From Patescibacteria group bacterium (GTDB lineage: Bacteria; Patescibacteriota; Minisyncoccia; Minisyncoccales; PEYH01), in NCBI GenBank assembly GCA_018817645.1, contig JAHITK010000002.1, forward strand, positions 1 through 47,103: a stretch of DNA of 47,103 nucleotides. The letters run 5' to 3'. This document shows, one piece after another, positions 1-47,103 of this stretch. The position numbers and the translations under genes are program-made. How positions within the stretch are numbered: the stretch's first letter is position 1; each line of letters starts with the position of its first letter. The notes beneath the pieces are model-generated. The model searched no databases. It worked only from the letters and a program-made list of their open reading frames with translations, and was not told where the DNA came from.

Positions 1-12
1 TGTATCAATTTT

Positions 13-1512
13 TCAACCTTCCGCAGGTTCGGCGAAAGTTTCCGGTTCTTTTATTTCCAGCAGTTTTTTCTTCCGCGCGTTATATTCGGCTTCTATGATT
101 TTTCTCTCCCGCAGATAATTTTTGCCGATTTCGCACTCCGCGATTTCTCCGGCAAATTCGTCTTCATCCGTTTCCGCCAGTTCGTGCGGCGGCGGCTGGT
201 CAATCGTCTGTATGGCGATCACCCCGCCGTCAATCTTATTTTTAATGAAGCAGACGCGGGGGTGAAGTTCCTGAAGGACTTTGATGTATTCTTCCCAGCC
301 CGGCGGGGTAGCGTAGATTGACGCGAGCGATTCTTTGGCCAAGATGTTGGCATCGTCCCGCGAGATTCGGAAATACGCCTGAAGTCCGCAGTTGGAAAGT
401 ATGGTGGCGCGCAGGGGCGGGGGCAGTTGCGCGAGGTTTTGGTGGGCGAGGATAAGCGCGAGTTTGTATTTGCCCGCTTCGGCCAGCATGGTGCTGAACG
501 ATTCGGTCGCAAAGTTTTGAAACTCGTCTATGTATAAATAAAATCTTTGCCGTTTTGATTCCGGCAAGTCGGTGCGGGAAAACGCCGCCGCCTGTATCTT
601 GGCGAGAAGCAAAGAGCCCAAAAGGTCGGCGTTGCCTTTCAATCTTCCTTTGTCCAGTTTGACGAGTAAGATTTTCCCCTCGTCCATCACTTCCCGCAGA
701 TTGAAAGAGCTTTTGGGCGAGGAAAGCATTTGGCGCAAATTATCGTCAAACAAAAAAGCGTCCACTTTATTGAGGGTGGATTCCATCCACTCGTCTTGCG
801 TGTTCACGCGCAAAGAATTGAAACGCTCAAAATATTCTCGGCAACCGGCGTGATTAACTTTTTCCAAAACTTTGCGCCGCACCAGCGAATCGGTCAGGAA
901 GGGGTGGAGTTCGGCGAGCGTCAGATTGTTTTCAACGAGCGCAATCAAAGTATTTTTCAAAAGATGTTCCATTCTCGCGCCCCAAGAGTCTTTCCATATT
1001 TTCTTGAACGCTTCGGTGAGCTCGCTTGCTACCCGCGCCGAAGATTCCCCGTGTGTCTTTTCCAGCGGATTAAAGGCGACAGTGCGGTTTTCGTCCGTCG
1101 GGTCAATCAAAACAACTTTTCCTTGGACAAACTCTTGCGAGCGGCCGGAGCAAAGCCATAAATAACCTTTGACATCTTCCGTGAGGTCGCCGTGCGGGTC
1201 AATCACCCCGAAGCCCAAGCCGTTTTTAATGTCCTGTTCAATGAGCGATTCCAAGAATTTCGTTTTGCCGCTTCGGGTTGCCCCGACAATATAAAAATGC
1301 GCGTCGCGGTGCGATTGCTTCACGCCTTTTAGCTGGGTAACTTCGCTTCCGGTTTCGTCGTCTTCGCCATCAGCCCAGCCCAAAGCCAGCTCGTCCGGAT
1401 TGGGCGGGCGTTGACGGACAACGGGTTCTCCTTTTTTCTCCGTCCAAAGCGGCAAAACTTTCTTTCGCTGGCCGACAAAAAACCGCATAAATTTTTGGAA
1501 GCGGCTCTCCAT
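13..1512 (-). CDS. VirD4/TraG/HerA-like type IV secretion / conjugative transfer ATPase
   Basis: ORF with Walker A 'GATRSGKTKFLESLIEQD', 'GFGVIDPHGDLTEDV' and Walker B-like 'RFYLYIDEFQNFATESFSTMLAEAGKYKLALILAHQNLAQL', typical of VirD4/TraG-type coupling ATPases. Confidence 0.85.
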   Translation of the reverse strand: MESRFQKFMRFFVGQRKKVLPLWTEKKGEPVVRQRPPNPDELALGWADGEDDETGSEVTQLKGVKQSHRDAHFYIVGATRSGKTKFLESLIEQDIKNGLGFGVIDPHGDLTEDVKGYLWLCSGRSQEFVQGKVVLIDPTDENRTVAFNPLEKTHGESSARVASELTEAFKKIWKDSWGARMEHLLKNTLIALVENNLTLAELHPFLTDSLVRRKVLEKVNHAGCREYFERFNSLRVNTQDEWMESTLNKVDAFLFDDNLRQMLSSPKSSFNLREVMDEGKILLVKLDKGRLKGNADLLGSLLLAKIQAAAFSRTDLPESKRQRFYLYIDEFQNFATESFSTMLAEAGKYKLALILAHQNLAQLPPPLRATILSNCGLQAYFRISRDDANILAKESLASIYATPPGWEEYIKVLQELHPRVCFIKNKIDGGVIAIQTIDQPPPHELAETDEDEFAGEIAECEIGKNYLRERKIIEAEYNARKKKLLEIKEPETFAEPAEG

Positions 1513-1515
1513 AAA

Positions 1516-2262
1516 TTATGAAAGATTTAAGAAACCCTCGGTGTGCTTGTCCACTTTGGAGAAGTCCAAGTTGAGGTCGTTCATCATTTCCTCCAGCGCG
1601 GCCAAGACGACATTGTGGGCGGTGGTGATGTATGCGCCGAGTTCTTCCTTGTCGTCCATTGTCATATCCTCCGGCCGGACGCGAATCGGCACGGGCTTAC
1701 CGGCTATCTTTTCGTTTAGCCGCTGGGCCAGCATTTTACCGAGCGTTTTGGAAAGCATTTGCGGCGCGCGCATCGCGCGAGGCATGGCGTCCCTGTCCGC
1801 CTTATTGATAGCCCGCAACTTTCCCATAATTCTCCCCGGCAAGGCGACGGTAAGATACCACGACGCCTTAAGCTGTCCGGCACGGTCAATCGCGCCGATA
1901 AACATCTCGTAGTCGGGGTAGCGTTGGTGGCGCATGGTAACAAACTCGTATCTCTTGTCGCCAAAGGTGTAATTTGACTGGCCCAAAGACGCCTCTTTGC
2001 GGGCAAAGACCACATCCGGCAAGTTTTGGGCTTGAAGTTTGGTGGAGACGGATTTCAAGAGTTCCTCGCCCTTGCCGCCCATACCGAGTATGATTTGCGA
2101 CCACTCCTCCACGATGTTGTTTTCGTTAATGACCGATATTCCCTTGCCGAGACCTCCCGCTTTGGCGTTCAAACTGAAAAGAGGCGGAATCTTTTTTTTC
2201 CGCCGCAAGTAGATGTAGCCGCCGATGGCGATAATAACAATCCAAAAAATTAAATTTCCCAT
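1516..2262 (-). CDS. hypothetical protein with N-terminal TM helix
   Basis: Long ORF adjacent to the VirD4-like gene on the same strand; starts MGNLIFWIVIIAIGGYIYL (TM), remainder soluble. Confidence 0.7.
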   Translation of the reverse strand: MGNLIFWIVIIAIGGYIYLRRKKKIPPLFSLNAKAGGLGKGISVINENNIVEEWSQIILGMGGKGEELLKSVSTKLQAQNLPDVVFARKEASLGQSNYTFGDKRYEFVTMRHQRYPDYEMFIGAIDRAGQLKASWYLTVALPGRIMGKLRAINKADRDAMPRAMRAPQMLSKTLGKMLAQRLNEKIAGKPVPIRVRPEDMTMDDKEELGAYITTAHNVVLAALEEMMNDLNLDFSKVDKHTEGFLNLS

Positions 2263-2382
2263 ATAAGATTTTATTAAACAACGACTTAATTATTAGGCCG
2301 CCCGACCTTGCGACCTTTATTGACTTGATTTAATTTTACCTTATTCCGATAAAATTGTCCCTCGTTTGGTGGCGTTGAAAGT

Positions 2383-3078
2383 TTATTGATTATATCGTCC
2401 GAAGAACTTTTGGAATTTTTCGCTGGTAAACGCTGGGTTGATTTTAGATATATCCTTCGGCAAATTTTCCGCGAGGTCGTGCGTGCCGAAAAGCTCGCTG
2501 TCATACCAAAATTGGTATCCGTTTCTGACCCGCTCGTCGTGGAGCACTTCCGGGACAAAACCAGTGTCGTTTATCAAATTAAATCTCAAAAGGGCTTTGG
2601 TGAATTCCTCGTCTTTATGCCTGACCAAAATTAGGAACAAACTGGCGAGCGCGTTTAAGGTGTTGGCCAAGTTCGCTTTGGTGTAGTGCTCAATGCGGTT
2701 GTGTTTCAAACTGCTATACACTTTCCACCAGCCCTCCGCCTCGCGGTAGCCGTCATACGGCGAAATAACTTTGAGGGGATAGACATACACCGCAACGCGC
2801 GAATCAATTATTGATTCTTTGGTAAGCAGGTGCTTTTCAAAATCGTCTATGTTCAGCTCGTGAGTTTTCTTTGCCGCGTTCTTTCCGACAATATGCCGCG
2901 CCACGGAATCAACCATACCGCTTACATCCAAAAACAACCCCACAAGTTCCGGCGACCACGCTTTTTCGTTTTCCGGCGTAAGCGGAAGCACGCGCAAAAA
3001 CTCCTCAAACTTCTTTTCAAAAATTTGATAGCTTCTAAATATAAATTCTACATCTTCGGGTTTCCAATTAGTTCCCAT
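2383..3078 (-). CDS. hypothetical protein, possibly HEPN-like
   Basis: 231 aa ORF; 'WWKVYSSLKHNRIEHYTKANLANTLNALASLFLIL' resembles the C-terminal helix pattern of HEPN/Abi-like proteins; weak family assignment. Confidence 0.55.
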   Translation of the reverse strand: MGTNWKPEDVEFIFRSYQIFEKKFEEFLRVLPLTPENEKAWSPELVGLFLDVSGMVDSVARHIVGKNAAKKTHELNIDDFEKHLLTKESIIDSRVAVYVYPLKVISPYDGYREAEGWWKVYSSLKHNRIEHYTKANLANTLNALASLFLILVRHKDEEFTKALLRFNLINDTGFVPEVLHDERVRNGYQFWYDSELFGTHDLAENLPKDISKINPAFTSEKFQKFFGRYNQ

Positions 3079-3097
3079 ATATTTTTATTTTATCACT

Positions 3098-3955
3098 TTA
3101 CTCAAAAAAAGAATGCTTGTCGCTATCTTTGGCCGATAACCATATCGGCGACAATATCGTTGCCGGATTTTTCAAAGAATAATCTTTTTCGCAAGCAAAA
3201 AGAAACAGCCCGCTCCCCGTCTTTTTCGCGTCCGCGCTCTTGGTCGTTGTCCGCAGATTGTCTTTCCTCCCTTCGGTGTCGGCGACGGTCAAGACGCGGA
3301 AGTTTTCCAAACGCAAATGGGCGTTGTAGGTTTTCTCGGCATACCAAGTCCAGTAGGCGCGCATTTTGGCGAGGAAGCGGTGATGGTTCATGGTGGAGCG
3401 GTCGGCTTCCAAAAAGAAATGCCATTGCTTGCCTCCGAGCTTCATCGTGAAAAATCCGTCCGGCACTACGGCGGGCGTTTTGCCTTTTATTGTGAGTTCG
3501 TCTTTAAGGTCATATCCCTGAAGCCAGCGCGAAATACTCCCGCCCCGCTTCTGAAGGGCCAGCGTCAAAACGGCGCGGAATTGAGAAACCATCAAAGCGT
3601 GGGCAAGATTGGGGGACGCGATTTTAGCATTGAGCCGGGACCAGCTTTTTACGGCGCGCTCCTCCGCAAAGGCCAGCTGTGCGCCTTTTTTGCCGAGGGC
3701 ATAGACGAGATAATCGGAAGGCAGGTTGATGAGGGTCTGCGACTCCGGACGCTCCACATAGCCCAGATGATAAAGATAGCGCAGTCTTCGCTGAAGGTTG
3801 CGGTGGCCTCCGGGGTGTAAGGCCATGATTTGCTCGGTGTTCAGAAAACGAAACGAGGCCAGATCACGGAGGAGCGCGACGTCGCGGGGTTGTATGCGCA
3901 GTAGGCCGGGCGGCGACTCACTGCGGATGAACTTTTTATGTTTATGCTCTGCCAT
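3098..3955 (-). CDS. replication-relaxation-like family protein
   Basis: 'RIQPRDVALLRDLASFRFLNTEQIMALHPGGHRNLQRRLRYLYHLGYVER' winged-helix start plus 'FFLEADRSTMNHHRFLAKMRAYWTWY', as in plasmid/ICE replication-relaxation proteins. Confidence 0.7.
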   Translation of the reverse strand: MAEHKHKKFIRSESPPGLLRIQPRDVALLRDLASFRFLNTEQIMALHPGGHRNLQRRLRYLYHLGYVERPESQTLINLPSDYLVYALGKKGAQLAFAEERAVKSWSRLNAKIASPNLAHALMVSQFRAVLTLALQKRGGSISRWLQGYDLKDELTIKGKTPAVVPDGFFTMKLGGKQWHFFLEADRSTMNHHRFLAKMRAYWTWYAEKTYNAHLRLENFRVLTVADTEGRKDNLRTTTKSADAKKTGSGLFLFACEKDYSLKNPATILSPIWLSAKDSDKHSFFE

Positions 3956-4117
3956 ATCATTATATGTCCATTATACCAGCTCCGGCCTATTCCCCGAAGG
4001 CCTCCGCCCTCTTTATCCACCCACCCCCACCACTTTTTCATCGGTTTTAGGATTTTCGCGCTCCCTAAGGCGGAGGCCGAAGGGGAATTGCGCAGACAGC
4101 CCCGCGCAGAGAAAAGA

Positions 4118-4155
4118 AGCCCCGAAGTCCCGCCAGCAGGCGGGACGGAGGGGCT
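4118..4155. other. strong GC-rich hairpin in noncoding region
   Basis: AGCCCC-GAA-GTCCCGCC-AGCA-GGCGGGAC-GGA-GGGGCT; 6 bp + 8 bp perfect stems with a 3x3 internal loop. Confidence 0.8.
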
Positions 4156-4451
4156 ACCAACTTGTCAAACACCACCACACGCCCCAAACAAAAAGAGCGA
4201 GCGAAGTAGGGGTTGGAATTGGCAAGGGACAAAGCGGTGAAAGTCCAGCATTTGAAGGCATTAACCGCATTTCTTGCCTAGTCGTTCAGAGCAGAACAGA
4301 ATAACTACCTGAATAACTAGGTAAACTCTGGTCAAGGTCAGGATTTTTTGCTAAAGTAAATACAAGCGGTGTTGTAAATACGCACCAATAGACATTGCTG
4401 GGGCATTTTTTGTTCCAAAATGACAAAAATCGTCCAAAAACTCCAAAAAAC

Positions 4452-4481
4452 TTGACAAAAGGGGGGCAAAAATGATATGAT
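4452..4481 (+). promoter_or_regulatory. sigma70-like promoter of 3D-domain gene
   Basis: TTGACA (4452-4457), 18 bp spacer, TATGAT (4476-4481) with extended -10 TG; upstream of the ORF at 4515. Confidence 0.6.
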
Positions 4482-4514
4482 ATAGGCAGATTTCGAAAAT
4501 GGATAAATAAATAT

Positions 4515-5021
4515 ATGAGAATTAAAATTCAAGGATACATTGAATTTTTTATTATCTGGAGCGTTGTTGGCGGGGTGGTTTTCTCCTTGTCAGGCGCTTT
4601 GGCTGCTTCTCAGGACAATTCTTTGCCTGATGATTATTTTGAGTCAGAAGGCGCTTTGGCATTAGTCCAAGGAAATAGCGTTATTTCTAACACAGAGCAT
4701 TATCTGACAGAGCCAAGGGCTGTAGATTCAAAGATAATTAAGGTTGTTGTTACTGCTTATTCTTCTTGCCCCACTGAAACCGATGACGACCCTTATATCA
4801 CTGCTTCCGGCGCCTGGGTCCATGATGGCGTGGCAGCTGCGAATTTTCTTCCTTTCGGGACAGAAATAAGGATTCCGGAGATATATGGAGACAAGATTTT
4901 TGTTATTGAGGATAGGATGCACCCTCGGAAAACGAGGCAAGTGGATATTTGGTTCTCTTCCAAGCAAGGAGCTCTTGACTTTGGGGCACGCTACAGCTAC
5001 ATAGAAGTTTTAGAGATTTAA
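4515..5021 (+). CDS. exported 3D-domain protein
   Basis: N-terminal TM/signal; 'VVVTAYSSCPTETDDDPYITASGAWVHDGVAAANFLPFGTEIRIP...FVIEDRMHPRKTRQVDIWFSSKQGALDFG' matches the 3D (Asp-Asp-Asp) domain pattern. Confidence 0.85.
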   Translation: MRIKIQGYIEFFIIWSVVGGVVFSLSGALAASQDNSLPDDYFESEGALALVQGNSVISNTEHYLTEPRAVDSKIIKVVVTAYSSCPTETDDDPYITASGAWVHDGVAAANFLPFGTEIRIPEIYGDKIFVIEDRMHPRKTRQVDIWFSSKQGALDFGARYSYIEVLEI

Positions 5022-5042
5022 ATTGATATTTGACCGAATTAG

Positions 5043-5091
5043 AAAAGCAAAAAATCGTCCTTCGACAAGCTCAGGGCGATTTTTTGCTTTT
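5043..5091. terminator. bidirectional terminator-like hairpin with REP-like loop
   Basis: 15 bp perfect inverted repeat AAAAGCAAAAAATCG ... CGATTTTTTGCTTTT enclosing TCCTTCGACAAGCTCAGGG; lies between convergent transcription units. Confidence 0.75.
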
Positions 5092-5102
5092 CGGCATCGC
5101 GG

Positions 5103-5186
5103 TGCCGAGGGTGGGAGTTGAACCCACACGCCATCGCTGGCACATCCCCCTCAAAGATGCGAGTCTGCCTATTCCTCCACCTCGGC
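5103..5186 (-). tRNA. tRNA-Leu(GAG)
   Basis: Cloverleaf read by eye: acceptor GCCGAGG/CCTCGGC, anticodon loop TTGAGGG, long variable arm, T-arm GTGGGTTCAACTCCCAC. Confidence 0.9.
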
Positions 5187-5188
5187 TT

Positions 5189-5665
5189 TCAACTAACAGC
5201 ACCCCCTTCTTTATTTTCGTTTTCCAGCTCTTGCGTTGAACTTTCTCCGTTCTCAACGGGCATCGGCGTTTCTTCCACAGAAATCTCGGGCATAAATTTT
5301 TTGGCTTTGAGCCGCGCTTTTCTGCCACTGGCCCGGCGAAGATAAAAGAGTTTGGCTCTCTTCACCCTTCCTCTTCTTACCACCTCTATTTTTTTGATAG
5401 TAGGGGAAAAAACAGGGAAGATTCTTTCTACTCCTATTCTGTCTATTACCCTTCTTACCGTGATGGTGGCGCCGATTTCCCGGTTTCTTCTTTTTGCCAA
5501 GACCACGCCTTCAAAAACCTGTATTTTTTCTTTTCCTTCTCCATTTTTTGAGGAGTCGGAATCCGGGATGATTTGATAGACCTTAACCGTATCGCCGGGT
5601 CGGATATCCGGGATTGATTTCGCTTCTTGCTCTTGGTCTGTTGTTGTTTCGTTTTCTGGTGTCAT
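5189..5665 (-). CDS. rplS: 50S ribosomal protein L19 with C-terminal extension
   Basis: '[16 protein letters not shown]...[64 protein letters not shown]' is L19. Confidence 0.93.
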
Positions 5666-6345
5666 AGATTTTGTAATAATTGTTTCAAGTCGTCGGGCAA
5701 GGGAGAAGAAAATGTTTTTTCCTCGCCATTTACTAATTTAATTGTTAGCTCGCTGGCATGAAGGAATTGTCTTTTTAATCCCTTCGGCGCGGTCTGATTC
5801 TTAAATGAATACAGCTTGTCTCCTGATATCGGGTGTCCAATGCGGGACAGGTGAACTCTTATTTGATGTTTTCTACCCGTCTTGGGGATTGTCTCTACCA
5901 AACTATAGCCGTTATATCTTTTTATAACCTTCCAAAAGGTTTCTGCTAATCTCGGTCCTGATTTTTTTGATTCAGGACCTGCTGACAGAGATGCTTGTTG
6001 TTTGATTCCGTCTTTGCTTCTGCCAATAAGTGTTTTTATTACTCCCTCTTTCTCCTTTATTTCTCCAGCCACCAAAGCAATATACTTTTTATGCACCTCT
6101 CTTGTTCTAAACTGTTTTTGAAAAAAAGACAAGGCAGGATTGTTTTTTGCCACTAACAACAGCCCGGAAGTGTCTTTGTCCAAGCGGTGAATTAACCCAT
6201 ATCTTGGCGGCTCGCCGACATTTTCAAGTTCAGGATTAGCTTGCGTCAATTCAGCCATCAATCCGGAATTATTATCTGAAAAAACAGCAATCCCGGCTGG
6301 TTTGTCCAAAACTATAATATTTTCATCTTCATAAATAGTTTTCAT
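5662..6345 (-). CDS. RluA family 23S rRNA pseudouridine synthase
   Basis: '[18 protein letters not shown]' catalytic motif; '[24 protein letters not shown]'. Confidence 0.93.
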
Positions 6346-6392
6346 AGTGCTGGGGCAGATTGAGCCGATTTTGCCATGAGATTGTCGAATGG

Positions 6393-6465
6393 TGGGCGAG
6401 AGAGGATTTGAACCCCCGACCTGCCGCGTGTAAGGCGGATGCTCTGGCCACTGAGCTACTCGCCC
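6393..6465 (-). tRNA. tRNA-Val(TAC)
   Basis: Acceptor GGGCGAG/CTCGCCC, anticodon loop CTTACAC. Confidence 0.9.
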
Positions 6466-6510
6466 TTCATCCTCTCAACTTTTTCTTTAAGAAAAGTTAG
6501 GATGGCAATG

Positions 6511-6583
6511 TGGGCACGGTTGGACTCGAACCAACAACCTCGGCCTTATAAGGACCTTGCTCCGCCATTGAGCTACGTGCCCC
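6511..6583 (-). tRNA. tRNA-Ile(TAT)
   Basis: Acceptor GGGCACG/CGTGCCC, D-arm GCTC/GAGC, anticodon loop CTTATAA, T-arm GTTGGTTCGAGTCCAAC. Confidence 0.85.
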
Positions 6584-8426
6584 TTTTCTTTTTACTGATT
6601 TTGAGGATTTTTTCAATTTCCTCTCTTTCCAGAGTTTCTTTTTCCATCAATTTCTGGGAAAGCTTTTCCAGAAGGTTATTCTTCGCTTTCAGGATTTTAG
6701 TTGCCTGGCTTGCCGCTTGTTTGATTATTTTCGCCACTTCTTCGTCTATTTTCTGGGCGATTTTTTCCGAGTAATTCCTTTCTTCGCCGAATTCCTTGCC
6801 CAAGAATTGAAGTTCGTTTTTTTCGCCGAAAACAATCGGTCCGAGCTTCTCCGACATCCCGTAATCCTTAACCAATTTTCGCGCCAAATCGGAAGCGATT
6901 TTCAGATCGTTGCTTGCGCCGGTGCTTACTTCCTTAAACTTTTTCTTCTCCGCGAAATATCCGCCGAGCAAAGTGGCGATGTCTGCCAAAAAATCAGATT
7001 TTGCCTTGATATTTTTTTCTTCTATTGGCGATTTAATCGTATATCCGGCGGCCATCCCCCTTGAAACAATGGATATTTTCCTTACCGGCTCTCCTTTATC
7101 GGTAAATGACGCCACTAAAGCGTGGCCTGCTTCATGGTAGGCGGAAATTTTCTTTTCTCTTGGCGACAAGACATGACTTTTTCTCTCCGGTCCCAAAAGG
7201 ACTTTTTCAATTGATTCTGTTAATTCCATCTGCTCAATCTGCTGCTTATTTCTTCTGGCGGCCAAGATTGCCGCTTCATTTAAAAGGTTTTCCAAATCAG
7301 CTCCGGAAAAACCCGGCGTTCTTTCCGCTATTTCTCGGAGCTTGGTATTTTTTGCCAAGGGCTTGCCTCGGATATGGATTTTAAGGATTGCCTCTCTGTC
7401 TTCTATGCTCGGCAAGTTTAAGATAACCTGCCTGTCAAACCTCCCCGGTCTTAAAAGGGCAGGGTCCAAGATATCCGGGCGATTCGTCGCCCCAATAATG
7501 ATGGTTTTTGAATCCCTTTCAAAGCCGTCCATCTCCACCAATATCTGATTCAAGGTCTGTTCTCTTTCATCATGACCCCCGCCGATGCCGATTCCTCTGG
7601 TCCGGCCAATGGCATCTAATTCATCAATAAAGATGATTGCCTTATTGTGTTTTTTTGCTTCCTGGAACAAGGACCTCACCCTTCCGCTTCCGACCCCCAC
7701 AAACAATTCTATGAATTCAGAGCCAGCCACCGAGAAAAAAGGGACATTACTCTCTCCCGCGGTCGCCCTTGCCAAAAGGGTTTTACCGCATCCCGGGGGA
7801 CCTAATAGCAAAACGCCTCTGGGAATCTTCGCTCCCATGTCCAAGAATTTCTTAGGAGTTTTTAAAAACTCAACAATTTCTTTCAGCTCTTCTTTCGCCT
7901 CTTTTAAGCCAGCCACATCCTGGAAGTTTATCTTCTGTTTGGGATGACCTTCGGCCCCGAAAATACGAGCTCTGGCCTTGGAAAAATTAAATGTCTGCAT
8001 TGCCCCCATCTTGGCCTGGCGGGCGAATGACCAGAATAATAAACCGAAAAACAGCAAAGGAAGAACAAATAACAGGATGGAACCGATTTGCCCCCAGCCC
8101 GCCTTGGGCTCTTGAACAACAAGGTTCACTTTTGCCAATTTTTCTTTTGAAACTCCGTAATTAGCCAAAGATTCAGAGAGAGCTAACTCGGTCTCTTTTT
8201 TGCTTTGCGCCTGGGTGTTATCAGTATAAGTGACAAGAATGTCATTGCCAGTAACGATTATTTCCTTAACTTTTCCCTGAATTATTTCCTGACCAAGCTG
8301 GCTGATGGAAATTTCTTTTTTAACAGTGGAGCTCGGGGAGAAAAGAGTAAAGACCGCTGATATGCCTAAAAAAATCAGCACGATAACAAAAAAGTTCTTC
8401 GCTAAGTTTTGCGTTGCTTTTTTCAT
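6573..8426 (-). CDS. ftsH: ATP-dependent zinc metalloprotease FtsH
   Basis: Two N-terminal TM regions, AAA+ 'GPPGCGKTLLARA', SRH region, 'HEAGHAL' zinc site. Confidence 0.97.
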   Translation of the reverse strand: MKKATQNLAKNFFVIVLIFLGISAVFTLFSPSSTVKKEISISQLGQEIIQGKVKEIIVTGNDILVTYTDNTQAQSKKETELALSESLANYGVSKEKLAKVNLVVQEPKAGWGQIGSILLFVLPLLFFGLLFWSFARQAKMGAMQTFNFSKARARIFGAEGHPKQKINFQDVAGLKEAKEELKEIVEFLKTPKKFLDMGAKIPRGVLLLGPPGCGKTLLARATAGESNVPFFSVAGSEFIELFVGVGSGRVRSLFQEAKKHNKAIIFIDELDAIGRTRGIGIGGGHDEREQTLNQILVEMDGFERDSKTIIIGATNRPDILDPALLRPGRFDRQVILNLPSIEDREAILKIHIRGKPLAKNTKLREIAERTPGFSGADLENLLNEAAILAARRNKQQIEQMELTESIEKVLLGPERKSHVLSPREKKISAYHEAGHALVASFTDKGEPVRKISIVSRGMAAGYTIKSPIEEKNIKAKSDFLADIATLLGGYFAEKKKFKEVSTGASNDLKIASDLARKLVKDYGMSEKLGPIVFGEKNELQFLGKEFGEERNYSEKIAQKIDEEVAKIIKQAASQATKILKAKNNLLEKLSQKLMEKETLEREEIEKILKISKKKRGT

Positions 8427-8462
8427 TATCTTTTTGTTTATAAATACAGACCTATTTCTATT

Positions 8463-9584
8463 TTAGTCGCTTTTCAGGCGTAAGCCCATGCGGTGAGTGT
8501 CAGCATCAAGGGCAATAATTTCAAACTTATACTTTTTGCCCTTTTGAAGTTCTTCTTTTTTCTTATCCTGATGATTGAATTCAGAGAGATGAACCAAGCC
8601 CCTGATTTTTGGCTCAATTTCAATAAAGGCCCCCAATTGATTTATTTTTACCACTTGTCCTTCTATAATATCACCCTTTTTGTATTTATTGTCTATGTCT
8701 TTCCAAGGATCCTCTTTCAACGCCTTCAGCGACAAGGAGACCCTTCCGTCTTGGGATATTTCGGTGACTTTCGCCTTAACCACGTCTCCAACTTTAATTA
8801 CATCGGAGACATCGTCTATTAATTGCCAGTCCAGCTCTGATATGTGAATCAGGCCTTCGGCCTGAACTTTTTCCTGTTCCGGTTCTTCGGCTTCGCCTTT
8901 TTCTAACAACGGGAATTTTATAAACGCGCCGAAGTCCGCCAATCCGGTAATCTTTCCTTCCACAATGTCGCCCACCTGGTATTGTTTCAAGAGTTCATTT
9001 ATCGCTTTTGAAGCGACCGCCTTTTCCGAAAAGATGAGTTTGTTTTCCTGCGGAGAAACATCAATGATTTTTACCTCTAATTGCTGACCGACTAATTTCT
9101 GCAGATGTTTCAGGATTTCGTTTGAATCGCCGTCTTTGACGCGGGGATAATTTTTGATGGAAAGCTGTGAGAGGGGGAGGAATCCTTTGATTCCCTCCAT
9201 TTCCGCCAGCAGCCCGCCTTTGTTCGCTCCCGCGATATCAACCATAACTGTCTGCGATATCTGCTCAATCTCTTTCAGGGTTTCCCAGCTTACCTCTCTT
9301 TGCGCATCGGTGAGGGATAATTCCAAATAGCCGTCTTCATTATCCACCTCTACCACTTTTGCTTTTATTGTCGCTTCGGGTTGAAGCCGTTTTATGATAT
9401 CCTTGGCCGCGTAATATTCTTTTCCATAAATTACGCCCACGCCGACCGGCCCCAAATCAACATAAACGGCAAAATGGCCGGTTCCGATAATCTTGCCTTC
9501 TATTGTCTGTCCCTTTTTCGGCGGGGTGGTAATATTTTGCAGTTCGTCTTTTGGTGGAATTGTTTTTTCGATTGTTTTAGCCAT
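8463..9584 (-). CDS. rpsA: S1 RNA-binding domain protein, 30S ribosomal protein S1-like
   Basis: Repeated S1 domains (GQVVKINQLGAFIEIEPKIRGLVHLSE etc.). Start placed at MAKTIEKT (ATG at 9584); the upstream ORF extension is repeat-derived. Confidence 0.85.
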   Translation of the reverse strand: MAKTIEKTIPPKDELQNITTPPKKGQTIEGKIIGTGHFAVYVDLGPVGVGVIYGKEYYAAKDIIKRLQPEATIKAKVVEVDNEDGYLELSLTDAQREVSWETLKEIEQISQTVMVDIAGANKGGLLAEMEGIKGFLPLSQLSIKNYPRVKDGDSNEILKHLQKLVGQQLEVKIIDVSPQENKLIFSEKAVASKAINELLKQYQVGDIVEGKITGLADFGAFIKFPLLEKGEAEEPEQEKVQAEGLIHISELDWQLIDDVSDVIKVGDVVKAKVTEISQDGRVSLSLKALKEDPWKDIDNKYKKGDIIEGQVVKINQLGAFIEIEPKIRGLVHLSEFNHQDKKKEELQKGKKYKFEIIALDADTHRMGLRLKSD

Positions 9585-9639
9585 AGTAGAATAAAGGGTA
9601 GCATAAGATATTGGATAAGGCAAGACCAGATTAAAATCC

Positions 9640-9785
9640 AAAATCCAAATATCAAATGTCAAATCAAGCTCAAAATCCAAAATCCAAATTGAAGAAATGT
9701 ATTCTTTTGAGATTGAATCATTTGGATTTGCCTGCCCTGAACCTGTCGAAGGGATTGGGAATTGGGATTTGGTCATTGGGATTTA
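9640..9785. repeat. AT-rich short-repeat cluster (AAAATCCAAAATCCAAAT-type) plus REP-like CCCTGAACCTGTCGAAGGG
   Basis: Direct reading; related arrays at about 22.6, 22.9, 23.2, 23.6, 37.7 and 39.4 kb. Confidence 0.75.
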
Positions 9786-9865
9786 CTCAATAGGGGTTGA
9801 GATTATTGATAACAAGTGTTATAATCATAAAGGATTTCAAAATAATTAACCGCTTTTTACGGACT

Positions 9866-10519
9866 ATGGATATACTTTGGCATGGGCAATCGTGTTTTGA
9901 AATAAGGGTACCCTTGAATCAAAATGAAAAGAAAACGATTGTTATAGACCCGTTTTCGCCGGAGGATATTGGTTTTAAAATTCCCTCCCTTACCGCGGAT
10001 ATTTTATTAATCACCCATCAGCACGCTGACCACAACAACATTAAAGCAGTCAAAGGTTCTCCTTTTTTGATTGATGGTCCCGGCGAATACGAGGCGGGAG
10101 GAATCTTTATACAAGGCATCCCTGCCTCGCACGGGAGCATTGATAAAGAAGATTTGGGGGACATTACCATTTATACCATTGAAGCAGAAGGCGTTAAATT
10201 ATGCCATTTAAGCGATTTGAACCAGAACGAGCTTACTCCCGAGCAGGTCGAGGCGATCGGAGACATTGATATATTAATGATTCCGATCGGAGGAACTTAC
10301 ACCATTGACGGGGCCGGCGCTTCTAAGATTATCAATCAGATTGAGCCCAAAATAGTGATGCCAATGCATTACAAACTGCCGGGCCTGAAAGTGAATTTGA
10401 AAGATATTGGCAACTTTCTTAAAGTGATGGGGCAGGAAAATATTGAGGCGCAGTCGTCGTTCAAAGTAAAAAAGCAAGGATTGCCCGCGGAAATGAAAAT
10501 AGTAGTTTTGAAGCCATAG
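9866..10519 (+). CDS. MBL-fold metal-dependent hydrolase (UlaG-like)
   Basis: 'LLITHQHADHNNI', 'IPIGGTYTIDGAGA', 'PKIVMPMHY'; start chosen at MDILWHGQSCFEI. Confidence 0.85.
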   Translation: MDILWHGQSCFEIRVPLNQNEKKTIVIDPFSPEDIGFKIPSLTADILLITHQHADHNNIKAVKGSPFLIDGPGEYEAGGIFIQGIPASHGSIDKEDLGDITIYTIEAEGVKLCHLSDLNQNELTPEQVEAIGDIDILMIPIGGTYTIDGAGASKIINQIEPKIVMPMHYKLPGLKVNLKDIGNFLKVMGQENIEAQSSFKVKKQGLPAEMKIVVLKP

Positions 10520-10522
10520 AAA

Positions 10523-10723
10523 ATGAAATTTTTACAAAAGCTTCAATCATTGTCTTTGGAAAAAAGAAAAATGGTCTTATGGGTGACCATAGCAATCATC
10601 GGATTAATTTTTTTACTGCTGTTTTTAGCAGTGGCGGTTTTTAGATTTAAGTCGTTTAATCTTCGGAATTTTGAGCAGCAGCTCAATATTCCTTCTTTTG
10701 AAATCCCTAATCTTAACGAATAA
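10523..10723 (+). CDS. small single-TM hypothetical protein
   Basis: 66 aa ORF between two co-directional genes; one TM helix. Confidence 0.5.
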   Translation: MKFLQKLQSLSLEKRKMVLWVTIAIIGLIFLLLFLAVAVFRFKSFNLRNFEQQLNIPSFEIPNLNE

Positions 10724-10734
10724 TTTTTATCATT

Positions 10735-13700
10735 ATGCCAAAACCAAAGCCGGAAAAAGACAACAAGAATAATAAGGCCGATAACGGAAATAATAAAGAA
10801 GGGTTAGAGAATATCGGATACATAAAGCCCAGAGAAATCAGCGAGGAAATGAAGGAGAGCTATATTAATTACGCGATGTCAGTGATTGTTTCCCGGGCAT
10901 TGCCTGATGTCAGGGACGGGCTGAAGCCGGTGCACCGGAGAATCCTTTATGCCATGGGAGAGGAGGGCCTTTATTACAACGCCAAGTTCAGAAAGTCAGC
11001 CACCGTGGTTGGCGCAGTGCTTGGCCGCTACCATCCTCACAGCGATGCCGCGGTTTATGATTCTTTGGTAAGAATGGCCCAAGATTTTTCTTTAAGATAT
11101 ATGCTGGTCAAGGGCCAGGGCAATTTTGGTTGTTTTACAGGAGATACTGAAATTAGATTATGCGATGGACGAAGCTTAACTTTTAAGGAGTTAATTAAAG
11201 AACAGAAAGATGGTGAAAGGCATTGGGGATTTACATTTAATCATCAGAATAAACAGATAGAAATCGCAGAGATTCAAAAACCAAGATTAACGAGAAAGAA
11301 AGAAAGGATTATGGAAGTAATGCTGGACAACGGAGAAAAGATTAGATGTACCTTAGACCATCGCTTTCTGTTGCGGAATGAGACGTATAAAGAGGCACAG
11401 AAATTAAAAGCAGGCGATTCTCTAATGGCTGCCTACTTTAATACAAGACGTATTAGGAGTCATTATAATTATCTGGCGGTATTACAACCATTTACCGGGC
11501 ATTATGAGTTTGTCCACAGGCTCGCGGATGAATATAATTATCGTTTTAATCGAGCCAAAAGTAATCTTGAATCATTTATTTTACACTATAAAGATTTTAA
11601 TAAGTTTAATAATTCCCCAGAAAATATACAAAGACTTACCGTAGAGGAGCATTATGAAGCGCACCTGCAACAGGCTAAGAATCTATGGAAAGAAAGAGGA
11701 GATGAGTTTCGGGAGAAACATCGGGATTCACTAAGGAAGAAGTTCTCTGACCCAGTTATTCGAAAGGAGATCTCCGAAAGATCGAAAAAGCTTTGGCAAA
11801 ATCCTGAATATCGAGCAAAATATCCAGAAAGTCATTTTAGAAAAATGAGAGAAAAGTTATGGGCGCAACCTGGAATTCGAGAGTTTCACCGGGAAAAAAT
11901 TGCCCAACAGCGTCAAGACCCCGAATTTATAAAAAAACATCGGGATGGAGTAATATTGAGCAATAGGCGTCGTATGAAAGAGAATCCCAGCGCGATGAAA
12001 GAATTGGCAGAAAAAGCCAAAATTGCCTTACATGAAAATTGGAAAAACCCTTTATATAAAGAAAAAGTAATCAAAAGTAGAATTTTGGGATATGTTCATT
12101 CTCTTTCTCAAAAATATCGGAAGTTAACCCCTGAAGTATATGAGAATGAAAGATACGCTAACTCTATCCCTAAGATTGAAAATGCTTTAAATTATTTCGA
12201 TGATTTTTCAGAATTAATTGAAAAGGCTCAAAATTATAATCATAAGGTGACTAAAGTTAAAATACTTCGCAAGAGAGAAGATGTTTATGATGTAAGCGTT
12301 GAGAACTGGCATAATTTTCTCCTTAGTGCTGGGATATTTGTCCATAACTCGATTGATGCGGATCCCCCGGCCGCTCAAAGATACACAGAGTGCCGGCTTT
12401 CAAGGGTGGGTCAGGAAATGTTGAGGGATATAAACAGGGATACGGTTGATTTTATAGACAACTATGACGCTACCAGAAAAGAGCCGACAGTCCTGCCTTC
12501 GCCCCTGCCCCAGCTTTTATTGAACGGTTCTTTGGGAATTGCGGTGGGGATGGCAACAAGCATCCCGCCCCACAATCTGGCGGAAACCTGCGATGCGGCT
12601 ACATATTTGATTGACAATCCCGAGGCCACCACCGAGGATTTGTTTCAATTCATCAAAGGCCCTGATTTTCCGACCGGAGGCATTATTTTCAATCAGAAAG
12701 ACATAATCTCTGCTTATGCCCAAGGCAAGGGACCTGTTTTAGCTCAAGGCAAGGCGGATATTGTTGAGGAAAAGAATGGCGGCTGGAAAATTATTATCAG
12801 CGAGATTCCTTATCAGGTTAATAAATCCACTTTGGTAGAGCAGATAGCCAAACTGATTCAAGAAAAGAAAATTAAAGGAGTGAGAGACGCCCGGGATGAG
12901 TCAGACAGAGATGGCATCAGAATTGTCATAGAATTAAGAAAGGAAGCGTTTCCCCAGAAGGTCTTGAACTATCTCTACAAAGCCACCGATTTGCAGAAAA
13001 AGTTCCATCTCAATATGCTGGCTTTGGTTGATGGAATTCAGCCCAAGGTTTTGTCCTTGGCAGAGATGCTCGGATATTTCTTGAAACATCGCCAGGAAGT
13101 GGTTTTACGGAGAACCAAATTTGATTTAGCCAGAGCCAAAGAAAGGGAGCATATTCTTCTGGGCTTGGCGAAATGCTTGGCAAAGATTGATCAGGTGATT
13201 GAAACCATTAAGAAATCCAAAAACAGGGATGAGGCCAAAAGCAACCTGAAGAAAAAATTCAAGCTTACCGATATTCAAGCCGAGGCCATTTTAGAAACCA
13301 AGCTTTCCGCTTTGGCCCGGCTGGAGAGGCAAAAAATAGAAGATGAGCTTAAAGAGATTCAGGCCAAAATTGAAGAATTGTCCGGAATCGCTAAAAGCCC
13401 GGCAAAAGTGAAGGCAGTGGTCAAAAAAGAGCTTAAAGAATTAAAGGAAGTTTATGCCGATGCCCGCCGAACTAAAGTATATGTGAAAAAAGCGGAAGAA
13501 ATATCAGAAGAGGATTTGGTGCCGGAAGAAGAGGTTTTGATTACCCTGACCAATAAGGGCTATATCAAGAGAGTGAGCCCTTCTTCCTATAAGATTCAAA
13601 AGAGGGGCGGAAAAGGCATTGCCGGTATTAAGACGCAGGATGAGGATTTTGTGGAACACTTCTTCCTGGCCAATACCCTTGATAAACTATTGGTCTTTAC

Positions 13701-14457
13701 CGATTCCGGCAAGGTCTTCGCCATGCCTGCCTATGAAGTCCCATCCGCCAATAGGATTTCCAAAGGCCGGGCCTTGGTCAATTTTTTGGAAATAAGCCCG
13801 GAGGACAAGATTTTAGCGGTTTTGCCTCTGGGGAAAAAAGATGACAGCGAACAGAAACGATATTTAGTGATGGCAACCAAGAATGGTATAATTAAAAGAA
13901 CCGCACTGGAAGAATTCCGCAATTTGAGAAGCTCCGGCTTAATCGCGATTCGGCTTAAAAAAGGCGATTCGTTGAGGTCGGTCAAAAAGACGAGCGGAAA
14001 AAGCGAAATAATTTTAGTCAGCAAACAAGCCCAGTCAATCAGGTTTAAAGAAGAGCAGATAAGGCCGATGCAGAGAAGCGCGGCCGGCAACAAAGGAATG
14101 CATCTCAAGAAAGACGATGAAGTAATCGGGATGGAGGCGATAGAAAAAGACCAGTCCAAGGACTATATTTTAATAGTGACCAGCAAGGGATACGGCAAAA
14201 GAAGCGGAATTTCCTCTTATCGCCAGCAGAGCAGAGGAGGAACCGGAATTATGACCGCCAAACTGACGGCGAAAACAGGCGACTTGGTTAGGGCGGAGAT
14301 TGTGAAAGGCGACGAAGAGCTGATATTCATCTCTAGAAACGGTCAGGTCTTAAGAACTACGGCCAAAGAAATATCCGCTCTCGGCAGAGCGACTCAGGGA
14401 GTGAGAATAATGCGCTTGGATGAGGGCGACAGAGTAGTTTCATTAATAAAATTATAA
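10735..14457 (+). CDS. gyrA: DNA gyrase subunit A precursor containing an in-frame intein
   Basis: N-extein '...YAMSVIVSRALPDVRDGLKPVHRRILYAM...LVKGQGNFG'; C-extein 'SIDADPPAAQRYTECRL...'; C-terminal GyrA beta-propeller repeats. Confidence 0.96.
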   Translation: MPKPKPEKDNKNNKADNGNNKEGLENIGYIKPREISEEMKESYINYAMSVIVSRALPDVRDGLKPVHRRILYAMGEEGLYYNAKFRKSATVVGAVLGRYHPHSDAAVYDSLVRMAQDFSLRYMLVKGQGNFGCFTGDTEIRLCDGRSLTFKELIKEQKDGERHWGFTFNHQNKQIEIAEIQKPRLTRKKERIMEVMLDNGEKIRCTLDHRFLLRNETYKEAQKLKAGDSLMAAYFNTRRIRSHYNYLAVLQPFTGHYEFVHRLADEYNYRFNRAKSNLESFILHYKDFNKFNNSPENIQRLTVEEHYEAHLQQAKNLWKERGDEFREKHRDSLRKKFSDPVIRKEISERSKKLWQNPEYRAKYPESHFRKMREKLWAQPGIREFHREKIAQQRQDPEFIKKHRDGVILSNRRRMKENPSAMKELAEKAKIALHENWKNPLYKEKVIKSRILGYVHSLSQKYRKLTPEVYENERYANSIPKIENALNYFDDFSELIEKAQNYNHKVTKVKILRKREDVYDVSVENWHNFLLSAGIFVHNSIDADPPAAQRYTECRLSRVGQEMLRDINRDTVDFIDNYDATRKEPTVLPSPLPQLLLNGSLGIAVGMATSIPPHNLAETCDAATYLIDNPEATTEDLFQFIKGPDFPTGGIIFNQKDIISAYAQGKGPVLAQGKADIVEEKNGGWKIIISEIPYQVNKSTLVEQIAKLIQEKKIKGVRDARDESDRDGIRIVIELRKEAFPQKVLNYLYKATDLQKKFHLNMLALVDGIQPKVLSLAEMLGYFLKHRQEVVLRRTKFDLARAKEREHILLGLAKCLAKIDQVIETIKKSKNRDEAKSNLKKKFKLTDIQAEAILETKLSALARLERQKIEDELKEIQAKIEELSGIAKSPAKVKAVVKKELKELKEVYADARRTKVYVKKAEEISEEDLVPEEEVLITLTNKGYIKRVSPSSYKIQKRGGKGIAGIKTQDEDFVEHFFLANTLDKLLVFTDSGKVFAMPAYEVPSANRISKGRALVNFLEISPEDKILAVLPLGKKDDSEQKRYLVMATKNGIIKRTALEEFRNLRSSGLIAIRLKKGDSLRSVKKTSGKSEIILVSKQAQSIRFKEEQIRPMQRSAAGNKGMHLKKDDEVIGMEAIEKDQSKDYILIVTSKGYGKRSGISSYRQQSRGGTGIMTAKLTAKTGDLVRAEIVKGDEELIFISRNGQVLRTTAKEISALGRATQGVRIMRLDEGDRVVSLIKL
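11131..12348 (+). other. GyrA intein (~406 aa) with HNH-like homing endonuclease insertion
   Basis: Starts CFTGDTEIRLCDG (Cys1), block B-like 'RCTLDHRFLL', block F/G 'VYDVSVENWHNFLLSAGIFVHN', then Ser+1. Splits the conserved GNFG|SID of GyrA. Confidence 0.93.
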
Positions 14458-14464
14458 AATTTTT

Positions 14465-14989
14465 ATGGTCAGTTTTTTGGAGCCGGAAAAAATATTAGAG
14501 CAGATTCCTTTAAGCCAGGACTGGCAGGCAGCCGAGTTCGGCTGCGGTCCGGGCGGTTTTGCCATTGCCTTGGCAAAGCGTTTGCCGAAAGGATTGGTTT
14601 ATGCGTTAGACATTCAGGGAGAACCGCTTTCCGCTTTGCTTGGAAGGGCCAAAGGAGCGGGCTTGCCGAATATCAAAACAATTCAATGCGATTTAGAGGA
14701 GCCCAAGGGCTCCACTCTTAAAGACGAATCATTGGACCTGGTTTTGATAGCCAACACTTTGTTCCAGATAGAAGACAAAGAGGCTTTTTTGAAAGAGGCC
14801 AAACGGGTGCTTAAGCGGGAAGGGAATTTGGTAATAGTTGATTGGAATCCAGATTCTCCTTTCGGGCCGGAAGAAAAAAGAATCTCTTTTGAAGAAATTC
14901 ACAAAATGGTGAAGTTTATGGACATTAAGCTGGTAAAGGAGCTGGAGGCCGGCACTTACCATTGGGGAGCGATTTTTGTAAAGTTGTAA
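14465..14989 (+). CDS. class I SAM-dependent methyltransferase
   Basis: 'AAEFGCGPGGFAIALAKRLPKGLVYALDIQ...LDLVLIANTLFQI...LKREGNLVIVDW'. Confidence 0.85.
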   Translation: MVSFLEPEKILEQIPLSQDWQAAEFGCGPGGFAIALAKRLPKGLVYALDIQGEPLSALLGRAKGAGLPNIKTIQCDLEEPKGSTLKDESLDLVLIANTLFQIEDKEAFLKEAKRVLKREGNLVIVDWNPDSPFGPEEKRISFEEIHKMVKFMDIKLVKELEAGTYHWGAIFVKL

Positions 14990-15000
14990 TTTTTTGCAAA

Positions 15001-15978
15001 ATGCCAAAAAAGACCTTTTTTCTTATACTGATTTTTTTAGGAGTTTTTTTTATCCAAGATGTAGTTTCCGCCGCCTCAGCTGGTGGCGACCCTTTGCCCT
15101 ATAGTATTGAGTTAGATTCTTCGAACTATAATCCGATAGTGGGTCAAGCGGTAAATATATCTGCTAAAGCAAATATATCTGATAAAGCAGAGTGGCAGCG
15201 TCTTTTGTGTAAACTTAGTTTCGGAGATGGCATCGCAACAGAACTGTTTGAATGTGAGTCAGCAAGCGGAAGATGTTCGTACTCTTTCAGCCACAGCTAT
15301 TCCAGTAGCGGAGATAAGACGGTTCTCTTTTCCTGCAATCCCGGCACCTGGGCTCCTCCTATCGCCCCTCTTAGTGTGACAATTAGTATAGAAGTAAGTG
15401 GCCTTGCTCCGGAGCCGGCGTGTGACGGTGTTTGCAATGGAGAATGCGAAGAGAGTTGCAATGGAGATATCAGTCAAGACCCTGATTGCGGATGCCTTGG
15501 CGGAGATGGTATTTGCTGCTGGCTTAGTTGCGATTTTACTACTGACAGCGATTGTCCGCCTCCCCAGCTGTGTACTCCTATCCAGTGCGACAAAATTTGT
15601 CAGCCAAATTGCGATGTCAGCCAAGATTCTGATTGCGGATGCTTGGGCGGCAATAATTGCTGTCCCACGGAATTAGGATGTAATTTTAGCAACGACAGCG
15701 ATTGCCCTTCTGTTCCAAGTGGATATGACAATCCTGTGACATGGAGTGATATACCAGAATTTTTACAGCGAACAATGGAAACGGTTTTTGGCATGATGAT
15801 GGGGTTAGCGGTCCTAATTATTATAATCGGCGGTTATGTAATGGCAACTTCAGGCGGAATTCCTTCAAGATTTGATAAGGGAAGAAAGATAGTTATTTGG
15901 GCAATAGTCGGATTTGCCATAATTGCCGCTTCTCGGGGCATTATCGCCTTGGTGGAGATGATTATCGGCAAACAATAA
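15001..15978 (+). CDS. PKD-like and Cys-rich ectodomain protein with C-terminal VirB2/T4SS-pilin-like TM module
   Basis: Signal peptide; 'CDGVCNGECEESCNGDISQDPDCGC' repeats; C-term 'MGLAVLIIIIGGYVMATSGGIPSRFDKGRKIVIWAIVGFAIIAASRGIIALVEMIIG'. Confidence 0.8.
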   Translation: MPKKTFFLILIFLGVFFIQDVVSAASAGGDPLPYSIELDSSNYNPIVGQAVNISAKANISDKAEWQRLLCKLSFGDGIATELFECESASGRCSYSFSHSYSSSGDKTVLFSCNPGTWAPPIAPLSVTISIEVSGLAPEPACDGVCNGECEESCNGDISQDPDCGCLGGDGICCWLSCDFTTDSDCPPPQLCTPIQCDKICQPNCDVSQDSDCGCLGGNNCCPTELGCNFSNDSDCPSVPSGYDNPVTWSDIPEFLQRTMETVFGMMMGLAVLIIIIGGYVMATSGGIPSRFDKGRKIVIWAIVGFAIIAASRGIIALVEMIIGKQ

Positions 15979-15985
15979 ACAAAAT

Positions 15986-16777
15986 ATGAAAATTAGGAAA
16001 AATTTATTAAAATTAAAGTTGTTTTTTGCAACGACTCTTTTATTGTTTGCTATTTTGCCCTCTGCCGTAGTGTCCGCAGTTTCCCTATACTATATCAATA
16101 ATCTAGATGTTTCAGTTAACTCCGTTTATATCGGCGATACCAGCCAGGTTCAGGTTAGCGTTAGCGTTAAGCAGACTCTTAATCCTCCTAGGATTCATTG
16201 GGATATATTTGTAGACTTTGGTGACGGGGGGCCGACGAGATCTAGTGCATGCGCGGTCGATTCTTTTAGTAGAATTTGTACTGTAAGTTTTTCGCACCAA
16301 TATGGTTCGGTGGGGAAATATACTGTTGTCGCAAGAGCTTGTGATGGCGCAGATCCCACCCGATGCACAACTAGTTCAGCTATTGCCGAAGTAAAGGGAA
16401 TAGTTTGCGGCGATGGAAAAAAGGAAGGCGACGAAGAATGCGACGATGGCAATACCGTTTCCGGAGACGGGTGCAGCAGCCAGTGCAAAATAGAATACCC
16501 ATCTCAACCGCCCGTTAACAATGATTTAAACCCGCTAAAAGCGAGCACTTTCGGAGAGTTATTCCGGGATGTCGCGGGCTCATTGTTTTGGATAGCAATA
16601 ATTCTGGGACCTTTACTGATAATCGCCGGCGGGCTGATGATAATTTTTGCCGGGCTTGACCCTGGGAAAATCGCTTTAGGCAAGAAGATTATACTATACA
16701 CAGCCGTAATTCTTGGTATAATTTTAATAATAAAGGCAATGACCGCGTTTTTCGCGCCAGACATAACCTTTCAGTAA
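15986..16777 (+). CDS. PKD-like ectodomain + DUF4215-like Cys repeat + C-terminal VirB2-like TM module
   Basis: 'IFVDFGDGGPTRSS...FSHQYGSVGKYTVVARACD', 'CGDGKKEGDEECDDGNTVSGDGCSSQC', C-term TM pair. Confidence 0.78.
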   Translation: MKIRKNLLKLKLFFATTLLLFAILPSAVVSAVSLYYINNLDVSVNSVYIGDTSQVQVSVSVKQTLNPPRIHWDIFVDFGDGGPTRSSACAVDSFSRICTVSFSHQYGSVGKYTVVARACDGADPTRCTTSSAIAEVKGIVCGDGKKEGDEECDDGNTVSGDGCSSQCKIEYPSQPPVNNDLNPLKASTFGELFRDVAGSLFWIAIILGPLLIIAGGLMIIFAGLDPGKIALGKKIILYTAVILGIILIIKAMTAFFAPDITFQ

Positions 16778-16781
16778 AATT

Positions 16782-17366
16782 ATGAGAAAAACAAGCCAAT
16801 TTCTTTGCGGAGCGCTCGTAATGTTCTTGTTATTCTCTATTGTTGTTTACACTCAAGCGATTACTATCACCAACCCTTTGAGGCCGGGGAATATAAGTTA
16901 TGAAGAGATGCTTACAAGGGTCTTGAGTTGGATTTTCGGATTTGCCCTGGCGATCGGAGTTTTAATGCTCATTATCGGGGGTTATATGATGGTGGTTTCC
17001 GCCGGCGACCCCCAGAAATTTTCCACTGGCAGAAAGGTGGTTGTTTATGCTTTGTCGGGCGTTGCCATCGTAGCCGTATCCAGAGGAATCATTGCTTTGG
17101 TGGAGCAAATTCTGCCTCAAGGCGTGACTGCGGAAACAGGCCTTGTTAATATTATCAATTACGCTTTCGGATTTTTAATAGTGGTCAGCGTTCTGATGTT
17201 TATTATTGCGGCCTTTTTATTTGTCACCGGCGGAGGCAACCCGGAACAAATAAAAAGCGCGAGGCGCTGGTTGATATATGCTGCTATTGGTTTGGCCGTG
17301 GCAGTCATCAGCAGAGGGCTGGTGGCTTTGGTTGGCGTAATGATCGGCGCTGACATCACTATTTGA
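16782..17366 (+). CDS. protein with two tandem VirB2/T4SS-pilin-like modules
   Basis: 'FGFALAIGVLMLIIGGYMMVVSAGDPQKFSTGRKVVVYALSGVAIVAVSRGIIALVEQIL' followed by 'YAFGFLIVVSVLMFIIAAFLFVTGGGNPEQIKSARRWLIYAAIGLAVAVISRGLVALVGVMIG'. Confidence 0.82.
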   Translation: MRKTSQFLCGALVMFLLFSIVVYTQAITITNPLRPGNISYEEMLTRVLSWIFGFALAIGVLMLIIGGYMMVVSAGDPQKFSTGRKVVVYALSGVAIVAVSRGIIALVEQILPQGVTAETGLVNIINYAFGFLIVVSVLMFIIAAFLFVTGGGNPEQIKSARRWLIYAAIGLAVAVISRGLVALVGVMIGADITI

Positions 17367-17394
17367 TGAGTTATCATCTTTCAATAATATTTTT

Positions 17395-18150
17395 ATGAAA
17401 AAACATTATCTCTTTTTTATAATATTAATTGTTGGCGGTTTGTTTTTTGGATTGAGCCATCGGGTTTACGGCTATGGCATTGTGTTTATATCTGATATTG
17501 GGCCTACTAATATACAAACAGGGTATACGGTTAATGGCATTCTTATTATAGAAGGTCATTGTTTCGGTGATGTGTCTAATATGGAAACATTCCATCCGAT
17601 AATAAATTTTGGAGAAGCGCCCCCGCCACATGCAAGTGCTCCGGATGAGCCGTTAGAAGGGGAGCCTTGTATTTGCGTGCCCAGGGTTGATTCAACGTGG
17701 GATGACCAGACGATTATAAGGTGTAGTTATAATTTCAGCCATACTTACACCAGGTCTGGTACTTTCACAGTTACGCCAAAGGGTTCGTCCTCCTCTGTTA
17801 TTGGGTCCTCTCCTGCCGTAGATTTTACAGGGAGTCCCGAGACCGTTTATGTCACAGCGGCGTCTATCCCGACTCCGCACGGGAATGATCTTAATCCTTT
17901 GGTGGCTACCGGAACAGCGGAGCTTATAAGGCAGCTTACAGACAGGATTTTTATATATTTCAGCGCATTGGCGGTTTTGTTTGTGATAATAGGCGGATTT
18001 ACCATTCTTACTGCCGCTGGAAGCCCGACGCAGGTTACAAAAGGAAAAAAGATTGTTCTTTTTACCATCATTGGTTACGCTTTGATTTTATTGGCAAGGG
18101 GAATTGCTCTGCTTATTGTCAAAATTTTGGGTATCAATGTCACGTTTTAG
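17395..18150 (+). CDS. PKD-like ectodomain with C-terminal VirB2-like TM module
   Basis: Signal peptide; 'RCSYNFSHTYTRSGTFTVTPKG'; C-term 'ALAVLFVIIGGFTILTAAGSPTQVTKGKKIVLFTIIGYALILLARGIALLIVKILG'. Confidence 0.75.
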   Translation: MKKHYLFFIILIVGGLFFGLSHRVYGYGIVFISDIGPTNIQTGYTVNGILIIEGHCFGDVSNMETFHPIINFGEAPPPHASAPDEPLEGEPCICVPRVDSTWDDQTIIRCSYNFSHTYTRSGTFTVTPKGSSSSVIGSSPAVDFTGSPETVYVTAASIPTPHGNDLNPLVATGTAELIRQLTDRIFIYFSALAVLFVIIGGFTILTAAGSPTQVTKGKKIVLFTIIGYALILLARGIALLIVKILGINVTF

Positions 18151-18196
18151 CACCCTGTGGACAAATCACTTGCTTTTTTATGCTTGTGGATTAAAA

Positions 18197-18205
18197 TGGT
18201 ATAAT
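18197..18205 (+). promoter_or_regulatory. extended -10 promoter element of the VirB2-like pilin
   Basis: TGGTATAAT at 18197-18205, about 55 bp upstream of the ATG at 18260; no strong -35. Confidence 0.45.
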
Positions 18206-18259
18206 AAAACAAAACTTCAAAGGTCGGTTATTTGGAATAAATAATAAAAACAAAAAACA

Positions 18260-18619
18260 ATGAACAAAAAGATATTGGGGATAATGAGCTTAGTTGTTTT
18301 TGCCGGAACATTTGCAATGCCGGTCTTGGCACAAACAATTAGTGTTACTCCGACATCTCCACCGTCGTATACTGCAAGCCAGGCACTCGGAATAATAGGC
18401 ACACTCATTAACTATGCTTTCGGATTTCTTTTGGCAGTAGCAGTTTTGATGCTTATTTTTGCTGCATATTTGTATGTCACTGCTGGAGGAAACCCGGAAA
18501 CGGTTGGCAAAGCAAATAAAATGTTGATGTACGCATTGATCGGCATAGCAATAGCAGTGATTGTCAGAGGATTGATTGCATTGGTTGGCGCATTGCTCGG
18601 TCAGAGTATCAGCATATAA
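18260..18619 (+). CDS. VirB2/T4SS-pilin-like protein (single module)
   Basis: Signal peptide to 'VLAQ'; 'INYAFGFLLAVAVLMLIFAAYLYVTAGGNPETVGKANKMLMYALIGIAIAVIVRGLIALVGALLG'. Confidence 0.85.
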   Translation: MNKKILGIMSLVVFAGTFAMPVLAQTISVTPTSPPSYTASQALGIIGTLINYAFGFLLAVAVLMLIFAAYLYVTAGGNPETVGKANKMLMYALIGIAIAVIVRGLIALVGALLGQSISI

Positions 18620-18743
18620 GTGTTCAATCAGCCATAAATAGATCATCATTAAACAACTCTCGCCATACTCTTGAAGGACTCTTGAAGGCGGGAGTTGTTT
18701 TTGTTAATCTAATATGAGACATGGCAGTATTCGTTTTTGGCCT

Positions 18744-18825
18744 GCTGGGATGGCGAAATTGGCAAACGCACTGGGTTTAGGACCCAGCGGGGCAACCCTT
18801 GAGAGTTCGAATCTCTCTCCCAGCA
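18744..18825 (+). tRNA. tRNA-Leu(TAG)
   Basis: Acceptor GCTGGGA/TCCCAGC, anticodon stem CTGGG/CCCAG, loop TTTAGGA. Confidence 0.92.
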
Positions 18826-18834
18826 TAACCAAGA

Positions 18835-18890
18835 GAAAATTACGAGGCCCGGCCTCGTAATGAGGACTTTATTAGGGTGCGACCCTAACA
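18835..18890. repeat. compound palindromic element, copy 1
   Basis: TTACGAGGCCCGGCCTCGTAA + TTAGGGTGCGACCCTAA; reverse complement aligns with 27693-27848. Confidence 0.75.
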
Positions 18891-18892
18891 AG

Positions 18893-20872
18893 CTAAAAAT
18901 CTTGTATATCAAAGGACTCTTGCAGATTAGGGGCTATATCGGGAATCAGCCAAATCGCTTCTTCTATTTTTTCTTTTGCCAGATTTTGTTCGCCTATATT
19001 TCTTAATAGATTGATTAGAAATATATGCGCGTATTCCAATTCGGGTTCCAGCTCAACAGCCTTTTCTGCCATTTTTTTTGCTTCATCGTTTTTGGACAGG
19101 AGAAGCTCGGTTTTGGATAATTCCCAATAAGCGTTCTGATTATCAGGCGACATACTTATTGCTTTTTCAAGGATTGCTTCCGCTTCTGAAAGTTTATTTT
19201 CTTCTTCGAATGATCTATAAATCTTAGCCAAACTTAAATAACTATAGTAATCAAGAGGCGAAGATACGATGCTTTTCTCTAATTCTTGCTTAATTATGCC
19301 TATTTCTTCCCAGGAGACCGTTTCTTTATTATTTTTTACCCAGTTGATTGTGATGTCGGCTAAATGTCTCCTTGTTTCAAACTTATTCATCGGAGAAGAA
19401 AAAAGCGCTTGATTATAATAGTTTATGAAAATTGAGTCATCTCTTGCAGTGGTTGTTTTCAAGAAAGCATGATTCGCCGCGATTGGCTTTTGGATGAAAA
19501 AACAAAAACAAAATGCGAAGCCGATAAAAGAAAGAACAGCGATTATTATAGTAAAAACATTAGTGTTTCTAATAGCGCTTTCGCGCCTCGGCAATTCTTG
19601 TGTAGAAGATGAAATAAAGGCAAGCAAAAATGCGAGCATAATAAAACTTACAGTTGTATCAAACACGCTCAAGTTTCCCATAAAATGCGCTATAAGAATG
19701 GTTGTCGGAATAGTTGCTGTCCAGAAATTTATCTTTTTGCGCGAGTATCGCTTCCACAGCAGATAAATAGAAAAGCCGATAAGCGAAAAATACCCTGCGA
19801 ATCCCAGAACTCCGGCGTCAACGAGATTGCCAAATATAATATTGTGGGCCCTATCAAATCCATATTCTCCGATATACAGGAGATGCGGATCAAAACTTTT
19901 ATTCGTGGCTACCATAAAATTCTCTATACCCCAACCCAATATAGGCCTTTCTAAGAATGCTTCCCATGCCTCTTTCCAAACAATAGTCCGCGCCCCATTA
20001 GTCATATCATTAAATTTATTTTGAACTATGCTGTTGGGGGTTAAAAGCAAGATTATGAGTGACAGAAACACTGCAATCCATATCAACAGACCGATTTTTC
20101 CAAGAATAATTATTTCCCCTTTTTTCCCCAAAAAAATCAGCCATAAAAACAAGAGCAGAGGCAAAGTAGCGAGAAAAGATATTATAAAAGCCCTACCTCC
20201 GCTTGCAATAAGCGTTGCTAACATTATTATTACGCCGCTTCCCATCAGACAGCGCAAAGCGCCCTTTGCTTTATCTAAAAACCAAAATTTGAAATCATTT
20301 TTTTTCTTTAAGGCAAAGAAAGCATAAATGGCAAAATAGATATTAAAAAGAAGATAACTTGCAAGAAAAGAACTATTACCTATAAATGAGCCGGATTCCG
20401 AAGGAGGCAGACCCGGGAATCCGGTTTTATCAAACCAGAAAGTGAGAGAGCCGATGGTGGCGGAAACTACCGAAAAGATTATAAAATTCAGCCATTTTTG
20501 CTTTTTAAAAACAGAGGTTATAACCACAAAAAAAGCGAATAAATGGAGCCACATTAAAAGTCCTTCCATTCTGCCGAAATCAGACCAGAAGCTTTGGGAG
20601 GGATTGGCTCCGAAAATTGTCGTTAAAATTAGAATTAATATGAAAAAAGAGAATAATAACAGAATTGTATTTTTTTTGGGGCGATATTTCGTAGAGCAGG
20701 CAACCAAAATTAGCCAGGTAAAAAAAATGACCTCGGTAAAGAAATAGAAAAATAAGGCCTTGCTCACGGAAAAAGGGTAGATTAACCCCGGAGCAATAAC
20801 AAGAGGAGCTAATAGAATTAAATAAAAAGAAGTCCGAATAATTTTTATACAGACGGATTCAATCTTTGTCAT
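18893..20872 (-). CDS. O-antigen ligase/polymerase-like membrane protein with C-terminal TPR-like region
   Basis: About 12 TM segments; 'RTIVWKEAWEAFLERPILGWGIENF...DRAHNIIFGNLVDAGVLGF'; C-term TPR-like repeats. Confidence 0.85.
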   Translation of the reverse strand: MTKIESVCIKIIRTSFYLILLAPLVIAPGLIYPFSVSKALFFYFFTEVIFFTWLILVACSTKYRPKKNTILLLFSFFILILILTTIFGANPSQSFWSDFGRMEGLLMWLHLFAFFVVITSVFKKQKWLNFIIFSVVSATIGSLTFWFDKTGFPGLPPSESGSFIGNSSFLASYLLFNIYFAIYAFFALKKKNDFKFWFLDKAKGALRCLMGSGVIIMLATLIASGGRAFIISFLATLPLLLFLWLIFLGKKGEIIILGKIGLLIWIAVFLSLIILLLTPNSIVQNKFNDMTNGARTIVWKEAWEAFLERPILGWGIENFMVATNKSFDPHLLYIGEYGFDRAHNIIFGNLVDAGVLGFAGYFSLIGFSIYLLWKRYSRKKINFWTATIPTTILIAHFMGNLSVFDTTVSFIMLAFLLAFISSSTQELPRRESAIRNTNVFTIIIAVLSFIGFAFCFCFFIQKPIAANHAFLKTTTARDDSIFINYYNQALFSSPMNKFETRRHLADITINWVKNNKETVSWEEIGIIKQELEKSIVSSPLDYYSYLSLAKIYRSFEEENKLSEAEAILEKAISMSPDNQNAYWELSKTELLLSKNDEAKKMAEKAVELEPELEYAHIFLINLLRNIGEQNLAKEKIEEAIWLIPDIAPNLQESFDIQDF

Positions 20873-20888
20873 AAAGCATTAAAGGTTT

Positions 20889-21296
20889 TTATTTATCCTT
20901 TATGGCGATTTTTTTCTTGGAAACGGTTTGGGCCTTGGGAATTCTTAGAGTAAGCACTCCGTTTTTGACCTCGGCTTTGGCGGAAGCGATTTTCGCTTTC
21001 TCGGGCAGGATGATTTTTTTGGAAAACGGCCCCCAATAACATTCCTGTTGGAAGTAATTTTTTACTCCCTCGTCGTCCGGCTTTTGGCGAGAGCCCTTGA
21101 TAATCAGCATATCGTCTTCAGCGGAAATATCCAAATCGCTGGCGCTGATGCCGGCGATTGTTGATTGAATGACGATTTCTTTGTCGGTTTCATAGGCATC
21201 TATTGCTAACTCGCCCTCGCTGTTTTGGGAGAGCCACTCTTCTTGGGGTTGTTTTCCTTGTTTTTCGGTTTGTTCTAATTTTGATTTTTTAAACAT
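20889..21296 (-). CDS. Hsp20/alpha-crystallin family protein
   Basis: 'DKEIVIQSTIAGISASDLDISAEDDMLIIKGSR...KNGVLTLRIPKAQ'. Confidence 0.9.
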   Translation of the reverse strand: MFKKSKLEQTEKQGKQPQEEWLSQNSEGELAIDAYETDKEIVIQSTIAGISASDLDISAEDDMLIIKGSRQKPDDEGVKNYFQQECYWGPFSKKIILPEKAKIASAKAEVKNGVLTLRIPKAQTVSKKKIAIKDK

Positions 21297-21301
21297 AATT
21301 T

Positions 21302-22018
21302 TTAAAGCGCCTGGCGCATACCGTAAATTCTTAATTTGTTAACTTTTTTGAATTCGTACAGAACCACAAGGAAGAGGCCAGAAAGCATTGATATTATAAT
21401 CACGGCCTTAGACCATCCTTCTATTGTTATAGCAAGATTATATATCCCATGCAAGATAATTGACGCGGTCAGGCCGAGCAGGAAAAGTAAGGTATTTTTT
21501 TTCTTTTTGATAAGGGAGAGAGCTAAAAAGAATCCGATATTTGCGGAACAAAGGGCATGCAGGAAGGTGGCGCCGATAAATCTTCCACTTAAAGTCAAAA
21601 TGGTTTTTTCCAGAAGCTCGGGCTCTTTCAGAACAAAGAGAACCAGGATGTTTTCCAAGGCAGCGAATCCCAATCCCACGATAATCATATAAATCATGGC
21701 ATCTATCGGTTCGTCAAATGCCGGATCTCTTAGTATTCGGAACTTTATTATCAAATATTTTGCCGTTTCCTCAACCAAAGCCACTCCCAAAAGGAAATAA
21801 ATGGCAATCATTACGCCAGAAGAGAGGTTAAAATTTTTGAGCACATTTACAAAACCCCACTCTATCAAGGCGACCGGGAGAGTAATGGCCATTCCGTAAA
21901 TAAATATTTTTATGACCATTTCATTCGGTTCGGGCCTCTTGTCTTTTCTAAGATAAAAGAGCAGCCAGATGACGCTGGGCACCAGTCCGAGAATAATGAA
22001 AATAGGGTATTGGAACAT
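21302..22018 (-). CDS. PrsW family intramembrane protease
   Basis: 'LVEETAKYLIIKF', 'DEPIDAMIYMIIVGLGFAALENI', 'HALCSANIGFFLA', 'HGIYN'. Confidence 0.85.
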   Translation of the reverse strand: MFQYPIFIILGLVPSVIWLLFYLRKDKRPEPNEMVIKIFIYGMAITLPVALIEWGFVNVLKNFNLSSGVMIAIYFLLGVALVEETAKYLIIKFRILRDPAFDEPIDAMIYMIIVGLGFAALENILVLFVLKEPELLEKTILTLSGRFIGATFLHALCSANIGFFLALSLIKKKKNTLLFLLGLTASIILHGIYNLAITIEGWSKAVIIISMLSGLFLVVLYEFKKVNKLRIYGMRQAL

Positions 22019-22100
22019 AAGTTAATCACTCATCATTAATCACTAATCATCTTTATCATTTATTATTTATCGTTTGCCTGGCCAAGGCGGGCAGGCCGGC

Positions 22101-22165
22101 CTCGCCCGCCCGGGGCGGGTTGAGGCGGGACTGCTTGTCTCGCCCGCCCGGGGCGGGTTGAGGCG
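22101..22165. repeat. GC-rich palindromic repeat, two copies
   Basis: CTCGCCCGCCCGGGGCGGGTTGAGGCG at 22101-22127 and 22139-22165; core CCCGCCCGGGGCGGG recurs at about 23.87 kb. Confidence 0.85.
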
Positions 22166-22167
22166 AC

Positions 22168-23484
22168 TTAATCGCTTGCGATGCGGAGATTTGGTTCTGC
22201 TTTAATTTTATTCCAGTTTACCGCTTTTTCTCGGGGATTTAATTGGTAGGCGGCCATTGCTATCATAGCTGCGTTATCGGTGCATAATTTAGCATCCGAA
22301 ACAATCAAGTTGGCTCTTGAGTTGTATTCTTGAACCCTGTTCTCAAATTGTTTTCTTAATTCTTTGTTGGCAGCCACGCCTCCGCCGAGCATAATCGTCT
22401 TTGCTCTGTAATCCCCGGCTGCCTTAATGGTTTTTTTAATTAGAACATCAATAATTGATTGCTGGGCCTCTTTCGCCATTGCTTGAATGTATTCTTTCGA
22501 TTTTCTAATTTTAGGGCTTCTTTTTATGTAATCATACAATACTGCGGTTTTAAGTCCAGAAAAACTGAAATCATAATCTTTGGTATTGAGCATCGGCCGC
22601 GGCAATCTTATGTTTAATTTTGAATTTTGAATTTTGAATTTTGAATTGTTTTGGAATTTGGGATTTGGGATTTGGGATTTATATTGCTTGGCTTGTTGAG
22701 CAATGGCTGGCCCGCCGGGATAGCCGAGGCCGAGGATTCTCGCTATTTTGTCAAACGCTTCGCCCGCGGCATCATCTCTCGTCTCCCCTAATATTTTATA
22801 CTCCCCGATTTTTTTTGCCAAAATAATCTGCGTATGTCCACCGCTGACGATTAAGCATACCGCTGGCAAATCAATCTCGCTTCCGGTTTTCTGTTTCCTA
22901 TTTTTCGTTTTTTTTTGGATTTTGGATTTTGACACTGATTTGACATTTGGATTTTGACATTTGGATTTCTCGCCAATTTTTGCCAAAAAATTGGCGAAGA
23001 TATGCCCCTCAATATGATTAACCGGAATTATCGGCAGTTCCCACCAATAGGCGACCGCTCTGGCGAAGTTAACGCCAGTCCACAAACAAGGATCAAGACC
23101 AGGCCCCACTGTCACCGCAATATAATCAATTTTCGGCTTCTGATATTTCTCCAAGAACTTTATCAATTCTCCACAAAGAGCGGTTTCCCTATCAAGGATT
23201 TTTTTTATTATTTGGAATTTGGTGCTTGTGATTTGTTTGGAATTTGAAAATTGGGAATTGGAATTTCTAAGCAAATTTGCTTCCTTCAAAGCCCTTTTAA
23301 GCAAAGGAACCAAATTTGCTTGGTGTTCTCTTTTTGCGAGCGTCGGGTACACCCCTCCCCATTTTTTATGAATTTCCACTTGCGACGAGATGAGATTGGA
23401 TAACAATTTAAAATTTTTGGCAGAAGCGTCTGCCAAAGCAATACAAGTATCGTCGCAAGATGTTTCAACAGTCAATATCTTCAT
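22168..23484 (-). CDS. tsaD: tRNA N6-adenosine threonylcarbamoyltransferase with repeat-derived insertions
   Basis: 'ILTVETSCDDTCIAL', 'NHIEGHIFANF', 'LIVSGGHTQIIL', 'TMLGGGVAANKELR', 'CTDNAAMIA'; 438 aa, enlarged by N/Q/K-rich segments. Confidence 0.94.
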   Translation of the reverse strand: MKILTVETSCDDTCIALADASAKNFKLLSNLISSQVEIHKKWGGVYPTLAKREHQANLVPLLKRALKEANLLRNSNSQFSNSKQITSTKFQIIKKILDRETALCGELIKFLEKYQKPKIDYIAVTVGPGLDPCLWTGVNFARAVAYWWELPIIPVNHIEGHIFANFLAKIGEKSKCQNPNVKSVSKSKIQKKTKNRKQKTGSEIDLPAVCLIVSGGHTQIILAKKIGEYKILGETRDDAAGEAFDKIARILGLGYPGGPAIAQQAKQYKSQIPNPKFQNNSKFKIQNSKLNIRLPRPMLNTKDYDFSFSGLKTAVLYDYIKRSPKIRKSKEYIQAMAKEAQQSIIDVLIKKTIKAAGDYRAKTIMLGGGVAANKELRKQFENRVQEYNSRANLIVSDAKLCTDNAAMIAMAAYQLNPREKAVNWNKIKAEPNLRIASD

Positions 23485-23725
23485 CGTTTATTTAGAATAT
23501 CAAGACCCTTGAATTTTTACAACTTTTTCTCTATTATGAAACCACCTTTGAAAATCCCAATTTCCAATTTACAATTCTCAATGAAACCACAAATCCCAAT
23601 TTCCAAACCAGATTTTGGAATTTGAAAATTGGGAATTGGAAATTGAAAATTTAATTCAAAATTTAAAATTAGAAATTAAAAATATGATCTGTAAATTGAA
23701 AATTGAAAATTGAAAATTCCAGCAG

Positions 23726-23797
23726 GGCCCTATCGTCTAATGGTTAGGACACCAGGTTTTCAACCTGATAACCGGGGTTCGACTCCCCGTAGGGCCG
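23726..23797 (+). tRNA. tRNA-Glu(TTC)
   Basis: GGCCCTATCGTCTAATGGTTAGGACACCAGGTTTTCAACCTGATAACCGGGGTTCGACTCCCCGTAGGGCCG. Confidence 0.93.
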
Positions 23798-23896
23798 CAT
23801 TAGAAGAAGTTAGCGAGCTAAGCGAGCTTACTTATTCTTATGCCCGCCTTGGGGGCGGGTTATACCCGCCCGGGGCGGGCTTACAACATCATTTGT

Positions 23897-25480
23897 ATGC
23901 CCGACAAATACTACCTTAGAATTGCCTTTGCGTCTGACTTGGAGAAAACAAGCGAGCGGATATTTTACCGCTTTTTAGAAATGTTGCCCGGCCTAATGAC
24001 TTGGCTAAGTTTTTTTGGCGTAATCCTATTGTCTTATTTCAGGCCTATCTGGGTCTCTGTTTTCATTATCGTTTTTGTCATATATTGGCTTTCCAAGACA
24101 ATGTATTTTTCATTCCATTTGAAAGCGAGTTACCGCCAGATGAAGCAACATAGAGAAATTGACTGGTTAGGCAAGCTGAATAAGCTTGGCGCCGCTTCCA
24201 ACGGATTACCGGTTCGTCATTGGCAGGAGATTTACCATTTAGTAGTACTGCCAATGTATAAAGAGCCGGATGAAGTGGTGAGGGATTCGCTAAAATCTCT
24301 TTTAGAGACCGATTACCCCAAAGACAGAATGATTGTCATCTTAGCCCAGGAAGAAAGGGCGGGAGACGACTTTAACAACAATTTGACGCAGAAGATAAGC
24401 CGGGAGTTTCAAAATAGTTTTTTCCGATTTTTTATTACCGTCCATCCAAAAGACCGGTCGGGTGAGATAGCGGCCAAGTCCTCAAATGAGACCTGGGCCG
24501 CTCGAACAGGCGAAGAACTAATCTCGGGGCTCAATATCCCTTTTGAAAAAGTTATCTTCTCGTCTTTTGATATTGATACCGTTGTTTCTCCCAACTACTT
24601 CAGCTGCCTTACTTATCACTATTTGACCACTCCAAAGCCATTGCGAACCAGCTTCCAGCCAATCCCTTTATTTTTAAACAATGTCTGGCAGGCCCCGGGG
24701 ATATCGAGAATTTTTTCTTTCTCTTCAAGTTTTTGGCATTTGACTAACCAGGAAAGGCCGGAAAAATTGATAACCTTTTCTTCTCACTCGATGCCCTTCA
24801 AGGCCTTGGTTGATGTGGGGTTTAAGCAGACCGATGTTGTTTCTGATGATTCGCGGATTTTTTGGCAATGCCTTTTTTATTACGATGGAGATTACCGCGT
24901 GGAGCCCCTGCACTGCCCCATATCTATGGATGCGAACGCCGCCGAAACCCTTCGCCGAACCCTTATTCATATGTATAAACAACAAAGAAGGTGGGCTTAT
25001 GGCGCGGCGGAAATCGCTTATTTTACTTTTGGGTTTTTGAAGAATAAAAAAATATCTTTCAAAAGAAAAATTGCCCTGGCCTTTGAAATTATAGAAGGGC
25101 AGTGGAATTGGGCCTGCGCCCCTATCCTTATTTTCGTGCTCGGCTGGCTGCCGGTTTATCTTGGAGGCGCGGAGTTTACCCAGACAATTTTTTCCTATAA
25201 TCTGCCAAAAATACTCGGCAGAATCCTTGCTGTTTCTATGTTGGGTTTGGTTATGTCAATGTATTACACCTTTTATCTTCTCCCTCCCAAACCGGACACC
25301 AAAAGGCAGAAATTAAATCTTTTATGGGCGTGTTCTCAATGGATATTACTGCCGTTTACAATGATATTTTTTGTCGCTCTGCCGGCGATAGATGCTCAGA
25401 CAAGATTACTCTTGGGGAAATATATGGGATTCTGGCCCACTCCGAAACATAGGAAAGCAATTAAGCAACCAAGCAATTAA
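23897..25480 (+). CDS. family 2-like membrane glycosyltransferase
   Basis: 'YHLVVLPMYKEPDEVVRDSLKSLLETDYPKDRMIVILAQEER...FSSFDIDTVV...MYKQQRRWAYG' plus TM helices; start chosen at MPDKYYLR. Confidence 0.85.
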   Translation: MPDKYYLRIAFASDLEKTSERIFYRFLEMLPGLMTWLSFFGVILLSYFRPIWVSVFIIVFVIYWLSKTMYFSFHLKASYRQMKQHREIDWLGKLNKLGAASNGLPVRHWQEIYHLVVLPMYKEPDEVVRDSLKSLLETDYPKDRMIVILAQEERAGDDFNNNLTQKISREFQNSFFRFFITVHPKDRSGEIAAKSSNETWAARTGEELISGLNIPFEKVIFSSFDIDTVVSPNYFSCLTYHYLTTPKPLRTSFQPIPLFLNNVWQAPGISRIFSFSSSFWHLTNQERPEKLITFSSHSMPFKALVDVGFKQTDVVSDDSRIFWQCLFYYDGDYRVEPLHCPISMDANAAETLRRTLIHMYKQQRRWAYGAAEIAYFTFGFLKNKKISFKRKIALAFEIIEGQWNWACAPILIFVLGWLPVYLGGAEFTQTIFSYNLPKILGRILAVSMLGLVMSMYYTFYLLPPKPDTKRQKLNLLWACSQWILLPFTMIFFVALPAIDAQTRLLLGKYMGFWPTPKHRKAIKQPSN

Positions 25481-25507
25481 ACAACTAAGCAACTAAACAA
25501 CTAAACA
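25456..25507. repeat. period-8 AT-rich tandem array (AAGCAATT / AAACAACT)
   Basis: AAGCAATT AAGCAACC AAGCAATT AAACAACT AAGCAACT AAACAACT AAACATG. Confidence 0.8.
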
Positions 25508-25528
25508 TGCCAGAATGTTTAATTGGGT

Positions 25529-27661
25529 TTATTCCAGGTGGATATTTTTGCGGAAAGAAATTAATCTCTGTCTTAAGAAGGGCAGGTTTTTTAGTTCCGG
25601 GTCGCGCGTTAAAATATCCTGCGCCGTTTCCCGGGTTTTTTCCACCAAAGAAAAATCATCCAAGGCGTTCATCGCGATATCAGGCAGTCCCCATTGTTTT
25701 GTTCCAAGGAATTGCCCGGGCCCTCTTATCTTTAAATCCATTTCCGCCAGTTTCAGGCCATTATCTATGGTGGCCAGCGCTTTGAGCCGGGCATAGGCGT
25801 TTTTAGAGCGGGCATTATAGAATAAAAGGCAATACGCCTGGTCGCCCTGCCTGCCTATTCTGCCCCGGAACTGATGAAGCTGGGACAAGCCGAATCTTTC
25901 CGCTCCCTCAATAACCATCACCGTTGTGTTAGGGATGTCTATCCCCACCTCCACCACCGAAGTGGAAACCAAAATATCGGTTTTCCGCCTCTTGAAATCC
26001 TTCATTATCTTATTTTTTTCGGTTGTCGGCATTTTGCCGTGAAGCATCGCGATTTTAAATTGCGGAAACACTTCTTTAGAGAGTCGTTCATATTCTTCCT
26101 TGACTGCTTTTACTTCTGACCAGCCGGATTTGTCTTCTTGGCCTTCTTCCAGTTCTTTTTCCTCGATGCGGGGGCAGATTACGAACGCCTGCCGGCCTTT
26201 GTTTATTTCCTCTTCGATCAGTTTGTAGATTTTCTTCCGGTCTTTTTGGGGAACCAAAAGGGTTTTAACCTTTCTCTGTCCTTTCGGCATCTGGTCGATT
26301 AAAGACAAATCTAAATCTCCGTAAATCGTTAAGGCCAGAGTTCGGGGGATAGGAGTGGCGGTCATTGATAACAGATGAGGGATAATTGTTTTTCCGGCGC
26401 GATGGAGTTTGGCTCGCTGTTCCACGCCAAAGCGGTGTTGTTCGTCTAAAATCACCAGACCTAATTTCAGGAATTTCACTTTGTCCTGAATCAAAGAATG
26501 GGTGCCGATTAAAATGTCTATCTCTCCCTTGAGAGTGTCTTCCAAAAGTTTTTTTCTGGATATTTCCACTGCTTGTCTTTTGAGTTTTTTGGAAATAAAT
26601 TTATCTGTTTTTGAGGTAAGAAGCCCGATGTTTATTCTACAATCCTGCAGCAGAGCGCCAAGAGTGTCAAAATGTTGTTTAGAAAGAATTTCCGTGGGCG
26701 CCATAAAGGCAACTTGGTTCCCGGATTTTATTACATTTAATCCCGCCATAGCAGCTACAACGGTCTTGCCTGAGCCAACATCCCCCTGAAGCAGGCGGGA
26801 CATCGGCCGGTTCCGTTCCATATCTTTCAAGATTCTCCAGGCGACTTTTTTTTGCGAATCAGTAAGCTTGAAGGGAAGCGATTTTACGAGTCGCTGGATT
26901 GTTTCTACCTTAATCGGCATAGGAATTGTTTTGAGCTGGGAAATTTCTTTTTTCTTTCCCAAAACAAATAATTCCAGCAGAAACAATTCTTCAAAAGCAA
27001 ATCGGTATTTCGCTTTTTCCGCCATTTTGGCAGTGCTTGGAAAATGGATTTCGGAAATAGCTGTTTTAATAGGCAAAAGATTATTTTCTTTTACAATATC
27101 CTCGGGTAAGGTTTCTGGAATTTTATTAGCAAATTCTTTTAATAATGGCTTGATAATGAACCTTAGCCAGCGCGAAGAAACGCCTCTAATTTCAGGATAG
27201 ACAGGGATAATTCTACCGGTGTGGGTAAATTCGTTTTGTCCGTTGTTTTGCCCGGCCCAAATTTTTTCATAAACCGGGTTAGAGAAAAAAGCGCCTTCTT
27301 TGCCAATGGAGATTTTTCCGGCCAAACAGACGGTATCCCCGGGCTTGATTGATTGAACCAAATATGGCTGGTTAAACCAAGTAGCTTGCATCGTTCCGCT
27401 TGAATCCTTTATCACTGCTTTGGTGAGGGAAAATCTTCTTTTGAATGTGGCTTGGTTTTCAATTTTTATCACTTCGGCCTTAATACAGGCGGTTTCGTTT
27501 ATTTTCAGCTGGGCTATTCTTTTGAGATTAGAGAAGTCCTCATAGCGATTGGGGAAATAAAAAAGAAGGTCGCGAATAGTCCTGACCCCCATTTTTTCAA
27601 GTTTTTTTATATAAACCGGCCCGACTTTTGGGATTTCTCCTACCAGAGTGGATAATTGCAT
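25529..27661 (-). CDS. recG: ATP-dependent DNA helicase RecG
   Basis: 'LLQGDVGSGKTVVAAMAGL', 'LVILDEQHRFGVEQR', 'SMTATPIPRTLALTIYGDLDLSLIDQMPKGQR', 'QLHQFRGRIGRQGDQAYCLLFY'. Confidence 0.96.
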   Translation of the reverse strand: MQLSTLVGEIPKVGPVYIKKLEKMGVRTIRDLLFYFPNRYEDFSNLKRIAQLKINETACIKAEVIKIENQATFKRRFSLTKAVIKDSSGTMQATWFNQPYLVQSIKPGDTVCLAGKISIGKEGAFFSNPVYEKIWAGQNNGQNEFTHTGRIIPVYPEIRGVSSRWLRFIIKPLLKEFANKIPETLPEDIVKENNLLPIKTAISEIHFPSTAKMAEKAKYRFAFEELFLLELFVLGKKKEISQLKTIPMPIKVETIQRLVKSLPFKLTDSQKKVAWRILKDMERNRPMSRLLQGDVGSGKTVVAAMAGLNVIKSGNQVAFMAPTEILSKQHFDTLGALLQDCRINIGLLTSKTDKFISKKLKRQAVEISRKKLLEDTLKGEIDILIGTHSLIQDKVKFLKLGLVILDEQHRFGVEQRAKLHRAGKTIIPHLLSMTATPIPRTLALTIYGDLDLSLIDQMPKGQRKVKTLLVPQKDRKKIYKLIEEEINKGRQAFVICPRIEEKELEEGQEDKSGWSEVKAVKEEYERLSKEVFPQFKIAMLHGKMPTTEKNKIMKDFKRRKTDILVSTSVVEVGIDIPNTTVMVIEGAERFGLSQLHQFRGRIGRQGDQAYCLLFYNARSKNAYARLKALATIDNGLKLAEMDLKIRGPGQFLGTKQWGLPDIAMNALDDFSLVEKTRETAQDILTRDPELKNLPFLRQRLISFRKNIHLE

Positions 27662-27692
27662 ATTTTTATTGCCAGATGTTAGGGTCGCCAGA

Positions 27693-27848
27693 TGTTAGGG
27701 TCGCACCCTAACAAAGTTGTGTCCATTACGAGGTCCACTGCGAGGCCCCGCCCGCAACGCTTCGCAAGCGAGCTTGCTCGCGCCCGCCTGCAGCGATGCA
27801 ACAGTTTCGGGCAGGTAGCGATGCGGGCAGGCCGGCCTCGTAATTTTC
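27693..27848. repeat. compound palindromic element, copy 2, with a GC-rich nested segment
   Basis: TGTTAGGGTCGCACCCTAACAAAG...CATTACGAGG ... GGCCTCGTAATTTTC; outer parts match the reverse complement of 18835-18890. Confidence 0.7.
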
Positions 27849-28141
27849 CCTCGCAATTTTCCCTTGTATTTTTTGCCCTCGTATTTTTTCTTTATTTTTG
27901 ATTTTTAACTTTGGACTTTTGATTTTTAGATTGAATGTAGTCCGCCTCCGCCCGCCCGAGGCGGGCTGCGGCGGGCATAAGAGCGAATAAATTCGCTTCG
28001 CAACTTTCTTATTCCCCTTATTTTTAATTTTTCATTCCCGCCTGCAACGCTATGCCCGCCAGAAACGCTGTATCTACTGCGGGCTGGCGTAGCATTGCGG
28101 GCAGGTTTAACTTTTAACTTAGGCCGCGAAGCGGCCGCTGG

Positions 28142-28214
28142 TGTCCCCGGGAGGAATCGAACCTCCAAGCTTCTAGTCCGCAACCAGATGTTCTATCCGT
28201 TGAACTACGGGGAC
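28142..28214 (-). tRNA. tRNA-Arg(GCG)
   Basis: Acceptor GTCCCCG/CGGGGAC, anticodon stem TCTGG/CTAGA, loop TTGCGGA, T-arm GGAGGTTCGATTCCTCC. Confidence 0.88.
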
Positions 28215-28301
28215 GTAGCTTAAAGTTAGCATAAAATAGGCATAATTTCAATTTTCGCGTTGACTAAATGAGATTATCAATTAGAATAAAAAGAGGCGAG
28301 A

Positions 28302-28388
28302 GGAGGAGTACCCAAATGGTCACGGGAGCGGGTTGCTAACCCGTAGGGGTCTAAAAGCCCCTTGTGGGTTCGAGTCCCACCTCCTCCG
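28302..28388 (+). tRNA. tRNA-Ser(GCT)
   Basis: Acceptor GGAGGAG/CTCCTCC, anticodon loop TTGCTAA, long variable arm. Confidence 0.92.
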
Positions 28389-28454
28389 CCCTTCGCAGTT
28401 CGCAGATTGGGAGTCTTTACAAACGGGAGCAAAAATTTTAGGAATATTTTATTA

Positions 28455-28539
28455 GGCGGGATACCAAAGCGGACGAATGGGGCTGTCTTGAAAACAGTTG
28501 TAGCGCAAGCTACCAGAGGTTCGAATCCTCTTCCCGCCG
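28455..28539 (+). tRNA. tRNA-Ser(TGA)
   Basis: Acceptor GGCGGGA/TCCCGCC, anticodon stem GCTGT/ACAGT with loop CTTGAAA, long variable arm. Confidence 0.92.
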
Positions 28540-28553
28540 CCAATCATTTAATT

Positions 28554-29258
28554 TTATCCTCGGGCGACCACTGCGCCCCAGACCCGGCTGGCGCGGTTTT
28601 GTTTGAGGATTTTCGCGCATTCCTCCATTGTCGCGCCAGTGGTAAAAACATCATCAATTAATAGCACTTCCTTGTCTTTAACCAATTGCTTAAACAAAGG
28701 ATTTATTTCAAAAGCATTGAGGACATTTTCCATTCGCTCCTCTTTGGTAAGCTCTGCCTGCGGCCGGGTTGTTTTGGTTTTGAGAAGCAATCCGGGCACA
28801 AAGAATAAGCCGAACTCTTCAGAAAAATGTCTGACGATTTCTTCGGATTGGTTAAAGTCCCGGTTTTTCAGTTTCTTTCTATGCATCGGCACGCCGCAGA
28901 CAATTAAATCGGAACAGCCTTGATTTTCAGAGAATAGCCGGCTCGATAGAAGGGTTTGATTGTCCAATAATTTAAAGTGAGCTATAATTAAATCAGCCAA
29001 ATGGGGCGCTAATTCTTTGAGGCGATTATATTTACATAAATGGATTATTGATTTGACCATTTTGTCGTTATAAGCAGTGGCGGCATGCAGGCCGTCAAGA
29101 TGTCGGAATTTTTCATAAGACGGCTCCCGGAGAATATCAATCAATGAAAAGCAATCAGCGCAGAGGCATTGGCCAAGCTTATTGCAATTTACGCAGCGTT
29201 TTGGCCAGAAGGCGTCTAAAATAGTTTCTTTTAGGTTTTTCCACATGGTGTCTTTCAA
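28554..29258 (-). CDS. ComF family protein (phosphoribosyltransferase-like)
   Basis: N-terminal 'CVNCNKLGQCLCADC' zinc motif; 'KEVLLIDDVFTTGATMEECAKIL' PRPP-binding motif. Confidence 0.9.
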   Translation of the reverse strand: MKDTMWKNLKETILDAFWPKRCVNCNKLGQCLCADCFSLIDILREPSYEKFRHLDGLHAATAYNDKMVKSIIHLCKYNRLKELAPHLADLIIAHFKLLDNQTLLSSRLFSENQGCSDLIVCGVPMHRKKLKNRDFNQSEEIVRHFSEEFGLFFVPGLLLKTKTTRPQAELTKEERMENVLNAFEINPLFKQLVKDKEVLLIDDVFTTGATMEECAKILKQNRASRVWGAVVARG

Positions 29259-29326
29259 GATAATAGCAAAAAAAACAAAAGAGGGGTAAAATAGATTAAT
29301 CGTAATAATATTATATCACTTTTTAA

Positions 29327-30385
29327 ATGCCGCTATTTTCTAAAAGTTTTTTAGGGATTGATGTGGGGACTTCGTCCATTAAGGTAGTGGAGCTGCAAAA
29401 GAGCAAAGGCATTGCTTTGTCTAATTACGCTGTTTTAAGCGCCGACTACTTTGGCGAAGGCGATTTTCAGACCCGGGAAAAGGGGATGCTTTCTATTTCC
29501 GAGGACAATATTTCCGAGGCGCTCGCCGTTATGCTGAAAGAGGCAGGCATAAAATCAAAGCAGGCATTCTTTTCCATTCCTGATTACGCCACCTTTTTTA
29601 CCACTTTTGACCTGCCGTCAATGTCTACGGAAGAAATCCCGGAAGCAGTCAAATACGAAGCGCCGCGCCGCATTCCCTTGCCCTTGTCGGAAGTAATTCT
29701 TGACTGGCAGCTCATTAAGGGCAGTCCTTCTGATGAGGGCCGGACGCCATTGCGGATTTTATTGGTAGCGGTCCCTAAAGAGGTAATCAATCAATATCAG
29801 AACATAGCGCTGACAGTAGGGCTCAAGGTGATTGCCTTAGAGGCAGAGGTATTTGCCCTTATGAGGGCCTTGGTTAAATATCAGGACAAAAGCAACATTA
29901 TCTGCCTGGTTGATATCGGCGAAAGAAGCACCACCATTAATGTCGTGGCCCAGGGAATTTTAAAAGTTTCCCATAGTTTTGATGTAGCGGGAGAAGATTT
30001 CACAAAAGCATTTTCCGATTCCCTGCAGATTGACAAAAGAAAAGCAGAAACCATTAAAAGAATGTACGGACTTACCGATAAGAACCCGGGTATTAAAGAG
30101 ATAATCAAGCCGAAAATAGAAGCGATTATTAAAAAGATTCAAAACATTACAGACGAACTGTATTTAGAAGATAAAGAGAGGATAGGAAAGATTATTATTT
30201 CGGGCGGCGGAGCGATGCTGACGGGCGGAGCGGATTATTTTTCCAAGAAATTGGATTTGCCGGTAGAGTTGGCCGATCCGTTTTTAGATATTTTTTACCC
30301 CCCGACTCTCAGTGAGACATTGAAAAAAATTAGTTCCGGATTTACAATAGCAGTAGGAATGGCTCTTCGCGGTTTTAATAAGTAA
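29327..30385 (+). CDS. pilM: type IV pilus assembly protein PilM
   Basis: 'FLGIDVGTSSIKVVELQ', 'CLVDIGERSTTINVV', 'IIISGGGAMLTGGADYFSKKLDLPVELADPF'. Confidence 0.93.
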   Translation: MPLFSKSFLGIDVGTSSIKVVELQKSKGIALSNYAVLSADYFGEGDFQTREKGMLSISEDNISEALAVMLKEAGIKSKQAFFSIPDYATFFTTFDLPSMSTEEIPEAVKYEAPRRIPLPLSEVILDWQLIKGSPSDEGRTPLRILLVAVPKEVINQYQNIALTVGLKVIALEAEVFALMRALVKYQDKSNIICLVDIGERSTTINVVAQGILKVSHSFDVAGEDFTKAFSDSLQIDKRKAETIKRMYGLTDKNPGIKEIIKPKIEAIIKKIQNITDELYLEDKERIGKIIISGGGAMLTGGADYFSKKLDLPVELADPFLDIFYPPTLSETLKKISSGFTIAVGMALRGFNK

Positions 30386-30400
30386 AATTATTTTTTCCTT

Positions 30401-30940
30401 ATGGTGCAGGTGATTCCCAGAAAAGTCGCTCCCCAGAAGTCCTTGGTCAAAAAGATGCTGCCTTGGTTTTCTTTGCTATTGATTGCCATAATGCTCATCC
30501 TTTATTTTGCCTTTAATTTTCAAATCAAAAGGGCGGAAACTTCTTTGGAAGAAGTAAAAAATGAGCTGGAAAGGACTCGAACTGAAGAGCAGACAGAGCT
30601 TCAGAAGACCGTTTTGGGTTTCCAGAAAAGGATTGATGATGTCGCCGTCCTATTAAAGGACCGGGAAAAAGTTTCAGACATACTGACCTTTCTTGAGACA
30701 TATGTCCACCCGAAAGTATATTTTAACTCCATGACTCTTGATATTGAAAACCGGTTATTAAATCTGCAGGGAGTGTCGGAAGATTTTACAAGTTTAGGTC
30801 AGCAGATTTTCGCCTTCCAACAGGATCCGTTTATCAAAGAAGTGAAATTATCCAATGTCGCTCTGTCAGGAGAGGGGGAAGTAAAATTTGTCATAGGATT
30901 ATCTTTGCCGGATAAAAACACGGACATAACTAAGCAATAA
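30401..30940 (+). CDS. pilN: PilN-like type IV pilus assembly protein
   Basis: Position after pilM; N-terminal TM followed by coiled coil. Confidence 0.7.
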   Translation: MVQVIPRKVAPQKSLVKKMLPWFSLLLIAIMLILYFAFNFQIKRAETSLEEVKNELERTRTEEQTELQKTVLGFQKRIDDVAVLLKDREKVSDILTFLETYVHPKVYFNSMTLDIENRLLNLQGVSEDFTSLGQQIFAFQQDPFIKEVKLSNVALSGEGEVKFVIGLSLPDKNTDITKQ

Positions 30941-30945
30941 TTATA

Positions 30946-31470
30946 ATGAAATACGCTATTATTATTGTCGCCATAAGCATATTGATTTCCCTAATATTGG
31001 GCATTTTCTTAGTTTGGCCCGGCTATCGGGATTGGAGCGAAGTCCGGAATCAGTTGGACCAGAAAAGATTGCAATTGGAAAATCAGAATAAATATATTCA
31101 ATCGCTGAAAGAAGCCAAAAAAGAAATGGATAAGCGAGGGGAAATAGTTTCTAAAGTTGAGAGCGCTCTTCCAATTGGGCCTGATGCGCCTTCCTTGCTT
31201 GAGTTCTTGCAAAACGCCTCTGCTTCGTCAGGCATTGGGCTGAACAAGATTAGTTGGGAAAACATTTCTTCCGGCGACGAAAAAGAGAGAATCAAGAGCC
31301 ATTTCTTCAGCGCGGAACTGGCCGGCTCTTATTTCTCATTCAAAAATTTCCTGTTTGCCCTTGAAACAAGCTCCCGATTGATAAAGGTAGAACAAGTGAA
31401 TTTTTTCGTGCCAGTAGCCAAAGGGCAGTCAGCGTTGATTAAAATTAGGGCAAGAATCAGTTCGTATTGA
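30946..31470 (+). CDS. pilO: PilO-like type IV pilus assembly protein
   Basis: N-terminal TM + coiled coil + ferredoxin-like C-term; position after pilN. Confidence 0.7.
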   Translation: MKYAIIIVAISILISLILGIFLVWPGYRDWSEVRNQLDQKRLQLENQNKYIQSLKEAKKEMDKRGEIVSKVESALPIGPDAPSLLEFLQNASASSGIGLNKISWENISSGDEKERIKSHFFSAELAGSYFSFKNFLFALETSSRLIKVEQVNFFVPVAKGQSALIKIRARISSY

Positions 31471-31493
31471 TTATTGATTAATAATATTCTCTT

Positions 31494-31781
31494 ATGGCGA
31501 TAGTATTTTATCAAAAGAAGAAAAAGGAGATTTACATCGCAATTGCCGGGTTGGCTTTGATTGTCATCCTCATTTTTGTTCTCGTTAAAATTAAAGGAGG
31601 CGGATTTGGCGTAAAAGAATCAATTTCATCTATTCCGGCAGTCAAAGAAGTTAAGATAGATTTTCAAAAATTAGAGGAGGAAATTTGGAACGACTTGCAG
31701 CCCTTTAATCCGATTTCTCCTCTTTCCGAGGGCATCGGGAGGGATAATCCTTTTGCCCCTCCGCTTCCGGCGTCAAAGTGA
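31494..31781 (+). CDS. small single-TM protein in pilus operon (PilP position)
   Basis: 95 aa; TM then a C-term ending 'GRDNPFAPPLPASK'. Confidence 0.55.
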   Translation: MAIVFYQKKKKEIYIAIAGLALIVILIFVLVKIKGGGFGVKESISSIPAVKEVKIDFQKLEEEIWNDLQPFNPISPLSEGIGRDNPFAPPLPASK

Positions 31782-31854
31782 TGATTTTGTCATTATCAGA
31801 CAAAATTTTTATAGCTTTTTACAGTCCACTCAGGCGGGTGGCTCTATTCTTACA

Positions 31855-33588
31855 ATGAATTTAATAAACCAATTATTGAAACAAAAGATTGTTGATAAAA
31901 AGACGGCCGATTCTTTGCTAAAAGAATCCGAAGGTTCCGGGCGAACCCTGGAAGAGATTGTATTAAGCAGGCAGTTGTTTCCGGAAGACAAGCTGTTCCA
32001 GATAAAAAGCGATACCTTGGGTATTCCTTTAAAAGAGGTTATCTCGCAAGATATTCCGGCTGATGTTTTGGAGCTTATCCCGCAGGATTCCGCTGAACAT
32101 TACAAAATGGTTCCTTTGAAGAGGAAGCAGAATATGCTTGAAGTGGCAATGGTTTATCCCGAGGACTTGAAAGCCCAGGAGGCCTTAAATTTTTTAGCCC
32201 GCCAAAGAGGGTTTAATTATCGGGTGAGCTTAATCACCTTAAGCAGTTTCCAGCGTTTTTTGAAGAAATATCAAAATCTGGGGAGAGAGGTTAAAACCGC
32301 TCTTCAAGAATTAGAGAGACAGCTTCAGCCGGGGGGGCGGCAAGATGCGCCATTGCGTTCAACAGAAGAAATCGTGCAAAAAAGAAGCGAGGCCCCTATC
32401 AGCAAAACCGTGGCCGTTATTTTGAAACACGCCGTAGAAGGAAGGGCCTCGGACATTCATATTGAACCTATGCCCGACCGAAGCAGGGTAAGATTTCGAT
32501 TAGACGGCATTTTGCATTCCAGCTTGTTCCTGCCGCAGGAGGTCCACCCTTCTATAGTAGCCAGGATTAAAATTATTTCTAAACTGAAAATAGATGAAAC
32601 GCGGATTCCGCAGGACGGCCGTTTTTCCGTAAATATAGATAATCAGAATATTGATTTCAGGGTTTCCACCTTTCCGACAACGCTTGGCGAAAAAGTAGTA
32701 ATGAGAGTGCTCAATCCTGATTTAAGGGTTTCCACCTTTGAGGGATTAGGGCTTACCGGAAGGAATTTAGAGATTTTAAAAAAGGCCGCTAAAAGGCCTT
32801 ACGGTATGATATTGTCCACCGGGCCTACCGGCTCCGGAAAAACCACCACGCTTTATGTTATTCTGGATTCGGTCAATAAAGAAGGAGTCAATATTGTTAC
32901 CTTGGAAGATCCGGTGGAGTATTTTATTAACAGCGTGAGCCAGTCGCAAGTAAAGCCGGAGATTGGCTATACTTTTGCTACCGGATTGAGGCATGTTTTA
33001 AGGCAGGACCCTGATATCATTATGGTCGGAGAGATCCGCGATAACGAAACCGCAGAATTGGCCACCCATGCCGCCCTGACCGGTCATTTAGTGCTTTCCA
33101 CCATCCACACTAATAATGCTTTGGGCGCCATTCCCAGAATGATTGACTTAGGCGTGAGGGCCTTTCTTTTGCCTTCCAGCACTAATGCGATAATCGCCCA
33201 GAGATTAGTGAGGCGGCTTTGTCCTCACTGCAAGAGAAAGATGGCAGCGAGCGGGAAAATAAAGGAGTTGATTATTGAAGAGATGAAGGATTTGCCCGAT
33301 TGGGCCAGAGAGGAATACGGGATTGGAACCAATATTCAAGTTTGGGAACCGGTTGGCTGCAGTCAGTGCGGAGAAAGCGGATATGCCGGCCGGATCGGAA
33401 TATTCGAGATTTTAGAGATGACTAAAACGCTTGGAGATATAGTCATCTCCGAGCCGAGCGAGAAAAAAATACTTGCCGAAGCCCGCGATCAGGGAATGAT
33501 AACGATGAGACAGGACGGGATAGTAAAAGTCTTGAAAGGAGTGACTTCCATAGAGGAAGTTATCAGAAGCACCTCTGAAGAGAGGTAA
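31855..33588 (+). CDS. pilB: type IV pilus extension ATPase PilB (GspE/PulE family)
   Basis: 'GPTGSGKTTTLYVILDSVN', 'LEDPVEYFINSVSQSQV', 'RQDPDIIMVGEIRDNETAELATHAALTGHLVLSTIHTN', Cys motif CPHC...CSQC; start chosen at MNLINQLLK. Confidence 0.94.
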   Translation: MNLINQLLKQKIVDKKTADSLLKESEGSGRTLEEIVLSRQLFPEDKLFQIKSDTLGIPLKEVISQDIPADVLELIPQDSAEHYKMVPLKRKQNMLEVAMVYPEDLKAQEALNFLARQRGFNYRVSLITLSSFQRFLKKYQNLGREVKTALQELERQLQPGGRQDAPLRSTEEIVQKRSEAPISKTVAVILKHAVEGRASDIHIEPMPDRSRVRFRLDGILHSSLFLPQEVHPSIVARIKIISKLKIDETRIPQDGRFSVNIDNQNIDFRVSTFPTTLGEKVVMRVLNPDLRVSTFEGLGLTGRNLEILKKAAKRPYGMILSTGPTGSGKTTTLYVILDSVNKEGVNIVTLEDPVEYFINSVSQSQVKPEIGYTFATGLRHVLRQDPDIIMVGEIRDNETAELATHAALTGHLVLSTIHTNNALGAIPRMIDLGVRAFLLPSSTNAIIAQRLVRRLCPHCKRKMAASGKIKELIIEEMKDLPDWAREEYGIGTNIQVWEPVGCSQCGESGYAGRIGIFEILEMTKTLGDIVISEPSEKKILAEARDQGMITMRQDGIVKVLKGVTSIEEVIRSTSEER

Positions 33589-33691
33589 GTTAATGATTAG
33601 AAGATATGAAAAAAGTGCTTTTTATACTCCTGCTCAAGTTATCGAAGAAATTGGCAAAATGTTTTAATTTAAGGATTTCTGATCAGCGCTC

Positions 33692-34795
33692 TTGCCAAAT
33701 AAAATGATTAAAGACCATAAAGAATTTTTAAACGACCTATTGACTCTCGCTATCAAAAAAGGCGCTTCTGATGTTCATTTTTCTTCGTCAAAGAGCCCGA
33801 TTTTGCGGATAGCAAGCCGATTGGTTCCCCTTGCAAAGGAAGCGGAACTTAAATCAGACGATATTGTTTCGGTCGTCAAGATTTTATTATCCCAGGACTA
33901 TGCTCGGGAGAGGTTTGACAAGTTTTTAAGAGAAAGGGAAATTGATTTTTCCTACGATTTAGGAAATGAAGGCAGATTTAGGGGCAATGCCTATTTTCAG
34001 CAGGGAAAGGTTAGTTGCGCGCTCCGCTTTTTATCCCGGAATATTTTAACCATTAAAGAGCTTAATTTGCCCTTGGTTCTTAATTTGTTCAGCGAGGCTC
34101 ACCAGGGATTTGTTTTGATAACCGGGCCTTCCAGTCAAGGGAAATCAACCACTTTGGCGGCCCTGATAGACGCGATTAACCATTCCCGGAGCTGTCACAT
34201 TATCACCATTGAAGACCCTATTGAATACGTGTTTGAAGATGATTTGGCGATTGTTGATCAAAGAGAGGTTTTCAGCGACACCTTGTCATTTGCCAGAGCG
34301 CTGCGCTCCACCTTCCGTCAGGATCCGGATGTGATTATGCTGGGAGAGATGCGCGACCCGGAAACAATCGCTACCGCTCTTTCAGCCGCCGAGACCGGGC
34401 ACTTGGTTTTTGCGACCCTGCATACCAATTCTGCCGCGCAGACAATACACCGGATTGTTGATAGTTTTGAGGATAATAGACAAAAGCAAATTCGCGCCCA
34501 ATTGTCCGGCTCGCTTTTAGGCATTATTTCACAGCGCCTTATCCCTCGCATTAAAGGAGGGCTTATCCCGGCCACCGAAATAATTTTTAACAATCCGGCC
34601 ATCGCCAATCTTATCAGGGAGGGCAAGATTCACGAGATTCCGATAGTGATAGAAACATCTTCGGAAGAGGGGATGATTTCTTTAAACAAGTCATTGGCGA
34701 TTTTAGTTCAAAATAAAGAGATTACGAGGGAGTCCGCCTTCAAATTTACGATAAATCCTGACGGGTTAAGGACATTATTAGGGGGTAAATTTTAA
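33692..34795 (+). CDS. pilT: type IV pilus retraction ATPase PilT
   Basis: 'GPSSQGKSTTLAALIDAINHSRSCHIITIEDPIEYVF', 'FRQDPDVIMLGEMRDPETIATALSAAETGHLVFATLHTNSAAQTIHRIVD'. Confidence 0.93.
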   Translation: MPNKMIKDHKEFLNDLLTLAIKKGASDVHFSSSKSPILRIASRLVPLAKEAELKSDDIVSVVKILLSQDYARERFDKFLREREIDFSYDLGNEGRFRGNAYFQQGKVSCALRFLSRNILTIKELNLPLVLNLFSEAHQGFVLITGPSSQGKSTTLAALIDAINHSRSCHIITIEDPIEYVFEDDLAIVDQREVFSDTLSFARALRSTFRQDPDVIMLGEMRDPETIATALSAAETGHLVFATLHTNSAAQTIHRIVDSFEDNRQKQIRAQLSGSLLGIISQRLIPRIKGGLIPATEIIFNNPAIANLIREGKIHEIPIVIETSSEEGMISLNKSLAILVQNKEITRESAFKFTINPDGLRTLLGGKF

Positions 34796-34857
34796 TCAAT
34801 CTGCTATAATTAAATTACCTTAAAAAATTATATGATAGATTTAATTTCAAGGTTCTG

Positions 34858-34915
34858 TGCCCGCCTGCAACCCGCCCCGGGCGGGTAGCAATGCGGGCAG
34901 GAGCGGAGCGAGCAG
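34858..34915. repeat. GC-rich palindromic repeat
   Basis: CCCGCCTGCAACCCGCCCCGGGCGGGTAGCAATGCGGGCAGG in the pilT-pilC intergenic region. Confidence 0.75.
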
Positions 34916-34963
34916 GTTCTTATAATATAATTAAACCTATTATATAATAAATAACTGAAATCA

Positions 34964-36178
34964 ATGGAGTTCAACTACCAAGCCAGAACTAAAAACGGAT
35001 TGATTCAGGTCGGGGTGATAGAAGTGTCGTCCCGCAAGGACGCGGTTTCTCTTTTACAGAAAGAGGGGCTTTATATCACTCATTTAGAGGAAGTGACGCC
35101 CCGGCCGTTTTATTTCCGCCAGATTGACCTGCTTAACAGAGCAGGGAGAAAGGATATTATGATGTTTTGCCGGGAACTCGCTTTAATGCTGAAATCAGGG
35201 GTCGGATTAGTAGAATCATTAAGAGCGTTGGCCGAACAAACCAGCAAATCAGTATTCCGAGAACAGATTGTTGAAATATCGGCCGATGTTGAAGGAGGCG
35301 TATATTTTTCAGAGGCCTTGGCAAGGTTCCCGAAAATTTTTTCTAATTTTTTTATTAACATCATAAAAGCCGGCGAGGCGTCCGGGAAGTTGTCCGAGAG
35401 TTTAAATTATTTAGCGCAGCATCTGGAAAGAGAATATAATCTAATTAATAAGATTAAGAGCGGAATGACCTATCCGGCCTTTATCCTTTTGGTATTTTTA
35501 GGCATCGGTGGCTTGGGGATATTTATGGTCTTGCCGTCTTTCAAAGATACGCTTTCCTCGCTCGGAGTGGAATTACCTTTTTTAACGCGGGCTGTTCTCG
35601 GGATCGGCGATATAGTAAGAATATGGTGGTGGGCCTTCTTAATCGGCATTATTTTAATTATAGTTTTGCTCTGGAAATATTCTAAAACCAGTGAAGGGAG
35701 AGAAATAGTAGGACGAATTGCCTTAAAGGTGCCGATCTTGGGCAAAACCATCCGGAGAATATATCTTACCAGATTTACGGAAAATTTATCTACCTTGATT
35801 TTGGCCGGCCTGCCTATTACTCAAGCATTGGATATCGTGAGCGGTATGACAGGCAATAAAATATATCAGGCAATAATAATGGAGACACAGGAAGGGGTCA
35901 GGAGAGGTGAATTAATGAGCGCAGTTTTAGAAAAATACCCCAAAGATGTTCCGGGCTTAGTAACCCAAATGATTAAAGTTGGGGAGAGGACTGGGCGGCT
36001 TGATGAATCCCTGATGTATATCGCCAATTTTTATGAATCAGAGGTTAATCGAAATATTGATGCTTTGGTTGATATTATTGAGCCGGTGTTGATAGTTATT
36101 TTAGGCGGGTTGGTCGCCTTATTAATGATTTCCATCATAGTCCCGGTATATAAAGGGGTATCCTCTTTCGGGTTTTAG
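34964..36178 (+). CDS. pilC: type IV pilus inner-membrane platform protein PilC
   Basis: T2SSF domains: 'FCRELALMLKSGVGLVESLRAL', 'FTENLSTLILAGLPITQALDIV', C-term TM. Confidence 0.93.
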   Translation: MEFNYQARTKNGLIQVGVIEVSSRKDAVSLLQKEGLYITHLEEVTPRPFYFRQIDLLNRAGRKDIMMFCRELALMLKSGVGLVESLRALAEQTSKSVFREQIVEISADVEGGVYFSEALARFPKIFSNFFINIIKAGEASGKLSESLNYLAQHLEREYNLINKIKSGMTYPAFILLVFLGIGGLGIFMVLPSFKDTLSSLGVELPFLTRAVLGIGDIVRIWWWAFLIGIILIIVLLWKYSKTSEGREIVGRIALKVPILGKTIRRIYLTRFTENLSTLILAGLPITQALDIVSGMTGNKIYQAIIMETQEGVRRGELMSAVLEKYPKDVPGLVTQMIKVGERTGRLDESLMYIANFYESEVNRNIDALVDIIEPVLIVILGGLVALLMISIIVPVYKGVSSFGF

Positions 36179-36292
36179 TTATTCCCGCCTTAGCTAAGTT
36201 ATTCACAATCGTTGATTGATAGTAATTGTTTTTTGACATATAATAAGCATAGGTAAAAATTAAACTAATCCCCTGTCAACTTGTAAAACTAT

Positions 36293-36359
36293 CGCAGGAT
36301 AAAAGCGGGGGGGCGAAATCCCCCACCAATCCTGCGTTATCGCGCAGGATTGGTGGGGG
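36293..36359 (+). promoter_or_regulatory. candidate structured leader with mutually exclusive hairpins upstream of pilin gene
   Basis: Perfect 17 bp hairpin CCCCCACCAATCCTGCG-TTATCG-CGCAGGATTGGTGGGGG (36320-36359); an upstream CGCAGGAT...GGGGG (36293-36313) can pair with the same left arm. Confidence 0.65.
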
Positions 36360-36404
36360 AAAAGGTCGCAAGAGTAATATTTAATTATCTAAAGTATAAA
36401 GGCT

Positions 36405-36857
36405 ATGAAATCAAAAAAAGGTTTTACTTTAATTGAACTTTTGGTGGTTATCGCCATTATTGGCATTTTGGCTGCCATTGTGCTGGTTTCTTTAAGAGGA
36501 GCGCCGGCTCGGGCCAATGATGCGCGAATTAAATCAGCCATTAACCAGGCCAGGACACAAGCTGAACTAATTTGGGCCGATGATTCTACCTATGCCGGTT
36601 TGTGCGCTTCCGATACCCTAAATGAAGCCCACGCTACTTATGGCAGTCAACTCGCTGCCTTAGAAAATGACATCGCAGATAGGCAAGGAGAAGCAACTCC
36701 CATAATGAATTGCCAAGCAAGCGCTACCACTTATTGTGTGAGCGCAAAACTCACTGCTCCTGCCACGACAACCTACTTCTGCGTTGATAGCGATGGTTTG
36801 GTGAGGGATGACGCCATCGAAAGCGACTGCGTTGCCGCTGCCATAAATTGCCAGTAA
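36405..36857 (+). CDS. type IV pilin (major-type)
   Basis: 'KKGFTLIELLVVIAIIGILAAIVLVSL' prepilin signal. Confidence 0.93.
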   Translation: MKSKKGFTLIELLVVIAIIGILAAIVLVSLRGAPARANDARIKSAINQARTQAELIWADDSTYAGLCASDTLNEAHATYGSQLAALENDIADRQGEATPIMNCQASATTYCVSAKLTAPATTTYFCVDSDGLVRDDAIESDCVAAAINCQ

Positions 36858-36879
36858 TTAATAGTTATTATTTTTCCCT

Positions 36880-37323
36880 ATGAAAGCTTTGCTTAAAAAA
36901 AGAGAAGGGTTTACTATAGTTGAACTGCTTATCGTAGTGGCTATTATCGGCATTTTGGCAACCATTGTCATTGTCTCTTTAAGGGAGGCATCCGACCGAG
37001 CCAGAAACACGAAAATAATCACAAACATAACCCAGATTAGAAAAGTGGCTGAAGATATGTATATTCAAGAGGCAAGCGGATACGAGTCCTTATGCTTGTC
37101 CGGCGCTCTCAATGGAGATTATAGCGATATATTGACTATCTTAGAAAATGATGTAGAAAAATATGGTGGAGAGGTTGTCAGTTGTTACGCCTCGCGCTAT
37201 AGCTACTGCGTAACTGCTCAGCTTACTGGTAGCACAACGAAATATTTTTGTATTGATGAGCAAGGAAACAATCTTGAATCAACGAGCAATGCCTGCAGCG
37301 TAAGCAATATCGTTTGTGAGTAA
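36880..37323 (+). CDS. type IV pilin, paralog of upstream gene
   Basis: 'REGFTIVELLIVVAIIGILATIVIVSL'; same Cys-rich C-term pattern as the preceding ORF. Confidence 0.92.
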   Translation: MKALLKKREGFTIVELLIVVAIIGILATIVIVSLREASDRARNTKIITNITQIRKVAEDMYIQEASGYESLCLSGALNGDYSDILTILENDVEKYGGEVVSCYASRYSYCVTAQLTGSTTKYFCIDEQGNNLESTSNACSVSNIVCE

Positions 37324-37349
37324 AATCTGTTATAATCTAAATCTCGAAA

Positions 37350-37381
37350 AAGAAACCTCCTCTATCTTGAGGAGGTTTCTT
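37350..37381 (+). terminator. rho-independent-type hairpin after pilins
   Basis: AAGAAACCTCCTC-TATCTT-GAGGAGGTTTCTT, 13 bp perfect stem. Confidence 0.85.
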
Positions 37382-37398
37382 GGCTGAAGAATTAACTA

Positions 37399-38256
37399 AT
37401 GATTATTTATTGTTTATTAATTTTTATATTCGGTCTTATTGTGGGTTCGTTTTTAAATTGCGCAATTTACCGACTGGAAAAAAAAGAGAGTTTTTTGCAA
37501 GGCCGGTCGTATTGCCCTCATTGTAAGCGTGCTTTGGCGTGGTGCGATTTAGTTCCGTTAATCAGTTTTATTGCCTTAAAGCGCCGCTGTCGGTATTGTA
37601 AAAAACCGATCTCCTGGCAGTATCCCTTGGTAGAATTAGCCACAGGCATCTTGTTTGTTTCAATTTTTTGGCATTTGTCATTGGGATTTGATTTGTCATT
37701 TGGATTTTGTCATTTGGATTTTTTAACTATTCTTTATTATCTGTTGATTGCCTGTTTTTTAATTGTTATTTTTGTCTACGACCTCAAGCATTTTATTATT
37801 CTGGACAAGGTTTTGATTCCAGCCATCATATTATCAATTTTCTATCGCCCCCTTGAATCAATTATCAATTATCAATTATCACCTGCCCGCATTGCTACGC
37901 AAAGCGTTGTAGGCGGGCAAAGCGTTGCAGGCGGGATCATCAATTATCTTTGCGCCGCCTTTGGAGCGGCCGGCCTTTTTCTTTTAATATATTTAATTTC
38001 CAGAGGGAAGTGGATTGGATTCGCCGATATTAAGTTGGCAATGCTTTTGGGCTTGATCCTGGGCTGGCCCAAGATAGCCCTGTCTTTGTTTTTAAGTTTT
38101 TTCATCGGTGCTATAATAGGAATAGGCCTGATAGTTTTCTCGGGCAAAAAGCTTAAAAGCGAAATTCCGTTTGCCCCATTTCTGATAGCAGGCACATTGA
38201 TTGCCTTTTTTTGGGGGCAAGGCCTGATTAACTGGTATTTTTCTTTGATTTTTTAA
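37399..38256 (+). CDS. pilD: prepilin peptidase PilD (A24 family)
   Basis: 'GSFLNCAIYRL', CPHC...CRYC zinc motif, 'DLKHFIILDKVLIPAIIL', 'GFADIKLAMLLGLILGW'. Confidence 0.93.
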   Translation: MIIYCLLIFIFGLIVGSFLNCAIYRLEKKESFLQGRSYCPHCKRALAWCDLVPLISFIALKRRCRYCKKPISWQYPLVELATGILFVSIFWHLSLGFDLSFGFCHLDFLTILYYLLIACFLIVIFVYDLKHFIILDKVLIPAIILSIFYRPLESIINYQLSPARIATQSVVGGQSVAGGIINYLCAAFGAAGLFLLIYLISRGKWIGFADIKLAMLLGLILGWPKIALSLFLSFFIGAIIGIGLIVFSGKKLKSEIPFAPFLIAGTLIAFFWGQGLINWYFSLIF

Positions 38257-38259
38257 TCA

Positions 38260-38808
38260 ATGCTTAATCTTTACCTAAAAATAGACAATAAAATAAAAGG
38301 CATGACCCTGGTCGAGGTCTTGATAACCATGGCGATAATAGGGATTCTGTTAGCAGTCAGTTTTTTGGGTTATCGGCCAAGAGGGCAGGAGCTCGCATTG
38401 CAAAGATCCGCCTTTAAAATCGCGGCTGACATAGAGAGCGCCAGAGAAATGGCAATGTCTGCCCAAAAACACTCCAGCGGCGATATCCCGGCCGGGGGTT
38501 ACGGCGTTTATTTTGACACAGCAAATCCCTTTAGCTACATTCTTTTTGCAGATTTAGATGCGAGTAAAGGCAGAAAATCGGACGGCTCTGAAGACGTAAA
38601 AGGCCTAAAGATAGAAAGCGGACTGACATTAAGCGCCCTTTCTCCGTCTAATCCTGTAAATATTACATTTGTCCCGCCGTCCCCGGATGTTTATCTGCAA
38701 GGAGGGACAACCGCAGAGCAGGTTAACATAGTAATAACTATACAAGCAGACCCTTCCAAAACAAAGACAATCTCTGTAAATAAGGCAGGGTTAATCTCTG
38801 CCGATTAA
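38260..38808 (+). CDS. prepilin-like protein (GspH/FimT type)
   Basis: 'IKGMTLVEVLITMAIIGILLAVSFLGY'. Confidence 0.85.
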   Translation: MLNLYLKIDNKIKGMTLVEVLITMAIIGILLAVSFLGYRPRGQELALQRSAFKIAADIESAREMAMSAQKHSSGDIPAGGYGVYFDTANPFSYILFADLDASKGRKSDGSEDVKGLKIESGLTLSALSPSNPVNITFVPPSPDVYLQGGTTAEQVNIVITIQADPSKTKTISVNKAGLISAD

Positions 38809-38817
38809 TAACAGCCG

Positions 38818-39375
38818 ATGATTAATAATACATTATCCAACCAGGGCGGATTTACATTAATAGAAATGCTCATCACTATTACAGTAGTGAGTGTCGGCAT
38901 TGTGGGCGCTTTTATCGCGGTCCAACAGGGGATTATTGCCGTTGATTATTCTAATTCTCGTTTTACCGCCGCCCTTTTAGCGCAGGAAGGAGTGGAGATT
39001 ATTAAGAATATAAGGGACACTAATCTTTTAGAGTATAATTATGTTTCTGCCGGCACCATTTGGAGCGAGGGGCTTGGTATCGGAGATTTTGAGGTTCAAT
39101 ATACTGACCCAAAAACAACAGATCCGGTTCTGAATCAACCAATATGCAGTCCCGCTTGCGGACCTGATGATCTTCGGTCGCTTAAAAAATCTACTCCTGG
39201 TTTTTATAATTACGACGACGGAGAAGAGACCAGGTTTAAAAGATTGATTCAGATAGAGTCCCCTAATCCCCCTAATGTTGATCAGTTAGACGCAACCATT
39301 ACTGTTTATTGGAAGAAGAGAGGGGGAGGATATTACAGTATTTTTTTACTCCAGCATTTATACAACTGGTGGTAG
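38818..39375 (+). CDS. prepilin-like protein (PilV/GspI type)
   Basis: 'QGGFTLIEMLITITVVSVGIVGAFIAVQQG'. Confidence 0.85.
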   Translation: MINNTLSNQGGFTLIEMLITITVVSVGIVGAFIAVQQGIIAVDYSNSRFTAALLAQEGVEIIKNIRDTNLLEYNYVSAGTIWSEGLGIGDFEVQYTDPKTTDPVLNQPICSPACGPDDLRSLKKSTPGFYNYDDGEETRFKRLIQIESPNPPNVDQLDATITVYWKKRGGGYYSIFLLQHLYNWW

Positions 39376-39407
39376 GTTCTCTCCCCGCCTTGAGCGGGTC
39401 AGTCAAA

Positions 39408-39475
39408 CCCAAAATCCAAAGCCCAAAGCCCAAAATCCAAAATCCAAAATCCAAAATCCAAAACCCAAAAGCATA
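39408..39475. repeat. period-7 AAAATCC tandem array
   Basis: CCAAAATCCAAAATCCAAAATCCAAAATCC run immediately upstream of the next prepilin ORF. Confidence 0.85.
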
Positions 39476-39477
39476 AA

Positions 39478-40029
39478 ATGCAAAATAAAAGACAAAAAAA
39501 GAGTCATAGCACAAAAAAGGGATTTACGCTGGTTGAAATTGTTGTTGTGACCGGGATATTCAGCGTTTTAATGATAGCCATTTCCGGAATCTTTATTGCC
39601 GCCCTTAGGGCCGAAAGGAATGTGCTTGCGTCTAAAAAGGTTTTAGGAGAATTAAGCTATGCGATGGAATATATGACTCGCGCTCTTAGGATGGCTGACA
39701 AAGACAATACGGGTTTTTGTATTCCGAGTGGCTCTAATTATCAATTAACGGCAAGGAGTGGTATAAAATTTATTAACATCCTTCAATCAGGCGCTTGCCA
39801 GGAATTTTTCGCAGATAACGGAAAAATAAAGTATGCGACCGGGGCAGAAGAGCTTGAGCTAACCTCTTCCAATATCAATGTGTCAGCGTTAAAATTTGAG
39901 ATTATCAATGAAACAGAATCAGATAATCTTCAGCCGTTTGTCACTATCCAAATAGAAGCGGATACGCCCAACAGCGCTGTCCTTCGGCTTCAAACCAGCA
40001 TTTCACAGAGGAACCCGGACATCCGATAA
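39478..40029 (+). CDS. prepilin-like protein (PilW/GspJ type)
   Basis: 'KKGFTLVEIVVVTGIFSVLMIAISGIFIAALRAERN'. Confidence 0.85.
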   Translation: MQNKRQKKSHSTKKGFTLVEIVVVTGIFSVLMIAISGIFIAALRAERNVLASKKVLGELSYAMEYMTRALRMADKDNTGFCIPSGSNYQLTARSGIKFINILQSGACQEFFADNGKIKYATGAEELELTSSNINVSALKFEIINETESDNLQPFVTIQIEADTPNSAVLRLQTSISQRNPDIR

Positions 40030-40140
40030 TGAAAAACTTAAAATGAAAAATGAAAAACCACAATGTAAAACCTAAAATTTATTTTTTAATTTTTATCTGT
40101 TATTTTACATTTTTAGTTTTTAGTTTTTAATTTAATCATT

Positions 40141-40536
40141 ATGTCTTCCCAAAAAGGAGCCACCCTATATTTTGCTATCATCATAATGTCTATTTTGTTG
40201 GCAGCGGTTTTTAGCATTAGTTCTATAGTATTAATACAAATAAGGGCTATCAAAGGAATGGGGGATTCAATAGTGGCTTTCTATGCCGCTGACACCGGCG
40301 TAGAAACAGCATTATATGATCTTTATAACGCTAATTACATCAATCATTACGGGCCGGTATCTTTAGGCAGCGGGACATACACTTATGAAGTATGGGTTAC
40401 CCAGCCCGCTGGCGGGATATTGCCAGGGATTCCAATAGACAGCCCTTTTAATTGCACTGGAAAAGGACAATATTATTGCATTAAATCCATAGGCGCCTAT
40501 AATTCAGTTAAGAGGGCCGTAGAGGCAGATGGTTAA
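40141..40536 (+). CDS. PilX/GspK-like pilus protein
   Basis: 'QKGATLYFAIIIMSILLAAVFSISSIVL...AFYAADTGVETALYDL'. Confidence 0.75.
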   Translation: MSSQKGATLYFAIIIMSILLAAVFSISSIVLIQIRAIKGMGDSIVAFYAADTGVETALYDLYNANYINHYGPVSLGSGTYTYEVWVTQPAGGILPGIPIDSPFNCTGKGQYYCIKSIGAYNSVKRAVEADG

Positions 40537-42613
40537 CGAATATTTTATTATTATGATGGATAAGGAGTCCGCAAAAAAGAGGATAGAAAAACTCAAAAAG
40601 GTGATTAATTATCACCGTTATTTATATCACGTCTTAGATAAGCAGGAAATTTCTGATTCTGCCTTGGACTCGTTAAAAAATGAACTTGTCGGGCTGGAGG
40701 AGCAATATCCGGAATTGATTACCCCTGATTCTCCGAGCCAGCGAGTCGGAGGAAAACCGTTGGATAAGTTCGAAAAAATACAACATCGGGTTCCAATGCT
40801 TTCAATTGACGATATTTTTGACAGAGAAACGCTTGAGTCCTGGGAAAAATACTTAAAAAAATTACAGCCATTGGAAAAGTTTGAGTATTTTTGCGAGCCG
40901 AAAATTGACGGATTTGCGATAACATTGATTTATGATAGGGGTATTTTAGTGACCGGAGCTACTAGGGGAGACGGGAGAATCGGAGAGAATGTAACGCAGA
41001 ACATAAAGACCATAAACAGCATTCCGTTAGAACTGGAGATTCACCGACCCATTGAAGATAAAAACATTGAAGATAATTTAAAAGAAAGGATAAAAAATGG
41101 GCGGATGGAGATAAGAGGGGAAGTATATATGGATAAGGCGTCATTTGATAAAATTAACAAACAGAGGATTAAAAACAAAGAATCTGTCTACGCTAATCCC
41201 AGAAATTTGGCAGCCGGCTCAATCCGCCAACTCGACCCTAAATTAGCCGCTTCGCGGGGATTAAGGTTTTTGGCTTACGATTTAGTATCCGATATGTCAT
41301 CCGATACCTCTACCGATATGGGAATTACCACTCATTCTGCGGAACACGAGGTGCTTTCCTGCCTTGGATTTAGGATCGAAAAAGGTAAAATCTGTAAAAA
41401 TATAGAGCAGGTAGTCAATTTTTGGGAGAAAACCCAAAAAAACAGGGATATTTTGCCTTTTCAGGTAGATGGCGTAGTGGTTTTGGTTAATAATAATCAA
41501 ATTCTTGATAAATTGGGTGTTATTGGCAAAAGTCCGCGAGGGATAAGGGCCTTTAAGTTCTTGGCCAAGCAGGCGACGACCAAAGTCAGAGACATAAAGG
41601 TGCAAGTCGGCAGAACTGGCGCCATTACGCCTGTAGCGATATTAGAGCCGGTCAAAATTGAAGGAGCTACTATTACCAGAGCCACCCTGCATAACGAAGA
41701 TGAATTAAAGAGATTAGGAGTGAAGATCGGCGATACGGTTATTATAGAAAGAGCTGGGGATGTTATCCCAGCCGTTTCAACGGTTTTGAAGGATTTAAGA
41801 GACGGCAAAGAAAAGGCCTTTAATTTTCCTCGTAAATGTCCGGTTTGCGGCCGGGAATTAGTCAGACCCAAAGATGAGGTTATTTGGAGGTGCGAGAATC
41901 ATAATTGCCCGGCCCGGAAAAGAGAATTTTTAGAGCATTTCGTGTCAAAAAAGGCCTTTAATATTGAAGGATTGGGGCCTAAAATTATTGAGCAATTGAA
42001 TATAAACGGATTAGTGAGCCAGCCCTTGGATTTCTTTGAGTTAAAACAGGGTGATTTGATGCCATTAGAAAGGTTTGCCGAAAAATCGGCTGATAATTTA
42101 ATTACCGAGATTCAACATCGAAAAAACATACCGCTAAACCGCTTTATTTATTCTTTAGGAATACGCCATACAGGCGAAGAAACAGCTCTTGATTTGGCGG
42201 TTCATTTTAAGACGCTGGAGAAATTAGCCAAGGCCTCTATCACAGAGCTTGAGTTTGTCCCTGATATTGGAGAGAAGGTGGCAGAAAGCATATACCATTG
42301 GTTTAATAGTAAAAATAACCGCGTGTTTTTAGATAAAATTTTGCGCGCTGGAATTACTATCTCTCCATTGCCAGAAAGGGGAAATAAGCTGTTATCAGGA
42401 AAGAGCTTTGTAATAACCGGCGTACTTGAGAATATGTCGCGGGATAAGGCCCGGGCCCGCATATGGGAATTAGGGGGAAGCGCCTCCGATTCAGTGAGTA
42501 AAAACACTAATTTTTTAGTGTCTGGAAAGAATCCGGGCAGCAAATTAAGCAAAGCAAGAGAACTGGGCGTCAAAATTATATCAGAAGAAGAATTCCTTAA
42601 AATGATAAAATGA
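40529..42613 (+). CDS. ligA: NAD-dependent DNA ligase LigA (true start probably MDKES, about 40556)
   Basis: 'YFCEPKIDGFAITLIYDRG', zinc finger CPVCGRELVRPKDEVIWRCENHNCPA, HhH and BRCT domains. Confidence 0.96.
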   Translation: MVNEYFIIMMDKESAKKRIEKLKKVINYHRYLYHVLDKQEISDSALDSLKNELVGLEEQYPELITPDSPSQRVGGKPLDKFEKIQHRVPMLSIDDIFDRETLESWEKYLKKLQPLEKFEYFCEPKIDGFAITLIYDRGILVTGATRGDGRIGENVTQNIKTINSIPLELEIHRPIEDKNIEDNLKERIKNGRMEIRGEVYMDKASFDKINKQRIKNKESVYANPRNLAAGSIRQLDPKLAASRGLRFLAYDLVSDMSSDTSTDMGITTHSAEHEVLSCLGFRIEKGKICKNIEQVVNFWEKTQKNRDILPFQVDGVVVLVNNNQILDKLGVIGKSPRGIRAFKFLAKQATTKVRDIKVQVGRTGAITPVAILEPVKIEGATITRATLHNEDELKRLGVKIGDTVIIERAGDVIPAVSTVLKDLRDGKEKAFNFPRKCPVCGRELVRPKDEVIWRCENHNCPARKREFLEHFVSKKAFNIEGLGPKIIEQLNINGLVSQPLDFFELKQGDLMPLERFAEKSADNLITEIQHRKNIPLNRFIYSLGIRHTGEETALDLAVHFKTLEKLAKASITELEFVPDIGEKVAESIYHWFNSKNNRVFLDKILRAGITISPLPERGNKLLSGKSFVITGVLENMSRDKARARIWELGGSASDSVSKNTNFLVSGKNPGSKLSKARELGVKIISEEEFLKMIK

Positions 42614-43710
42614 CGATTATCAGTTATTTCAAGAAGTTTGATTGGCCCCTTGTCTTAACAGCAATTATCCTGACCGGTATCGGTCTTTTGTCGTTGTACA
42701 GCTCATCATTAGGCATAGTGGGCAGTTTTTTAAACTTCAATAAACAGCTCATATTTTTGGGCGTCGGATTAACGCTAATGATAATACTTTCTTTTGTTGA
42801 TTATCGGGGTCTAAAAGACAATTCTTATCTTATTCTTGTCTTTTACGCATTAGGCATTATAGCTCTGATTGGCTTGTTAGTTTTTAATAATCCCATAAGA
42901 GGAGTAAGGAGTTGGTATAAGATAGGGCAGGCGGCGATTGCGCCCGTAGAATTCCTGAAAATAGTTATAATAGCTCTTTTGGCAAAGTATTTTTCCGCCC
43001 GCCATGTGGAGATGTATAAGTTTCGTCATATTATTCTATCAGGCCTATACATCGCCCTCCCCGTGTTTTTAGTGTTTCTCCAGCCCGATGTCGGCTCTGT
43101 TTTGGTGCTGATTTTTCTATGGATTGGCATCTTAGCGGTTTCCGGAATTCATTTGCGCCATTTTTTAATTTTGTCCCTTTGCGGCCTTATATTATTCGTA
43201 TTTGCTTGGGGTTTTCTGTTAAGAGATTATCAAAAAGAAAGAGTTATAAGCTTTGTTTTGCCCGATTATGAGCCATTGCAGGCGGGATGGAATCAAAGAC
43301 AGACCAAAATAGCCATCGGGAACGGAGGAATTATCGGGAGGGGCGTGGGTAATGGTTCTCAAACGCAGCAAGGGTTTTTGCCAGAGCCCCAGACCGATTT
43401 TATCTTTTCGGCGATCGCCGAAGAATTTGGGTTTTTAGCCATAATAGGCATTATTCTTTTATTCCTTGTTTTCTTTTGGCGCGTAACGAGCATTGCTTTG
43501 CGCGCAGACAATAATTTTTCTCGCCTTTTTGCTTTAGGGGTCGGGTTTGTTGTAATCGCCCAATTTTTTATAAATATTGGGAGCAATATCGGTTATTTGC
43601 CGGTAATCGGGGTGCCTTTGCCTTTTATAAGCTATGGAGGTTCTTTTCTGATCGCGATGTTTATCGCAATAGGCATTCTCCAGAATATAAAAATCGACTC
43701 AACGACTTAA
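42610..43710 (+). CDS. FtsW/RodA/SpoVE family SEDS protein
   Basis: 'LQPDVGSVLVLIFLWIG', 'GGIIGRGVGNGSQTQQGFLPEPQTDFIFSAIAEEFG', 'PVIGVPLPFISYGGSFL'. Confidence 0.94.
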   Translation: MTIISYFKKFDWPLVLTAIILTGIGLLSLYSSSLGIVGSFLNFNKQLIFLGVGLTLMIILSFVDYRGLKDNSYLILVFYALGIIALIGLLVFNNPIRGVRSWYKIGQAAIAPVEFLKIVIIALLAKYFSARHVEMYKFRHIILSGLYIALPVFLVFLQPDVGSVLVLIFLWIGILAVSGIHLRHFLILSLCGLILFVFAWGFLLRDYQKERVISFVLPDYEPLQAGWNQRQTKIAIGNGGIIGRGVGNGSQTQQGFLPEPQTDFIFSAIAEEFGFLAIIGIILLFLVFFWRVTSIALRADNNFSRLFALGVGFVVIAQFFINIGSNIGYLPVIGVPLPFISYGGSFLIAMFIAIGILQNIKIDSTT

Positions 43711-43751
43711 CAATTAAGCAAATAAGCAAGTAAGCGATTAAGCAATTAAAT
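43711..43751. repeat. left inverted repeat of IVP-like element (period-8 AAGCAATT array)
   Basis: CAATTAAGCAAATAAGCAAGTAAGCGATTAAGCAATTAAAT; about 36/44 positions match the reverse complement of the right repeat by manual alignment. Confidence 0.8.
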
Positions 43752-44111
43752 ATGGGTAAAGAGAATTTCTTTAGCGACTTGAAGCAAAAAGCGGATGAGT
43801 ATGTTCATTTGGTTTATAAGATTACCAAGCATTTTCCTAAAGAGGAAATGTATGGAGTAAGTTCCCAAACAAGAAGAGCAACCTTATCAATTATTCTCAA
43901 TTATATTGAAGGTTTTGCCCGGCAGAGAATGGCGGTTAGGCGGAATTTTTGGCAAATTTCATACGGTTCTTTGAAAGAATCAAAATATCTCCTAAACTTT
44001 TCGTTAATTGAGGGATATCTTAGCCAAGAGGAATATGATAAAGCAATTGCGTTGGCTGAAGAGATTGGAGCAATGCTTTGGACCGTCCTTCAGTCCATAA
44101 AGAGCAGTTAG
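43752..44111 (+). CDS. four-helix-bundle protein, 23S rRNA intervening-sequence protein (S23/IVP) family-like
   Basis: 'KADEYVHLVYKITKHFPKEEMYGVSSQTRRATLSIILNYIEGFARQ...FWQISYGSLKESKYLLNFSLIEGYLSQEEY' matches the IVP family pattern. Confidence 0.9.
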   Translation: MGKENFFSDLKQKADEYVHLVYKITKHFPKEEMYGVSSQTRRATLSIILNYIEGFARQRMAVRRNFWQISYGSLKESKYLLNFSLIEGYLSQEEYDKAIALAEEIGAMLWTVLQSIKSS

Positions 44112-44126
44112 CAACAGCCAAACAAC

Positions 44127-44171
44127 TAATATTTTAATTGTTTATATGCTTAATTGCTTATATGTTTAATT
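44127..44171. repeat. right inverted repeat of IVP-like element
   Basis: TAATATTTTAATTGTTTATATGCTTAATTGCTTATATGTTTAATTG, complementary to 43711-43751 with mismatches. Confidence 0.8.
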
Positions 44172-44191
44172 GAGTTTGAGTTATCCACAAT

Positions 44192-44215
44192 AAAACCCTT
44201 GACCATAGGGTTTTT
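44192..44215 (+). terminator. rho-independent terminator-like hairpin
   Basis: AAAACCCT-TGACCAT-AGGGTTTTT followed by AAATT. Confidence 0.7.
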
Positions 44216-44300
44216 AAATTAGACAATATAACAATATATATGTATACGATATAGCAGAAAATACGATACAATACTATATCGGATACCAATAAAGACCATA

Positions 44301-47103
44301 ATGGGGGGACAATTAGAAGATAAAAAAGAATACATCTCTTTGGCAAAAGCAGCAGAAGGAACTCCGTATTCCCAGGAGTATTTAAGTTTGAGAGCCAGGC
44401 AGGGCAAATTAAAAGCCGTTAAATTAGGCAAGAATTGGGCTACCAAGAGGGAATGGGTAGAAGAATATATTCTCCAAAAGGATCAAGGCGAATACATTTC
44501 TTTGGCGCAAGTAGCCCGGGAAAGCCCCTATTCCCAGGAGTATTTAAGTTTGAGAGCAAGACAAGGGAAATTGAAGGCCGTGAAACTTGGTCGTAATTGG
44601 GCTACTAAAAGAGAGTGGTTAGAGGAGTATTTGGTTACGGCGCAGGACTATAGGCAAGAGCTTAATAGAAAGATTGAGAACAACATTGTCAGGCATATAG
44701 AGGGTCCCGTTGCAGTGGCGCTGAAGGAAACGGAACTGATTCAGCCAACAAAAAAACAGACCCGGGAAAACAAGAAAAAAAGCGCTTCAAAGATTTTGCG
44801 TTCTGATTCGCCGGCCATTGTTTTTGGCAGACCAAAACAGCCGGCCTTAAGATTGGGCATTGTAGTTGCTTTAGCATTTTTTGTCTTAGCGTCCTCCCTC
44901 GCTTTTGGCCAAGGAGGCATTCAAGGAGTTGTTAACGATGTTAAGACCGCATTTACGGACTTGGGGCAAAAATCAAAATTAGTTCTTGATTCAATCGCAG
45001 ATGACTTAAAGAATGGCGGAGTGGCTGGGATTGGTTTAGTGCTGGATTTTTCACTCCCTTTAGTTTCCGATGAGACCGGAGGTGGGAGCGCTTTAGCGGG
45101 AGCAACCTATAGAACCACTGTCTGGCAGGAAACCGCTCATGTTTTTAGTTCGTATTTTGAGTGGCTTGGCGACAAGTTAGGGGGGATTTTCGTGGCTCGG
45201 CCCAAAACCGTTTCCTGGGGGGAGGATAATAACAGGATATCAATCATTGAAGCAAAAATTGATTCCATAAGTCAATTTTTAGAACAAGGCAACTATACCG
45301 GAGATTCCATTGCCTCCTTAAGAGAAGATATTGATTACCTGAAAGAACACGGAGTAATTACAAAGGAGGTTATTAAAGAAATTCAGCAGATTACCCAGGT
45401 TCTTCCTAAACAAATTATTGAAACCCAGACCACTATTGATTTTGCTACCACTCAAGAGCTGAAAGAGTTAAAAACTCAATTAGCCCTTATTCAGGAATGG
45501 GAATCAGAGATAGGCGAGAAAATTCAGTCATATCCCGCGGGCCAAGTCTCTCATTCTTCCGCACCCGTATATATTGCCAGCCAGGGATTGCAGGTCGGAG
45601 GGAACGCGACCTTTGCGTCTCTCGGAATTTCGGGTTCTGGCTCTGCCACCAACTTTTCAGTCGGGGAGAATATGCAAATAGGGACATTGGCAAGCGATGA
45701 TTTATTGGTTTATGCCACTTCAAATTTTGAATCCCCAGTAACTGTTAATAATTATTTTTATGTCGGCTCTGACAATGAGCTTATTATCGATTCATCGGGG
45801 AATATTTCCACTGCCGGCACAATAACTTCTGCCGGAGATATCATCGCTTCTGGAAACCTTTCCACGGTGGATATCACGGCCCAAGATTTAGTTCTTACCG
45901 GCAATATCACCGTGGCTGGTTCGCAAACATATTCCGGAGCCACTTCTATTACTGCTTCCTCCACCGGCACAAGCTCCGCTTTAACTGTTAATCAAACAGG
46001 AACAGGCAGAATAGCTTCTTTCCAGCAGGGAGGAAATGACAAAGTGGTGATAGACAATTCTGGTTATCTCGGGATAGGCACTACCACTCCCTCCACAGAA
46101 CTTTATGTAATTGGAACAGCGACTCTGCAGACCGCAGTCGTTGATTCCCTTACGGCAACTGCGACGAGTTTCAGCACGCTTTCTGTTTCTGGAACATCAA
46201 CCTTTAACGGCGTCTCTTATATCTGGCCCTCCACTGACGGAACAAGCACTTATGCTTTAATAACAGACGGGGGAGGCAATCTTTCGTGGGGACAGACAGG
46301 GGTCAATGACGCGGAATATGTTGTTCTAACTGCAAATTCAGCCCTCACTGACGAGAGGGTGCTGACAGGAACAGCAGACCAGATTATTCTTACGGATAAT
46401 GGGGCTAATAATACAATTGTGTTGTCTCTTCCTCAAAACATTGCCACCACTTCTTCTCCCACTTTTGCGGGATTGACTTTGACTAACCCATTGACGAACG
46501 CCAACGGCGGGACGGGGCAGGACACCTCTGCTTGGACTGGACTTTTGCGGTTAACGAGCGGGACTTGGGGAACTACGACAATAGATATTTCTGGAGATAC
46601 TAATCTCGCTGCCGCGGGAACTCTTCTTCAATTGGTCGGAGATACCCTTTCTATCAAGGAAGGGACCCTGACAACCACCAAGGGTTGTAAATATGTTTCA
46701 GGGACAGGAATTGTCTGCGACCAGGATTATATCCTTCTAACCAATTTATCATCTACTGCCACTGGGCTTACTTATAGCAACACTACAGGCGTCTTTTCTT
46801 TAACTACAAACTATGAGATTCCGCTCACTGCTTCCACCACTCAATGGGACACGGCCTATGGCTGGGGGGATTGGAACGGGAACATTGATATTTCTGACGA
46901 CACCAATGCCACCACTTCCGGAACCTTAATGACTCTGACCGGAGATACCTTTTCCATAGCCGAAGGCACCCTGACTAATGGCAAGCTCTGCACCTTTGTC
47001 ACTGGCACAGGCATTGTTTGTGATTACACTGATGTTGATACCCAGTTATCCAGCGAACAGGTTCAAGACATTGTCGGAGCCATGACCACGGGCAATACCC
47101 AAA
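44301..47103 (+). CDS. giant surface protein, 3'-truncated by window: two tandem HTH-like domains + TM + tail-fibre/adhesin-like repeats
   Basis: Manual translation from ATG 44301 stays open for 934 codons to the window edge; absent from the supplied ORF track. N-term 'YISLAKAAEGTPYSQEYLSLRARQGKLKAVKLGKNWATKREWVEEYI' duplicated at 54-aa period; TM 'LGIVVALAFFVLASSLAFG'; 'YLGIGTTTPSTELYVIGTATL' fibre motif. Confidence 0.9.
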   Translation, partial: MGGQLEDKKEYISLAKAAEGTPYSQEYLSLRARQGKLKAVKLGKNWATKREWVEEYILQKDQGEYISLAQVARESPYSQEYLSLRARQGKLKAVKLGRNWATKREWLEEYLVTAQDYRQELNRKIENNIVRHIEGPVAVALKETELIQPTKKQTRENKKKSASKILRSDSPAIVFGRPKQPALRLGIVVALAFFVLASSLAFGQGGIQGVVNDVKTAFTDLGQKSKLVLDSIADDLKNGGVAGIGLVLDFSLPLVSDETGGGSALAGATYRTTVWQETAHVFSSYFEWLGDKLGGIFVARPKTVSWGEDNNRISIIEAKIDSISQFLEQGNYTGDSIASLREDIDYLKEHGVITKEVIKEIQQITQVLPKQIIETQTTIDFATTQELKELKTQLALIQEWESEIGEKIQSYPAGQVSHSSAPVYIASQGLQVGGNATFASLGISGSGSATNFSVGENMQIGTLASDDLLVYATSNFESPVTVNNYFYVGSDNELIIDSSGNISTAGTITSAGDIIASGNLSTVDITAQDLVLTGNITVAGSQTYSGATSITASSTGTSSALTVNQTGTGRIASFQQGGNDKVVIDNSGYLGIGTTTPSTELYVIGTATLQTAVVDSLTATATSFSTLSVSGTSTFNGVSYIWPSTDGTSTYALITDGGGNLSWGQTGVNDAEYVVLTANSALTDERVLTGTADQIILTDNGANNTIVLSLPQNIATTSSPTFAGLTLTNPLTNANGGTGQDTSAWTGLLRLTSGTWGTTTIDISGDTNLAAAGTLLQLVGDTLSIKEGTLTTTKGCKYVSGTGIVCDQDYILLTNLSSTATGLTYSNTTGVFSLTTNYEIPLTASTTQWDTAYGWGDWNGNIDISDDTNATTSGTLMTLTGDTFSIAEGTLTNGKLCTFVTGTGIVCDYTDVDTQLSSEQVQDIVGAMTTGNTQ

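Follow-up and report, generated by a model that had tools for sequence, protein, structure and literature searches.

Among the closest described systems to the element reported here are the intervening sequences (IVSs) of 23S rRNA, of which that of Coxiella comprises 428 nt with a 28-bp stem (PMC4990558). Open reading frames (ORFs) encoding the same protein family, S23 or IVP, occur in rRNA insertions of CPR bacteria (PMC11270868), and structural homology between entries 4DWL and 2GSC has been noted (PMC10053308). Outside rRNA, the pertinent passages of PMC3936711 describe 23S_rRNA_IVP as a function encountered in cas loci, with flanking repeats unmentioned in those passages. For intergenic heptamer repeats, possible carriage by a mobile element has been suggested (PMC4679880). 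Here we describe an S23 gene enclosed by inverted arrays of a short unit, located between protein-coding genes in a 47,103-nucleotide stretch of DNA from a Patescibacteria group bacterium (the window). The open-access literature that we searched holds no earlier description of a stand-alone S23 cassette with inverted arrays; the novelty is provisional, as subscription literature lay outside the search.

An S23 gene enclosed by inverted arrays downstream of rodA

Profile searches assign the single ORF of the cassette (Table 1) to the S23 family, with matches to PF05635 (E 2e-26; 92.7 bits against a curated cut-off of 33.8) and TIGR02436 (E 1.3e-25; 89.7 bits against 24), which bears out the proposal of an earlier note, made from the sequence of this DNA, that an IVP-like four-helix-bundle gene resides here. 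The bAvd profile PF22296 also matches the protein (E 1.2e-8), and a phmmer search identified structure 2GSC, an entry with five chains whose title refers to five four-helix bundles. Four helices are predicted for the monomer by a single-sequence model of modest confidence (pLDDT 65). We know of no catalytic activity of S23 proteins, and neither the ORF list nor the profile search revealed a transposase or recombinase within the cassette. Among pairs of S23 genes with unsaturated dS, dN/dS lies between 0.06 and 0.16, showing that these genes are under purifying selection.

Table 1. Coordinates of the cassette and related features in the window
Feature	Position	Strand	Evidence
Complete cassette: S23 gene with an inverted array on each side, located between rodA and the following gene	43711..44172	+	
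Left arm: degenerate period-8 array with a unit close to AAGCAATT; its first base directly follows the rodA stop	43711..43750	+	TRF; pairs with 44133-44172
S23 / 23S_rRNA_IVP four-helix-bundle protein, 119 aa	43752..44111	+	PF05635, bAvd and TIGR02436 matches
Right arm: left-arm unit array, inverted	44133..44172	+	IR scan, TRF
Upstream gene, SEDS/RodA family	42610..43710	+	PF01098 E 5e-84, TIGR02210 E 1e-98
Array of AAGCAATT/AACAACTA-type units lacking an S23 gene	25455..25507	+	

The two arms differ at 7 of 40 positions in their best ungapped pairing, and tandem repeat analysis (TRF) recovers a period of 8 on both sides, with 5.5 copies over 43707-43749 on the left. The architecture that the earlier note had described, an inverted-repeat unit of period-8 arrays between the SEDS gene and the next gene that begins directly after the rodA stop codon, is thus borne out. 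Of the span that it had given (43711-44171), the left end holds and the right end is moved by one nucleotide. When 590 kb of the source genome were block-shuffled, the same inverted-repeat scan found no repeats scoring at least 17; this control is approximate, as it preserves non-overlapping dinucleotides within 300-bp blocks. As the earlier note had anticipated, the terminal repeats are able to form a stem that encloses the ORF: in the predicted fold of the RNA from 43700-44185, a terminal stem closes a loop that contains the ORF (MFE -131.8, z -4.81), and none of 100 shuffled sequences folds as well.

S23 genes in many phyla are bracketed by matched arms

The source genome (665 kb, 28 contigs) contains four S23 genes, all of which possess inverted-array arms built from a different unit at each locus, the units at the three further loci being approximately ATATCGAA, AAAATGA and AAATCCA. 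Two loci of the same order are identical to records named as Patescibacteria/Staskawiczbacteria, in keeping with a patescibacterial source. Among 159 S23 loci from many phyla, matched inverted arms (score at least 15) occur at 50-66% of loci per group, compared with 2-5% of control genes, and most arms consist of arrayed 7-8 bp units; because the named loci were the top matches to a single query family, these percentages do not constitute a census. The repeat-ORF-repeat unit sought in the earlier note at other loci, and the conservation of its arms around homologous ORFs, are therefore observed far beyond the window. About a third to half of the S23 genes have no arms detectable at the threshold used.

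Median arm scores for S23 genes exceed those for control genes (genes of 80-250 aa from S23 loci or the genome, with scores of 8.5-9) in the same order (17 versus 9, p 5e-35), in other Patescibacteria (14.5 versus 8.5, p 1.5e-8) and outside Patescibacteria (17 versus 8.5, p 1.6e-11). Arms also match their own partner far better than arms of other loci, with the own-locus match above the 99th percentile at 39 of 85 distinct loci of the same order (median 17 versus 9) and at 29 of 49 non-Patescibacteria loci among the 80 named loci, which were retrieved by protein pattern. In a later batch, 12 of 21 loci exceed the 95th percentile. Arrays of period 7 or 8 are present in 114 of 170 S23 flanks and 90 of 1393 other windows in the same order, and in 52 of 96 flanks versus 23 of 856 other windows outside Patescibacteria. 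At loci chosen for S23, 76 of the 95 genes bracketed by matched arms are S23 genes, and four of the remainder are of the Y1/RAYT type. The cassettes measure about 0.45-0.9 kb, with about 3-8 units per arm. We considered whether arms carry five units, matching a pentamer; we make no such claim, because the peak near 4.7 units is set in part by the score threshold and arrays away from S23 share the same median. A single query returned no S23 match in phages.

Two properties tie arms and gene together. On the S23 coding strand, the left arm is rich in AG, with AG exceeding CT at 83 loci and the reverse at 20, a polarity that could simply be a Shine-Dalgarno supply for S23. In addition, the 4-mer content of the arms covaries with S23 protein identity (Mantel r 0.32, and 0.45 within the order; p at most 0.0005), including when the comparison is limited to cross-phylum pairs, with within-phylum permutation of the arms (r 0.23 versus a null of 0.03 +/- 0.04; p at most 0.0005). 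For example, AGGCACA-like units are common to loci from Nitrospirae (L228), Desulfobacteraceae (L210) and Niastella (L233), whose proteins are about 60-65% identical. This covariation is co-inheritance of unit and protein; binding of one by the other may be inferred from it. Since the arms accompany the gene across phyla and keep a constant polarity, they are part of the cassette.

Full, arms-only and empty sites

Comparison of orthologous sites reveals the cassette in several states. At the rodA site of three congeners, G000 carries arms and S23, G008 (RodA 85% identical) has both arms and no S23, and G009 has neither. At the end of the ligase gene, a cassette is present in G000, and G008 lacks arms as well as gene; together with the covariation, this indicates that the inverted ends travel with the internal S23 gene. 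Upstream of rpoB, a cassette is present in G000; the site has an array hairpin in G007, a short array in G008 and a remnant of the right arm in G009. In cyanobacterial plasmids, the cas10-cmr3 spacer holds an S23 cassette in PCC 7003 and is empty in PCC 7002, and the cas6-cas4 spacers of Anabaena sp. 90 and Pseudanabaena galeata contain cassettes with different arms that are absent from relatives. The search for empty sites that the earlier note had recommended was therefore productive, and its view of a stand-alone unit outside rRNA is strongly sustained, since matched arms occur in many phyla and orthologous sites are full, arms-only or empty.

None of the compared pairs of near-identical genomes displays a clean-junction event. 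The empty site of an Anabaena/Dolichospermum pair with 98.8% identity holds another repeat, and the PCC 7003/7002 pair is locally divergent at the cassette site; no target duplication is readable at empty sites that are this diverged or filled. The cas6-cas4 spacer that is the cassette site of Anabaena sp. 90 is occupied in Dolichospermum UHCC 0315A by a hairpin repeat of another kind, GTAGGTTGGGTT...AACCCAACCTAC (L250, 1232-1478). Cassette copies on a pair of Calothrix plasmids were rejected as a transposition pair because the identical block of about 1.3 kb extends past the cassette. Amplification within genomes was likewise discarded, as S23 copies that share a genome proved to be nearest relatives in just 3 of 47 cases; their descent from different lineages argues for horizontal arrival rather than local amplification.

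Cassettes lie in sense orientation between cistrons. Using gene calls by longest ORF, we found the upstream gene co-oriented with S23 at 143 of 153 loci (background 78%) and both neighbours co-oriented at 128 of 153, with median distances of 3 nt between the upstream stop codon and the left arm and of 12 nt between the right arm and the start codon that follows. Such placement can reflect either an insertion preference or survival, that is, survivor bias. In two congeners (L050, 2683-4380; L029, 745-1266), genes judged by eye to be NYN-like, accompanied at L050 by genes judged in the same way to be MNT/HEPN-like, lie directly upstream of S23 cassettes. At one locus (L108, G160:C7), three S23 genes of different lineages occur within about 2.5 kb, which suggests a preferred landing region. 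Elsewhere (L254, G079:C1:837800-842800), one of eight near-identical copies of an IS200-like element lies at the outer end of the left arm of an S23 cassette; comparison with the other seven copies shows that the IS landed beside the arm, which disposes of the idea that S23 lies inside an IS200 copy.

Proposed mechanism and alternative explanations

We consider it probable that these elements are horizontally moving DNA cassettes, with cognate sites for an S23 pentamer arrayed in inverted orientation at their ends. The window element would be one member of a widespread group of small cassettes, each with a single S23-family gene and with a unit that varies by lineage. A pentameric S23 protein may bind several copies of its own unit at each end, in the way that a transposase engages terminal repeats, and would thereby act as a binding or synapsis factor, with cutting and joining presumably performed by host or trans-acting enzymes. 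Spread would occur chiefly between genomes, into spacers between cistrons and in the sense orientation, so that both reading frames are kept intact, and loss of the S23 gene could leave an arms-only hairpin.

An alternative that we regard as unlikely, though the least so of those considered, is that the arms function as a transcript stem, with cleavage by RNase III freeing the S23 ORF from a polycistronic mRNA in the manner of an IVS. The stable terminal stem around the window ORF, the sense orientation of cassettes inside operons, the protein family and size shared with the Coxiella IVS (PMC4990558) and the IVP ORFs of rRNA insertions in CPR bacteria (PMC11270868) are all consistent with such a role. 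However, mismatches between arms comprise 114 G-U and 98 A-C pairs (p 0.30), with subsets tending in opposite directions, and the similarity between arms does not exceed that between units within an arm. A register-specific palindrome, which appeared strong at first, vanished against this fair within-arm comparison. The 23S core motif (helix 69, three mismatches allowed) does not occur in any S23 locus screened. Because there is no consistent excess of G-U over A-C and arm-to-arm similarity stays at the within-arm level, selection on an RNA stem is not evident, and the IVS-type action envisaged in the earlier note finds no backing; inverted arrays of a repeated DNA-level site fit better than a conserved RNA stem.

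We judge it rather improbable that the arrays are dispersed repeats, similar to REP or Rickettsia palindromes, in whose pre-existing hairpins S23 genes land or are captured. The source genome holds 138 period-7/8 arrays in 590 kb, some of them hairpins without S23; arms-only states occur at the rodA site of G008 and the rpoB site of G007; and arrays away from S23 resemble S23 arms of other genomes more often than unit-permuted controls do (35 versus 17 of 81; 28 versus 7 of 50). The possibility raised in the earlier note, that octamer arrays are found everywhere and unrelated to IVP genes, applies only in part: arrays are common in the source genome but 10- to 20-fold enriched beside S23 genes. 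Further arguments against this alternative are the constant polarity of the arms, their covariation with the protein across phyla, the rarity of arrays away from S23 outside Patescibacteria, and the ligase site, where the relative lacks arms together with the gene. The arms-only arrays of Patescibacteria are nevertheless compatible with the arrays having come first.

Array hairpins without S23 occur at L024 (14698), L042 (12821), L044 (16084) and L051 (12345), with an AAATCC-type unit that also builds the arms of the rpoB-site cassette. Heptamer arrays are found within ORFs as well, including tsaD (22605-22680, 22905-22968 and 23210-23266) and a prepilin-peptidase-like ORF (37660-37725) in the window, rpoB in L024, and L007 (1509-2825), and these add KIQNPKSK-like stretches to TsaD and other proteins. 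They resemble the Rickettsia palindromic elements within coding genes.

It is improbable, in our estimation, that a Y1/HUH transposase of the RAYT or IS200 type moves the S23 cassette in trans. The source genome has four Y1 genes, apart from S23, Y1 genes are the family that recurs between matched arms, and Y1_Tnp matches are present in 67 of 90 genomes with S23 and 34 of 106 without (Fisher p 3e-9, uncorrected for genome size, which confounds the association). On the other hand, 23 genomes with S23 contain no Y1 match, and S23 arms are unlike the GC-rich REP palindromes beside Y1 genes. DDE transposases were too rare to serve as a control. Four Y1/RAYT-like transposase genes (L040, L043, L045 and L049) have their own GC-rich flanking palindromes, with further copies nearby.

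Retro-mobility through a reverse transcriptase (RT), suggested by homology of S23 to bAvd, which serves diversity-generating retroelements (profile match; PMC10053308), is very improbable, as the source genome has four cassettes and no PF00078 match (E at most 1e-5), and RT presence is unrelated to S23 (32 of 90 genomes with S23 versus 34 of 106 without, p 0.65).

Mobile cassettes would provide a likely identity for the widespread S23/IVP family, and could help to interpret both the S23 genes of cas operons and many intergenic heptamer repeats. Because the unit tracks the protein, a direct test of binding is possible.

Comparison with known systems

The S23 protein and bAvd are homologous four-helix bundles; unlike in bAvd systems, neither an RT nor template and variable repeats were identified here. 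The 23S_rRNA_IVP genes in cas loci (PMC3936711) lie between cmr2 and cmr3 or near cas4 and cas6, as do the S23 genes of the cyanobacterial plasmids compared here; the latter belong to cassettes bounded by inverted arrays, which relatives lack at the same site. The heptamer repeats of cyanobacteria and Beggiatoaceae (STRR, TAACTGA; PMC4679880) are also intergenic tandem 7-bp units, but are described as direct repeats, with no S23 link and no inverted pairs around a gene. RAYT genes and their REP sequences (REPINs) share with S23 cassettes a gene flanked by palindromic repeats and further gene-less repeat copies in the genome. However, a RAYT is a Y1 HUH nuclease with GC-rich hairpins, whereas S23 lacks a nuclease domain, is not a Y1 protein by profile search and has inverted arrays as arms, and the Y1 genes of the source genome carry different repeats.

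The 23S rRNA IVSs of Leptospira and Coxiella are similar in protein family, in having one small ORF enclosed by inverted repeats and in their sporadic horizontal distribution. S23 cassettes differ from them in lying between protein-coding genes and in having arms that are tandem arrays of 7-8 bp units, vary by protein clade and bear no RNA-pairing signature that we could find. We tentatively propose, as a possibility that we hold with less assurance than the cassette model itself, that these elements form a class of minimal mobile cassettes that is pan-bacterial and was not described before. In such cassettes, a pentameric four-helix-bundle protein with no enzymatic activity would recognise lineage-specific 7-8 bp units in inverted arrays at both ends, and the rRNA IVSs might be a special case that landed in rRNA genes.
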